This document shows positions 1 to 54,434 of a stretch of 54,434 nt of DNA, in pieces; within the stretch, counting starts at the first letter, position 1; each line of letters begins with the position of its first letter. A model generated the notes under the pieces. It saw nothing but the letters and a program-made list of their open reading frames with translations, did not search any database and was not told the origin of the DNA. Position numbers and translations under genes: made by a program. This DNA comes from Fibrobacterota bacterium (lineage in GTDB: Bacteria > Fibrobacterota > Fibrobacteria > UBA11236), in assembly GCA_028287465.1 (NCBI GenBank), contig JAQBPO010000048.1, positions 1 to 54,434 of the forward strand, written 5' to 3'.

Positions 1-139
1 TAAGGTTTGCGGGAGGCCGGGAACCCGCTATTATTAGCGTCCGGAGGCATGCGAGCGGCATGCCCTCTTCGTCCTGCCCGCTCCACCCGCTCCATTCGCT
101 TCACTTGGGAAAGCCTTCGCTTCCCATTCGAGGGATCCG

Positions 140-1603
140 ATGAACCTCCGCCACGGTCTATGGTTGGCATGCATGCTCGGGGCGATCGCTCCGGCGCGAG
201 CGCAGTCCGCCGATTGCCCGGCCGGCCCGGGACATCCCATCACGGTCACCAACCTGTACCAGAACGAAGTGGTCGGCTACGAGCTGCTCCTCATCAAGGG
301 TACCCTGGGAGTTACGGCCGACAAGGTATGGCTCGATCCGGGGACCCCGTCCCCGCTCCCGCAGAACGCCCCGCCCCTGGAAAGCGACGCGACCGGCCTG
401 CCGAAGCCCGTGCGGGAATGGCCCGCGGGGGGAGGGCGCTTCAAGGCCATGGTCCATCTCAAACGGGGCCAGAACCGCATCGTGCTCTCGGCCGAGGGCC
501 ATGCCAGGACATGCCTGGACATCAACTACAGCCCCAATCCCTCCTACAACCGCATCCGCCTCGTGTTCGTGCTGGCGCGGGACGGGAGCGAAGGGCCCGG
601 GGTCTTCCAGGCGGCGCCGGACGATTATTCCGATCTTTCGAGCGCCAAGCGGAGGCTCGGCTTCGGAGCTCTCCTGCTGGAGACGGCCATGGCAGAACTT
701 CTCCACGACTCGGGCCGCCCGCGCCGCTCGGTGGATTTCAAGCGGGACGGCCGCGGGCAGGTCGAGGTGACGGTTTTCCACAGCTCACGCGAGGACGCGG
801 ACCTGCGGCTCAAGACCCCGGACGAGCTTTACGAACTCTTCCACGGCGAACTCGACTCGGCCTTCCAGGACGGCCGCACCATCTTCCTGTCCATGCTGGG
901 AGGATTCGGTTCCGGGGCCCTGGGCGGAAGCCGCCAGGCCATGTTCGGCACCTCCACCTTGTATAGCTGGGCGCAAGGCCTGGACGAGCTGACGGCCCGG
1001 TTTTCCGATTCCCGGGATCCGGGCGATTTCCAGCTGGTGGACGAATCGGGATTCCGCAATACCTTCTGGGGCAACTATAGCACCGGCATAGGCGCCACCT
1101 TGCACGAGCTGGGGCATGCCCTGGGGCTCCCCCACTCCGGCGACGGGGACGATATCATGGAGCGGGGATTCGATCGCTTCAACCGCATCTTCATGATCAA
1201 GGAGGACGGCGCCCTGATCACGGACGAGGCCGTCCATTACGCCAAGTCCTCCGTCGACCTGCTTTTCCAGAGCCCATGGGTCCTGCCCGCCGCGCCCGCG
1301 GGGTTAAGGGAGCGGAAGCCCGGCGCGGAAAAGGATGCGCGCCTCACCCGTTCCGGGAACCGGATTTCCCTGCGGCTCCCCGCGGCCGGAAAGGCCTCGG
1401 TGGACCTGTACGCGCCGGACGGCTCCAAGGCGGCCAACCTGTTCTCAGGGGACCTGGCAGCGGGCGATCATGAGTTCACCCTCCCGCCCATGGTCCCCGG
1501 CGTCTATCTGTGCGGACTCAAACGCGAAGCGGCGGACGGTGCGAAGGCGCCGGGGAGAACGGTCGGGAAGACGGCGGCCATGATCCGCATCGTCATCCCC
1601 TGA
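140..1603 (+). CDS. Secreted zinc metallopeptidase (PF12044-like) with T9SS-like C-terminal tail
   Basis: Predicted secreted zincin of 487 residues. Residues 1-22 look like a signal peptide cleaved after an Ala-rich stretch. The metzincin-type motif HELGHALGLPH lies at residues 322-332, with H322, H326 and H332 as zinc ligands and E323 as the catalytic base. The N-terminal domain, with the pattern NLYQNEVVGYELLLIKG near residue 37, resembles the fungal/bacterial putative metallopeptidase family PF12044 (YIL108W-like); this is recalled similarity, not a search result. The last ~80 residues (about 410-487) form a repeat-like beta-sandwich with VDLYAPDGSKAANLFSG and PGVYLCGLK, typical of type IX secretion sorting domains. 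GAGGGA lies 5 bases before the ATG. The gene converges on folC, with 12 bases between the stop codons. Substrate unknown. Confidence 0.85.
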   Translation: MNLRHGLWLACMLGAIAPARAQSADCPAGPGHPITVTNLYQNEVVGYELLLIKGTLGVTADKVWLDPGTPSPLPQNAPPLESDATGLPKPVREWPAGGGRFKAMVHLKRGQNRIVLSAEGHARTCLDINYSPNPSYNRIRLVFVLARDGSEGPGVFQAAPDDYSDLSSAKRRLGFGALLLETAMAELLHDSGRPRRSVDFKRDGRGQVEVTVFHSSREDADLRLKTPDELYELFHGELDSAFQDGRTIFLSMLGGFGSGALGGSRQAMFGTSTLYSWAQGLDELTARFSDSRDPGDFQLVDESGFRNTFWGNYSTGIGATLHELGHALGLPHSGDGDDIMERGFDRFNRIFMIKEDGALITDEAVHYAKSSVDLLFQSPWVLPAAPAGLRERKPGAEKDARLTRSGNRISLRLPAAGKASVDLYAPDGSKAANLFSGDLAAGDHEFTLPPMVPGVYLCGLKREAADGAKAPGRTVGKTAAMIRIVIP

Positions 1604-1619
1604 GGATCGCGTCCCTCAG
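1600..1619. terminator. Short inverted repeat between convergent stops
   Basis: CTGAGG (1600-1605) pairs with CCTCAG (1614-1619) around an 8-base loop. It includes the stop codon of the metallopeptidase gene on one side and that of folC on the other. There is no T-run on either side, so termination is only a guess. Confidence 0.25.
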
Positions 1620-3013
1620 CTTTCGCCTTCGAAGCGCCTGAACCAGGCCAGGCCCGGATAATGGGGCAGTAACATGGGAATGACCTCCCCCAGCAGGTAG
1701 AGCGATCCGCATACCACCGCCAGGTCGTAATCGGCCGCCCGCTCCGGGTCCCGCCGCAGCAGGGATTCCAAGGCGCCGGGTTCCAAGGTGAGGGGAAGCA
1801 GGCCTTCGGTTCCACCGGGTCCCAGCAGGCCTTCCAGTTCGCCGTAAGGAAGGGCCCGGGGGAATTTACCGGTTTGCCCACCTTGACCATCCTTACCCAC
1901 CGCCCGGTCGAGCGGGATGAACCGGATCCCGGACGCGAACCCCCGGATGCTCCGGTACACGGCCGAGACGTCCTTATCGCGCATCACCGAGAAGAGGGCC
2001 AGGATCCGGCGCCCCGGGAACTCCCTCCGCAAATAGGATTCCAGCGCCGCCATGCCGCCCGGATTATGGGCCCCGTCCAGCAGGACGGGCATCATGCCCG
2101 GCCCTTCCAGGTATTGGGTGCGGCCCGGAACCCGCGAGCCTTGCAGGGCGGGGATGATCTTATCCGCCGCGGGCAGAGGCCCCCCCAGGAAGGTCTCCAT
2201 GGCCAGGAGCGAGAGCGCGAGATTCTCGCGCTGGTGTTCTTCCGCGCGCAGGGAGGCCGGTAACGCGTATGCCGCGTAGCGGCCGTGGAAACGGAGCTCC
2301 CCGCCCGAGACCTCCATGGGATGGTCCTTGAGCGCGATGACGGGACTTCCCGCCGCCGAGGCCTTGTCCTCCAATACGGCCAGCAGCCCGGGACGCTCCT
2401 CGCGGACCACCATGGGCACTCCGGGCTTCAGGATGGCGATCTTCTCGCCCCAGATGGCTTCCACCGTATCGCCCAGGATGGAAGTATGGTCCAGGGAGAT
2501 GGAGGTGATCACGGTGAGGGCGGGCAGGACGGCATTGGTGGCGTCGAGGCGGCCTCCCAATCCGGTTTCCAGGACGACCGCCTCGCAACCGCAAGCGCGG
2601 AACCAGTCCAAGGCCAAGGCGGTGACGCATTCGAAATAGGTCGCATTGAGCTCGAGGATGGGCGCCCAGGCCCTTTGCAGCCAGGAAACGATCCAATCCG
2701 CCGGGATCGGTTCGCCGTCCACCAGGATGCGTTCCCGGAAACTGACCAGGTGGGGCGAGGTATAGAGGCCCACGCGCCGGTACCCGGCCGCAGCGAGGAG
2801 GGCGGCCAGGTTGGCGCAGACGCTGCCCTTGCCGTTGGTCCCCGCCACGTGCAGGAAGGTCAGGCCCCTGTCGGGCCTTCCCAGGCGGTCCAGCAGGGCA
2901 TTGATGGTTTCGAGGCCGAGCTTGACGGCGAACTGGTTCCGCCCGAAGAAGAAGTCGAGGCAGTCCCGGTAGGTGCGGGGGGGATTCGGAAGGGGATCGG
3001 AAGGAGCGGTCAT
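1616..3013 (-). CDS. folC: Bifunctional folylpolyglutamate/dihydrofolate synthase
   Basis: Mur-ligase-family enzyme that adds glutamate to dihydropteroate and/or folates in the cytoplasm using ATP. At 465 residues it has the family's usual length. The P-loop HVAGTNGKGSV is at residues 55-65 (K62), followed by the family's LYTSPHLVSFRERI segment, the GLGGRLDATN motif near residue 151 and the LDGAHNPGG motif in the C-terminal domain. The start lies 17 bases after the accD stop on the same strand. accD-folC adjacency is also found in Escherichia coli, and the spacing suggests one transcript. Product confident; whether both activities are present is inferred. Confidence 0.96.
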   Translation of the reverse strand: MTAPSDPLPNPPRTYRDCLDFFFGRNQFAVKLGLETINALLDRLGRPDRGLTFLHVAGTNGKGSVCANLAALLAAAGYRRVGLYTSPHLVSFRERILVDGEPIPADWIVSWLQRAWAPILELNATYFECVTALALDWFRACGCEAVVLETGLGGRLDATNAVLPALTVITSISLDHTSILGDTVEAIWGEKIAILKPGVPMVVREERPGLLAVLEDKASAAGSPVIALKDHPMEVSGGELRFHGRYAAYALPASLRAEEHQRENLALSLLAMETFLGGPLPAADKIIPALQGSRVPGRTQYLEGPGMMPVLLDGAHNPGGMAALESYLRREFPGRRILALFSVMRDKDVSAVYRSIRGFASGIRFIPLDRAVGKDGQGGQTGKFPRALPYGELEGLLGPGGTEGLLPLTLEPGALESLLRRDPERAADYDLAVVCGSLYLLGEVIPMLLPHYPGLAWFRRFEGES

Positions 3014-3030
3014 CGCCCGTCCCAGCAGGG

Positions 3031-3867
3031 TTACTGGAAGTGCCCGAGCACGGAAGCGAGGGTTTCCTTGAGCTGCTTGCGCGGAACGATCATGTCCAGC
3101 ATGCCCTTCTCCAGGAGGAACTCAGCGCGCTGGAACCCCGCGGGAAGGTTCTGGCGGATGGTCTCGCGGATCACGCGCTCGCCCGCGAAGCCGATGAGGG
3201 CCCCCGGTTCGGCGATATTGATGTCTCCCAGCATGGCGAAGCTGGCGGTCACGCCGCCCGTGGTGGGATTGGTCATGATGGAGATGTAGGGCAGGTGGGC
3301 CTTGTGCAATTGGGCGATGATGGCCGAAGTCTTGCCCATCTGCATGAGGGAGAGCGAGCCCTCCTGCATGCGGGCGCCGCCGGAGGCCGCGACCACGATG
3401 GACGGGATTTTCAATTGCAGGCCGCGCTTAAGGACACGGGCGATCTTCTCGCCTTCGACCGAACCCATGGACCCGCCGATAAAGCGGAAGTCCATCACGG
3501 CCAGGCTGATCTTCATTCCCTTGATCTCGCCGATGCCGGCCACCACGCCGGAATGGGCGCCGGTGTTCTTTTCCGCATCGTGCAGGCTGTCCTTGTACTT
3601 CTTCTTGGCGGCGAACTTGAGGGGATCCGTGGACTTGAGGCCCGTATCCATGACCTGCCAGGTGCCCTCGTCGGTGAGCAGCTTGACATAGTCGTTGGCG
3701 CCGATGCGGAAATGGAATCCGCAGTGCTCGCAAACATACTTGTTCGCGGCCAACTCCTTACGATACAGGATTTCCTTGCATCCGTCGCACTTCACCCATA
3801 GGTCCACCGGAGTGTCCCTCTTGATGAGCGTGCCGATGCCGGATTTAGCTTTGCGGAACCATTCCAT
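3031..3867 (-). CDS. accD: Acetyl-CoA carboxylase carboxyltransferase subunit beta
   Basis: Beta subunit of the carboxyltransferase that moves carboxybiotin's CO2 to acetyl-CoA, the first step of fatty-acid synthesis. The 278-residue protein has the N-terminal zinc ribbon C27-x2-C30-x15-C46-x2-C49, then the crotonase-like core with SGGARMQEG, TNPTTGGVTASFAMLGD and IGFAGERVIRETI. Length and motifs are normal for AccD. It is the first gene of the two-gene accD-folC unit. The accA partner is not in the window. Upstream, about 130 bases separate it from the HNH gene stop on the same strand. Confidence 0.97.
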   Translation of the reverse strand: MEWFRKAKSGIGTLIKRDTPVDLWVKCDGCKEILYRKELAANKYVCEHCGFHFRIGANDYVKLLTDEGTWQVMDTGLKSTDPLKFAAKKKYKDSLHDAEKNTGAHSGVVAGIGEIKGMKISLAVMDFRFIGGSMGSVEGEKIARVLKRGLQLKIPSIVVAASGGARMQEGSLSLMQMGKTSAIIAQLHKAHLPYISIMTNPTTGGVTASFAMLGDINIAEPGALIGFAGERVIRETIRQNLPAGFQRAEFLLEKGMLDMIVPRKQLKETLASVLGHFQ

Positions 3868-3996
3868 TACGTCGCTTACCGGTCCTTGGAAAACAAGAGG
3901 GGATCCAAGATAACCAAAGCGGAAAAACCCGTCACCCGTCCCGAAAAACGGCGAACCTGGGGGTTTTCGCGGGGATTCCGGGAGGTCAAGCGCCCG

Positions 3997-4545
3997 TCAG
4001 GCGGTCATCGCCACGCGCCAATAGATGTAGTCGCTCCAGGATTGGTGGGGGGTTTTGAAGCTCAGCTTGTTGACCAGGTTGCGCGGAGCGGCCTTGGTGA
4101 GCTTGGGCGCATAGGGCTCTTGCAGCATATTGAGCTCGCCCTTTTTCCAACGCTTGTTGCCCTTGCGGTTATTGCAGGTCATGCATGCCGCCACCACGTT
4201 CTCCCAGCTGGTGCCGCCCCCATGGCTGCGCGGGACCACATGGTCGATGGTGAAGCTGGACAGGGTCACCTTCACGCCGCAATACACGCACCGGCCATTG
4301 TCGCGGGCATAGATGTTCTTGCGGTTGAAGGGCAGGAAGTTGGTGAAGTTCCTCGGCATGACGCGCATGTCCAGGCACTGGATGATGGACGGGATGTGCA
4401 TGGAGAACCGGGGCGACCGGACGACATGGTCCTCGTACTCCGCGATTACTATCGCGCGGCCCAGGGACCAGAGGGTGATGGCCTTTTTCCACGAGATGAT
4501 GTCCATCGGGATGCCGGCCATATTGAGAGCCAACGCTTCAATCAT
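3997..4545 (-). CDS. HNH endonuclease family protein
   Basis: Probable HNH nuclease of 182 residues. The middle holds CVYCGVKVTLSSFTIDHVVP followed by SHGGGTSWENVVAACMTCNN, that is two CxxC zinc-binding pairs flanking the HNH His and the Asn of the beta-beta-alpha-metal fold. The frame stays open further upstream, but the ATG at 4545 is preferred because AAGGAAAC sits just before it and the upstream extension is low-complexity. Family members of this size occur widely as single chromosomal genes in FCB bacteria, so it need not be mobile. No intron, intein or restriction partner is visible beside it. Biological target unknown. Confidence 0.85.
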   Translation of the reverse strand: MIEALALNMAGIPMDIISWKKAITLWSLGRAIVIAEYEDHVVRSPRFSMHIPSIIQCLDMRVMPRNFTNFLPFNRKNIYARDNGRCVYCGVKVTLSSFTIDHVVPRSHGGGTSWENVVAACMTCNNRKGNKRWKKGELNMLQEPYAPKLTKAAPRNLVNKLSFKTPHQSWSDYIYWRVAMTA

Positions 4546-4667
4546 GGAAGTTTCCTTGTGCTTGTGAATGCCGGAGGCGCAAGGCGCCGCAAGGGACGGA
4601 GCAGGGAGCGCCGTCGCGGCGCGAAAAGCGCCCATTCCGCGGTGACCGATGACTCCGGCATAGGGAT

Positions 4668-4685
4668 CCGGATCCGTGGATCCGG
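4668..4685. promoter_or_regulatory. Perfect inverted repeat in divergent intergenic region
   Basis: CCGGATCC-GT-GGATCCGG gives two 8-base arms in the 289-base gap between the divergent HNH (start 4545) and membrane protein (start 4835) genes. It could be an operator, but no promoter boxes could be placed confidently around it. The rest of the gap is AT-richer near 4715-4735 and 4790-4815. Confidence 0.25.
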
Positions 4686-4834
4686 TTGCCTGCGCCGATT
4701 TCGCCCGTCTTCCCTATTTATTCTACTAAACTCCCGGGGCCATGACACCCGTAAAATCGGGGGGTCCAGGGCTCCAAGGCCCAAAAGTCCTGTTATTTTT
4801 TGAGCCGATTTATAGCTGTGAGAGGAGGCCTGCC

Positions 4835-5275
4835 ATGGCCAAGGCCAATCGTCATCGGGGCTGGAGGGAGGCTGGGCTGGCGGGCCTGATGCTGGTAAGT
4901 TTTTTCATGCCATGGCTTTATTCCATGGGAACGCCCATCCGGGCCCATGAAATCCGCGAGCGCCTGGCGGGCCCCCATCGCCTGATTTCCGCGTTCACGA
5001 CCGGCTCCCGGGTGACCCGGGACTACAACCTTTCCCTCTGCCTGTACGCCGTCCCCCTGGTGGCCGGTGTGATCCTGGTGCTGGTCCTGATGGGGAAATA
5101 CCGACCCTGGATGGGAGCCTTGGCCGGCGCCACCGGGCTGGCCGCCTTCCTTTTCCTGCGTGGCGAGGTGGAAAGCTTCCCGTTCCATCGCATGGCTTCG
5201 GGGTCCTACGTGGCCCTCGCCACGGGACTCGCCTTGGCGCTCTCGCCTTTGCTCCGGATCGGTTCAAGGTTCTGA
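4835..5275 (+). CDS. Small four-helix integral membrane protein, unknown function
   Basis: Unrecognised 146-residue protein with four hydrophobic segments (about residues 14-30, 66-88, 95-111 and 125-142), separated by short charged loops, so an inner-membrane protein. The ATG at 4835 is chosen because AGAGGAGG lies 6 bases upstream; the frame opens earlier at 4742 without a ribosome site. It stands alone, divergent from the HNH gene and convergent with the sugar dehydrogenase gene. No catalytic motif is visible. Confidence 0.7.
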   Translation: MAKANRHRGWREAGLAGLMLVSFFMPWLYSMGTPIRAHEIRERLAGPHRLISAFTTGSRVTRDYNLSLCLYAVPLVAGVILVLVLMGKYRPWMGALAGATGLAAFLFLRGEVESFPFHRMASGSYVALATGLALALSPLLRIGSRF

Positions 5276-5280
5276 AGAGT

Positions 5281-5310
5281 GCGGCCGTCGGTAGGTGGAC
5301 CGACGGCCGC
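5281..5310 (+). terminator. Strong hairpin after the membrane-protein gene
   Basis: GCGGCCGTCGGT (5281-5292) pairs perfectly with ACCGACGGCCGC (5299-5310) around a 6-base loop, 5 bases after the stop codon at 5275. The 12-bp GC stem is followed by GGGGTTC rather than a T-run, so it may act as a transcript-stabilising hairpin or a Rho-assisted end rather than a classical terminator. Confidence 0.5.
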
Positions 5311-5358
5311 GGGGTTCGCCCGTGGCCGGTGGGTGCCCTGGGCGAATGGAGAGTGGCG

Positions 5359-5456
5359 CCTTCGCTTTGGAGCCAGGCGACTCCACGCTCGGCGCGTTCA
5401 AGGGTCCCTACTTCGCCTTCGCCTTGGAGCCAGGCGACTACACGCTCGGCGCGTTC
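5359..5456. repeat. Imperfect 41-bp direct repeat, two copies
   Basis: Two copies (5359-5399 and 5416-5456) differ at two positions and are separated by 16 bases. The unit contains GGAGCCAGGCGACTxCACGC followed by TCGGCGCGTTC. It occupies most of the 188-base gap between the convergent genes ending at 5275 and 5464. Frames are open through it, but none has a credible start or family resemblance, so I treat it as non-coding. Confidence 0.7.
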
Positions 5457-5463
5457 GGTGTAC

Positions 5464-7170
5464 TTAGGGAAAGTAACGGACCTTGCCTGTGAATTCCCCT
5501 TGGTCATTGGACACTTTCACGAAATAGATTCCGGGCTTGGCGCCTGCGAGAAGGCTTGCCGCGCGGTATTCCTTCGGGCCTTCGCTCGAGAAGGATCGCA
5601 CGGCCTTACCCGACATATCATAAAGGGCGAGTCCGTATCCGCCTTTGCCCGATACGATGATGCGTCCGGCATCGATCTCGACCGCCGGCCCATGGGCGCC
5701 CTTGATCATGGAGTAGGCGAAGGAGGACGCCGTTTCCGCTTTGAGGGTCGGATCCTGGCAAGTGCCCTTGTAGTCGATGCGGTAGATGCCGGTGCAGGCA
5801 TCGGCCGTATACCAGGTGCCGCAGCTGTAGTTCAGGTAATAGAGCGCGCCGTCGGGGCCGGCCTGGAAGTCCAGAGGTTTGTTGAAGTTCGGGCTCAGGC
5901 CTTTGAACATGTCGACCGCGGCGCCGTTCTGCTTTCCATCGGGAGTGAGCCTGATGGCCTGGATGGCGCCCTTGTTGAAATCGGTGACGAACCAGACCCG
6001 GTTGAGGGAGGGGGGGAGCTTGGAGGAGGATGGGATGGCGCCGTCGTATCGGTAGATGGGGCCCGTCATCGCGCAGCTATGCGCATAGGAATGGGTCCCC
6101 GTCCTGGCCGGAGGCAGTTCCGGAATCGCCACGCCGGGAAGCGGGTTGATGGGCGCATCGGGCTTGAGGGTTTTCCAGTCCGCCCAATTGGCCTTGTCGA
6201 TGGGCTCGGACTTGTAGGGAATGGAATCCTGCACGTGGCCGACGGCGGTCCAGAACGGCCAGCCGTAGAAGCCCGAGGTCGTCGCGACATTGTGCTCTTC
6301 GGTCCAGAGGCTGCTGTCCGGGGTATTGCCGGGTTGCTGATCGGGACCGCAATCCCCCCAGACGGCCCAACGGCGGACCGGATCCAAGGTCAGGGTATAG
6401 GCGTTGCGGATGCCCTTTACGAAGACTTCGCGTTTGGCCTTGGTGGAGTCCCGGTATTTGGCCGCGACCGCGCCCATGCCCTTGTCGTCGAAAAGCTTGG
6501 CCGAGGTCTCCCATAGGTTGCCCGCGGGAATGGTATAGCCGCCCGCCTCGGTGGGATGGATCCGGAGGATGCTTCCGCGCAAGCTCGCGGTATTCGCAGG
6601 CCCCTGCAACAAGGTCTCGTTGTCGCCGGCGTTGATCCACAAATCGCCGTAGGCGTCGAAGCGCATTGCCCCGGAGGTGTGCCAGCGGCCGCGCGAGCTG
6701 GGGATCTCCAGGAGGATCTTCTCGGTCTCGGGCTTCAAGGCCAGGGTGGCCGGATCCAGGTTGAACCGGGAAATGCGGAAGGCGAGCTTGGACGCGTAAT
6801 AGGTGAAGAGCCGCTTATTGTCCTTGAATGCCGGATCGAGCGCGAACCCGACCAGGCCGTCCTCGCCGCCCGTCTCGATATTGGGGATGTTCCCCAGGAC
6901 CCGGACCGCCTTGGTCAGGGCGTCGTAGTACTTGATCGCGCCTTTGCGTTCGATGAAGAAGATGTTCACGTTCCCCTGGGCGTCCATCTGGAAATCCATC
7001 TTCAGGGGCTCGTAGATATCCGCGCTGTTGGTCCGGCTGATCACCGTGGTGACGCTGAAATCCTTGTCGGCCGTGGCGGCGCAATTGGGATAGGTGAACT
7101 GGGCCCGGGCCGTTCCCGCGAATCCCGCCAGGATGAAGGCGAGTGCCGTTTTTGTAGCCGGATTGGTCAT
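5464..7170 (-). CDS. Secreted PQQ-dependent sugar dehydrogenase-like protein with T9SS-like tail
   Basis: A 568-residue secreted beta-propeller related to soluble glucose/sorbosone dehydrogenases, which oxidise sugars with pyrroloquinoline quinone. Residues 1-23 are a signal peptide ending in ARA. The core begins with the typical LKMDFQMDAQGNVNIFFIER strand, then GGEDGLVGFALDPAF. WHTSGAMRFDAYGDLWINAG corresponds to the family's H-x-G-x-x-x-F-x-x-D-G motif with the catalytic His. From about residue 490 a C-terminal domain with LALYDMSGKAVRSF and PGIYFVKVSN resembles type IX secretion sorting tails, so cell-surface export is likely. It lies 130 bases downstream of the GT-C-like gene on the same strand. 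Sugar substrate and true PQQ dependence are inferred. Confidence 0.85.
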   Translation of the reverse strand: MTNPATKTALAFILAGFAGTARAQFTYPNCAATADKDFSVTTVISRTNSADIYEPLKMDFQMDAQGNVNIFFIERKGAIKYYDALTKAVRVLGNIPNIETGGEDGLVGFALDPAFKDNKRLFTYYASKLAFRISRFNLDPATLALKPETEKILLEIPSSRGRWHTSGAMRFDAYGDLWINAGDNETLLQGPANTASLRGSILRIHPTEAGGYTIPAGNLWETSAKLFDDKGMGAVAAKYRDSTKAKREVFVKGIRNAYTLTLDPVRRWAVWGDCGPDQQPGNTPDSSLWTEEHNVATTSGFYGWPFWTAVGHVQDSIPYKSEPIDKANWADWKTLKPDAPINPLPGVAIPELPPARTGTHSYAHSCAMTGPIYRYDGAIPSSSKLPPSLNRVWFVTDFNKGAIQAIRLTPDGKQNGAAVDMFKGLSPNFNKPLDFQAGPDGALYYLNYSCGTWYTADACTGIYRIDYKGTCQDPTLKAETASSFAYSMIKGAHGPAVEIDAGRIIVSGKGGYGLALYDMSGKAVRSFSSEGPKEYRAASLLAGAKPGIYFVKVSNDQGEFTGKVRYFP

Positions 7171-7258
7171 TGGGTCCCCATTCGCCCGCGGCTATACCGC
7201 CGCGGGGTATGCCCAAGGTAGCCGGAGCGGCCCGCGGTATCGTGTAGACTTTGGGCAT

Positions 7259-7275
7259 GGATTTGTACAAAATCC
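7259..7275. promoter_or_regulatory. Near-palindrome upstream of the sugar dehydrogenase gene
   Basis: GGATTTGTACAAAATCC, built on the perfect 10-base palindrome TTTGTACAAA, lies about 90 bases before the dehydrogenase start in an otherwise GC-rich gap. A second GTACAAA follows at about 7290. It could be a regulator site; weak evidence. Confidence 0.2.
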
Positions 7276-7300
7276 GTATCCACGGGGGCAGGCGTACAAA

Positions 7301-8737
7301 TCATGCCTGCGTTGGGATCCTTGAGGCGTCAGGCGCCGCTTTACGCCATGTCCCGAGGCCCGGCAGGAGGTCGGAGGCATGGCAGGCCAGGACCAGAAGG
7401 CATGGCAGGGCGGGCAGGGCGTACCGGGTGAACCCGAGCTGGATCAAGGCGAACAGGGCCAGATAGGCGCAGGCCCCCGCGGCCAGGAGGACGGGGATTT
7501 TCCGCCTTTTCCGATCGACCGCGATGGAAAGGAGGGACAGGACGAGCAGGATCCAGGGCGGTTGATGGATGAGGCCCCGCTCAATGCGGAGGACCGCGGG
7601 AGGGAGGTCCGGCATTCCCGGAAATCCGGCGAGGATGGATTCGGGATACTCCTCTTCGCATTTCCACAGCAAGCGGGCGCCCTCGTTGCCTACGGAGCGG
7701 AGGTAACGCCGGGGATTCCCCCATGCCCATCTCGAAAAGCGCCGCGCGAATTCCCGATCCGCCGCCTCGATCTCCGCGGCCGATCCGCTTCCCATCGCAC
7801 GTTCCAGCCTGTGCGGCAAGGCATTCACCGGCCAGGGGATATCCAGGGCGAAGCCGGGATCCCACGGCCCGATCCGCTCCCTCTCCCCTGGAAGGAAGCG
7901 GGAAACGAAATCCCATTCCGGGGAAGCGGGGTCCGCCAATTCATAATAGGACAGGTGCGTATACAGGCTCACCCCCAGGCTGACCGTCCTGCGATAGACG
8001 CCATGGGCCATCCCGTTGCGGAGAGCCCCGGAAAACCCCACCGCCAAGCCGAGGATCATGGCCGCGAGAACGGCCCGGTACCGCGGCAGCCAGGCCTTCC
8101 GCGTCGAAAGCAGTACGAGGGCGCCGCAGAGAGCGAGGGATACATCCCCCACCTGCCGCGTGAGCGTGGCCAGGCCCGCGGCCAGGCAGAGCGCCGTGAA
8201 CTTCGGGACCGAAAAGCCGGCCATGATCTCCGCCGCGAGCGATAGGAAGGCCGTGAACAGGAAGGCGAAGAGGGTCGTATCCATGATGCGCAAGGGTTCC
8301 TGGAGCCAAAGCGAATTGAAGAGGAAAAGGAAAATCGCGAGCCGGCCCGTGCGTTCCTTCCAGGCGAGGACGCGGGAAAGACGGAAGAGGAGGATACCCA
8401 TGCCAAGCTTGAGCATGCATTGGGCGAAGGTCGCCGCCTTCAGCGACGGGAACATCCCGAGGAACAGGGGATACAACTTGGGCCGGAACAGGATGCTGCG
8501 CAGATCGCTTTCCAGACCATGGCCCAAGCGGAAGAAACCCAGGCTGTCGGGATTATCGAGGTTGGGATCGCTTTTCCCCCACAACCAGAACTGCAGCAGT
8601 CCGCCGGCGATGAACAGGGCGGGGATGCAGAATCGTCGCGGGCCTTCCCATTTTTCCAAAGCGGCGAACAGGAACCAGGCCGCCGCCAAAGGGAACAATT
8701 GGTACAGGATCAGGTGGATCACGCTCCATGATAGCAC
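7301..8737 (-). CDS. Polytopic membrane protein, GT-C glycosyltransferase-like
   Basis: A 478-residue inner-membrane protein with about ten hydrophobic helices. A long soluble loop lies near residues 255-395 and is rich in aromatic and charged residues. The topology, with an early acidic loop containing NLDNPDSLGFF, resembles GT-C (ArnT/PMT-like) lipid-linked sugar transferases, but I cannot place the canonical catalytic Asp with certainty. The reading frame starts at a GTG (8737) preceded by GCGGAAAG. It lies 40 bases after the ABC permease stop on the same strand. Alternatively it is an unclassified membrane protein. Confidence 0.6.
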   Translation of the reverse strand: MLSWSVIHLILYQLFPLAAAWFLFAALEKWEGPRRFCIPALFIAGGLLQFWLWGKSDPNLDNPDSLGFFRLGHGLESDLRSILFRPKLYPLFLGMFPSLKAATFAQCMLKLGMGILLFRLSRVLAWKERTGRLAIFLFLFNSLWLQEPLRIMDTTLFAFLFTAFLSLAAEIMAGFSVPKFTALCLAAGLATLTRQVGDVSLALCGALVLLSTRKAWLPRYRAVLAAMILGLAVGFSGALRNGMAHGVYRRTVSLGVSLYTHLSYYELADPASPEWDFVSRFLPGERERIGPWDPGFALDIPWPVNALPHRLERAMGSGSAAEIEAADREFARRFSRWAWGNPRRYLRSVGNEGARLLWKCEEEYPESILAGFPGMPDLPPAVLRIERGLIHQPPWILLVLSLLSIAVDRKRRKIPVLLAAGACAYLALFALIQLGFTRYALPALPCLLVLACHASDLLPGLGTWRKAAPDASRIPTQA

Positions 8738-8777
8738 GCTTTCCGCGGAGGGCGCCAGAATGGCGGCAGGCCGGGTC

Positions 8778-11333
8778 TCAGCGCGAGAGCGAAAGCAGAC
8801 CGCGCAGCGGCTGGCCGGAACCCCGGTAGGCCGCGTACAAGGAACACAATACGCCCACCGCCAGGGACGCGCCCGCGCAGACCAGGAAAATCCCCGGGCT
8901 GGGGATCCAGGGCACCTGCCAAACCGCCAGGTTGATCAGGTACGCCGCGGCCAGACTCAGGAAATAGCCGGTGAGGCCCGCAGCGGCGCAGAACCCGGTA
9001 TAATGCGCCAGGAACAGGCGGGCCAGCTTCGCGCGCGGCTCACCCAAGGCCCTGAGAAGGAGGATGGTCCGTTGGTTCTCCGAGACCAGCGCGTCCACCA
9101 CCAGCCATAGGATGGCCAGGCCGATCAGCAGGGCGAAGCCTGAAAGGAAGCGGACCAGCCATGTCAGCTTTCCCAGGGTCTCAACGGTCCTGCCGATCAC
9201 GTCCTTGAGGTTCATGATGGTCATGTTGGGATACGCCTCGCTCACCCGGTTCTGGATATCCTCGGCCTCGGCGTCCGGGATCTGCTTGACGGTCCCAAGG
9301 AAGGTCTTGGGCGCATCGTCCAGGGCGCCCGGCTGGAAGAGCACGAAGAAGTTGGGCTGGAAGGAGGCCCAGCGCACCTGGCGCAGGCTGGTGATGCGGC
9401 CCTGCACCTCCACCCCCTGCACGTCGAAAGCCAGGGTATCCCCCATCTTCAGCTTCAGGCGCTTGAAGAATTCCTTTTCCATGCTGACCTCGGGGATGGC
9501 CCCGTCCGGGACGCGCCCCTTCCAGAAGGTTCCCGCCACCAGGGTTTCCGCGTCCGACAAGGTGTCCCGATAACTCAGGTTGAAGCCCCGGTTCCGGAAC
9601 TGCTGGCGGTTCCGGTCCTCCACCGTCGTCTTGCCCCCTTCGTCGCGCTTGAAGACCGCGCCGTTCACCCGTTCCAGACGGGCGCGCACCATCGGGGACG
9701 GCTGCACCAGCGCCTGGCCCCGCGAGCGGATCAGGGAATCCAGCCCGCCCAGCTGCTCTTCCTGGATGTCGAACAGGAACAGCTGCGGGATCACGCGCCC
9801 CTTGGGGACCTTGATCTCGTTCAGGATCAGGTCCTGCAGTTGCGGGACCAGGCACGAGGTGAAGGCAACGAAGCCCAGCGCGGCGAAGGCCAGCAGGGAC
9901 TTCTCGCGGCCCCAGCGGATGGAGCCGAGCACGATGCGGATGGCGTAACCCAGGCGGTTCCGTACCATCCAGCATACCTTGAAGATCGCCCAGCCCATGG
10001 CGGCCAGCAGGAGGAAGGCACCGCCCATGGCGCCCACGGACAGGCCGCTCAGGAGCCAGGAGCGGCTGTCCGCGAAGGCCAAGGCGAAGAAGAAGGCCCC
10101 TTGCGCCAGGAACAGGCCGATGCGCGGCAGGATGCCCAACGGGGCGGACTCCAAGGGCTTGATCAAGGTGGCGGGAGGGATGCGCCCCAGGCCGGCGAAC
10201 CCGGTGACGCCGAAGAGGAGCGAAGTGCAGACAGCCAGGGCCATGCCGATGAAGAAGGTGCTCCAGGGCAGGTCGGAGGGGATGTCGATGGCATAGAGCT
10301 TGTGGATCAGGAGCGGCAATCCCGCGCTCCAGACGCGCGCCAGGGCCATGCCGATCAGGGCGGCCAGCAGGGACAGGAACAGGTTCTGGGCCACGTAGAT
10401 GCCCACGATACTTCGCCTGCTGGCCCCTAGGGTGGTCATGACCGCAACGGTCTTCCGCTCGCCTACCAGGTGATGGCGGAAAAAGAAGGCCGCGCCCACC
10501 GCCGAAAGCAGGAAGGCGGATAGGCTGAGCATCTTCAGGAAGGCGGTCACCATGTTGAAGCTGCGCCCCAGATCGGAACCGGAATCCGTATACACGGAAA
10601 CATCCACCTCCGGATCGGAAAAGGCCGCTTCCAGGCTGTCCCGCAAGGCCTTCAGGTAGGGCGCATCCTTGATCCCGCCGTTTTCCGGCAGCATATAGAA
10701 GCGATAGCGGAAGATGCGGCTCCCCTTCTGTTCCAGGCCCGTGGCAGGCATGTCCCCCAGGGGGATGTAGACGCGGCTCCCCATCTCCCAGAACTCGAAA
10801 TTGCCTCCGGGCCGCGTCTTGTACTCGTCCTTGATGACGAAGGTTTTGTTCCCGAGGCTGACCGAATCGCCTATATCCAGTCTCAGGTTGGCGAGCAACT
10901 CCCGCGGCACCAGCATTTCGCCGCTGCGGAAATCCTCCAGGCGGCCGGACCACCTTCCCTGCGAAGCCCCGGCGAAGGTGAAGCCGCCGACCATGGGATA
11001 GCCGGAAGAGATGGCCTTGACCTGGACCAAGCGGCTGGCATCGGGGCCGGCCCGGAGCATGGACAGGAATCCCCCGACCTCGGCCTTCCGGGATTCCCCG
11101 GGAACCAGCCGGGAGAGGATTCCCTCCTCGGCCCCCGTGAATGGGCGCCTCGCGTGCACGCGCAGATCCGCTTCCAGGAGTTCCTTCGACTTGACGCGGA
11201 TCTCCTCCTGGAAATTCTTGGCGAGGCCGTTCACCACCAGGAACACGGACAGGCCCAAGGCGTATATGGAGACGAAGGAGAGCCAGGCGCTCCGTTTATG
11301 CTTGAGAAGGCGGAGGAAAAGGGGCATGGTCAT
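8778..11333 (-). CDS. ABC transporter permease with two FtsX domains
   Basis: An 851-residue permease of the YbbP/MacB-LolC type. It has an N-terminal anchor helix (about 17-36), a periplasmic domain, a first FtsX bundle (about 265-390), a middle set of helices (about 405-510), a second periplasmic domain and a final FtsX bundle (about 710-850). The sequence GERKTVAVMTTLGASRRSIV before the second helix is the usual FtsX cytoplasmic coupling segment. The ATPase gene ends 40 bases upstream on the same strand, so the two form one exporter or mechanotransmission complex. Two-domain members are often linked to lipid, lipoprotein or esterase-related export; the substrate is not visible here. Confidence 0.9.
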   Translation of the reverse strand: MTMPLFLRLLKHKRSAWLSFVSIYALGLSVFLVVNGLAKNFQEEIRVKSKELLEADLRVHARRPFTGAEEGILSRLVPGESRKAEVGGFLSMLRAGPDASRLVQVKAISSGYPMVGGFTFAGASQGRWSGRLEDFRSGEMLVPRELLANLRLDIGDSVSLGNKTFVIKDEYKTRPGGNFEFWEMGSRVYIPLGDMPATGLEQKGSRIFRYRFYMLPENGGIKDAPYLKALRDSLEAAFSDPEVDVSVYTDSGSDLGRSFNMVTAFLKMLSLSAFLLSAVGAAFFFRHHLVGERKTVAVMTTLGASRRSIVGIYVAQNLFLSLLAALIGMALARVWSAGLPLLIHKLYAIDIPSDLPWSTFFIGMALAVCTSLLFGVTGFAGLGRIPPATLIKPLESAPLGILPRIGLFLAQGAFFFALAFADSRSWLLSGLSVGAMGGAFLLLAAMGWAIFKVCWMVRNRLGYAIRIVLGSIRWGREKSLLAFAALGFVAFTSCLVPQLQDLILNEIKVPKGRVIPQLFLFDIQEEQLGGLDSLIRSRGQALVQPSPMVRARLERVNGAVFKRDEGGKTTVEDRNRQQFRNRGFNLSYRDTLSDAETLVAGTFWKGRVPDGAIPEVSMEKEFFKRLKLKMGDTLAFDVQGVEVQGRITSLRQVRWASFQPNFFVLFQPGALDDAPKTFLGTVKQIPDAEAEDIQNRVSEAYPNMTIMNLKDVIGRTVETLGKLTWLVRFLSGFALLIGLAILWLVVDALVSENQRTILLLRALGEPRAKLARLFLAHYTGFCAAAGLTGYFLSLAAAYLINLAVWQVPWIPSPGIFLVCAGASLAVGVLCSLYAAYRGSGQPLRGLLSLSR

Positions 11334-11373
11334 GGTCTCGGCGGATGCCTCGGGATTCGGCGCGGCCGGTCCT

Positions 11374-12030
11374 CTATGGATTGAAACGGCCGAGATGCAG
11401 GGTGAGGATCCGGGAGCATCTCCCCGCGAGCTCGCGGTTGTGGGTCACCACCACGGCGGTAAGGCCCTGCTCGGCGATCAGGGAGAAGATCAGGGCTTCC
11501 ACGTCTTCCGCCGTGGATTCGTCCAGGTTGCCTGTGGGTTCGTCGGCGAAGAGGAGCCTGGGACCGATGGAAAGGGCGCGGGCGATGGCCACGCGTTGCT
11601 GCTCGCCGCCGCTGAGCTGGTGGGGATAATGCTTGGCGCGGGGCGTGAGCCCGACCCGATCGAGCAGGGCATCCGCCTTGGGTCCCGGATTCCGCTCGCC
11701 CAGGATCTCCAGGGGCAAGGTCACGTTCTCCCGGGCCGTCAGGGAAGGCACGAGATGGTATTCCTGGAAGATGATGCCCATGGAACGTCCGCGCAGGCGG
11801 GCAAGGCCATCGGCATTCAGGGCGCCCAGGTCCTGGCCGTCGAACCGCACCGCTCCTTCGTCCGCGGTTTCCAGGCCCGCGAGCAAGCTGAGCAAGGTGG
11901 TTTTGCCGCTCCCGGATTGGCCCAGGATGGCGACGCTTTCGCCCGCCTGGATGTCCATGTCCAGACCATGAAGCACGCGCGTGACGCCATAGGTCTTGGA
12001 GAGGTTGCGGGCGGTGAGGATGGCTGCCAC
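11374..12030 (-). CDS. ABC transporter ATP-binding protein (LolD/MacB family)
   Basis: ATPase partner of the adjacent FtsX permease, 218 residues. It has Walker A GQSGSGKTT (K43), Q-loop FQEYHLVPSLTARENV, signature LSGGEQQRVAIARAL, Walker B LLFADEPTGNLD and H-loop VVVTHN, all typical of the LolD/YbbA subfamily. I prefer the GTG at 12030: AGGAA lies just upstream, whereas the in-frame extension to 12084 begins with a TTG inside the preceding gene's terminator T-run. Confidence 0.93.
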   Translation of the reverse strand: MAAILTARNLSKTYGVTRVLHGLDMDIQAGESVAILGQSGSGKTTLLSLLAGLETADEGAVRFDGQDLGALNADGLARLRGRSMGIIFQEYHLVPSLTARENVTLPLEILGERNPGPKADALLDRVGLTPRAKHYPHQLSGGEQQRVAIARALSIGPRLLFADEPTGNLDESTAEDVEALIFSLIAEQGLTAVVVTHNRELAGRCSRILTLHLGRFNP

Positions 12031-12082
12031 TTGGATTCCTGGATAACGCCGGAAAACGGCCGGAGAACGCCCCTTAAAATAC

Positions 12083-12110
12083 AAAACCCCGTCGCAGTCA
12101 AGCGACGGGG
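12083..12110 (-). terminator. Rho-independent terminator of the MFS gene
   Basis: On the minus strand CCCCGTCGC pairs with GCGACGGGG around a 6-base loop (12087-12110) and runs into TTTTGTATTTT. It lies about 60 bases beyond the MFS stop and separates that gene from the ABC pair. Confidence 0.85.
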
Positions 12111-12168
12111 TCCGGCAGGGTGGAAATTACCCGGAGGCTTTCAGGCGTTGACGACGCCCGTATAAGGA

Positions 12169-13413
12169 TTAAGCGTTGGCGTATTCCGGCGACTTGGAAC
12201 CCGTTGCCGTTTTCCCGTTCGCTTTCCGGGCTTTCACCCAGAACAACAATACCGTGAACAGGACGACGAGAATGGCCGGGAAAATGACCATGGTACCCAA
12301 GGTGGCCTGGCCCGCGACCAGTTCCAGATTGTCGCCGGTCAAACCTTTGGCCGCGGCGGCGGCTTTATCGGAATCGATCCACGAGCCGATGATGGGTTGG
12401 AAAATCGAAGAGGAGAACATGCCCACCGCCCCGATTACCGACATGCCCAAGGCGCCGCTTTTCGGGATCTTGTCCGCGACGAATCCGATCATGTTCGGCC
12501 AGAAATAGGCGATACCGAGGGCATAAATCATGGCGGCCACGTAGGCCATGCCGCCGGTCTGGGTGTGCAGCAGGTAGACGCCGATGGTGCCGAGAATGGC
12601 CGAACCGAGAAGCACGCCCGTCTGGTCGAATTTCCCGACCATGTTGCCGCCGAAAAAGCGGGCTACGGCCATCAGGCCGGTGACCAAGGCCAGGATCAAC
12701 ATGGGTTGCGCGCCGCTCTTCGACAGGATAAGGCCGACCCATTGTTGCGGTCCGAATTCCGAGATGGCGGTCAGGGCCATGCAGACGAACATGAAAAGGA
12801 ACAGGGGCGAGACCATGGCCTTGAAGTTGGAGGCCAGGGAAGTGGCTTCCGCCTTCGATTTCGGAAAGGTCTGGCCGAAAAAGAGGGCCGCATAGGTGAG
12901 GGTGGGGAGCAGGATGACGGCGATTTGCGCCTGCCAGGCGAGGTGGGCATCGGTCATGAACTTGGACACCAGCGCGCCGATGACGATTCCGCCCGGGAAC
13001 CACATATGGAAGCGGTTCATCTTCTTGCTCATCTCGACGCCTTCATAGGCGTCGGCGATCATGGGATTGCAAGCGGCTTCGGTACAGCCGTTGCCCAAAC
13101 CGATGAGGAAGGTGGAAACGAGGAGGCCCACGTAGCTGGAGGCGAAGAGGGTCAGCAGGATGCCGACGGTATGCGCCAGGAAGGCGAACTGCATGATCCG
13201 CTTGGGACCGACCGTATGGTAGACCAGGCCGCCGACCAGCATGGACAGGGGAAAGCCCAGGAACCACATGCTGTTGATGAAGCCCAGCTGCTGGGCCGTG
13301 AAATTCAACTCTTTCCCGAGCTGGGCGAGGATGCCCGCACGGATGCTGAAAGAGAATGCCGTGGTAATCAGGGCAAAACAGCTGGCATAAAAGAGCCTGT
13401 TTTTATTTTCCAT
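12169..13413 (-). CDS. Major facilitator superfamily transporter
   Basis: A 414-residue inner-membrane protein with about 12 helices in two halves. The loop after helix 2 carries GGLVYHTVGPKRIM, equivalent to the MFS G-x-x-x-D/R-x-x-G-R/K motif. The mid-loop is basic, and the second half repeats the pattern at GGNMVGKFDQTGVL. It resembles sugar-type MFS carriers of FCB and planctomycete bacteria, but the substrate cannot be read from sequence. It is a single-gene unit bounded by a terminator downstream and a 291-base gap upstream that contains a possible operator. Confidence 0.88.
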   Translation of the reverse strand: MENKNRLFYASCFALITTAFSFSIRAGILAQLGKELNFTAQQLGFINSMWFLGFPLSMLVGGLVYHTVGPKRIMQFAFLAHTVGILLTLFASSYVGLLVSTFLIGLGNGCTEAACNPMIADAYEGVEMSKKMNRFHMWFPGGIVIGALVSKFMTDAHLAWQAQIAVILLPTLTYAALFFGQTFPKSKAEATSLASNFKAMVSPLFLFMFVCMALTAISEFGPQQWVGLILSKSGAQPMLILALVTGLMAVARFFGGNMVGKFDQTGVLLGSAILGTIGVYLLHTQTGGMAYVAAMIYALGIAYFWPNMIGFVADKIPKSGALGMSVIGAVGMFSSSIFQPIIGSWIDSDKAAAAAKGLTGDNLELVAGQATLGTMVIFPAILVVLFTVLLFWVKARKANGKTATGSKSPEYANA

Positions 13414-13538
13414 TATGGTTTTCCTTCACCAGTTGAGTTTGGAGGGATAAATGTACTGCAATTCCCTATTTCCATCTATCAGAGCCTGGATGATTTATTG
13501 AATTTGATGCATTTCATGTTTCTGCATTTTCAAGTTTC

Positions 13539-13584
13539 CCGCAATTTCAGGGAATTGCGGCGGGTCCAACGGGATCTTGTATAA
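13539..13584 (-). promoter_or_regulatory. Candidate promoter -10 and operator for the MFS gene
   Basis: On the minus strand a TATACA (13579-13584) precedes the inverted repeat CCGCAATT-n6-AATTGCGG (13539-13560). The repeat would lie just downstream of a start site about 7 bases after the -10, a common repressor position. No convincing -35 is visible. The remainder of the 13414-13704 gap is AT-richer than the surroundings and holds no gene I can support. Confidence 0.3.
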
Positions 13585-13704
13585 AATCGGCGCGATCGTT
13601 GATGGTTTTTTTGACCCGTGAAAACCGTAACGGAAGCGTTGCGATGGCTACGCGGAAGCCGGCGGGCGCCCGCGGGAACGCAATACGCTCGAAAGGGAAC
13701 GGCC

Positions 13705-14397
13705 TCAGCCCGGTTTCGCGGCCTTGGAAAACCTGGCCGCGAGCATGGGCTTGAAGAAACGGAAGAGGTTTTCCGCGATGCGCTCATGACCGCGCTCGTT
13801 GGGATGGACTCCGTCGGCCTGGTTCATCCCGGTCTCGCCCGCCACGCCTTCCAGCAGGAAGCCGACGATGGGCACCTTGTATTTCGCGGCCAGATCCGGA
13901 TAGATCCGTTCGAAGGCCCCGGCGTAATCGGCGCCGTAGTTGGGCGGCACCTTGAGCCCCGCCAGGATCACCTGCCATTGCTTTTCCTGGCAGAACCTGA
14001 GGGCGGCCTCCACGTTCTTGCGGGTCTCCTCGACCTTCACCCCCCGGAGGCCGTCGTTCGATCCGAGCGCCAAGAGAACGATATCCGGTTGGGCCTTCTC
14101 GTACCACTTGAGCCGGCGCACGCCGCTGGCCGAGGTGCTTCCGCTTGAACCGCCGTTGATAACCAGGAAGCCTTCCTGCCATTTCCGCAGCTTGGCGTCC
14201 AGGAGGGCCGGAAAGGCGTCCTCCTTTTCCACTCCCAGACCTTCCGTCAGGCTGTCCCCGAGGATGAGGATCTTCAGCTTCTTTTGGGGAGCCTTCTGCG
14301 CGGCCACGGCCAAAAACGAGAAAAGGAGCATTACGTAGGCGGGGAATCGGGCCTTGCCCTGGAAAAGTCGGCCTATATGCGTGTAGATTGCCATCAT
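13705..14397 (-). CDS. SGNH/GDSL hydrolase (arylesterase, TesA-like)
   Basis: A 230-residue periplasmic esterase/lysophospholipase-type enzyme. Residues 22-34 resemble the core of a signal peptide. Block I is ILILGDSLTEGLG (nucleophile S49), block II VINGGSSGSTSASG, block III LALGSNDGLRG (Gly and Asn of the oxyanion hole) and block V DGVHPNERGH (catalytic Asp and His). GGGGAAG stands before the paired ATGs at 14397/14394. The frame stays open far upstream across the uppP region, but that part is antisense or shadow and unlike the family. It is divergent from the Cys/His-rich gene, 55 bases away. Confidence 0.9.
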   Translation of the reverse strand: MMAIYTHIGRLFQGKARFPAYVMLLFSFLAVAAQKAPQKKLKILILGDSLTEGLGVEKEDAFPALLDAKLRKWQEGFLVINGGSSGSTSASGVRRLKWYEKAQPDIVLLALGSNDGLRGVKVEETRKNVEAALRFCQEKQWQVILAGLKVPPNYGADYAGAFERIYPDLAAKYKVPIVGFLLEGVAGETGMNQADGVHPNERGHERIAENLFRFFKPMLAARFSKAAKPG

Positions 14398-14452
14398 GCT
14401 TCCCCGACTTGCCGGTCCAGGCCGCGAGTCGTAATAATATAAGAGGTTCATC

Positions 14453-14896
14453 ATGAAAGGCGGTCCCATGCAGGGCAATTCAAAAAAGGTATTCGGACTA
14501 TTCGTTTCCATGGCCTTCGCAATCGGCTTCGCCGCGGACGGGGCCAAGCCGGCGGGCGCCGTTTCCGAAAAGGCGATCAGCGCGGACGCGGACGGCCATT
14601 GCGCCAAGGGCCATGCGGATTGCCCGAAGGGATCCACGCATTGCTGCAAGGGACATGCGAAAGCCGGATCCGCCAAGGATGGGTCGGTCAAAGGCGAAGC
14701 CAAGAACGCGGAAATCACCGCGGGGGCGGACGCGGATTGCCCCAAGAGCGCCGACTGCCCGAAGGGCGCGGAGGGCTCCAAGCATGGCGAAGGAATGAAG
14801 CATAAGGTCGGCGAAGCGAAAGCCCCCGCGACGGCTCCCGCCGTTCCCGCCGCCCTTCCGGCGGACGCGGGAAAATCCGCCTCCCATCCCGGTTGA
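14453..14896 (+). CDS. Exported Cys/His-rich small protein, possible metal binder
   Basis: A 147-residue protein not assigned to a family. Residues ~1-28 form a signal peptide (basic start, then FGLFVSMAFAIGFAADG). The mature part has clustered Cys and His in repeats such as GHCAKGHADCPKG, THCCKGHAKAG and DADCPKSADCPKG, then a Lys/Ala/Pro-rich tail. Six Cys plus several His suggest binding of a soft metal in the periplasm (inference). The ATG at 14453 has AAGAGG upstream; the ATG at 14468 is an alternative. A strong terminator follows. Confidence 0.7.
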   Translation: MKGGPMQGNSKKVFGLFVSMAFAIGFAADGAKPAGAVSEKAISADADGHCAKGHADCPKGSTHCCKGHAKAGSAKDGSVKGEAKNAEITAGADADCPKSADCPKGAEGSKHGEGMKHKVGEAKAPATAPAVPAALPADAGKSASHPG

Positions 14897-14915
14897 ACCG
14901 TCCCGGATACAATGG

Positions 14916-14947
14916 AAAAGCCGCCCAACCGGGCGGCTTTTTCTTTT
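14916..14947. terminator. Bidirectional rho-independent terminator
   Basis: AAAAGCCGCCC (14916-14926) and GGGCGGCTTTT (14931-14941) form an 11-bp stem with an AACC loop. The plus strand continues TTCTTTT, and the minus strand ends in TTTT followed by CCATT. It sits between the convergent Cys/His-rich gene and uppP. Confidence 0.88.
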
Positions 14948-14990
14948 ACGGAATGTTTTCCTGGGGGACGCTTCCCTCCCGGGCGATGGA

Positions 14991-15872
14991 TCAGCCGCCC
15001 AGGGTGCGGCTCGAGAAATACCAGAAGGTGAACGCGGCCAAGGCCAGACGATACCAGCCGAAGCCTTTCAAAGTATGCTTGGCCAGGTAGCCGATGAAAA
15101 AACGGATCGCGAACCAGGCCGAGACCAGGGATATGAGGAAACCCAGGGCGAACAAAGGCGCGTCCGAGGCCTCCAGGAAGTCCCTGCTCTTGTAGAGATC
15201 GTAGAAGGTGGCGGCGAACATGATGGGCACGGCGGCCAGGAAGGAGAACTCGGCCGTGGTCTTGCGGTCCACCCGCCCCAGCATGCCGCCGATGATGGTG
15301 GAACCGGCGCGCGACATGCCCGGCCACAGGGCCAGGCACTGGAACATCCCCACCCAGACGGCTTCCCGCCAGCCGAGGGAATCTAGGCCTGTCTTGTCCG
15401 GCTTGGGCCGGAAGGTCTCGATGAGGATGAGGCCCGCCCCGCCCACGGCCAGTCCTATGGCCACGGTGATGGGGCTGAAGAGGTGTTCCTTGATATAGTG
15501 ATGGGCCAGCTTCCCGGCGAACAGGGCCGGGACCGTTGTGATGGCCAGCAGGCCTATGCCGCGCCACCCGGTGAACCCCTGCGCACCAGGACCTTTCCGC
15601 AAGCGATCGTCGGTGCCGGATTCCCGGCCCGCTTCCGCGATGGCGGCCGCGTTCGGCTTGCGCCCTGGAACCAGATCCAGGAACCGTTCCCGGTAAAGCC
15701 CGATCACGGCGAGGATGGCGCCGAGCTGGATGAAGATTTCGAAGGCGTCCGCGCGCGGGCCGACGAAGCCGAGCAGATGCCCCGCGATGATCATATGCCC
15801 GGTGGAGGAGACGGGGATGAACTCGGTCAACCCTTCCAGAATCCCGATCAGGATCGCGTACCCGTACAACAT
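14991..15872 (-). CDS. uppP: Undecaprenyl-diphosphatase
   Basis: Integral membrane phosphatase (BacA/UppP) that recycles undecaprenyl diphosphate for peptidoglycan and other envelope polymers. At 293 residues it is slightly longer than the E. coli enzyme. The signature EGLTEFIPVSSTGH (residues 13-26) contains the ExxxE pair E13/E17 and the S/T-G-H site. The second signature, PGMSRAGSTIIGG, contains the essential Arg. A hydrophilic insert at about residues 70-95 accounts for the extra length. No nearby envelope-synthesis operon; it faces the shared terminator at 14916. Confidence 0.96.
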   Translation of the reverse strand: MLYGYAILIGILEGLTEFIPVSSTGHMIIAGHLLGFVGPRADAFEIFIQLGAILAVIGLYRERFLDLVPGRKPNAAAIAEAGRESGTDDRLRKGPGAQGFTGWRGIGLLAITTVPALFAGKLAHHYIKEHLFSPITVAIGLAVGGAGLILIETFRPKPDKTGLDSLGWREAVWVGMFQCLALWPGMSRAGSTIIGGMLGRVDRKTTAEFSFLAAVPIMFAATFYDLYKSRDFLEASDAPLFALGFLISLVSAWFAIRFFIGYLAKHTLKGFGWYRLALAAFTFWYFSSRTLGG

Positions 15873-15911
15873 GGCGTCTAAGTTAATAATTCCGGGGGGT
15901 TCCCGAAAGCC

Positions 15912-17003
15912 TCATGGATCCCTACGCCGCAAGCGCGCGGACAGGGTTTCCAGGCTGGGGAAGGATTCCGGATGCCCGTCCCCCGCTTCCGGAAGGCGGC
16001 ATTCCCATTCCGGGATCCCGTTCCGCCTCGTCGCGGTCACGCGCACATTACCTCGTCCCTCCATTCCGGTGTCGCCGATCCCCGCGGAGGCGTAACCGAG
16101 GCGCTCCAAGGCGCGCGCCGTCCAGAAGACGAGCACGGCGTCGCCCGAAAGCGCCGCGGTACGGAGGGGATGACCGTGGATGCGGAACTGGCCGGTCGCC
16201 AGATCGAAGGCCACGTCTCCCTGGTCGAAAACCGATCCGAACGCGCCCGCCAAGGCAAGGTCTTCCGGTAGTCCGGTGCGCACGGGACCGCCGGGAGGCA
16301 CCAACCAGATGCGATCGGCGGCGCGCAAGGCCAGATCCAGATCGTGGGTCGAAAGCAGGATCGCGCGGCCGCGTTCCCGCGCCAAGACGCGCAGGATACG
16401 CATGGTTTCCACACGCCGGGGAAGATCCAGGAAGGCCGTCGGCTCGTCCAGGAGAAGCAAGGCCGGTTCCTGCGCCAAGGCGCGGGCGAGCATCACCCTT
16501 TGCTTTTCGCCGTCGCTGAGTTCGTCGAAAACGCGGTGGCGCAGATCCCAGGCGCCCGCATCTTCAAGGCCCCGGCGCACGGCGGTTCGGTCCGCCTCGC
16601 TCATGCGACCGCTCCAGCCCGTATGCGGATGGCGCCCCAGAGCCGCCAAGGCGAACACGGACAGGTTGCCCGCTTCGATGCGTTCGGTGAGGACGATGGC
16701 GGTCCTGCGCGCCCAGGCCTCCGCGGACAGGGTCGAAGCGTCCCGTCCGTCCAGGAGGAGCCGCCCTTCCAGCGGGGCCTGCAGGCCCGCCAGGGTGCGG
16801 AGCAAGGTGGATTTGCCCGCGCCGTTGGGGCCGAGCAGGCAGACCAGTTCACCAGGATGGAGGTCAAGGTCCAGGCCGGAAAGGACCCGCCGGTCTCCTC
16901 CCCGATCCGCGGACCTGGCCGCGCGGTATCCCACCGACAGGTTTTCCGTGCGCAGGATGGGCGCGGCGGCAGCGGGGGAAAGGGTGGGTTCGACCGGGTT
17001 CAT
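15912..17003 (-). CDS. Siderophore/cobalamin-type ABC importer ATPase with C-terminal extension
   Basis: ATPase of the FecE/BtuD group, 363 residues. It has Walker A GPNGAGKST (58-66, K64), signature LSDGEKQRVMLARAL, Walker B ALLLLDEPTAFLDL and H-loop LLSTHDLDLAL. Usual family length is about 255, so the ~100-residue C-terminal extension (roughly 255-363), with GDAVLVFWTARALERLGYAS, is an added domain of unknown role. The gene starts 4 bases after the permease stop, consistent with translational coupling. Substrate (Fe-siderophore, heme or cobalamin) unresolved. Confidence 0.92.
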   Translation of the reverse strand: MNPVEPTLSPAAAAPILRTENLSVGYRAARSADRGGDRRVLSGLDLDLHPGELVCLLGPNGAGKSTLLRTLAGLQAPLEGRLLLDGRDASTLSAEAWARRTAIVLTERIEAGNLSVFALAALGRHPHTGWSGRMSEADRTAVRRGLEDAGAWDLRHRVFDELSDGEKQRVMLARALAQEPALLLLDEPTAFLDLPRRVETMRILRVLARERGRAILLSTHDLDLALRAADRIWLVPPGGPVRTGLPEDLALAGAFGSVFDQGDVAFDLATGQFRIHGHPLRTAALSGDAVLVFWTARALERLGYASAGIGDTGMEGRGNVRVTATRRNGIPEWECRLPEAGDGHPESFPSLETLSARLRRRDP

Positions 17004-17007
17004 GGCT

Positions 17008-18078
17008 TCATTCGTCCCGGGGCGCGCGGCGGCGCAACAGCACCCAGATGACCACGGGAGCGCCTACCAGGGCCGTGACGGCGTTCAAGGGAAGCGCGCG
17101 GTCGCTGCCCGGCAGGCGCGAGGCCAGGTCGGAACCCAGGGAAAGGGATGCGCCCAGCAGCAGGCAGGCCGGGATGAGGATGCGGTGATCGGCGGTGCGG
17201 AACAACCCCCGGCAGAGATGCGGTACGGCCAGGCCCAGGAACGCCACGGGACCGCAAAAGGCGGTGACGGCTCCGGCCAGGATGGACGTGCTCGCCAGCA
17301 GGAGCAGGCGCAAGGCGCGTACGGGGACCCCCAGGCTGCGCGCGTAGGTCCACCCCAGCAGGAGGGCGTTGAGGGGCTTGGCGCAATAGATCCCTATGGC
17401 GGAGCCCGCCAGGACCGCGCCGGCAAGCACCGGCATCTGCGCCCAGGTAACGCCGGCGTAACTCCCGAAACCCCAGAAGGTGAACGCGCGGATCTCTTCC
17501 GAGGTGCTGAAGGACTGCAGGACGCTGACCATGGCTCCGGCCACCTGCCCGAACATGAGCCCCAGGATGAGGAGGGTGGTATTGCTCTGGATGCGGCGCG
17601 CCACCGCGAGCACCAGCATCATCACCGCGGCGGAGCCCGCCACGGCGGAGCCCGCCACCCCCAGTTGCGATCCTATCCCCCGCAAGGCCAGGTAACCGGT
17701 GAGATCCGCCCCGGCCGCAGCGCCCGCGAGCACGGCCAAGGCCACTCCCAGGGTGGCCCCGGAGCTGATGCCCATGGAAAAGGGCCCCGCGAGCGGATTG
17801 CGGAAGAGGGTCTGCATCTCCAGCCCGCTCAGGGCCAGGGCGGAACCGGCCAATACGGCCGTGAGGCAACGCGGCAGCCGGATCTGCCAGAGGATGCGAT
17901 CCCAGACGGGATCGGCGGCGGGGAGGCCGATGAGGCTTCCGGCGGCCTCGCGCAATGGAATGGTCACGGAGCCGACCGCCAATCCGATCAGGAAGAGCGC
18001 CGCGAGCAGGCCCGCCAAGGCGGCCAGCAGACCCAGGACGCGGATCGGGGACGCGCCCTCGCCGTGCGGCCCTTTCAC
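17008..18078 (-). CDS. FecCD-family ABC importer permease
   Basis: A 356-residue inner-membrane permease with about ten helices. It carries the FecCD motifs LRLPRCLTAVLAGSALALSG-like (reading IRLPRCLTAV then LAGSALALSG), GISSGATLGVALAV and the coupling region GPVAFLGLAVPHLCR. The GTG at 18078 is the likely start: GGAGGG lies just upstream, and the codon overlaps the binding-protein stop (GTGA). A longer frame upstream only overlaps that gene. It works with the ATPase downstream and the substrate-binding protein upstream. Confidence 0.93.
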   Translation of the reverse strand: MKGPHGEGASPIRVLGLLAALAGLLAALFLIGLAVGSVTIPLREAAGSLIGLPAADPVWDRILWQIRLPRCLTAVLAGSALALSGLEMQTLFRNPLAGPFSMGISSGATLGVALAVLAGAAAGADLTGYLALRGIGSQLGVAGSAVAGSAAVMMLVLAVARRIQSNTTLLILGLMFGQVAGAMVSVLQSFSTSEEIRAFTFWGFGSYAGVTWAQMPVLAGAVLAGSAIGIYCAKPLNALLLGWTYARSLGVPVRALRLLLLASTSILAGAVTAFCGPVAFLGLAVPHLCRGLFRTADHRILIPACLLLGASLSLGSDLASRLPGSDRALPLNAVTALVGAPVVIWVLLRRRAPRDE

Positions 18079-19274
18079 TTGCCCTCCGGCAGCCTGCGGT
18101 ACCAACGCAGGGAGTGACCGGGCAGGAGTTCCGGATGGAAAACCGAGATCAGATCGGCCAGGATCAAATCCGGGCGGGAAGCTCCCGTCTCGTAGAAATC
18201 CCGGCCGCCTTCCTCGCAGCGGATGGCGTCGTTCACATAGACGCGGCCTTCCTTCCAGGCCTTGTACAGGGCATTGCGGGGATCCTGGCGCCGGGCATCG
18301 GCCAGGTCCTTCCATTCACCCGCGTTCATCCAGAAGTCCGCGTCGGCCGCGCGCCCGAGAACCGCTTCCATGTCCAGATTGAGGCTTCCGCGCGTGGTAT
18401 CGTCCGCCCACAGGTAATCCGCCCCGGCATCCGCGAGCAGACGCCCCACGTAGGTGCGCCCGCTGGGCACCCACCACACGCCGCCGAAGGGGGCGCCCAC
18501 GAATACCTTGGGCCGGTGGGTGGCCGTGCGCGCCAGGGCCGCCAGGGCCCGGTACGAGCTGTCGATGGAGTCGAAGGCGGAATCCGCCGCGGCCCCCCTT
18601 CCGAAAAACGCCCCGGTGAACTTGATCCATTCCGCCCGCCCCAGCGGGGATTCTTCCATGTAGGATCCCTCGATCGCCACTGGAACGCCGGTTTCGGCGA
18701 GCTTGGCGACGGCTCCATCCGAGGACCTCCCCACGACGTAGGTGAAGACCAGATCGGGCTTCAACGCGACCACCGCTTCGGCGTCCATCCGGATATCCTC
18801 GCCCACGTCCCGGATGCGGCCGGAACGCAGGCGGGAGCGCACTTCCGGACTGCAAACGTACCGGCCGCCGCCCAACCCTACCAGGGCGTCGAGCACGCCC
18901 AGGGTTTGCAGGTGGTACAGATTGGTGGTCGTGAGGGTCACGGCCCGGCGCACGGGCACCGGGACGGCCAGGGTATTGGGTGCCGAGGCCATGGCCGGCG
19001 CAAGGCCGGCGGGAACCAGCAGATAGGTGAAATCCACGGTCGCACCCTGCCAGGGTTTCCGCACCTCGATCACCGTGGTATCCCCGCGCCGCCCCAAGGT
19101 GAAGACGCGGGCATAGCGCAATCCTCCGGTGGCCCCAGGGGATGCGGCGGCGCTGACCGAGGGGTCCGAGGGCGCAACGGCGCGCCGCTCCGCGGACCGC
19201 CCTTGGTCTTCCCTGCAGCCGAGGCAGATCGCCGCGAACAGGAGCGTCCATGGGAGTGTAAATTTTTCCATCAT
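18075..19274 (-). CDS. Periplasmic/lipoprotein substrate-binding protein of the Fe/B12 ABC importer
   Basis: A 399-residue class III binding protein. The N-terminus (MMEKFTLPWTLLFAAICLGC) looks like a lipoprotein signal with Cys20 as the lipidated residue, though the lipobox is imperfect. The body has the typical LGVLDALVGLGGGRYVCSPE and ALKPDLVFTYVV segments, and a C-terminal lobe with ADYLWADDTTRGSLNLDMEA, matching FecB/BtuF-type proteins with an FCB flavour. The ATG pair 19274/19271 follows GGGCGG. It is first gene of the importer unit. No TonB-dependent receptor lies beside it. Confidence 0.88.
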   Translation of the reverse strand: MMEKFTLPWTLLFAAICLGCREDQGRSAERRAVAPSDPSVSAAASPGATGGLRYARVFTLGRRGDTTVIEVRKPWQGATVDFTYLLVPAGLAPAMASAPNTLAVPVPVRRAVTLTTTNLYHLQTLGVLDALVGLGGGRYVCSPEVRSRLRSGRIRDVGEDIRMDAEAVVALKPDLVFTYVVGRSSDGAVAKLAETGVPVAIEGSYMEESPLGRAEWIKFTGAFFGRGAAADSAFDSIDSSYRALAALARTATHRPKVFVGAPFGGVWWVPSGRTYVGRLLADAGADYLWADDTTRGSLNLDMEAVLGRAADADFWMNAGEWKDLADARRQDPRNALYKAWKEGRVYVNDAIRCEEGGRDFYETGASRPDLILADLISVFHPELLPGHSLRWYRRLPEGK

Positions 19275-19375
19275 CCGCCCGGCAAAGGGCTGCAAATATA
19301 GCTCCCCGTGGGCCATCCATCGCCGCCGCACCGCCCGGACAAAGGGCCCGCGGCCTTCCAGAACCCTATTTTTGT

Positions 19376-19381
19376 TATAAT
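19376..19381 (+). promoter_or_regulatory. Candidate -10 box (TATAAT) before the HD-GYP gene
   Basis: A perfect TATAAT lies in an AT-rich patch of the 299-base gap between the divergent binding-protein gene and the HD-GYP gene. No good -35 lies 16-18 bases upstream. The gap also contains GGAATG three or four times (19413-19470). I see no cobalamin-riboswitch core, and nothing else supportable. Confidence 0.35.
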
Positions 19382-19573
19382 TGGATTGGGACCTTGGCCG
19401 TGGGGGCCGGGGGGAATGGGGAATGGCTTTGCCTGGAATGGTGCTGCCCGGATTATTTCGCCTTGGAATGTCCCTCCCTGATTGGACCCGCTGACTTGCA
19501 AAACTGGATTCGAAAGCTTCGGAACAAAGTGAACCCTTCGCACGGACCGCTACGCCCGGAAACGCAGGCGCCC

Positions 19574-20404
19574 ATGATCGGAGCGGCGCCGCCGGCATCC
19601 GGAACCGAAGGCCCGGGGCCGCTCGGAGCGACTCCCGGACATGAAGCGCCGATGGGCGAGAAGCTCGATCATTTCTACCGCAGCCGCAAGGAAGAAGGCG
19701 AACTCCAGACCACCGAGATCCCCATTTCCATGCTGATGGCCCTGGACAAGCTGGTGCACCTGTCGGAACAGAATCCGGAAACCCTCAAGGTCTCGGCGCA
19801 CCATCTGGCGGAACCGGAAACGGAACGCAAAAGCCAATCCACGGTCCGGGATCTGAGCGGGCATCTTAAGCGCGTGGCCGCCTACGCCAAGCTGCTGTCC
19901 CTGAAATACGGCATGAGCGAGCAGGAGGCGAACTTCGTCAAGCAGATCGCCCCCATGCACGATATCGGCAAATGGGCCATCCCCGAGTCCATCCTCCAGA
20001 AGCCCAGCGCCCTCTCCCCCGAAGAATGGGAGATCATGAAGACCCATACCCAGATGGGCTTCGAGATGCTGAAGGACTCCAAGTTGGACGTTCTACAGAT
20101 GGGCGCCCTGGTGGCCGTGCAGCATCAGGAGAAGTTCGACGGCACCGGTTACCCCAAGGGCCTGAAGGGCGAAGAGATCCACATCTACAGCCGCATCACC
20201 ACGGTGGCGGACGTGTTCGACGCCTTGGGCAGCGAGCGCTCATACAAGCAGGCCTGGGCCACCATCGACATCATCCAGTATTTCGCGGAAGGCCGCGGCA
20301 CCCACTTCGATCCCATGCTGGTGGATCTGCTCTTGGACAATCTGGACGATTTCCTGGCGATCCGGAAGGACTTCCCGATCGCCGCCTTGGGCGAGCAGGG
20401 TTAA
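19574..20404 (+). CDS. HD-GYP domain protein (probable cyclic-di-GMP phosphodiesterase)
   Basis: Probable c-di-GMP hydrolase or HD-GYP-type signalling protein. With the ATG at 19574 it has 276 residues. HD is at 129-130 in PMHDIGKWAIPESIL, and the QHQEKFDGTGYP motif ends in GYP at 192-194, followed by ITTVADVFDALGSERSYKQA. The first part (to ~100) has no recognised sensor domain. Start uncertain: a TTG at 19394 extends the frame by 60 residues and the ATG at 19652 shortens it; none has a strong ribosome site. It converges on a receiver-domain gene 5 bases away, a plausible signalling partner. Confidence 0.88.
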   Translation: MIGAAPPASGTEGPGPLGATPGHEAPMGEKLDHFYRSRKEEGELQTTEIPISMLMALDKLVHLSEQNPETLKVSAHHLAEPETERKSQSTVRDLSGHLKRVAAYAKLLSLKYGMSEQEANFVKQIAPMHDIGKWAIPESILQKPSALSPEEWEIMKTHTQMGFEMLKDSKLDVLQMGALVAVQHQEKFDGTGYPKGLKGEEIHIYSRITTVADVFDALGSERSYKQAWATIDIIQYFAEGRGTHFDPMLVDLLLDNLDDFLAIRKDFPIAALGEQG

Positions 20405-20409
20405 CCGGC

Positions 20410-20784
20410 TCAGACTCCCAGCAGCAGGTTTTCCACCTGCGAAATCAGCGCATTGAGCCGGAAAGGCTTTTGCAGGAACGCGACTCCTGGCATTTCCAGG
20501 GATTTGTGGATGGCGGCATTGTTGGCGCCGGTGTATCCCGACATGAAAATCACCTTGAGGGCGGGTTGTTCCTTGCGAAGGCGTTCCACCAGTTCCGATC
20601 CGCTCATATGCGGCATCACCACGTCGGTCAGGACCAGGTCGACCGGCTCGGCCTTCTGCCTCAGCAGGTCCATGGCCTCCACCCCCTGGCTGGCTTCCAG
20701 CACCTCGTAGCCTTTGATCTCGAGCAATTCCCGGATCAGGCCCCGCAGCATGTCTTCGTCCTCGACCAGCAGGATGGTTTTCAT
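20410..20784 (-). CDS. Single-domain response regulator (CheY-like receiver)
   Basis: A 124-residue stand-alone receiver. Acidic pocket E8/D9, phospho-acceptor D54 in LVLTDVVMPHMSG, switch S82 in FMSGYTG and K106 in FLQKPF are all present, so phosphorylation should be possible. The FMSGYTG/LQKPF pattern is common in receivers of hybrid histidine kinases, but no kinase is in the window. Its gene ends tail to tail with the HD-GYP gene, suggesting but not proving joint function. Confidence 0.93.
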   Translation of the reverse strand: MKTILLVEDEDMLRGLIRELLEIKGYEVLEASQGVEAMDLLRQKAEPVDLVLTDVVMPHMSGSELVERLRKEQPALKVIFMSGYTGANNAAIHKSLEMPGVAFLQKPFRLNALISQVENLLLGV

Positions 20785-20909
20785 CTCCGCTTAAGATACC
20801 CTCCCGGAACCCGCCGGGAAACGCGAAAGTACCGATAGTCGGGTAAAATCCCGCACAAATCGAGCGAATCAGGGAACGGGCGGCAAGGCCGGCGCCAGGG
20901 ACCTGGCGG

Positions 20910-22055
20910 TCATTCCAAGAGGATTTTCTCGAACTCCATGGTGCTATCCACCGTGGCCTCGACGCGGAAATGGATGGTCCCCAAGACCCGCCCGGACTCG
21001 GTCTCCACCCGCACCTCCCAGCGCCCGGGACTCAGATTCTGCTTATAGGTATAGCCCCGGAAGCCGTCCTGGCGCCCGCCGTGGATCGGGAACCCGATGC
21101 GTTGGGCCTGGACCCACTCCTTCTTGCGCGGATCGGCGAACCTCCATCGATGATAGAGAGTAGTCTGGATCCCGGTAGGCAGGAAAACGGAAGTGAAACA
21201 AAAGACCTTTTCGCCCCCTCTCTGACGCACCAGGGACTCCGACATGCGCCAGGCGGAGTAGAATGGCGGCTTCTCCATTTCCCCGATATACCTGCCCTCG
21301 ATATGCTCCAGGCCGCGGCAGATGGCCATGCGCTTTTTCACCAAGGGCACCGGCGGGATGGCGTTGACCAGGAAGAGCAGGATCAAGGTCATGCCCGCGC
21401 CCATGATGGGCCAGGTGGATCCGCTCGCCTTGGGGGAAAGGGATCTGAGCGCGAAGACGATGCCGACCCCGGCCGCGGTGCTGACGAAGAACCAGACCGG
21501 GTGGATGCTGCCGACAAGGTGGGGCAGGGCGAAATTGAGGAATAGGATGCAGGCCACGCCGTACAGGGTCCAGGTGATGGTGAAGCGGTGGTAGTGGCTT
21601 TCGAGGAATTCGTTGAGGATGAGGAGCGCGACCAGGGCCAATACCAGGAGAAAGCCCGGAAGGTAGCTGGAACTCAGGAAGTAGAAGATGGTCAAGGCGC
21701 TGAAGACGCTGCCGAAGAGGAATTGCAGGGTGAAGGCGGGACCGTCCTCGCGCAGCCAATGGAGGGCGTCCGCGGTTTTCGATCCGCCGGCCGAGTGCGG
21801 GGCCGGGGTTGCCGGATCCACGGTCCCGGCGCCGGCCAAGGGGGCGGATCCCCGCATGGAACCCCGCCGGCCCATCCAGATCAGGATGCCGCCCGCGACC
21901 AGTAGATAGCCGAGAAGGATATACAGATCCAGCGCGGTGATGGAGCGCCCCAGGGTGATTGCGTCCCAGAGGAAACCACCGAAGAACGCGACCGCGGGAA
22001 AGGCCGCCTTGGCGCGCGAAAGCATGGGGGTGAAACGGTTAGGGGTCATCGGCAT
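20910..22055 (-). CDS. DUF2914 membrane protein
   Basis: A 381-residue protein with about seven hydrophobic helices (residues ~30-250) and a soluble C-terminal domain. That domain, with VFCFTSVFLPTGIQTTLYHR and SPGRWEVRVETESGRVLGTI, matches DUF2914 as I recall the family; function unknown. The frame opens at 22097, but the ATG at 22055 is preferred, since the upstream part contains a TATAAA likely to belong to the promoter. Divergent from the gene at 22135. Confidence 0.78.
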   Translation of the reverse strand: MPMTPNRFTPMLSRAKAAFPAVAFFGGFLWDAITLGRSITALDLYILLGYLLVAGGILIWMGRRGSMRGSAPLAGAGTVDPATPAPHSAGGSKTADALHWLREDGPAFTLQFLFGSVFSALTIFYFLSSSYLPGFLLVLALVALLILNEFLESHYHRFTITWTLYGVACILFLNFALPHLVGSIHPVWFFVSTAAGVGIVFALRSLSPKASGSTWPIMGAGMTLILLFLVNAIPPVPLVKKRMAICRGLEHIEGRYIGEMEKPPFYSAWRMSESLVRQRGGEKVFCFTSVFLPTGIQTTLYHRWRFADPRKKEWVQAQRIGFPIHGGRQDGFRGYTYKQNLSPGRWEVRVETESGRVLGTIHFRVEATVDSTMEFEKILLE

Positions 22056-22134
22056 CGCTTTCAGGGTAGGGCCAAAATTTATAACTTTCCAGGCCATTCC
22101 CCGCCTGACGGGCGGAAGAAATACCGGGACTTAA

Positions 22135-22956
22135 ATGTCGCTGAAGCCCTACTACATGATCGCCGGAGAGGCGCCGAAACCGCAGTTCATGCTCAAGGAT
22201 CCGACCGGCCGCGAATACGGCGTGGTGGAACATTATGAAACCGATCGGATGCGTACGGGCGGCCATGCCCTGCTTGAATTCATCAACGTGGATCCGGCCC
22301 AGAAGGCCCGGCCCATGATCTGGGTCGATCTGAAGGACTGGTCCGTCCTGGCCGGGCACGGCAAGAACCTTCCCGACGCGGATTTCGAGATGGGCCTGCA
22401 CGCCTACCTGCAGCGCTTCCCCGAAAGCGATCGCGAACTGCGCCGTGAGCGCGCCCGCCAGGCCTTGCGCTTCGAATTGATCCGTTTGGCCCAACAGGGT
22501 TATACCGTAGCCTATCAGGAGATGTTCCCAGGCGAGCTGACCAAGGAGGACTTCCCCAACGTCCGCGTGGCCGGGGCCAACTACATCGTGGATGATCAAT
22601 ACCTGATCCAGCCCGGGGACTTCCGCAACCAGGTCAGCCTGGTTTTCGTGGAGGACGGGAAAGGCCTTAAGGAGCCGCCCGTCACGGCCCTCCTGTGCAA
22701 TTGGATTTTCGGGGAAGGCTACGAGATCCTCCAGACGGGCTTCAGCGAAAGCCAGTCCCAGCGCGCGGTGCAGGCCCTGGTGGAGAATCCCGAACTGGAG
22801 AAGATCTACCGTGAGCGGCTGACCAGGATGCGGCGGGAAGGCGTTCTCCTGGGCATCAAGCCGAAAGCCTACTCCCCCAGGACCCCCGCATCGCCGGCCC
22901 CGCCCGCTTCCCCGGAATCCGCTCCCGGCGAAGGCAAGGACGGGGGCGCGCCATGA
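22135..22956 (+). CDS. Unknown cytosolic protein coupled to PEP carboxylase
   Basis: A 273-residue protein that I do not recognise. It lacks signal peptide and membrane segments. It has mixed alpha/beta composition, with hydrophobic strands such as RPMIWVDLKDWSVLAG and QVSLVFVEDG, a charged helical middle (about 100-125) and a Pro/Ala/Ser-rich tail after residue 240 that looks disordered. Its stop overlaps the ppc start by four bases (ATGA), so it is translationally coupled to PEP carboxylase and may belong to the same function. Weak ribosome site before the ATG. Confidence 0.7.
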   Translation: MSLKPYYMIAGEAPKPQFMLKDPTGREYGVVEHYETDRMRTGGHALLEFINVDPAQKARPMIWVDLKDWSVLAGHGKNLPDADFEMGLHAYLQRFPESDRELRRERARQALRFELIRLAQQGYTVAYQEMFPGELTKEDFPNVRVAGANYIVDDQYLIQPGDFRNQVSLVFVEDGKGLKEPPVTALLCNWIFGEGYEILQTGFSESQSQRAVQALVENPELEKIYRERLTRMRREGVLLGIKPKAYSPRTPASPAPPASPESAPGEGKDGGAP

Positions 22957-25730
22957 CCCGCATGGACCAGAGGCATAAGGCCTTCAACGAGCTGGTGGCG
23001 ATGAAGTACCAGCTTTACAACGGACTCTTCCTGGGCCTGCCTTTCGAGGACCTGGCCGATACCGGGGTCCAGCTTCCCTTGTTCGCCAATGCCTGCCGCG
23101 AGAAGCTGCAGGCCGGCAAGTCCCCGGCCGAAATCGTGGAACAGTTCTTCCGGGAACGCCCGGGCAAGATCGGGTTCGAAGCCAAGGTGAAGATCCTTTT
23201 CAAGTTCCTGCAGCTGGTGGAACGCCAGGTGGTGCTTTTCGACGCCCTGGAAGACGCGGCCTTTTCCGCCGTCAACGATCTCGAAGGCCCCGGAAGCCTT
23301 TCCCATTTCCTTTCCCGCGTCCAGGATCATCGCAAGAAGGAACTCCTCGAGTCCGAATTGGCGGACTACCGCATCCGCATCGTCCTCACGGCCCATCCCA
23401 CCCAATTCTATCCCGATTCCATCCTCGGCATCATCACCGACCTCAGCGAGGCCATCGAAGGGGACAAGCTTCCCGCCATCAACGACCTGCTCCTGCAGAT
23501 GGGCAAGACCCGCTTCCAGAACCGCCAGCGGCCCACGCCCCTGGAAGAGGCGCGGAGCCTTATCTGGTACCTGGAGCACATCTTCTACGGTACCCTGCCG
23601 GCGATCTCCGACCGCCTGGTATCCTCCCTGACCGAAGAGCGTCAGGATCCGTTCCTGCACCAGCCGAAGGTCGAGCTGGGATTCTGGCCCGGAGGGGATA
23701 GGGACGGTAACCCCTTCGTCACCTCCGAGACGACCCTCAGGGTGGCCCAGGAACTCAAGGCCAGCGTCCTCAAGCTTTACCTTCAGGACATGGAAACCCT
23801 CCTGGGCAGGCTCACCTTCGACGGAATCATCCAGCCCTTGCAGGCCATCCGCGATCGCCTCCAGGATACGCTCGCCCTGTTCACCGATCCGCGCGGCAAC
23901 CACGGATACGCCGGGCCGGAGGAACTCCTGAGGGATCTCAAGCCCCTGCGCCGGGAACTTGCGGAAGGCCACCAGGGCCTGTTCATGGACCGCCTGGACG
24001 GGTTCATCTACAAGGTGCAGACCTTCGGATTCCATTTCGCCGCCCTGGATCTGCGTCAGGACAGCCGGATCCACGCGGCCGCCTTGGAAGAGATTTTCTC
24101 GCGCCTTGCCGAGCGCGGCTCCTTCGCCGCCGCGAAAGCGCAACGGAAGGGCAGCTGGCCGCGAGGCGGCCGGTTCTCCGCCGCGGAAGGGGCCGGAACC
24201 TCCGGCGATCCCAAGGAGGCTGCATCGAAGGACGGGGGACGCGAAAGCGCGGAACTCCTGGCCGAGATGAGGCTATATGCCGGCCTTTCCGCCGAGGGCA
24301 AGGTGGCCTTCCTGGAAAAATGCCTGCGCGCCCCGGAGATCAAGGCGGAATTCGCCGAAGGCGATCTCGATCCCCTCGCCCTGGACACCCTTTCCTCCCT
24401 GGCCGCGGCCCGGTCGATCCAGAAATCGAACGGGGAACGCAGCCTCAGCCGCTATATCATCAGCCAAGCCAACTCCGTCCTCAACGTCCTGGAGGCGATG
24501 GTGCTGGCCCGCTTGTCCGGCTGGAAGGCCGGCCAGATCCGGCTCGACGTGGTCCCGCTCTTCGAGACCATAGACGATCTGAAGCATGCGGAATCCATCA
24601 TGCGCCGCCTCTACGCCCTGCCGGGCTACGCCGAGCACCTCGCGCTCCGCGGCAATTCCCAGACCATCATGCTCGGCTTCTCGGACGGCACCAAGGACGG
24701 CGGATACATCACCGCGAATTGGGCCATCCACAAGGCCAAGCGCGATCTCACGCGGGTTTCCCGCGAGGCCGGCGTACGCGCCATCTTCTTCGACGGTCGC
24801 GGGGGCCCTCCCGCCCGCGGCGGCGGCAATACCCACAAGTTCTACCGATCCCTGGGAGCGGACATCGAGCACGGCGAGATCCAGATCACCATCCAGGGCC
24901 AGACCATCAGCTCCAACTTCGGCACGCCCGAGGCCGCCCGGTTCAACGTGGAGCAATTGCTGACCGCCGGCCTCGAGGACAAGCTTTTCCCGCCCGAGGT
25001 CCCGGATCTCCTTCCGGAGGACATCCGCCTCCTGGACCGGCTGTCCGAACACAGCCGGGATGCGTACAAGCGATTCCGCGAAGACCCTCTGTTCCTGCCC
25101 TACCTGGAAGAGATGACGCCCCTCAGCTATTACAACTTGCTGAACATCGCCAGCCGGCCGACGCGACGCAAATCATCCTCCCTCCGCTTCGAGGATCTCC
25201 GCGCCATCCCCTTCGTCGGCGCATGGAGCCAGATGAAGCAGAACATCCCGGGCTTCTACGGCGTCGCGGTCGGCCTTTCCAAACTCATCGCTTCCCGCAG
25301 TCCCAACGGCGGACGTCGCCGCCTCGAAGAGCTCTACCGATCCTCCCTGTTCTTCCGCACCCTGGTGGAGAACGCCATGATGAGCCTTTCGAAATCCTAT
25401 TTCCCGCTCACGCGCTATCTCGAGAAGGATCGCAAGTACGGGAAGTTCTGGCGCCGCATCTACAAAGAGGCCACGGAATCCAAGCGCCTGCTCAAGGAGA
25501 TCACCGGGCAGCAGAAGCTGATGGAAAGCAACCTCGCCATGCGCGAATCCATCCACATGCGCGAGCGGATCATCCTGCCCCTCCTGGTCATCCAGCAATA
25601 CGCAATGGCCATGGTGCGCGCCGCGCACAAGAACCCGGACGGTTACCCCAAGGGCGCCATAGAGGCCTATGGGAAGATGGTGGTGAAGTCCATGGCCGCG
25701 AACATCAACGCGGCCCGCAACTCCGCCTGA
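22953..25730 (+). CDS. ppc: Phosphoenolpyruvate carboxylase
   Basis: Converts PEP and bicarbonate to oxaloacetate, refilling the TCA cycle. The 925-residue protein has the catalytic VLTAHPTQ (H148), [37 protein letters not shown] (usual form SDSNKDGG), [19 protein letters not shown] and [13 protein letters not shown]. The canonical QNTG-like C-terminus is replaced by ARNSA. An Ala/Gly-rich low-complexity insert around residues 390-435 is lineage-specific. It sits between an unknown coupled gene and fumarase. Some glycine-loop residues differ from E. coli, as in other Bacteroidetes-like forms. Confidence 0.95.
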
Positions 25731-25802
25731 ATCGCGCCGGATTCCGGAATCCGGAAGGAGCGAAAGGGGGTCAATTCAGCTTCCTTTCAGCTTCAATCGG
25801 TT

Positions 25803-25837
25803 TCCCGGGGACCGGCAAACCATGCCCGGGACTTTTT
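25803..25837 (+). terminator. Possible intrinsic terminator after ppc
   Basis: TCCCGGG (25803-25809) pairs with CCCGGGA (25825-25831) across a 15-base loop and is followed by CTTTTT. It lies 70-100 bases after the ppc stop and just before the fumarase start, so it may act as an attenuator rather than a full end. Confidence 0.45.
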
Positions 25838-25852
25838 CCTAACTTTCGATCC

Positions 25853-27472
25853 ATGCCGGAGTACCGTTACCTAGCCCCTTTCGAATTGGGTCCGGACGCG
25901 ACCCAATACCGCCTGCTCACCCGCGAGGGCGTTTCCGTAGAGCGCATCGGCGATCGGGAAATCCTGCGCGTCGATCCCGAGGCCCTGAAGAAACTCGCCC
26001 AGGCCGCCCTGACGGACGTCAACTTCCTCCTGCGGCCGGCCCACCTCTCCAAGCTGCGCGCCATCCTGGACGACCCCGAGGCCTCGGACAACGATCGTTT
26101 CGTCGCCGACACCCTCCTCAAGAACGCCGTGATCGCGGCCAAGGGCCAATTGCCCTCCTGCCAGGACACCGGCACGGCCATCGTGATCGGGGAAAAGGGC
26201 GAAGGGGTGTGGACCGGCGGGAACGACGAAGCCGCCCTGGAGGAAGGCATCTTCCGAACCTACCAGGACGAGAACCTGCGTTACTCCCAGATGGCCCCGG
26301 TCTCGATGTTCGAAGAGAAGAATACGGGAAGCAACCTGCCGGCCCAGATCGACATCCACGCCGGGCACGGCAATGAATACCATTTCCTCTTCCTGGCGAA
26401 GGGCGGCGGCTCCGCCAACAAGACCTACCTGTTCCAGGAAACCAAATCCCTGCTCAACGAGAAGTCCCTGGAGAAATTCCTGCGGGAGAAGCTCTTCTCC
26501 CTGGGTACGGCGGCCTGCCCCCCCTACCACCTTGCCGTCGTGATCGGCGGGACCTCGGCGGAAGCCACCCTGAAGACGGTGAAGATGGCCTCGGCCGGGT
26601 ACTATGATAACTTGCCCGTTACGGGATCGGGGACCGGCCAGGCCTTCCGCGACCCGGCATGGGAGGAGCGCATCGTGCGGATGGCCCAGGAAAGCCGCAT
26701 CGGCGCCCAGTTCGGAGGCAAGTACTTCGTGCATGACGTGAGGGTCCTGCGCCTACCGCGCCATGCCGCCTCCTGCCCGGTGGGCATAGGCGTGAGCTGC
26801 AGCGCGGATCGCAATATCAAGGCCAAGATCACCAAGGACGGGATTTTCATCGAGCAACTGGAAACCGATCCCGGCCGGTTCCTGCCGCCCCAGGGAGCGG
26901 GCGCAGACGCGAAACCCGTCGCCATCGACCTGAACCGTCCCATGGATCAGATCCGAGCGGACCTTTCGAAGCATCCCATAAAGACCAGGCTCAGCCTGTC
27001 CGGCCCGTTGATCGTGGCCCGGGACGTCGCCCATGCGCGCATCAAGCAGATGCTGGACTCCGGCAGCCCCATGCCCCAATGGCTCAAGGACCATCCCGTC
27101 TATTACGCCGGTCCCGCCAAGACCCCGGAAGGCATGGCCTCGGGAAGCTTCGGCCCCACCACGGCCGGCCGCATGGACGGCTACGTCGACGAGTTCATGG
27201 CAAAAGGCGGATCCCTGGTGATGCTGGCCAAGGGCAACCGCTCCCCCGTCGTCCGCGATGCCTGCGCCAAGCACGGCGGCTTCTACCTGGGTTCCATCGG
27301 CGGCCCGGCGGCCATCCTCGCCCAGGAGAACATCCTCAAGGTCGAAATCGTGGACTTCGCCGAGCTCGGCATGGAAGCCGTGCGCCGCATCTGGGTCAAG
27401 GACTTCCCCGCCTTCGTGGTGGTGGACGACAAGGGCGACGATTTCTTCAAAGGCATGGGAGCCAAGGACTGA
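25853..27472 (+). CDS. fumA: Class I (iron-sulfur) fumarate hydratase
   Basis: Interconverts fumarate and malate in the TCA cycle using an oxygen-sensitive [4Fe-4S] cluster. Start ATG at 25853 gives 539 residues, close to E. coli FumA (548). The three cluster cysteines are C103 in [10 protein letters not shown]222 in [14 protein letters not shown] and C316 in VSCSADRN, each two residues earlier than in FumA. The C-terminal half carries [15 protein letters not shown] and IGGPAAILA of the beta domain. The long open frame upstream of 25853 is a shadow of ppc. The stop overlaps the next start by one base. No strong ribosome site was found. Confidence 0.95.
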
Positions 27473-28491
27473 TGGGGACCGCGAACCAGCCGGATCCCGG
27501 TTCCGGGAAGAAGGAGGCTAAGCCGATCAAGATCTGCTTCGTCCTTTCCTCCATCGGCGGACCGCGCATGCTTTCGCAACTCTTCGCGGGCCATATCAAG
27601 GACGACGTGGCCTACCTGGTGATCCAGCGCATGGCCGGCGCGGGCCTGCTGGACGTGCTCGTGGAGTGCCTGCGCGAAGAGGTCAACATCAAGACCCTGG
27701 TGGCCGGCCACACCCTCCAATTGCAACCGGGCGCGATCCACTTCCTCCCGAACGAACGCAACTACGTTTTCGAAGGCGACAAACTGATCGCCGCGGACGT
27801 TCCGGGCAAGGTCAGGCTGAGCCTGGACCTCCTGTTCACGGGGGCCGCGGCGCTTTCCAATCCCTGCGCGGTGGTGGTCCTTTCCGGGATGCTCACGGAC
27901 GAGGACGGCCTCGCGGGACTCGCCAAGCTATCGGCCAAGGGGGTGCCGATCCTGGGGACCCTGGAAAGCAATACGCCCGTGTTCGACATGATCGAGCAGA
28001 TCCGCGCCAAGGGCCTGATGGGAGAGCTGTACCCGCCCAAATACCTCCTGGAGCACCTGAGCTTCCAGGCGAACGGCAATGGGAATGGGAACGGGAACGG
28101 GATCAGCCGCGCCGGCGGGGATCGCATCCGCGTCCTGGTCGCCGACGACGAGGAAAAGATCCGCTCCATGGTCGGGGACATGCTCCGCCTGCAAGGCATC
28201 GCCGCGGAATTCGCCGGCGACGGCCTGGACGCCTTGCGCAAGATCCAGAAGGGCAAATACGACGCCCTCATCCTCGACCTCAGCATGCCCGAGATGGACG
28301 GCTTGCGGACCCTGGAAGCGCTCAAGACCATCGATCCGACCTTGCCCATAGTGGTCGTGACGGGAACGGATGATCCGGCCAAGATCCAGGCGGTGAAGGG
28401 GTTCAACGTGCTGGGGGTCCTGCAGAAGCCCTTCGCCTGGGAAAAGCTCAAGAAGCTGCTCCCGCAATTCAGGCAAGACGCCCAGAAATGA
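27472..28491 (+). CDS. CheB-like methylesterase domain followed by receiver domain (reversed order)
   Basis: A 339-residue signalling protein whose start overlaps the fumarase stop by one base (TGATG). The first ~185 residues resemble the CheB catalytic domain: ICFVLSSIGGP corresponds to the nucleophile segment GASTGG, YLVIQRMAGAG to VVQHMPAG, and VVVLSGMLTDEDG to LTGMGNDG. The Ser and Asp seem kept, but the catalytic His aligns with Arg, so esterase activity is doubtful. After a Gly-Asn linker (about 201-210) comes a receiver: VLVADDEEKIRSMVGDML, ALILDLSMPEMDG, VVVTGTDD and LQKPFAW, with all key residues. Normal CheB has receiver first. No other chemotaxis genes are in the window. Confidence 0.82.
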   Translation: MGTANQPDPGSGKKEAKPIKICFVLSSIGGPRMLSQLFAGHIKDDVAYLVIQRMAGAGLLDVLVECLREEVNIKTLVAGHTLQLQPGAIHFLPNERNYVFEGDKLIAADVPGKVRLSLDLLFTGAAALSNPCAVVVLSGMLTDEDGLAGLAKLSAKGVPILGTLESNTPVFDMIEQIRAKGLMGELYPPKYLLEHLSFQANGNGNGNGNGISRAGGDRIRVLVADDEEKIRSMVGDMLRLQGIAAEFAGDGLDALRKIQKGKYDALILDLSMPEMDGLRTLEALKTIDPTLPIVVVTGTDDPAKIQAVKGFNVLGVLQKPFAWEKLKKLLPQFRQDAQK

Positions 28492-28526
28492 AAATGGCCG
28501 GTGTTACCCGGCCTTCATCGATTCGG

Positions 28527-28563
28527 GACCGGAAGGAGCGTCATCGCTCCACCGGTCATTTTC
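28527..28563 (+). terminator. Nested hairpin terminator after the CheB-like gene
   Basis: GACCGG pairs with CCGGTC, and inside it GGAGCG with CGCTCC, making a long interrupted stem (28527-28557) followed by ATTTTC. A second shorter stem, GGCCGG-n6-CCGGCC, precedes it at about 28496-28513. It lies between the convergent genes ending at 28491 and 28573. Confidence 0.55.
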
Positions 28564-28572
28564 AAACGTAAA

Positions 28573-28953
28573 TCAGCGTGTCGAGGCGAAGGAACGGGTC
28601 TTCCGCTTTTGCATGCGGATGAAGTTCGCCCTGCGGAAATCGTTGCGATGCTCCAGGCAGTACCTGGGATACACGAACTGTTTCGGGAACACCTTCACGA
28701 TGTACTTGTTCTCGCATCCGTAGAGGCAGCAGCAGAACTCGAGGTCCAGCACTTCCGTGTAGTTGTGCTTGAACACCATGTTCTTGACGTCGACGCTCTC
28801 GAATTCCTTCTTGTGCTTCGCGCGCTGCTTGATGTCCCGGTGGAGTTCGCAATACTTCGCGATGGGATGGCCCCAGAACTCCCTTCCGCATCCGGGTTCC
28901 TGGCAAATCTTAAGTTTGATCCGCTTCTTTTTTTTGTACTTAGGCAGTTGCAT
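28573..28953 (-). CDS. Small double zinc-finger-like protein, unknown function
   Basis: A 126-residue basic protein, not assigned. Two similar Cys/His modules are visible: C17-x4-C22-x12-C35-x2-H38 and C75-x4-C80-x18-C99-x2-H102 (with extra C74 and C76), separated by a Lys/Glu-rich helix. Each resembles a treble-clef or zinc-ribbon half and could bind zinc. The N-terminus is extremely Lys-rich (KYKKKKRIKLK), suggesting nucleic-acid or ribosome contact (inference). The ATG at 28953 follows AGGA. It converges on the CheB-like gene. Confidence 0.72.
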   Translation of the reverse strand: MQLPKYKKKKRIKLKICQEPGCGREFWGHPIAKYCELHRDIKQRAKHKKEFESVDVKNMVFKHNYTEVLDLEFCCCLYGCENKYIVKVFPKQFVYPRYCLEHRNDFRRANFIRMQKRKTRSFASTR

Positions 28954-29219
28954 GTGGGCGGGTCCTAATGTTGGTAAAGGGCATACGGTCCCCTTGTGAA
29001 GGTAAAAGATAATAAATCTGGAAGAAATTTCAACCCGTTTCGACAGGTGTTACCTTTATTTGACTTTTTGTAGGCGAATTCTTTGTAGATTCGCCAAATA
29101 TATTTTTGCCACCCTCCTTGAGCTTTTTGGGAAATCGCCCGGACGGTTCCAGAACGCGGTATTTTTCCGGGTTCAACTTTTAGGGGCGCCATATTGATCC
29201 AGGACTATACTTAGGATCC
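28954..29219. other. AT-rich divergent intergenic region with an inverted repeat
   Basis: This 266-base gap separates the zinc-finger-like gene (minus) from the S41 protease gene (plus) and is notably AT-rich compared with its surroundings. GGCGAAT (29073-29079) pairs with ATTCGCC (29089-29095) around a 9-base loop, just after a TTGACT (29060-29065) that might be a -35 box. No -10 of good quality follows at standard spacing. Probably the promoter region for both genes. Confidence 0.45.
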
Positions 29220-30770
29220 ATGCCCGACTCCCGTTTCCCGTTCCATTCCGCCGCCGCCTTCGGCCTGGCCGCCGGCATCCTCGCCGGATGCATCTTCGAC
29301 TCCAAATATCCGGATTCGAACGAGCCTATGCAAACATATAAAGCCAGGAATCTGGATACCCTCCTGTCCGCCGGCGCGAAACCCGATACGGTGGTTCCCC
29401 TGTTCCAGCCGATTCTGGACCCGTCCATCAAGGACGGCGCCAGCACCGCTCCGGAGGCCTTGGCGCCCGTCAACGTCAAGGACCACTCCCTGGGCAAGGT
29501 AGTGCAATACCGGGTCACGCGCCAGCGCTTCGGGCGATGGAGCGAGGAACTGGAATTCAAATGGAACCTGTTCCTGCTCAAATCCAACTTCCTGTTCCCC
29601 GCCGGCCTGCCCGATACCGCCGGTATGGCCTGGAAGACCCCGACGCTCTACGAAAAAGTGCATCTCGAGGACGCCTTCACGAATTATTTCGACAGCATCG
29701 CCGCGCCCGCCATCTGGACCCGGATCAACACGTCCACCAAGCCCGGCGCCATCGGCGTGGCGGTGAAACTGACCCAGGGAGGCGATTCCGTCCTCATCCA
29801 GCAGGTGGTGGCGAATTCGCCCGCCGGGCGCGCCGGTCTCATGGCGGGCATGTACATCCTCGCCGTCAACGATTCGGCGACGGTGGGCGATTCCGCCTTG
29901 GAGCGCTTCCAGCGCTTCAGCGGCGGGGATTCCGGATCGGCCGTGAAGCTCTCCGTCACCGGACCCAAGGGCCCGGCCGCCTACAACCTGGTCCGCGAAC
30001 CGGTCGCCTTCCCCACGGTCATGATCGACTCCATCCAGGGGGTCGGATACATCTCGATCAACGGGTTCACTCCCAACACCCTGGAATCGAAATCGACCTA
30101 CTCCGAATTCCACGAGGCCCTGATCGCGACGCGGAAATTCCCCTCGACCATCATCGATCTGCGCGACAACGGAGGCGGGTCCCTGGACGTGGCGCTCAGG
30201 ATGTGCGACGAGATCGTCCCCCAGGACATCGTGATCATCCGCCAATTGCAGCGCCGCTACGAGGAGGCCAACCACGCCCCCATGGAATCGGAGATCGCGG
30301 CGCTGGGAAGCGCGGGAGGGGCGGGCGAAAAGGGGGCCGACGGCAAGGCCCGGAAATACCTGCTGCTGGGCAACGGCCACAGCGCGAGCGCCTCGGAAAT
30401 CTTCCTGGTGGCGGTCAAGGAAGGCGCCGGGGCGCCTTTGATGGGGATCAGGACCTACGGCAAGGGCGTCGGCCAGACGGTCCGTACGACGCCCGCCAAC
30501 GGCCTGGCTCTGGTCACCTTCCTCAAATTCACCAGCCGCGGCAACCTCGATTACCACAAGCATGGCCTGGAACCGGATTACATCGATTCTTCCGCATCCG
30601 ACGCCTTGCTCGCCCATGCCGCGGAGAAGGCCATGGCTTTGGCCAACGGCCCGATAGCCAAGGTCTCGGCGGCGGCGGGCGCGGATTTGCGTAGGCGGGC
30701 CGCGGCGGTGGAATGGAACCGCAGGGAAGCGGTGAGGCCGGGAGTGACGGAGTTGGAGGCGATGCCCTGA
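29220..30770 (+). CDS. S41-family peptidase lipoprotein with PDZ domain
   Basis: A 516-residue C-terminal-processing-type protease anchored as a lipoprotein (LAGC, Cys24). A PDZ-like domain lies around 180-260 with the carboxylate-binding stretch AGRAGLMAGMYILAVND. The S41 core starts at YISINGFT. IIDLRDNGGGSLDVALRMCD is the conserved strand-loop, S390 in HSASASE is the predicted nucleophile and K415 in TYGKGVGQT is the general base, the same 25-residue spacing as in plant D1 protease. The ATG follows AGGATCC. It should act in the periplasm on unknown substrates. Confidence 0.9.
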   Translation: MPDSRFPFHSAAAFGLAAGILAGCIFDSKYPDSNEPMQTYKARNLDTLLSAGAKPDTVVPLFQPILDPSIKDGASTAPEALAPVNVKDHSLGKVVQYRVTRQRFGRWSEELEFKWNLFLLKSNFLFPAGLPDTAGMAWKTPTLYEKVHLEDAFTNYFDSIAAPAIWTRINTSTKPGAIGVAVKLTQGGDSVLIQQVVANSPAGRAGLMAGMYILAVNDSATVGDSALERFQRFSGGDSGSAVKLSVTGPKGPAAYNLVREPVAFPTVMIDSIQGVGYISINGFTPNTLESKSTYSEFHEALIATRKFPSTIIDLRDNGGGSLDVALRMCDEIVPQDIVIIRQLQRRYEEANHAPMESEIAALGSAGGAGEKGADGKARKYLLLGNGHSASASEIFLVAVKEGAGAPLMGIRTYGKGVGQTVRTTPANGLALVTFLKFTSRGNLDYHKHGLEPDYIDSSASDALLAHAAEKAMALANGPIAKVSAAAGADLRRRAAAVEWNRREAVRPGVTELEAMP

Positions 30771-30838
30771 GAGCGGAGAGCGGCATCCCGCTCCAGAGGT
30801 GATATCCCTACCGCTTCCCTCGCTTCAAGCCCCCGCCA

Positions 30839-31999
30839 TCATGCTCCGCCCAGCTTTTCTTCGATGATCGACAGGAACAACCGGATCCCCGTTTCCAGCG
30901 CTTCGTCATTGAAGTCGAACCTGGGATTGTGCAGGGAACCGCGCGCGTTACCAAGGCCGAGCCACAGGTAGGCCCCCGGGCAATTCTCCAGGAAGAACGG
31001 GAAATCCTCGCCGGCCATGCTGGGCCTGGGCTCCACGCATCTGGCGGCACCGAAGGCGCGGACCGCAGCGCGGCGCGCCAAGGCGGCCATTTCCGGATCG
31101 TTCAAGGTGGCCGGGCAGCCTTCCACCCATTCCAGGCGGGCCTCCAGGCCCAGGGCGGCGCAAACGTTCCGGGACAAGTTCTCCAGGCCCGTCCTCAGCC
31201 TTTCGCGCACGGCCGGGCTGTGCGATCGCACGGTCCCGCGCAACAGGCATTCTTCCGGGATGACATTGAAGGTCCTGCCCGCCTGGATCTGGCCGAACGT
31301 CACAACGGCGGAGTCCAGCGGATCGGTGGATCGGCTGACGAGGGACTGCGCGGCGACGACGAGTTGCGAGGCGGCGAAGATGGGATCGAGGGTCGAGTGG
31401 GGCTGGGCCCCGTGGCCTCCCCTGCCGATCACGGCGATCTCGAAATTGTCGACGGATGCCATCACCGCGCCGCCATGGACGCCGACGGTCCCCAGGGGCA
31501 GATCCGGCCACCCATGCAAGCCGAAAACGGCTTCCACCTTCGGCGATTCGAGCGCGCCATCGAGCACCATCTGCTTGGCGCCGTTGCCGGCCTCCTCGGC
31601 AGGCTGGAAGAGGAACTTGATGTCCACGGCGTAGGCCTTGCCTTCGCGCGCGAGGTGCTTCGCCAGGCCCAGCAGGATGCCGGTATGCCCATCATGGCCG
31701 CAGGCATGCATGACCTGGGATTTCGAGGCCCAAGGCAACCCGGAGGTTTCCTCGAGGGGCAGAGCGTCCATGTCCGCGCGGAAAGCGATGCTGCGGGTCC
31801 GGTCGCGGCCAGGCCAGAGGCCGGCCACCGCGGTGCTGCCCGGGAAGGTCCGGATCTCGATTCCGGCGGCCTTGAGTTCGGAGAGGATCAGTTCCCTTGT
31901 GCGGTGCTCCTGGTTGGAGAGCTCCGGTTCGCGGTGGATGCGGCGCCTGATGGCGGCGCAGTCCTTCAGGATGTCTTCGGCGATTCCGGTGCTGGCCAT
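30839..31999 (-). CDS. M20 family amidohydrolase (hippurate hydrolase/N-acyl amino acid type)
   Basis: A 386-residue cytoplasmic metallohydrolase removing acyl groups from amino acids or related amides. Metal-binding segments: FRADMDALPLEE, MHACGHDGHTG, FLFQPAEEAGNGAKQM, the bridging region GLHGWPDLPLGT and the late PSMAGEDFPFF with the final ligand context LHNPRFDFND. The dimerisation lid begins near VDNFEIAVIGRGGHGAQPH. The ATG at 31999 is preferred over 32020 because GGAAGGAAC precedes it. Substrate unknown; length is standard. Confidence 0.93.
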   Translation of the reverse strand: MASTGIAEDILKDCAAIRRRIHREPELSNQEHRTRELILSELKAAGIEIRTFPGSTAVAGLWPGRDRTRSIAFRADMDALPLEETSGLPWASKSQVMHACGHDGHTGILLGLAKHLAREGKAYAVDIKFLFQPAEEAGNGAKQMVLDGALESPKVEAVFGLHGWPDLPLGTVGVHGGAVMASVDNFEIAVIGRGGHGAQPHSTLDPIFAASQLVVAAQSLVSRSTDPLDSAVVTFGQIQAGRTFNVIPEECLLRGTVRSHSPAVRERLRTGLENLSRNVCAALGLEARLEWVEGCPATLNDPEMAALARRAAVRAFGAARCVEPRPSMAGEDFPFFLENCPGAYLWLGLGNARGSLHNPRFDFNDEALETGIRLFLSIIEEKLGGA

Positions 32000-32048
32000 A
32001 TCCGTTCCTTCCGCCTTCATGTCTCCGCCGCTTCCATGTCCGTCCGCC

Positions 32049-32972
32049 TCAGGTCCCGGGCGCCCATACGTCGCCGGTGATGGCCAGGTTCAGATCGGGC
32101 AGGAAGAATTCCATGGGATCGATCTTGGCGTTCCGCACGGAAAGCTCGTAATGGAGGTGGACGCCGGTCGCCACGCCCGTCATGCCCATGGTTCCGATGG
32201 TCTGTCCGCGGATCACCTTCTGCCCGCTCCGCACGTTCACGTCCTGGAGGTGGGCGTAGAAGGTTTCCACGCCGCGGCCATGGTCGATGCGCACGCAGTT
32301 GCCCCAGAGGAGATCCTTCTGAGCCGCCGAAACGGTGCCGCCTCCCGCCGCGAAGATGGGCGCTCCGGCCTGCTGCGAGAAGTCGACGCCGGCGTGCAAG
32401 GCCTTGCGGCCGGTGAAAGGATCGGGACTGTAGCCGAACTCGCGCGTGGGGATGGCCTCGCGCGAGACCGGGGGCGTGGTGGGCAGGCCTTCCACCAGGG
32501 CGGCGTGCTCGCTCAGCAGGTCCAAGGTCGAGTCCAGGGAGCGCGAGATGGATCGGGCGCGGACCAGGGACGCCGATACGTCCGTCTTCATCGGCTTCAT
32601 GCCGTGGAAGAAGGAAAAGAGGCTGGAGGACTTGTGCTGCTTTTCGCCTTCCATGTAATCGACGCCGGAAAGCATGAGGGCGTTGATCTTCTGCTCTTCC
32701 AGCCGCCCGAGCTCCCCGTGCAGGCTGTGGAGATCCTGATCCAGCTTGCCCACGCGATCCTCCAGGGCGCCGTTCTCCTGTCCGAGCTTGTTGCGGATGG
32801 CCTTGGTTTCCATGGGTTCATGCAGAGCGCCGGAAAGCGCCAGCCACATGCCCAGGACGGAGAGGGGAACGATGACGCAGGCGGTCAGGATCCCCAGCCG
32901 GCGCGAGAGGGCGACGACCTTGACGCGGGAAGTGTCCTTGGGGTAGAAGCTGATGCGGAACTTCTTGTCCAT
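32049..32972 (-). CDS. M23 (LytM) peptidase, membrane-anchored
   Basis: A 307-residue peptidase or divisome-type factor. After a basic N-terminus a single transmembrane helix (about 24-46) leads into a coiled-coil region (about 55-95) rich in Glu, Lys and Leu. The C-terminal M23 domain has LHAGVDFS (His and Asp ligands), YAHLQDVNVRSGQ and HLHYEL (final His ligand), so all zinc ligands are kept and it may be catalytically active on peptidoglycan cross-links. It may be cotranscribed with the M20 gene, whose start at 31999 lies 49 bases after this gene's stop. Confidence 0.92.
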   Translation of the reverse strand: MDKKFRISFYPKDTSRVKVVALSRRLGILTACVIVPLSVLGMWLALSGALHEPMETKAIRNKLGQENGALEDRVGKLDQDLHSLHGELGRLEEQKINALMLSGVDYMEGEKQHKSSSLFSFFHGMKPMKTDVSASLVRARSISRSLDSTLDLLSEHAALVEGLPTTPPVSREAIPTREFGYSPDPFTGRKALHAGVDFSQQAGAPIFAAGGGTVSAAQKDLLWGNCVRIDHGRGVETFYAHLQDVNVRSGQKVIRGQTIGTMGMTGVATGVHLHYELSVRNAKIDPMEFFLPDLNLAITGDVWAPGT

Positions 32973-33051
32973 GCCTTCCGGCCGGGGCGACCGCTTGGCG
33001 CGGAGGGAACCCGACCGCTCCTGTCTTCCTTAATTACCCGATACCGGGTCC

Positions 33052-33363
33052 TTACCTGACGGGGCGCTTCTGGGCCGCGCCCAGTTTCGCCTCGAGGTCG
33101 GCGATGGCCTTCTTGTATTTTTCAATATTACGCTGCATGTCCGCAACCCCCGGACGCATGGGGAACCGATCGATGGATTCCTCCAGAAGCGAGATATGCG
33201 CTTCCTTGCCCAGCTCGGTGAACTCCCGGGCCAGCTTGCGACGCTCCGCCATCAAATCCAGATGCAGCTTGCCGGTCCTGGCCGCGTCCTCGATCTTGGT
33301 CGCGGAGGTATGCGCCCCGGCCAAGACCGATTTCTTCAATTTTTCAAGAAAACTGTCGGTCAT
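33052..33363 (-). CDS. Small coiled-coil protein, unknown
   Basis: A 103-residue hydrophilic, helical protein without signal or membrane segment. The sequence has heptad-like Leu/Ala/Lys pattern through most of its length, including FLEKLKKSVLAGAH and a C-terminal IADLEAKLGAAQK. It resembles phasin/YtxH-type accessory helical proteins, without a firm family match. It lies 79 bases upstream of the M23 gene on the same strand. The following gap to 33630 (267 bases) holds no gene I can support; a TATATT occurs in it near 33457. Confidence 0.6.
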   Translation of the reverse strand: MTDSFLEKLKKSVLAGAHTSATKIEDAARTGKLHLDLMAERRKLAREFTELGKEAHISLLEESIDRFPMRPGVADMQRNIEKYKKAIADLEAKLGAAQKRPVR

Positions 33364-33630
33364 GTGAATTCCTTCCGGCTGACCGCCCCCTTCCGCCGGA
33401 TTCGGCGGGGCCCGGAAATGGCGATTCCGGTTCCAATGGGGCAGTAACCACGCCTAATATAGTATTCGAGGCCGTCGGGTAGGTTCGGTCCCGTCACCCC
33501 AAAAAGGCCGGGAAGCGGGAATTACGCGGCCCAGGAGGCGGTTAAAAGGGAGGCATGGGCGGGGTGTCGATCGGTAAACGGGGAAACCGCAGGCGGCTGA
33601 AGTCTGGGACCGGGTAGGATAGGCCGAGGG

Positions 33631-33873
33631 TCAGGGCTCTTCCGGGAAGCCGGCATCGTCCGCGATCGGGGATTCCCCATCGGCCATCTCGCGTTCCCGC
33701 TCCGCGCGCAAGGTCTCGGTGATGATGTGCTGGAAGTTGGTCTCGACGAAGTCGAAGATATCGTCCTGGGCGGCCTGGGGATCATCCATAAGGAGCTCCT
33801 GAACGCACAAGGCCGTGGAAATCATGATTTCCTTGACCAGCTCTTCGTCATACATCTTGAGATGCTCTTGCAC
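33631..33873 (-). CDS. Small acidic protein, unknown
   Basis: An 80-residue Asp/Glu-rich helical protein of no recognised family, with a hydrophobic motif LVKEIMISTALCVQELLMDD near its N-terminus. The GTG at 33873 is chosen as start because AAAGGCGG precedes it; an ATG at 33855 is an alternative. The frame is open to 33960, but that upstream part is basic and unlike the rest. It is divergent from lepB across a 304-base gap. Confidence 0.5.
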   Translation of the reverse strand: MQEHLKMYDEELVKEIMISTALCVQELLMDDPQAAQDDIFDFVETNFQHIITETLRAEREREMADGESPIADDAGFPEEP

Positions 33874-34003
33874 AGGACCGCCTTTTTGGTAATGACAGGC
33901 ATGGCACGGGTGCCGCCTTCGGTTGATTATACGAATCACCCGATCGACCGCGCAAGACAAGTCGGCCCCCGGTTTTTATCTTAGTCGACCGGTCGGCCGG
34001 AAG

Positions 34004-34041
34004 TTTTTTCCCAGGGCGCGCTAGCGCCGGACGGGAAAAAA
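34004..34041. other. Nested inverted repeat upstream of lepB
   Basis: TTTTTTCCC (34004-34012) is complementary to GGGAAAAAA (34033-34041), and inside it GGCGC pairs with GCGCC around GCTA (34015-34028). It lies in the 304-base divergent gap 33874-34177, so neither strand uses it as an end-of-gene terminator. It could act as a leader hairpin for lepB or a protein site. The remaining gap shows no small gene I can support. Confidence 0.45.
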
Positions 34042-34177
34042 TTACCGCCTGGATCGGCCCGGCCGAGGTCGCGCGCAAGTAATGGGCGGCCGGACTTGAG
34101 CATCGGTTTGGACTTTTTTCGGATTTTGGGATCGAGAGTACCGGCCGGTACGGACCAGGCAAGCGCAAAGGCGGAAA

Positions 34178-35503
34178 ATGGGCGAGCAGAAAAAAGGGGA
34201 AGGCTCCAACCTCGGCGGGGCCGGCAGGACTTTCGCGAAAGAGATCCTGGTGCCCATCCTCCTGGCCCTGGTGGTCATCCAATTCGTCATCCAGGCCTTC
34301 AAGATCCCATCCGCCTCTATGGAGGATTCCCTGCTCATCGGGGACTTCCTGCTCGGCCTGAAGTTCGTTTATGGATCGCCCATACCCTTTTCGCACAAGA
34401 AGCTTCCCGGCCTCACCGATCCGAAACCGGGCGAGGTCCTCATCTTCAAGTATCCCGGCGATCCGGAATACCCCGAGGGGAACAAGCAGAGGTACCGCTT
34501 CCTGGCGAACCTGTTCCTCTTCGGCAACCTCTATTGGGACAAGGCGCCCGCGGAGGGCCAGCGCCGCCTGGTATGGTACATGCCGAAGGATTTCATCAAG
34601 CGCTGCGTGGCCCAAAGCGGCGAGACCATCACGGTCTCCCATGAGAAGGTCTTCATCGACGGCAAGGAATCGCCGCTGCCCCGCAAGGGCAAGCATAAGG
34701 ATAACCGCGGCTACGATCCGCAACGGGACACCCTCAACTTCCGCCTGCCAGCGCCCGGGGAGACCCTGGACCTGGACACCCTTACCCTCAAGCAGGCGGT
34801 CTGGATCCGCTCCCTGGCCTATCAGGAGCATCCGGACCAGGACGTGCAATTGCAGCTCGACCTGATGAAGGATTCCGCGATCGACAACGACTACATCCTC
34901 CCCTACTTCAACGGGGACCCCGAGAACATGACGCACCGCGCGGTCTACGCCTTGCTGAACCTGCCTTTCGAGCAGAAGTTCCAGGGGAACACCGTCTACT
35001 TCCATTCGGAGAACATCCCCTTCCGGAAATTCCAGGACGCGGCCCGGTACGGATTCCTGCGCACCAACGACCTCCCCGCCTTCCGCACCTACGACGACCG
35101 GGACAGCGCCGCGGTCAAGGCCCAGCGGAGCGCGCGCCGGGTGGAGAACAACGAATACTTCCTCGGCAGTTACCTTGAGTTCATCAACCTGAACATCATA
35201 GGCCAGGGCGAGGAGAGCGGCCATCACCTGGGCATCAAGCCCTCCCTGATCATCGACGGCAAGAAGACGACCAAGTACACGGTCAGGGACAAGTGCTTCT
35301 TCATGATGGGCGACAACCGGGACAACTCTTCGGACAGCCGTTACTGGGGGCTGCTTTCCAAGGATTTCGTGAAGGCCAAGGCCTTCATCATCTATTTCTC
35401 CTTCGAGAACGAGGACGACAGCTTCAAGTTCACCAATCCCTTCTCCTGGCTCCTGATTCCCCAGAAAATCCGGTGGACCCGGATTGGAAAGCTCATTGAC
35501 TAG
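34178..35503 (+). CDS. lepB: Signal peptidase I with large insertions
   Basis: Membrane serine protease (S26) that removes signal peptides of exported proteins. One helix (about 22-41) is followed by IPSASMEDSL with nucleophile S47. The general-base Lys is K141 in FIKRCVAQSGE. The C-terminal box FMMGDNRDNSSDSRYWG is conserved. At 441 residues it is longer than E. coli LepB (324): the region between the Lys box and the final box carries about 150 extra residues (~175-350), rich in charged residues. Long S26 forms occur in FCB bacteria. It is followed 7 bases later by an Ig-like lipoprotein. Confidence 0.94.
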   Translation: MGEQKKGEGSNLGGAGRTFAKEILVPILLALVVIQFVIQAFKIPSASMEDSLLIGDFLLGLKFVYGSPIPFSHKKLPGLTDPKPGEVLIFKYPGDPEYPEGNKQRYRFLANLFLFGNLYWDKAPAEGQRRLVWYMPKDFIKRCVAQSGETITVSHEKVFIDGKESPLPRKGKHKDNRGYDPQRDTLNFRLPAPGETLDLDTLTLKQAVWIRSLAYQEHPDQDVQLQLDLMKDSAIDNDYILPYFNGDPENMTHRAVYALLNLPFEQKFQGNTVYFHSENIPFRKFQDAARYGFLRTNDLPAFRTYDDRDSAAVKAQRSARRVENNEYFLGSYLEFINLNIIGQGEESGHHLGIKPSLIIDGKKTTKYTVRDKCFFMMGDNRDNSSDSRYWGLLSKDFVKAKAFIIYFSFENEDDSFKFTNPFSWLLIPQKIRWTRIGKLID

Positions 35504-35510
35504 GCACCGC

Positions 35511-37589
35511 ATGCCGCCACGGGGGACCCGTTCCCTGATCTGGGCCTGCGCCGCCTTGCTGGGCGCGTGCGCCCATATGGAGGCCCCCCCGGGCGGCCCC
35601 GCGGATACCAAGCGCCCCTACGTAACCGCCGTGTATCCCGCGCCGGACTCGACCAACGTCCCGCGGGAACTCAAGGCGCAGATCGCCTTCTCCGAATGGA
35701 TCGCGACCGATGCCGAGCGGGGCAAGGTCTATCTCAATCCCCCCCTGACCAAGCGGCTCAAGACGCGCCTATCCGGGAACGTGCTCGAGGTCACCAGCAA
35801 GGGGACCCTGGACACCAACACCACCTACGTCCTCGGGGTGCTCGGATCCATCAAGGATCTCAACGGCCAGCCGCTGGAGGGCCCCCTGCAACTGGCCTTC
35901 TCCACCGGCCCCAAGCTCGACTCGGGCGTATTCCAGGGACGGGAGACTCCGTTCCAGGGACGGCCTGCGGCAGGATCCTTCGCGGCCCTTTATCCCCGCG
36001 GGGCGGAGTTGCGCGCGCGCTTCCAGCACCTTACCCGCCGCAACGACAGCGTCGTGACGCCTACCCCCCAGCCCGATCCGCTGAAGGAAAGGCCCGCCTA
36101 TATCGCGCCGGCGGATACCCTGGGCCGCTTTTCGTTCCGGTCCGTCCGCCCCGGCCGGTACGGCCTGGTGGGATTCCAGGACATCAACGGGGACCTGGCG
36201 CCCAACGTCGGCTCGGAGGCCTTGGCCATCGGGCGCTCCGTGGACATCGCCGCGGCGCCCGGCGAACCGGTCTCCCTGGGACTGGCCCCATACGACACCA
36301 TCCCCGTGCGCCTGGTGGAAGCCAGATGGGCCGGCGAAAGCGTGAAGGGCGGCCTGGCCTATGGGACCATCCGCCTCAAGTTCAACCGTCCGCCCCACCC
36401 CACCCAATGCCTCCGCCGCGAAGCCTACGCCTTGCGCAGGCTGGGGCCCAAGGGCGCTCCCGACTCCGGCGCGCCGCTCCCGGTGCAGGACGTCTGCCTC
36501 AATCCCGCCACGGGCGAAATCGAGCTCTCGACCATGCCCTTGGATCCGGACAGCCAGTACGTGGCCTACTGCCCCGGCCTCCGCGACCTCTATGGTAACC
36601 TTGCCGATACCCTTAAGGCCCGCGCCGCCTTCCCCGTGGGCCGCGCGGTGGACACGGCCAAACCGGCCATGACCTTCCTGGCCCCGCGCAAGGTGACCGG
36701 CGAGGTGCCCCGCCTTCCGGTGGACAATCTGCTGCCCAGCCGCGGCATCACCGTTTACTACTCCCGCCTGCTCTCGGACTCGACCCTGAATTGGCTCCGC
36801 ACCAATCTTGTGCTCAAGGCGGACACCGCCGAGGCGCGGTGGACCCTGGCGCGCCTGAACCACCATGAGTTCTCCCTGACCCTCGCCTTGGGCGTCCCTT
36901 TGAAAGGCCAACGGCTCGGCATAGGGCTCAAACCCGATTCGGCCGCGCTCAAGGCATCCGTTCCTGCGGCGAAACCGGCCACGGCGACGGTCCCTGCCTC
37001 CCCCGCCATCCCCAAGGTCCCGGCGCCCTCCGGCAAGGATTCGGTCCGGGCCGCGCCCGCGGTCCCGCAGCCGATCCCGGTCGCCGCCTTCACCCTTGTG
37101 GACGCGGCCAAGCTCGGCTCCCTGAAGTTCAGCCAGGATCCCTCGGCCTACGGCACCCGCCTGGTCATCCGCGGGGCCGTATCACCCATCGAATACAGCC
37201 GGGTGACCCCGGCCGCCGCCGAATTCATCGTCGACAGCCTGCCGGAAGGCTTTTACGCGGTGGATTACTTCCGGGACACTAATGGCGATGGGGTCTGGCA
37301 TCCCGGAAGCCTGGCTCCCTGGGCCGTGCAGGAACCCTACGTTCAATGGGCCGATTCCGTGGAAGTGAAGGCCGGGGGCGTCAGCCGCGGGGATGGATCC
37401 AGGGGCAATCCGGCGCCTTCGGGACCTGGCGGAACCGGCAATCCGCCCATTCCTGGGCCTACGGGCCCTACGAAGACTCCTCCGGGTCCGGCAGGAACGC
37501 CCGGCGCGCCTGCGCCGGCTCCGCAAGTTCCGGCCAACGCCCCGGAATCCTCCGTCGAACGTAAGCTTTCCTGGCCACCCGCCTGGTAA
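35511..37589 (+). CDS. SbsA/Ig-like domain lipoprotein
   Basis: A 692-residue lipoprotein (lipobox LLGAC, Cys20). After the Cys comes APPGGPADTKRPYVTAVYP, the typical beginning of FCB lipoproteins with an N-terminal Big_5 (SbsA Ig-like) domain (about 35-135), which has the VPRELKAQIAFSEWIATDA strand. The middle contains repeated strand-rich segments, including GRFSFRSVRPGRYGLVGFQD, a possible carboxypeptidase-regulatory-like fold. The last ~80 residues are Pro/Gly/Thr-rich and probably disordered. Start taken at 35511, 7 bases after lepB, not at the earlier in-frame codon. Function unknown, likely surface or periplasmic. Confidence 0.85.
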   Translation: MPPRGTRSLIWACAALLGACAHMEAPPGGPADTKRPYVTAVYPAPDSTNVPRELKAQIAFSEWIATDAERGKVYLNPPLTKRLKTRLSGNVLEVTSKGTLDTNTTYVLGVLGSIKDLNGQPLEGPLQLAFSTGPKLDSGVFQGRETPFQGRPAAGSFAALYPRGAELRARFQHLTRRNDSVVTPTPQPDPLKERPAYIAPADTLGRFSFRSVRPGRYGLVGFQDINGDLAPNVGSEALAIGRSVDIAAAPGEPVSLGLAPYDTIPVRLVEARWAGESVKGGLAYGTIRLKFNRPPHPTQCLRREAYALRRLGPKGAPDSGAPLPVQDVCLNPATGEIELSTMPLDPDSQYVAYCPGLRDLYGNLADTLKARAAFPVGRAVDTAKPAMTFLAPRKVTGEVPRLPVDNLLPSRGITVYYSRLLSDSTLNWLRTNLVLKADTAEARWTLARLNHHEFSLTLALGVPLKGQRLGIGLKPDSAALKASVPAAKPATATVPASPAIPKVPAPSGKDSVRAAPAVPQPIPVAAFTLVDAAKLGSLKFSQDPSAYGTRLVIRGAVSPIEYSRVTPAAAEFIVDSLPEGFYAVDYFRDTNGDGVWHPGSLAPWAVQEPYVQWADSVEVKAGGVSRGDGSRGNPAPSGPGGTGNPPIPGPTGPTKTPPGPAGTPGAPAPAPQVPANAPESSVERKLSWPPAW

Positions 37590-37670
37590 GCGGAATCGCC
37601 GGTGAGGCCGGTCGCGATTTCCCGTACCTTGGGCGGAAACAGCTGAAAAATCTACCTTTCCGTCGGTATC

Positions 37671-38174
37671 ATGGATGATTTCGTGCCCATCGCCTCCAGT
37701 GCGGAACGTGCTTCGCTGGAGCGGCTTGAGAAGTATCTGACGCATCATGGCATCCACTGCCACGTCCGACAGGACGATCGCAATGCGGAAAAATTCCATC
37801 TGTTGGTCTCGCCGCCGAATCTGGATCAGGCCCAACGCGTCCTGGACGATATCGCGTACAGCAGCATCGATCCCGACAATGCCGAGGAGACGATCGAGAT
37901 CAGCTTCGACGGCACCGAGCGCATCGAGGTCGCCACCTGGTTGCAGATCCTCCTGGACGAGCAGGACCACGAAGGCTCTCCCGTGTATTTCTTCCGCGGG
38001 GAATTCGAAGCCATCCTCGACGAGCTCCATGCCTCCGGCCGCGTCGACATCCCTTTGTACATCCTCAAGGGGCTCAAGAGTTTCATCCCGGTGGGGCCCA
38101 AGCGCACCGTGATGGGCCAGGGCCTGCAGGAATTCTTCTCCCTCATCGAAGCGGCAGCCAGGGGCGAGGTCTAG
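37671..38174 (+). CDS. DUF2007-like small cytosolic protein
   Basis: A 167-residue protein. The N-terminal part (residues 5-60), ASLERLEKYLTHHGIHCHVR then LLVSPPNLDQAQRVLDDI, matches the DUF2007 pattern (putative signal-transducing, ACT-like) as I recall it. The remaining alpha/beta part has ESIDGTERIEV-like strands (here EISFDGTERIEVATWLQILL) and a last helix LQEFFSLIEAAA. It is 4 bases before the kinase gene on the same strand, so the two are likely cotranscribed and may share a signalling role. Function not demonstrated. Confidence 0.7.
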   Translation: MDDFVPIASSAERASLERLEKYLTHHGIHCHVRQDDRNAEKFHLLVSPPNLDQAQRVLDDIAYSSIDPDNAEETIEISFDGTERIEVATWLQILLDEQDHEGSPVYFFRGEFEAILDELHASGRVDIPLYILKGLKSFIPVGPKRTVMGQGLQEFFSLIEAAARGEV

Positions 38175-38178
38175 CCCC

Positions 38179-39885
38179 ATGATGCTCTCGGAAGCCACCG
38201 ACACCCGCTACGACATCGTCAAGCTTCTCGGCCAGGGCGCGTCGGCCACGGTCTACCTCGCCCGCCACATCGCCCTCGGCGAATTGCGCGTCCTGAAGAT
38301 CCTCCATCATGACATGATGATGGACGCCAAGCGGCGCAACAAGTTCAAGATGGAAGCCCAGGTTTCGGCGCATCTAAAGCATCCCGCCATCGTGCAGGTG
38401 TTCGACGTGACCCAGACCACCTCAAAGCTCCAGATCGAGATGGAATACATCGACGGCCTGAGCCTGCGGCAGTACCTCGAGAAGCGCAAGAGCTTTCCGC
38501 TTTCCGTTTCCATCGCCATCGTGTACGCCGTGCTGGAAGGGATGGAACACGCCCATCGCGCGCGCCTCACCTTCGGGGAGACGGTGCTTGACGGGGTCAT
38601 CCATCGGGATCTCAAGCCCGAGAACATCATGGTCCGCAGGAATGGCCAGCCGGTCATCTGCGATTTCGGGGTGGCCAAGGTCGGAGCGGACCTGATGACC
38701 CAGACCCAGCATATCAGCGGCAGCGTTGCCTACATGGCCCCGGAGCGCCTGCGCGGCGAACTGAGCACCCGCAGCATCGACGTGTTCGCCCTGGGCGTGA
38801 TGTTCTTCGAGCTGCACAAGGGCTACCGGCCCTTCTCCGGCAACAACAAGACCCAGGTCCTCGAGAACATCCTCAGGTGGAACATAGTGGACCTGGATCA
38901 GGACTGGCGCGGAAGCGACTCCGCCGTGCTGCAAATCGTCCGCAAGGCCCTGGCCCGCGAACCCGCCAACCGGTACCAGGACGCGGGCCAGATGCTCGCC
39001 GCTCTCCGCCCCATCTACAAGCTCTATCACGGGGACGCGCCTCCGGCGGCTGTCCTTCAGGACTACCTGACCCGCGGCCAGTTCACCACGGCGGAATTCA
39101 AGGCCTTGTTGCCCGAGGAAACCCCCTGGCGCCTTCGCATCGCAAAGGCCGTCGGCGTCCTGGCCCTGGGCGGCGCGGCCTGGTTCGCCTTCCAGGCCTT
39201 GCAGAGCGGGCGGTCGAAACAGGAAGCAACGGCCAAGTCGGCGGCACTTAATGGGGCCAATGCCGCGAATGCTTCCGCGTCCATGGCCGCGCCGGCCCAA
39301 GCCCCTGCGCCCGCAGCGCCCGGGACGTCGCCCGCAGGGTCTCCTCCGGCCGCCTTCGCGAACGGATCCCTCCAGTCCGGATCCGGCGCCATCGCCCAGG
39401 ATCGGAGCGCGGCGGAAGAAGCCGCGGATCGGTCCCGCGCCGCAGGCATCGCGGACGCGGAGCGCAAGGTCAAGGCGCTCCCCCAGGGTGAACAGCAAAG
39501 CGGATATTACGCCATGGCCAAGGCCAGCCTCCGCGAAAAGCGCGATCCGGGCCGGGCCCTGCTGCTCGTCAACAAGGCGCTCGATTACTCCTTCCATCCC
39601 ACCATCGCCCTGCTCAAGGTCGAGATCCTCCAGGACCAGGAGATGTTCAACCTGGCCGATACGGAACTCGCGCGCATCGCGCCTTGGCTGCGGAAGATGA
39701 CGCGGGACAACCAGGCCCAGTTCCATTGGCTCTCCGCCCAGCAGCAATTCCGGCGCGGCGCCGAGGCCAACCCCCGGGGCAGGGCCAAGGCCAAGGCCTC
39801 GCTCAAGCAATACCTAGCCCTCAAGCCGAAGGGCTCGGAAGAAAACCTTAAGAAGGCCCAACAGCTCCTTCGCAGCCTCAAATGA
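38179..39885 (+). CDS. Ser/Thr protein kinase with membrane segment and TPR-like C-terminus
   Basis: Hanks-type kinase of 568 residues. Gly-loop GQGASATV (18-25), catalytic K40, HRDLKPENIM with D144, DFG with D162, APERL and the closing Arg region are present, so it should be active. A single transmembrane helix (about 327-345) separates the cytosolic kinase from an Ala/Pro-rich linker and a C-terminal helical domain (about 420-568) that looks TPR-like. The C-terminal part would be extracytoplasmic. The start is one of the adjacent ATGs at 38179/38182. It is downstream of a DUF2007-like gene; targets unknown. Confidence 0.93.
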   Translation: MMLSEATDTRYDIVKLLGQGASATVYLARHIALGELRVLKILHHDMMMDAKRRNKFKMEAQVSAHLKHPAIVQVFDVTQTTSKLQIEMEYIDGLSLRQYLEKRKSFPLSVSIAIVYAVLEGMEHAHRARLTFGETVLDGVIHRDLKPENIMVRRNGQPVICDFGVAKVGADLMTQTQHISGSVAYMAPERLRGELSTRSIDVFALGVMFFELHKGYRPFSGNNKTQVLENILRWNIVDLDQDWRGSDSAVLQIVRKALAREPANRYQDAGQMLAALRPIYKLYHGDAPPAAVLQDYLTRGQFTTAEFKALLPEETPWRLRIAKAVGVLALGGAAWFAFQALQSGRSKQEATAKSAALNGANAANASASMAAPAQAPAPAAPGTSPAGSPPAAFANGSLQSGSGAIAQDRSAAEEAADRSRAAGIADAERKVKALPQGEQQSGYYAMAKASLREKRDPGRALLLVNKALDYSFHPTIALLKVEILQDQEMFNLADTELARIAPWLRKMTRDNQAQFHWLSAQQQFRRGAEANPRGRAKAKASLKQYLALKPKGSEENLKKAQQLLRSLK

Positions 39886-39931
39886 TCCTTTATCCGGGGT
39901 TCGGCCCGGAATTTCCCACGGAGAACGCCTG

Positions 39932-42925
39932 ATGTTTAACCCATTGAGGGATTTCGTCGCCTTCGATCTCGAAACCACCGGGCTCGAGCGCGACACGGAC
40001 GAGATCATCGAGATCGGCGCCGTGCGCCTGCGCGGAGGCGTGATCGAAGATCGCATGTCCTGCCTCGTCAAATCGGAAAAAGGGCTCACCGCCCTCGTCG
40101 AATCCCTGACCGGCATCGACACGGCCATGCTGGAAGCGGCCATCGAGCCGCGCGAGGCCTTGGAGGCCTTCCTGCGCTTCAGCGATGGGCTCCCCCTGGT
40201 CGCCCACAATTCCGATTTCGATTCGGCCTTCCTGGAGCACGCCCTTTCCAAATTGTCCTTGCCGCCCCTCCCCAATCCCGTTTTCGATTCGCTGCTCCTG
40301 GCCCGGGTCGCCTGGCCGTCCATGGCCAGCCATCGCCTGGAAAGCCTGGTCGAAAAGCTGGGCATCCCGCCCCAGAAGGCGCACCGCGCCCTTCCCGACG
40401 CGGAGCAGGCCGCCGCCCTCTGGTTGAAGGCCGAAGAGAAACTCGCCGGTTACGCCCCCCGAACCCTGGCCGCCCTGGCCCGCGTGCTTTCGGCCGGTCC
40501 CGATCAATGGCGCGGCCTGTTCGGCGGAAGCGCCTCGGAGGCCGAGGGAAGCGCCTCGGAGGCGGACATCGATGCCGCCGCCCTGATCTCCGGGTCCCGC
40601 CAGGCGCAAGCCCAGGCCCAATCCCCGGCCGCCGTTTCCGGAATCAAGCCGGAAGCCTCCTCCGAATCCCTTTTCGCCTCGGGCAAGGTGGCCGAGGCCT
40701 TCGCATCCCTGGATCGTCCCTACCAGGCCCGCGCCAAACAGGCGCGTATGGCCTTCCTGGCCGAGCGCGCCTTCAAGGAATCCCGTTTCCTGGTGGTGGA
40801 GGCCGAACCCGGGACGGGAAGGCTCCTGGCCTGCCTCGTTCCGGCCCTGCGCCAGGCCCAGGCGCGCAAGCGCCCCGTTTTCATCGCGGTCTCGGGCCGC
40901 GGCCGGCTGGAGCGCGTGGCGGCTTTCGAGATTCCCCTGCTGAAATCCCTGTTCGGGGACGGCATCCGGGTGGAACCGCTCAAGGCTCCCTCTTCCTATC
41001 TCAGCCCTCGCAAGCTGGCCGGCGTCCTGGCGCATCCGGAAACGCGCTTGTCGCGGGAAGAGCGGCTGGCCATCCTCCCCATCATCACCTGGCTGGAAGG
41101 AACGTCCGAGGGCGACATTTCCGGGAACATGGGCTTCAACCATGAGCGCAACAGGCTCCTCTGGTCCAAGCTGGCGTCGGATTCCTACGCCGCCGAGCCC
41201 GGGAGCCATGCCCATGCCGCCCGCGAGCGCGCGAACCGGGCGCAGTTGGTGCTCCTCACCCATGACCTCTTCCTGGACGATCTGGCGCTGGATTTCGCCC
41301 TGCTGCCTACCTATGAGGCCATCGTTTTCGACGAGGCCCACCGCTTTCCGGAGGCGGCCCAGACGCGCCTCGGCCGGGAGGTCAGCTTTTTCCGGCTGAA
41401 GCATATCCTTCAGACCCTGGCGCAGTCCAAGCAGGATGCGAGCGGCCTGTTGGCCGAGCTGGAACGGACCGCGGGCGGAAGCCCGGCCGTGGAAACGCAT
41501 GCGACGGACGCGGCGGCGGACGATTCCGCCGCCCAGGCGACCGGAGCCGAACCGGGCGATGCCTCGGCCGCCGAGGCGGGAGAAGCCGCTCCCCAGGCGC
41601 ACGCGGCTGAACCCAAGAACGACCTGGAACGCCTGCGGCAGAAGGTCTTCGAACCCGAACGCCAATTGCAGAAGTTCTTCAACAAGATCGCCAAGCATGC
41701 CCAGAAGCGGCGCAAGGACGGCGAGAACCGCATCCGGTACGCGGACAAGCTCGTGGTGGAATTCAACGCCGGTCCCGAAGCCGTGATTACATCCATCTCG
41801 GATCTGGAAGCCCTGCTCGGCCGCCTGGCGGAAACCCGCGAAGACCTGGCCCCGGACCTGCGCAAGACGGCGGACCTGCTGAAGGCCTTCCGGACCGATC
41901 TGGAGCATCTGGCCCATCCTTCCGGGAACGGCGAGGTCTTCTGGATCGAGGATTTCCCCAACCCGCATCGGGCCCTCATCCGCAGCGCGAACCTGAATGT
42001 GGGCGCCCTGCTGGCGGAAAAGTTCTACCCGCAGATGGACGCGATCCTCTTCGCGTCCCCGGCCATCGCCCTGGGCGACGAATTCAAATTCTTCTGCCGG
42101 CAACTGGGCCTGGAAACCGCTTTCCCCGATCGCCTCAAGACCGCCCTCGTGCGCGCGGGCAAGGACAAGGACGAGCGCCCGGATCCCATCTTCATCGCGC
42201 GGTTCAGCCCGGTGCTTTCCAACAATGGCGCCTTGCAGGCCATGGGTCAGATCCTCATCCGGGGGCTGCAGCGCTTCATGAAACCGTCCTTCGCGCTTTT
42301 CACCCATATCGGCATGCTCAAGCAGGCGCGCGCCATCCTCCAGGAAGGCCTTTCCAAGGACGGCCGCATGGTGGTGGCCCAGCACGTGGACGGCAGCCGG
42401 GAAAACCTGTTGCACCTGTTCCGGAACCGTCCCGACGCCTGCCTGTTGGGCACGGAGTCCTTCGTGGAGACCCTGGCCCAAAGCGACTCCCTCCCCGAGA
42501 TCGTCATCGTCACCAAGCTCCCCTTCCCGGTGCCGACCGAGCCGACCATCGCCCCGCATCTGGAAAGGCTCCAGGAGGAGGGCAAGAATCCGCTGTACGA
42601 ATATCTGCTGCCGTGTTCCATCCTGCGCTTGAAGCAGGAGTTGAACCGCCTGCCGCGCCGCCCAGGACGCAAGCTCGCCATTTGGATCATGGATCCGCGC
42701 CTGGCCACGGAGAAATACGCCCGCTTCTACCAGCGCAGCCTCGGCCGCGATGCGATCGTATGCGACACCGAAGCGGACCTTTTCGCCAGGACGGCCGCTG
42801 CGATCGAGCCCGGAGGCGATGCGGCTCCCGTGGCCCTTGACCCCGTTGCCGACGCGTCCGGCGAAGAAGCCGGGGCGGAAGCGGCCGAGGCTGCGGGTTC
42901 GCCCGCGTCGGCTCCGGCCGAGTAG
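39932..42925 (+). CDS. DnaQ-type exonuclease fused to a degenerate DinG-like helicase
   Basis: A 997-residue protein. The N-terminus is a DEDDh 3'-5' exonuclease: FDLETTG (D12, E14), VAHNSDFD and HRALPDAE. The C-terminal two thirds follow the DinG/XPD layout, with IVFDEAHRF as motif II and a late QELNRLPRRPGRK segment plus IMDPR at motif VI. Differences: Walker A reads EAEPGTGR, with R297 where the essential Lys is expected, and no Cys occupies the iron-sulfur positions (YLS where YLC is usual). Staphylococcal DinG, which also has the exonuclease and lacks the cluster, is a nuclease without helicase activity (established, as I recall). ATPase activity doubtful. An Ala-rich linker is present at about 490-550. 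Confidence 0.85.
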   Translation: MFNPLRDFVAFDLETTGLERDTDEIIEIGAVRLRGGVIEDRMSCLVKSEKGLTALVESLTGIDTAMLEAAIEPREALEAFLRFSDGLPLVAHNSDFDSAFLEHALSKLSLPPLPNPVFDSLLLARVAWPSMASHRLESLVEKLGIPPQKAHRALPDAEQAAALWLKAEEKLAGYAPRTLAALARVLSAGPDQWRGLFGGSASEAEGSASEADIDAAALISGSRQAQAQAQSPAAVSGIKPEASSESLFASGKVAEAFASLDRPYQARAKQARMAFLAERAFKESRFLVVEAEPGTGRLLACLVPALRQAQARKRPVFIAVSGRGRLERVAAFEIPLLKSLFGDGIRVEPLKAPSSYLSPRKLAGVLAHPETRLSREERLAILPIITWLEGTSEGDISGNMGFNHERNRLLWSKLASDSYAAEPGSHAHAARERANRAQLVLLTHDLFLDDLALDFALLPTYEAIVFDEAHRFPEAAQTRLGREVSFFRLKHILQTLAQSKQDASGLLAELERTAGGSPAVETHATDAAADDSAAQATGAEPGDASAAEAGEAAPQAHAAEPKNDLERLRQKVFEPERQLQKFFNKIAKHAQKRRKDGENRIRYADKLVVEFNAGPEAVITSISDLEALLGRLAETREDLAPDLRKTADLLKAFRTDLEHLAHPSGNGEVFWIEDFPNPHRALIRSANLNVGALLAEKFYPQMDAILFASPAIALGDEFKFFCRQLGLETAFPDRLKTALVRAGKDKDERPDPIFIARFSPVLSNNGALQAMGQILIRGLQRFMKPSFALFTHIGMLKQARAILQEGLSKDGRMVVAQHVDGSRENLLHLFRNRPDACLLGTESFVETLAQSDSLPEIVIVTKLPFPVPTEPTIAPHLERLQEEGKNPLYEYLLPCSILRLKQELNRLPRRPGRKLAIWIMDPRLATEKYARFYQRSLGRDAIVCDTEADLFARTAAAIEPGGDAAPVALDPVADASGEEAGAEAAEAAGSPASAPAE

Positions 42926-42986
42926 CCCGCGGCCCCGGTTCGCAGGTCGCGAAGCCCGATTCATCCCAACCGCCCGAGGAGCCCTT

Positions 42987-43682
42987 ATGGACATACCCAC
43001 CTTGGATCCCGCCACCCTGGGCTTCCTGGCCCTCGTGGCCGCGGTGTGCGGCATGTTCCTGTGGGGCGCCGCCGCCGCGGGCAATGGCCGCGCCGCCCTG
43101 ACGGCGGCCATGGTTCTCGCCCTCTGGCTGATCTACACCGGCCTGATGGCCGGCAAGGGGCTGCTCCTCGATCCGGAAGCCGTGCCCCCGCCCATGGCCC
43201 TAATCCTCTTTCCCGGCCTCATCCTGGCCGGCGCCGCCGCGTTCACGGGCTTCGGCGGCCGCATGGCGAAACACCTGGGTTACGCATCCCTTGTCGGTTT
43301 CCACGCCTTCCGCCTGCCCCTGGAGGGGCTGCTCTGGTGGTTCTACCGGCAGGGGCGCCTACCGGTCCAGATGACCTTCGAAGGCCGCAATCCGGACATC
43401 CTCACGGGCATCAGCGCCGTCATCCTGGCCGTGCTGCTGAAGCGCGGCGCCGCCGGGCGGAAAGCCGTCATGATCTGGAACCTGTGCGGGTTCGCCTTGC
43501 TGATCAACATCGTGACCGTGGCCATCCTCTCCCTTCCGGGACGGATGCGGGCCTTCCATAACGAGCCCGCCAATACCCTCGTCCTCTACTTTCCCTACGT
43601 ATGGCTCCCCGCGGTACTCGTCCTGGGGGCCCTTTTGGGGCATTTGCTGGTGTTCCGCAAGCTGCGGTTGATGCAACCATGA
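42987..43682 (+). CDS. Integral membrane protein, unknown
   Basis: A 231-residue hydrophobic protein with about six transmembrane helices (approx. 10-32, 37-57, 68-90, 128-147, 157-180 and 192-220). GAGGAG lies 6 bases before the ATG at 42987. No family is recognised. A motif of note is GFHAFRLPLEGLLWWFYRQG. It lies between the DinG-like gene and lptE on the same strand (61 and 52 bases). Confidence 0.7.
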   Translation: MDIPTLDPATLGFLALVAAVCGMFLWGAAAAGNGRAALTAAMVLALWLIYTGLMAGKGLLLDPEAVPPPMALILFPGLILAGAAAFTGFGGRMAKHLGYASLVGFHAFRLPLEGLLWWFYRQGRLPVQMTFEGRNPDILTGISAVILAVLLKRGAAGRKAVMIWNLCGFALLINIVTVAILSLPGRMRAFHNEPANTLVLYFPYVWLPAVLVLGALLGHLLVFRKLRLMQP

Positions 43683-43734
43683 GGGGGGCGCCCCTCCGCC
43701 GGCACCCATACCGTCCGCGTTTTTTTAAATTGGC

Positions 43735-44234
43735 ATGAGTATGCGCCCCTTCCTTTCCCTCCGCCTGGCCCTGGCCGCCTGCGCCGCCCTGGTCTTCCCG
43801 GGCTGCTACAGCTTTTCCGGGACCACCCTGCCCGGCCACCTGCGCACGGTGCGCATCGATCCGGTCGCCAACCGGACCTTGGAGTCCGCCCTGGCCGATC
43901 AGATCACCCAGGGCCTGGAAGAAGGGTTCCGCAGCCGCAGCAACCTGCGCAAGGTCAACGAGGGCGGGGACGCGGAGCTGATCACCGTGCTTACGGAATA
44001 TTCCCACCGCCCCCAGACCACCAGCGGCGCCACCGTGACCAGCTACCGGGTGGACATCCTGCTCAGCGTGCGTTTCGTGGACAGGGTCAAGGGCGATACG
44101 CTCTACAAGGACGATCATGTGCCCGGCTACGGGCTCTACGCCGTGGACCGGGGCGAAACGGAAGAGACCGGCAAGCGGCAGGCCGTCGAGAGCCTGGTCA
44201 AGGTGGTTCTGGACAATTCGGTATCGGGGTGGTG

Positions 44235-44235
<1 letters not shown>
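43735..44235 (+). CDS. lptE: LptE-like LPS-assembly lipoprotein
   Basis: A 166-residue outer-membrane lipoprotein. The signal ends in FPGC (Cys24). YSFSGTTLPGHLRTVRIDPV followed by NRT and ITQGLEEGFRSR matches the FCB LptE pattern (beta strand followed by helix). LptE supports LptD in placing lipopolysaccharide in the outer membrane. The protein is shorter than E. coli LptE but the fold signals agree; lptD is not in the window. Its stop overlaps the dapF start by one base (TGATG), showing translational coupling. Confidence 0.75.
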
Positions 44236-45074
<839 letters not shown>

Positions 45075-45087
45075 ATCGGCCTTTCGG

Positions 45088-45660
45088 CTATTGCTTGACC
45101 ACGAACATCTGGATTTTCAGGTCCGACAGCTCGAGCATCTTGTCCTCGGCGTCCTGCCTGGAATCGAAATAGCCCCAGCGCAGCTTGTAGTAAGGAGCGT
45201 CGAAGACCACGTCGACGGATCCGCCCAGCAGCTTCTCGTATTCCTGCTTTTTGGCCTGGGCCGCGTCCACGTCGGATTCCGCGCCGACCTGGAGCCGGAA
45301 ATTGCCCTTGCCCTTGGACGCGGGCTCGGCCGCCTTGGCGATTCCCGGTCCCCCGGTCACGGCCTGGGAGGCGGGCTTAACGGCCGCCATGGCGATCGGC
45401 TTGGCATCCAGGAGGTTATCCAGCTCCCCGGGTTCCTCGAACCGCTTGGAGGCCACGGGCGCCTCGGCCTTGGTTGAGGCCGGTTGGGCTTCCTCTCCGG
45501 GGCCGGATTGGGGGCCGGCGCCTTCGCGTTGCGCCATCCCGGCGCAACCGGACATGGCCCAGACCAGGGCCAAGGCAAGCATCAGGAAGGCCGCCTTCCC
45601 CGCCGCCCGGAAGTAAGAAAGCGCCCTTTCGAGATTCGTCTCCATCGTATCCATGCGCAT
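45088..45660 (-). CDS. SPOR-domain lipoprotein
   Basis: A 190-residue lipoprotein with N-terminal basic and hydrophobic region, lipobox MSGC (Cys39), a Pro/Ala/Lys-rich linker, and a C-terminal SPOR domain (about 115-190). The SPOR pattern FRLQVGAESDVDAAQAKKQE and KLRWGYFDSRQDAEDKMLEL is clear; SPOR domains bind denuded glycan strands at division sites. Start may be any of the ATGs at 45660, 45654 or 45645. It converges on dapF. Confidence 0.85.
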   Translation of the reverse strand: MRMDTMETNLERALSYFRAAGKAAFLMLALALVWAMSGCAGMAQREGAGPQSGPGEEAQPASTKAEAPVASKRFEEPGELDNLLDAKPIAMAAVKPASQAVTGGPGIAKAAEPASKGKGNFRLQVGAESDVDAAQAKKQEYEKLLGGSVDVVFDAPYYKLRWGYFDSRQDAEDKMLELSDLKIQMFVVKQ

Positions 45661-45846
45661 GACTACCGCCTTCCCGGGCGCCCGCGCGCCGCGGTACGGA
45701 AAGTAGCAAAGTGCCGTTCCCGCACAAACTGTCCGAAGAACCCAAATGTTTTACCACTCCATGATTGGCCGCAAACCGCGCCGGAGCGTAAAATCTGGCA
45801 TCGGAGGGCGTTGGCCCGGTAGGGTCCGGTAAGCAAGACAAGGCAA

Positions 45847-46215
45847 ATGGAAATCAGCATTTCGAAAATAGGGGACCTGCAGATCCTGGGGGTCAAAGGC
45901 AAGATCCGCCTGCAGAACTGGCGCGTCCTGGACAAGCACCTGGAAACCATGCTGGTCAACGGGAACCGTTGGGTGGCCATGGACCTGAGCGAGGTCAGCC
46001 TGATCTGCAGCACCGGGATCGGCTCCATCATGCACAACGTGCGCAAGTTCCAGGAACATGAATCGAACCTGCTGCTGGTGGCCACCACGCCGTACATGCA
46101 GGACCTCTTCGAGATGTTCGGATGCGAAGCCTACCTGGGAGATCATATCTTCTCCGACTGGCGCGCGCTTGAAAAGCGCCTCCACTCCCAGGGCTTGGCC
46201 TTTACGGGCCCTTGA
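45847..46215 (+). CDS. STAS-domain protein (anti-sigma factor antagonist type)
   Basis: A 122-residue STAS domain, of the type that binds anti-sigma/Ser kinase partners. Pattern: GKIRLQNWRVLDKHLETML, VAMDLSEVSLICSTGIGSIM and LLLVATTPYMQDLFEMFGC. The phosphorylatable Ser is S55 in CSTGIG; the residue before it is C54 where most homologues have Asp. No partner kinase or sigma factor is in the window. RBS: an A/G-rich stretch, AAGACAAGG, just before the ATG. About 110 bases separate it from the TPR gene on the same strand. Confidence 0.88.
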   Translation: MEISISKIGDLQILGVKGKIRLQNWRVLDKHLETMLVNGNRWVAMDLSEVSLICSTGIGSIMHNVRKFQEHESNLLLVATTPYMQDLFEMFGCEAYLGDHIFSDWRALEKRLHSQGLAFTGP

Positions 46216-46328
46216 TTTCCCGGCCGCCCGGTTCCGTCCGGCCCTGGGCGATTCCATGGCGGACCCGTTCCGATGGCGCGCCCTTCCCCGAGTTTCTAGA
46301 TTTGGGTCTTCTCCCCGGGGATCCATCC

Positions 46329-46880
46329 ATGGAATACGAAACCAATCTCAACAAAGCCCTCGACCTCATCGCCGACGGAGAAGAGCGCAAATCGGAGCGC
46401 CTCCTCCAAGGCATCATCGACGACGTCAAGGCGAAACTCGACGGCACCGAAGGGGACATCAACCGATATTACTTCTGGGGACGCGCCCTGACCGCCATGG
46501 AAGAGCCCGAACAGGCCCTGCTCAAATTCGAGAAGGCCCTGGGCCTGGATACCTCGCATGAGCCGTCCCTTTGGGAAACCGCGTCCATCTTCCTGCACGA
46601 ACTCGATCGCCCCGAAAGCGCCCAAGCCCTGCTCGCCCAAAAGCTCCTGCCCATGAATCCGCGCAATGCCCTGTACCAGGAAACCCTGAAGGCGGCGGAA
46701 TTCGCGGTCAAACTGAAGAAAAGCCCGCCCTCGGGCACCGCCGCGGCGAAACCGGACCCGAACATCGCCAAGGCGAAATCGGGGGACACGGCCGGCGAAC
46801 GCGAGAAGGCCCTGAAAGAAGAGGCGGATGCTTTGCTGCGCGAGGCGGGGAAGTGGGAAGCCGAGGACGACGAGATCTAG
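46329..46880 (+). CDS. TPR-like protein
   Basis: A 183-residue cytosolic protein with about two tetratricopeptide-like helix pairs around residues 40-120, such as YYFWGRALTAMEEPEQALLK followed by FEKALGLD, and a charged Lys/Ala/Glu-rich tail. The ATG at 46329 is preferred over the earlier in-frame codon at 46212 because that extension overlaps the STAS gene's end and is not like the family. Its stop codon lies inside the first copy of the 39-bp repeat at 46876. Partner unknown. Confidence 0.75.
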   Translation: MEYETNLNKALDLIADGEERKSERLLQGIIDDVKAKLDGTEGDINRYYFWGRALTAMEEPEQALLKFEKALGLDTSHEPSLWETASIFLHELDRPESAQALLAQKLLPMNPRNALYQETLKAAEFAVKLKKSPPSGTAAAKPDPNIAKAKSGDTAGEREKALKEEADALLREAGKWEAEDDEI

Positions 46881-46977
46881 GCTCATCGCTCCTGAGTTTG
46901 CCAGGGCAAACTCAACGCGATTCGCTTTATGGCCAGCTTCTAGGCTCATCGCTCCTGAGTTTGCCAGGGCAAACTCA
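46876..46977. repeat. Exact 39-bp direct repeat, two copies, each carrying a palindrome
   Basis: Copies at 46876-46914 and 46939-46977 are identical and separated by 24 bases. Each starts TCTAGGCTCATCGC and contains TGAGTTTGCC-AG-GGCAAACTCA, a perfect 10-bp-arm palindrome (12 bp in the second copy). The first copy supplies the stop codon of the TPR gene (46880), the second the stop of the thioesterase gene (46975). A terminator role is possible, but no T-run follows. Confidence 0.9.
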
Positions 46978-47502
46978 GGCTGCGCGGATCATCTTCTCTT
47001 CCGCTTCCACCCAGGCCCCAAGGGCCGGCGGCATGGGGGGCGGGGCGTCCTTCACGCCCATCAGCTCCAGCAAACGGGTAATCGGCACGCTACCCTTGGG
47101 CCCGACGAACACGCCCTTCAGGTAGGCCTGCAGGGCCACGTCCCCCTTGCGCAGGATGAACTGCTCCAGGTAGACCCATTTGGAATCCCACGTGACGATC
47201 CGGGTGCGGATCTCGAATTTCTGGAACAGGTTCAAGGGACGCCGGAAACGGATCAGGGACCCGGCCAGCACCGGATACCATTTGTTCCTGAGGACGAAGG
47301 GCACGGCCCCATTGCGGAGCAGCAGATCCAGGCGGCCCAGGTCCATCAAGGTGAGGTATCGGCCGTTGTTCATGTGCATGTTGGTATCGAGATCGTTGGG
47401 CCAGACGCGGAAGCGGACGACCGACTCATCCAGGATGCCGCGGCGCGTGGGACGGGCCAGATAGAGCAGGATGGTCTTCAGCAATCGGAAGAGGAGATTC
47501 AT
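46975..47502 (-). CDS. Acyl-CoA thioesterase-like protein (4HBT/THEM6 type)
   Basis: A 175-residue hot-dog-fold protein that probably cleaves acyl-CoA thioesters. RVWPNDLDTNMHMNNGRYLT is the family's signature, with Asp near the start of the helix, followed by DLGRLDLLL; RTRIVTWDSKWVYLEQ is the following strand. It has an N-terminal hydrophobic segment (LLFRLLKTILLYLA) that may be a membrane-peripheral helix. Its stop is in the 39-bp repeat. A hairpin lies just upstream of its start at 47513-47539. Confidence 0.82.
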   Translation of the reverse strand: MNLLFRLLKTILLYLARPTRRGILDESVVRFRVWPNDLDTNMHMNNGRYLTLMDLGRLDLLLRNGAVPFVLRNKWYPVLAGSLIRFRRPLNLFQKFEIRTRIVTWDSKWVYLEQFILRKGDVALQAYLKGVFVGPKGSVPITRLLELMGVKDAPPPMPPALGAWVEAEEKMIRAA

Positions 47503-47512
47503 GGAACTTTCC

Positions 47513-47539
47513 GGGCCGTTTCAGGGGGCGGAACGGCCC
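47513..47539 (-). promoter_or_regulatory. Inverted repeat in the thioesterase leader
   Basis: GGGCCGTT and AACGGCCC form an 8-bp perfect stem with an 11-base loop, ending about 10 bases before the thioesterase start (47502) and next to its GGAAAG ribosome site. It could form a leader hairpin. Weak evidence. Confidence 0.3.
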
Positions 47540-47821
47540 TGGTCCATGAGTATTATCCCAATCATATGCAAGAAACACTAGTACATCCATGTTGGTCAAG
47601 GTAAAAATTGATACTGTATGCGAGAATCATGCGCAATGGGCCTCAAAACACCCTGAGGGCGGGGATCAAAAGCGACGATCAAACGGCTTTTTTTTTCGGC
47701 CGCGGCTGTTTTGATTCTTATACGGAACGCGTTGAATTTGCAGGGCATTAAAGGGTTTTCGGCTTATATTTACCCACGCACGAGGGGTGGGGACTCCAAG
47801 TCACGGTACAGGGGATAAAGA
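47540..47821 (+). promoter_or_regulatory. AT-rich promoter region of the DUF1080-outer-membrane gene unit
   Basis: This region lacks a gene. It contains GATCAAAA (47664-47671), GATCAAAC (47677-47684) and the inverted TTTTGATT (47709-47716), possible regulator sites, and a run of nine T (47688-47696). A TATATT lies at 47765-47770, about 50 bases before the start at 47822; no good -35 was found at standard distance. AGGGGATAAAGA is the ribosome site. Confidence 0.45.
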
Positions 47822-49006
47822 ATGAAAAGCTTTTTGATCAAGACCTCAGGAATGATTGCAGTGGCGGCGGCTATGGCCTTCGCGGATCAGCCGGCGATTT
47901 CCATCCCGGTTGTGAACGCGCCTTGCCAGGAAGGCCCCAAGATGGTGGCCGGGAAACCGGATACGGTGAAGACCCGGCTGGACAGCGGATTCGTATCCCT
48001 GTTCAACGGCAACGATCTGACGGGATGGTGGGAGAACTGCAATACCCATACCACGGATAAGATCGTGGGCGGCGTATGGATCGTCGATCCGGCCCAGCAT
48101 GCCATCTACTCCCGCGAGGAAGGCCAGAACGGCGACATCCTCGTGACCAACCAGAATTACGGCAACTACGAAATCGTCCTCGACCTTTGGCCGACCTTCG
48201 GCAATGACGGCGGCATTTTCAACCGCGTCACGACCTCGGGCAAGAACTGGCAGTCCACCATCGACTATATCCAGGGCAGCGGCGTGGGCGGAAGCTTCAA
48301 CGAAGGCGGCTGGCAGGCCGGCGTCAACCTGAACGACGATCCGTTCCGGTTCAATGGCGGACCCACCCTTCCCACCATCACCACCTGGACCACCTTCACC
48401 CAGCCCCTGAACCCGACCAGCTTCGGCTGCAGCGAAGGCGGATGCACCTCGGCCGATTTCGAGAAGGTCTGGGATCTCAACGGCTGGAACCAGATGCGCG
48501 TCAAGTTCTACGATGGCCTGACCACCGGCAGGTCGGTCACCATGGAAACCTTCATCCGCAAGCTCGGCGCGGCCGCCTGGGTGCCGGTCTATAAGCAGAC
48601 CAAACCCGTCGTGACCCCCGCCGGTCCCGTCGCCCTGCAGATCCACGGCGGCGGCCGCTGGAAGGCGGGCTCCTATAACATGTATCGCAACATCAAGATC
48701 CGCCCCATCAACCAGGATGGATCGGTCATCATCCCCTTCCCCCCTCCCGACGTCGTTTCCACGGGGAAGGCGGCTGAACGCGGTTTCTCCGCTCCGAACC
48801 TGAAGATCGTCGGCGGCGCGCTCACGGGAAACCTGGATGCGGATTACGCGGTCACCCTCAAGGACGTACGCGGCCAGGTCGTGGAACGGTTCCATGCCGC
48901 CCCCGGAGCCCTGCAACATGCGTTGACGTCCGGATTCCATGGCGTCCTCATCGCGGAATTGAAGAACAATCGTGGCGCGGCGCATATCCGCTTGAGCCGC
49001 ATTTAA
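47822..49006 (+). CDS. Secreted DUF1080 (3-keto-disaccharide hydrolase-like) protein with sorting tail
   Basis: A 394-residue secreted protein. A signal peptide (residues 1-22, ending in AFA) is followed by a short lead and a PF06439-type domain (about 55-300), beginning FVSLFNGNDLTGWWENC with later NGDILVTNQNYGNYEIVLDL and GNDGGIFNRV. The concluding HGGGRWKAGSYNMYRNIKIR strand is typical. Members include 3-keto-disaccharide hydrolases and other sugar-binding proteins. The last ~70 residues, with YAVTLKDVRGQVVERF and GFHGVLIAELKNN, resemble a type IX sorting tail. It is the first gene of a likely four-gene unit with three outer-membrane paralogues. Confidence 0.85.
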   Translation: MKSFLIKTSGMIAVAAAMAFADQPAISIPVVNAPCQEGPKMVAGKPDTVKTRLDSGFVSLFNGNDLTGWWENCNTHTTDKIVGGVWIVDPAQHAIYSREEGQNGDILVTNQNYGNYEIVLDLWPTFGNDGGIFNRVTTSGKNWQSTIDYIQGSGVGGSFNEGGWQAGVNLNDDPFRFNGGPTLPTITTWTTFTQPLNPTSFGCSEGGCTSADFEKVWDLNGWNQMRVKFYDGLTTGRSVTMETFIRKLGAAAWVPVYKQTKPVVTPAGPVALQIHGGGRWKAGSYNMYRNIKIRPINQDGSVIIPFPPPDVVSTGKAAERGFSAPNLKIVGGALTGNLDADYAVTLKDVRGQVVERFHAAPGALQHALTSGFHGVLIAELKNNRGAAHIRLSRI

Positions 49007-49064
49007 TTTCCTCCTCATTCAGGTTATTTTTCGGCAGCGGGGGACTCCCGCGGGAGCCTCCATT

Positions 49065-50555
49065 ATGATCAAGGGATTTGCACTGCTGGTTGGATTGGGC
49101 CTCATCTCCGGGCCCACTCCCAGCCACGCGGTCCCTTTCCAATTGCATGCCAGGACCTGGACCGATGCCGGCAGGGTGATGAAGTCCACGGACACCCTTC
49201 AGATCAACTACAACGGCAATTGGCAGCAGACCATGGGGATGCAGGTGAACGGGACCGCCGATCTCGCCGAGCACCTGGAAGGCGGGTTCGGATTCGGCCT
49301 GACCCAGGTGTACCATTCCCTGGGAAGCACGGACCAGGAGAAATTCACCCTCTCAAAGTTCATCAATTACGTCGCGGAAGCCCGGCTGACCTATACCTTG
49401 GGCGAAAAGCCGAACCCGCTTTTCTACGCGGACCTGGGCGACTTCGCCTTCAACTACGCCCCGCATGTCAAGAACCTGGGCCTTTACCTGTTCCGCGGTC
49501 CGGTCTACCCGGGCTTCCTCGTTTCCGGTTTCAAGGAATTCCATACGGATACCACGCGCGCCGGGTTCCTGGGCCTCCATCTCCATAACGGCCTGGGGAA
49601 CTTCCAGCACGATGTCCTCATCTCGAGCGAGCGGGATTTGCCGCCCAGCTTCGATTGGAGCCTCGGATACGTGGCCCGTTACAAGGCGTTCAATGCCCTG
49701 GAAATCGGAGCGGGAGTCAACTTCTACCACCTGATCGCGGAAAACGCGGATATCACCTCCCCCAACCGGGGCACGGTGAAGGGACTCCTCAACAAGGATT
49801 CCTCCCTGATGGCGGACGGCACGCCGTTCCATCCCTACAACCTGCAATACATGGAGGTGGTCGCCCCCGGCGATACCGTGATGTACACCCATCGCGGCAC
49901 CAAGGTGATGGGCATGTTCAACTTCGATATCAAACGGCTCCTCGGACTGGATGGCCCCTTGGGCGAAAAGGATCTGCTCCTCTACGGCGAAGGCGCCATC
50001 ATCGGGACCAGGAACTACGGGACCGTCTACGGGAAGAGGAGCGAACGCATGCCGGTGATGGTGGGCTTCAACCTGCCCGTGTTCGGCGTGTTGGACTTCC
50101 TTTCCATCGAAGTGGAGCATTATACCGCGAAGTACAAGGCCGATTACAGCAAGCTGGGCTATGACCGCTCCCTGTACTTCAAGAACATCTTCGCCCCGCA
50201 GCTGCTGGCGCAGAAATCCCCGTCGGCCATTCCCATTTCGTTGAAGGATCTGGCGGGCGAGAAATACACCATCACCCCGGAAGGGGACTTCGTCAACAAC
50301 CAGTCCGGGGACACCATCCAGGTCAGGGGCACCGCCCTCGACGCGGAAAACCTGACCGCGGACGATTGGAAGTGGTCGCTCAATTTCGAAAAGACCCTGG
50401 TCCGCCATGTCCAGTTCAGCGGCCAACTCGCCAATGATCATTTCGTCCCCAGGCCCGTCCGGTCCGGGTTGATCAACGAGAATGGCGGCCTCTCGCAAAT
50501 CTTTTCCTCGACGAAGGATTGGTATTTCATGTTCCGTGTGGGATATTTTTTCTAA
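49065..50555 (+). CDS. Outer-membrane beta-barrel protein, paralogue 1
   Basis: A 496-residue protein of no family I know. A signal peptide (1-21) is followed by alternating amphipathic strands, ending in the outer-membrane-type aromatic C-terminus (DWYFMFRVGYFF). The shared motif VKNLGLYLFRGPVYPGFLVS (near residue 138) and the KWSLNFEKTL...ANDH region link it with the next two genes. It has a ~45-residue extra segment near the C-terminal third. It follows the DUF1080 gene by 58 bases. Function unknown; porin-like or surface receptor is inference. Confidence 0.85.
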   Translation: MIKGFALLVGLGLISGPTPSHAVPFQLHARTWTDAGRVMKSTDTLQINYNGNWQQTMGMQVNGTADLAEHLEGGFGFGLTQVYHSLGSTDQEKFTLSKFINYVAEARLTYTLGEKPNPLFYADLGDFAFNYAPHVKNLGLYLFRGPVYPGFLVSGFKEFHTDTTRAGFLGLHLHNGLGNFQHDVLISSERDLPPSFDWSLGYVARYKAFNALEIGAGVNFYHLIAENADITSPNRGTVKGLLNKDSSLMADGTPFHPYNLQYMEVVAPGDTVMYTHRGTKVMGMFNFDIKRLLGLDGPLGEKDLLLYGEGAIIGTRNYGTVYGKRSERMPVMVGFNLPVFGVLDFLSIEVEHYTAKYKADYSKLGYDRSLYFKNIFAPQLLAQKSPSAIPISLKDLAGEKYTITPEGDFVNNQSGDTIQVRGTALDAENLTADDWKWSLNFEKTLVRHVQFSGQLANDHFVPRPVRSGLINENGGLSQIFSSTKDWYFMFRVGYFF

Positions 50556-50576
50556 CGGCAGGATGAGGAAGAATTC

Positions 50577-51935
50577 ATGCGTATGAAGACCGAATCGCTG
50601 CTTATCGCCTTACTGGCCCTCGCGGGACTGGGCGCGGCCCAGGATTCCCTCGATATCAAGTACAAGGGCGCCGCCTGGCTCCAATTCGGGCGGATCCAGC
50701 ACAGTACGGATTCCCTGGTCAACGGCGGCAACCCCAACAACATGAACGGCAACTGGATCCAGGCCGCGGGCGTCCAGATCAGCACGGTCGCCAGGTTCAG
50801 CCCGCAGTGGGAAGGCGCCATGGGCATGGGCGCATTGCAGACCCATAATGCCCGCGGGGACGTGAGCGTGGCCAACAACTGGTATCCCTATTGGGTGACC
50901 TTCGTCAGCGAGGCGCGCGTCACCTATTCCAACCCGATTACGGAAACCCAGAAGGTCTCGCTCAACCTGGGGTTTTTCCCCTACAACTACAACCCCGACG
51001 TCAAGGACCTGGGCCTCTACCTGCTTCGCGGCTACGTCTACCCCGGAACCCCGATTTCCGGTTTCGAGGCCAGGCATACCACGGCGGCCGCGAACATCTT
51101 CGGCGCCATGGCCGGGTACTCGGTCGGCGGCTTCAAGAATGACCTGCTCCTGATCTCCGAGACCGACAACCGCCCCTATTTCGACATGTCCCTGGCGGAC
51201 GTGGCCTCCATGAAATTCGGGCCGGCCTTCGAGCTGGGCGCCGGCGTGAACTTCTACCGAGCCCTTCCACGCAACGCCAAGAACACCTCCCCGGGCAAGG
51301 ATTGCAAGAACGTGGTGAGCGGCTACACGCAAATCGATCCGGGCGACAATCAGGTCTGCTACATCATAGACACCCTTTCCGTCGATATCGCCGCCAACAC
51401 GGCGGTGACGGATACCATCCTGGGCTCCCTCGCGGGCACCAAGCTGATGGGCCGGTTCCGGTTCGACCCCAAGGCGTTCATGGGAGACAATGACCTGTTC
51501 GGGAAGCAGGACCTGGTCGTCTACGGCGAGGTCGGCGTACTGGGAACCAAGGACTACCGGAAATACTACGACGATATCAAGCGCCGCATTCCCGTAATGA
51601 TGGGCCTCAACCTTCCCGCGTTCGGCCGGCTGGACAAGTTCGCGCTCGAGGTCGAGTATTACGCTTCCAAGAACATGTCCGATTACGGCAAGGCGGAGGC
51701 CGACTATTCCTGGGTGCCGCGAGTGGCCCCGGGAGTGGACAATGCCAAGGATGATCTGAAATGGTCCCTGTACTTCTCGCGGGTGATGATGGGGCACTTC
51801 CGGCTTTCCGGCCAGGTCGCCAACGACCATCTGAGGATGTTCGGCCCCCCCGATATCGGCTTCACCTCCTACGCCGAAACGTCGACGACGCTCAAGGATT
51901 GGTACTGGATGCTTAAGACGACCTACTTCTTCTAG
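50577..51935 (+). CDS. Outer-membrane beta-barrel protein, paralogue 2
   Basis: A 452-residue protein, second of three tandem paralogues. Signal peptide (1-20), then HSTDSLVNGGNPNNMNGNWI, equivalent to HSSDTTSFHYSGN in the third copy. Motif VKDLGLYLLRGYVYPGTPIS lies at about 141. C-terminus DWYWMLKTTYFF is aromatic, as needed for outer-membrane insertion. Start GAGGAAG lies 8 bases before the ATG; 21 bases separate it from paralogue 1. Two Cys in the loop DCKNVVSGYTQ and QVCYI might form a disulfide. Confidence 0.88.
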   Translation: MRMKTESLLIALLALAGLGAAQDSLDIKYKGAAWLQFGRIQHSTDSLVNGGNPNNMNGNWIQAAGVQISTVARFSPQWEGAMGMGALQTHNARGDVSVANNWYPYWVTFVSEARVTYSNPITETQKVSLNLGFFPYNYNPDVKDLGLYLLRGYVYPGTPISGFEARHTTAAANIFGAMAGYSVGGFKNDLLLISETDNRPYFDMSLADVASMKFGPAFELGAGVNFYRALPRNAKNTSPGKDCKNVVSGYTQIDPGDNQVCYIIDTLSVDIAANTAVTDTILGSLAGTKLMGRFRFDPKAFMGDNDLFGKQDLVVYGEVGVLGTKDYRKYYDDIKRRIPVMMGLNLPAFGRLDKFALEVEYYASKNMSDYGKAEADYSWVPRVAPGVDNAKDDLKWSLYFSRVMMGHFRLSGQVANDHLRMFGPPDIGFTSYAETSTTLKDWYWMLKTTYFF

Positions 51936-51937
51936 GG

Positions 51938-53299
51938 ATGAGCGGGATTAGCATGAGATTTCCAGACATCCGTATCGCAATCCAGGCGCCATTGCTCGCC
52001 GCAGCGCTTTCATGCACCGCGGCCATGGCCCAAAACGACGTCACCTTCAACGGCGGCGCGTCCCTGAGCTTCGGCCGTATCGGCCATTCGAGCGACACCA
52101 CCAGCTTCCACTACAGCGGCAACCGGATCCAGACCGCCGGGGCGCAATTCCTGATGAAGGCCCGCTTCAGCGAGAACCTTCTCGTTTCCACCGGCCTGGG
52201 CATGGTGGAACGCCATTACCCCTCCGGCCGGATCAGCGACAACGGGGGACGGACGCCGTTCCTGTGGTCGCCCTACCTCGTGGAAGCGGACGTGAAATAT
52301 TCCTGGTGGGACACCGATAACGCCAAGCTGGCCGCGACCATCGGCTACTTCCCCTTTTCCTACAATCCGGACGTCAAGAACCTGGGCCTTTACCTGCTCC
52401 GCGGCCCGGTCTATCCCGGCATCCTGATTTCCGGATTCGAAACCAAGCATACCCGCCCGGTCGCGAACAACCTCGGTCTGCGGGTGCAGCACGTATCGGG
52501 AGGGTTCGAGCAGAACCTCCTCCTCAACAGCGAAACCGAGATCGTCCCGCTCTTCGACGTCTCCCCCGCCTATGTCGCCTCATACCGGTTCGGGAAGGCG
52601 CTCCGGCTCGGAGCGGGGGTCAACTTCTACCATCTTCTCCCGGTCGAGCGCCGGATCACCTCGCCGGATACGTTCGCCTACGACGGCAGCGATATGGCGG
52701 CGGGTGACGGCGATCCCAATTCGCGCACGTGGATCTACGTGGATACGGCCGCGCATGATACCACCTTCCTGTCCTTCGCGGGCACCAAGGTCATGGCCAA
52801 CGCGAGCTTCGACCCCAAGGCCTTCTTCGATACCGACCTCCTCGGCCCGGATGATCTGAAGCTGTACGGCGAGGTCGCGGTCATCGGGCTGGACAAGAGC
52901 GCGGCCTACAATGCCGTCTACGGCAAGTACTCCCGCCGCATGCCGGTCATGGTCGGGTTCAACTTCCCCATGTTCCATTTCCTCGACCACCTCTCCCTGG
53001 AGGCGGAATGGTACGGGGCGAAGGTAAAGGACGATCTGGCGCGATACCAATCCACTACGGGAAGCTACAACTCACCGCTTCCCGTAGTGAACCGGAACGG
53101 GATGGACCTCTCCAGGGACGATTGGAAGTGGTCCCTGCACGCGGAGAAGACCCTCGGGCAGGTGCGCATGAGCATGCAGGCCGCGAACGACCATTCCCGT
53201 CCCGGCGGCACCTTGACCTCCCCGGGAAGCGAATGGGAGTCGTACTTCATCACCCCCAAGGACTGGTACTGGATGGCCAAGGTGGGCTTCTTTTTCTGA
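51938..53299 (+). CDS. Outer-membrane beta-barrel protein, paralogue 3
   Basis: A 453-residue third paralogue, two bases after the previous stop. The ATG at 51953 is an equally plausible start and gives a signal peptide, MRFPDIRIAIQAPLLAAALS, cleaved after AMA. Shared motif VKNLGLYLLRGPVYPGILIS (about 145) and C-terminus DWYWMAKVGFFF. Strand-rich throughout, with no recognised family and no plug domain of TonB receptors. It closes the unit. Confidence 0.87.
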   Translation: MSGISMRFPDIRIAIQAPLLAAALSCTAAMAQNDVTFNGGASLSFGRIGHSSDTTSFHYSGNRIQTAGAQFLMKARFSENLLVSTGLGMVERHYPSGRISDNGGRTPFLWSPYLVEADVKYSWWDTDNAKLAATIGYFPFSYNPDVKNLGLYLLRGPVYPGILISGFETKHTRPVANNLGLRVQHVSGGFEQNLLLNSETEIVPLFDVSPAYVASYRFGKALRLGAGVNFYHLLPVERRITSPDTFAYDGSDMAAGDGDPNSRTWIYVDTAAHDTTFLSFAGTKVMANASFDPKAFFDTDLLGPDDLKLYGEVAVIGLDKSAAYNAVYGKYSRRMPVMVGFNFPMFHFLDHLSLEAEWYGAKVKDDLARYQSTTGSYNSPLPVVNRNGMDLSRDDWKWSLHAEKTLGQVRMSMQAANDHSRPGGTLTSPGSEWESYFITPKDWYWMAKVGFFF

Positions 53300-53445
53300 G
53301 CCGTGCCTTGTCTCCCCGCCCCGGGACCCTCTTTCCGGGCCAAAACCGCTTCTTCGGCCGATAGCGCCGTTCCGTATTCTTGGATTTGCCCGCCCGCCTT
53401 GGTAGCTTTGGGCACGACTCGCATCAACCCGAAAGAAACCATTAC

Positions 53446-53700
53446 GTGATCACCAAGCTGAAGTTGGACCGTTTCAGGAAATTCAATGGCGACCTGGACA
53501 AATGGGTCCTATCCCAGAAGGACGGCCGGGACGAAGTCCTGAACGGCGCCGAATGGGAGCAGATAGACAAGGTCATGCAGCGCCTGAGGCTGGGCAAACA
53601 GGTGAACTCCACCAAGGAGTACCGAGACGAGACCGAGCGCGTGCTGAAGAAGACCCTTGAGGACGAAGAAGCCATCACCATGGCCAAGAGCATGGCCTGA
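53446..53700 (+). CDS. Small charged protein, unknown
   Basis: An 84-residue hydrophilic, helical protein rich in Lys, Asp and Glu, with no signal peptide or recognised motif. The GTG at 53446 is preferred, as AAAGAAA lies upstream. The frame is open from 53380. It may belong to the same transcription unit as paralogue 3 (147 bases downstream) or stand alone. Confidence 0.5.
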   Translation: MITKLKLDRFRKFNGDLDKWVLSQKDGRDEVLNGAEWEQIDKVMQRLRLGKQVNSTKEYRDETERVLKKTLEDEEAITMAKSMA

Positions 53701-53741
53701 CCGGAGCGGATGCCGCCTGAAGTCGCCCTTCCGGGCACGGC

Positions 53742-54251
53742 TCATATCACCTTGTAGAGCAGTTCAACCCGGATAACGAGCGTATAGGGAAGCAGGAAAG
53801 GCGGGCCTCCGCCATGGTATTCGTGGTACGTCAGGAACCCGCCGCCCAGTTCCCAATCCCAGCGCCAGGAGTCCGTGATCCGCTTTTCGCGGCCCATGGC
53901 CGCATCGAGGAAAACCAGGTCGAATTCGCCCGCGCCCCGGTTTTCGTGGTAATAAAGGATTTCCGGCCCGAAATACCAGGTCCCATTGTTCGAAGGGTCC
54001 GGATTGTCCGTGAAAAAGTTGATGCGCGCATCGACCGAATGGATGTCGGGAAGCCAGCCGAGGCGTAACCCGTATTCGTATTTTTCCGATTCGCGATACC
54101 GGACGCCCAGGTTCGGACAGGGAAGGGCGACTCCTCCGGTCAGGAAAAGATCCTTGGCGCCGCTTGGATCATGCGGAGAGGGTTCGGGCTTTTCGGCGGA
54201 TGCGGCGGAAAGCAGCAGGAGGAGGAGGGGTACGAGCGCCTTGGCTGTCAT
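53742..54251 (-). CDS. Exported beta-strand-rich envelope protein, unknown
   Basis: A 169-residue protein with a signal peptide (LVPLLLLLLSAASA) and alternating aromatic/Gly strands resembling an eight-stranded outer-membrane barrel. It ends in LLYKVI, not the classical aromatic terminus, so outer-membrane placement is only inferred. Gly-rich segments such as WELGGGFLTYHEYHGGG occur. It converges on the small gene ending at 53700. Confidence 0.6.
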   Translation of the reverse strand: MTAKALVPLLLLLLSAASAEKPEPSPHDPSGAKDLFLTGGVALPCPNLGVRYRESEKYEYGLRLGWLPDIHSVDARINFFTDNPDPSNNGTWYFGPEILYYHENRGAGEFDLVFLDAAMGREKRITDSWRWDWELGGGFLTYHEYHGGGPPFLLPYTLVIRVELLYKVI

Positions 54252-54322
54252 GTCGGGAAATCCTTCGCGGGCCCGGTCGTTCTCGGCCCGATCCTTGGAC
54301 GGTCCGCACGGCCGGGATTGTT

Positions 54323-54434
54323 CTAGGGGATGGCTCCTACGGCCCTCCCCACCGCATCCCGCACTTTTCCGCGGAATTCCTCGGCCCAGGAACCGCCGGT
54401 CCGGGACCGGCCCGGCCCGTCCTTCCCATGATAG
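54323..54434 (-). CDS. Probable C-terminal end of a gene cut by the window edge
   Basis: On the minus strand an open frame enters from the right edge, encoding GGSWAEEFRGKVRDAVGR then AVGAIP before a TAG at 54323. The composition (helical, charged) is protein-like, but it is short and could be chance in GC-rich sequence. Family unknown. Confidence 0.35.
   Translation of the reverse strand, partial: YHGKDGPGRSRTGGSWAEEFRGKVRDAVGRAVGAIP

Follow-up and report, generated by a model that had tools for sequence, protein, structure and literature searches.

The window analysed here is the whole 54,434-nucleotide stretch of contig JAQBPO010000048.1 from a Fibrobacterota bacterium (assembly GCA_028287465.1). 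Four open reading frames, all on the plus strand, lie at 47822-49006, 49065-50555, 50577-51935 and 51938-53299, and the intergenic gaps of 58, 21 and 2 bases reported by an earlier sequence-only reading of this DNA proved exact. That reading had placed a sugar-hydrolase-like gene ahead of three outer-membrane proteins (OMPs). The first gene (47822..49006) indeed encodes a 394 aa DUF1080 protein that matches PF06439 (3-keto-disaccharide hydrolase family) above the curated cut-off (51.3 versus 26.8 bits, E 1.9e-13). It begins with a signal-peptide-like segment, recognized by eye; the PF06439 domain covers residues 56-294 (47987..48703), and residues 319-394 (48776..49003), identified with a tail HMM, form a sorting-tail-like C-terminal domain of the T9SS-cargo type. 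The genes that follow encode porin-like OMPs of 496 aa (slot 1, 49065..50555), 452 aa (slot 2, 50577..51935) and 453 aa (slot 3, 51938..53299). Scans for promoters and terminators returned nothing informative.

Among DUF1080 proteins, BT2157 is a 3-ketotrehalose hydrolase and CCNA_01705 is a proposed periplasmic 3'-ketolactose hydrolase of the same type (PMC9007349). The locus protein shares the PF06439 domain and a secretion signal with both, but it is very distant from them, carries a T9SS-like tail and is genetically tied to porin trios. PDB profile matches cover only parts of its domain, and its residues R135, Q144, D148, Q273 and H275 are invariant across the modules described below. The tail, which is significant with our own HMM, is common to many secreted proteins of these genomes. 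Some homologues and related proteins reach PF18962 weakly, below cut-off (E 7e-4 to 6e-3), and the host genome contains a SprA_N match (E 2.6e-25) in a 2239-aa frame (G000:C78). Because of the shared tail, the weak PF18962 matches in homologues and the presence of SprA, the DUF1080 protein is likely located at the cell surface. Fibrobacter succinogenes has been proposed to export proteins via T9SS using such C-terminal tails (PMC6851124). Since our own DUF1080 HMM drifts via the shared sorting tail and mislabels some ThuA and GSDH proteins as DUF1080, all counts given here are based on PF06439 matches.

The three OMPs carry the shared motifs to which the earlier reading pointed, in the form of VKNLGLYLLRGPVYPG, HSSD/STDT, KWSL...ANDH and an FF end. 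Their similarity, which it had described as only partial, was understated: BLASTP aligned them over their full length as paralogs with 34%, 41% and 39% identity, and with E-values of 2e-99 to 7e-74 this cannot be chance. None of the three had a significant match in Pfam or NCBIfam, even at loose E-values; 88 members of the OMP family showed no consistent Pfam match, and neither phmmer against the PDB nor a PDB profile search with the family matched any chain. In the host genome, 30 copies are arranged in about 17 runs. The family occurs in every one of the 11 genomes of the order and was absent from the 30 other genomes of the class that were searched. Across Fibrobacterota it was found in 30 of 168 genomes and 16 of 41 genera. 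When 84,980 species were scanned with a pattern, the only matches were Fibrobacterota-labelled records and one unlabelled bin, itself with a module of this kind. On the basis of this survey and scan, the family is restricted to Fibrobacterota, within these collections and as far as sequence searches of this sensitivity reach.

The earlier reading had proposed structure prediction as a check, and the two slots modelled were both predicted to be barrels of the same fold. AlphaFold2 models of the slot-3 OMP (88-row alignment, pLDDT 89.2, pTM 0.87) and the slot-1 OMP (73-row alignment, pLDDT 87.3, pTM 0.87) each contain 16 long strands; slot 2 is classed with them by homology. In Foldseek searches the best match was OmpM1 for slot 3 (E 4.1e-11), while slot 1 matched OmpM1 and OmpF best; for both models the order was Veillonella OmpM1, then the Rhodobacter blastica porin and the OmpF/OmpC group. 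TM-scores to these porins were about 0.5-0.64 (by target length), with an identity of about 8-11% in the structural alignments. In both models strands 5 and 6 are joined by a long loop containing VKNLGLYLLRGPVYPG, and the last residue is aromatic. In classical porins the strand 5-6 loop is the constriction loop L3. The corresponding slot-3 loop (residues 139-177, 52352..52468) occupies the same position in the AlphaFold2 strand map, and we infer from the models that the VKNLGLYLLRGPVYPG loop folds into the pore as L3 does. These predictions make it very probable that the OMPs are porin-type barrels. The 16 long strands, the strand 5-6 loop and the aromatic C-terminus are shared with OmpF/OmpC, the R. 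blastica porin and OmpM1; unlike these trimeric porins, however, the OMPs are about 100 residues longer, are without detectable sequence similarity to them, are restricted to one phylum and are encoded by dissimilar paralogous genes in fixed trios. They make up a new family of porins, and their genetic arrangement is new as well.

Gene maps revealed that the order DUF1080+OMP+OMP+OMP (type-I module) repeats within and between genomes. Contig C74 of the host genome carries two consecutive modules and C73 one, and further modules occur in other genomes of the host genus and of a sister genus. The linkage to DUF1080 supposed by the sequence-only reading is therefore conserved in related Fibrobacterota genomes, rather than being a matter of isolated copies: all 23 type-I DUF1080 homologues match PF06439 (E <= 0.01), and same-slot orthologs are co-located in other genomes. 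In nearly all cases the genes of a module overlap or lie no more than about 30 bases apart, an operon-like layout, although some of the large overlaps are artefacts of choosing the longest-ORF start. Every intact type-I module has three OMPs, one per slot, and no other slot count was found; modules that look incomplete (L041, L043, L046, L048 and L051) lie at contig ends or have broken or shortened frames. PF06439 genes directly adjoin OMP runs in the host genome in 10 of 33 cases, where about 0.2 would be expected (hypergeometric test, P about 4e-15, assuming 5000 genes and with adjacency judged by eye from coordinates). We hold it to be highly probable that the OMPs are functionally linked to DUF1080.

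A maximum-likelihood tree of 65 OMPs from type-I modules placed slots 1, 2 and 3 each on one side of a branch, with bootstrap/SH-aLRT support of 99/91, 98/92 and 99/92, respectively. The slot label changed twice on this tree, the minimum possible, against 31.4 times after shuffling. Median identity was higher for the same slot across modules (0.44-0.46) than between slots within one module (0.37). A lineage-specific tandem duplication of the trio in the window was rejected, as every member clusters with its same-slot counterparts from other modules, and the family survey and trees together rule out chance or an isolated duplication. The distance matrices for slots 1, 2 and 3 and for DUF1080 were strongly correlated (Mantel r 0.80-0.89, reached by none of 2000 permutations), and the DUF1080 tree contained the same module groups as the OMP trees. 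The slot clades, the correlated distances and the matching DUF1080 tree indicate that the unit of duplication is the whole four-gene module, with one gene kept per slot. The three positions are distinct, co-inherited subunit types, a conclusion beyond the reach of the earlier reading.

Trios are also found outside the type-I modules. Seven genomes of the order share a second, independently derived triplet lineage, which is a separate clade and likewise splits by slot, the most distant genome being placed less firmly in the slot tree. In six of these genomes a PF06439 gene immediately precedes the trio; that of the remaining genome (G010, L118) starts at a contig end, and its upstream region is beyond the contig. 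One Chitinivibrionales bin carries a third lineage, with two trios (L082 and L086) and no neighbouring DUF1080. OMP doublets keep their gene order across genomes (L090/L097 and L029/L103), and the family includes single-gene as well as double-gene relatives.

Divergence between slots is distributed unevenly along the barrel. It is greatest in loop L2 of slot 3 (residues 94-107, 52217..52258), with a mean of 0.59 against 0.31 overall, and L2 and overlapping stretches make up the top 14-column windows among 411. The L3-like loop with VKNLGLYLLRGPVYPG is common to all slots and well conserved (conservation 2.00, divergence 0.22). Classical porins use L2 as a latch onto the neighbouring subunit. 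More specifically, an ion pair in OmpF-type porins joins L2 to L3 of the neighbouring subunit (PMC5056734). On strands 9-13 the outward positions are strongly hydrophobic and similar across slots, whereas on strands 16 and 1-5 they are less hydrophobic and differ by slot (P about 2e-4 and 1e-4), an outward hydrophobicity pattern compatible with a trimer. We dropped slot divergence as proof of an interface, because inward residues of strands 16 and 1-5 diverge as much as outward ones (0.32 and 0.34). The pattern marks one side of the barrel and not an interface alone.

The surroundings of other family members point to carbohydrates. Among their neighbours in the host genome, six of 56 are ThuA proteins, five are further PF06439 proteins, three are glucose/sorbosone dehydrogenases and two are CBM6 proteins, and GH20 is also present; in a relative, GH43-CBM6 adjoins a member of the OMP family. 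Because of these neighbours we regard saccharide uptake as the probable function of the module, perhaps by a 3-keto route. The suggestion of glycan handling in the earlier reading thus gained a carbohydrate-gene context, and the function itself is still an interpretation. Overall, what that reading had observed was confirmed and its interpretation supported.

As the best explanation, we propose that the four genes form a carbohydrate-uptake module whose porin is an obligate heterotrimer of three unlike subunits, a reading to which we give not quite even chances. The DUF1080 protein would reach the periplasm through its signal peptide and the cell surface through T9SS, and there bind or cleave a saccharide; the most likely candidate is a 3-keto-glycoside or related oligosaccharide. 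The products would enter via the 16-stranded porin-type barrel, past the constriction loop with VKNLGLYLLRGPVYPG. The three porin genes would each supply a different subunit (A, B and C) of a single trimer, an originally homotrimeric porin having become obligately heterotrimeric through gene triplication. We infer trimerization and hetero-assembly from the fixed stoichiometry of three unlike porins, which was reached more than once; L2 as the most slot-divergent stretch and a shared L3-like loop are in line with this. More tentative is the full version of the proposal, in which an obligate A-B-C porin arose by triplication at least twice independently in the phylum and takes in a saccharide that the DUF1080 hydrolase, displayed through T9SS and bound to this complex, has prepared.

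The main and close rival to the heterotrimer is that the modules encode three separate homotrimeric porins of different selectivities, co-transcribed with the hydrolase and kept as a unit for co-regulation and not for joint assembly, so that a single regulatory event would admit several products of one glycan. Some pore-lining residues do vary between slots, such as position 288 (M, R and N), as do the outer loops L7 and L8. The existence of single and double relatives suggests that the barrel can work outside a trio, and co-inheritance is also compatible with three co-regulated homotrimers. Separate homotrimers should, however, be gained and lost one by one, whereas intact type-I modules keep exactly one gene per slot; this one-of-each rule arose more than once, and a constriction-type loop is common to all slots. 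We consider separate homotrimers a serious possibility, though one that falls clearly short of even.

It is improbable that the OMPs are not channels but surface receptors, adhesins or structural proteins that display the DUF1080 protein. The nearest solved fold, OmpM1, is named as an outer-membrane attachment porin, and the DUF1080 protein is probably exported to the surface and always lies beside OMPs. The strand and loop plan, with its long conserved strand 5-6 loop, is nevertheless that of a diffusion porin, and other family members adjoin carbohydrate enzymes. A divergent SusCD or TonB-dependent receptor system resembles the locus by functional analogy only, in that barrel genes lie beside a surface glycan protein. 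The earlier reading had suggested that such a model does not cover the trio, and both domain tests and fold comparison agree: Pfam and NCBIfam gave no plug, SusC or SusD match, and the models have 16 long strands instead of 22 and matched porins first. We rejected this reading as extremely improbable.

Classical porins are homotrimers, and mixed trimers are only optional. Facultative heterotrimers of E. coli OmpC and OmpF are described in PMC5056734 (citing Gehring and Nikaido 1989), and a facultative porin heterotrimer of Por39 and Por41 is known from R. rubrum (PMC11369160). Both cases show that unlike porin subunits can share one trimer, as proposed here; in both, however, mixing is optional and homotrimers form too, while the set described here, known from its genes, appears obligate. 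A limited literature search found no obligate porin heterotrimer set. In Bacteroidota SusCD systems and utilisomes (PMC7618045), barrel genes likewise lie beside a surface glycan protein and are strongly expanded in one genome. The modules described here differ from these in having no TonB plug and no SusD, a porin-type barrel and three barrel subunits.

With these results, 30 unannotated outer-membrane proteins of one genome gain a named, searchable family. The modules offer an entry point to glycan uptake without SusCD in non-rumen Fibrobacterota. If true, a fixed trio of unlike porin subunits would be a natural test case for how, and why, symmetry is lost in membrane complexes.

Family doublets kept their gene order between genomes in each of the three pairs of loci L090/L097, L098/L101 and L029/L103, and these doublets could possibly form two-type (A2B) trimers. 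At L046 (G001:C232), a locus of the type-I module, in which a DUF1080 gene precedes three outer-membrane protein (OMP) genes, the recognizable OMP remains consisted of only two fragments with a stop between them. This locus is possibly a decaying module or an assembly error. Single family members were seen in other Fibrobacterota lineages (L081, L087, L122, L125 and L053), where a gene of about 280 aa and one of about 630 aa precede a lone family OMP in similar order. At L087, the product of the ~630-aa gene is a beta-propeller, and ResB/CcsA-like cytochrome c assembly genes follow the OMP.

Several neighbours of the OMP genes are related to carbohydrates. In the host genome, secreted ThuA-domain proteins adjoin family OMPs at L026, L031 and neighbouring loci, ThuA matches accounting for 6 of the 56 neighbours of family OMPs. 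A Sde182-like cellulose-binding protein gene (L082 4885-6231, minus strand) lies after an OMP trio in a Chitinivibrionales bin. OMP pairs can also be interrupted, by a GH43-CBM6 enzyme gene at L121 (4979-10012) and by a TPR protein gene at L109 (1737-6478).

Elsewhere in the window, positions 5464-7170 (minus strand) encode a secreted glucose/sorbosone dehydrogenase (PF07995, E 8.8e-21), which carries a C-terminal sorting tail like that of the DUF1080 protein (PF18962, E 7e-4, below cut-off). This protein may be a sugar oxidase encoded in the same genome region as the DUF1080-OMP genes.
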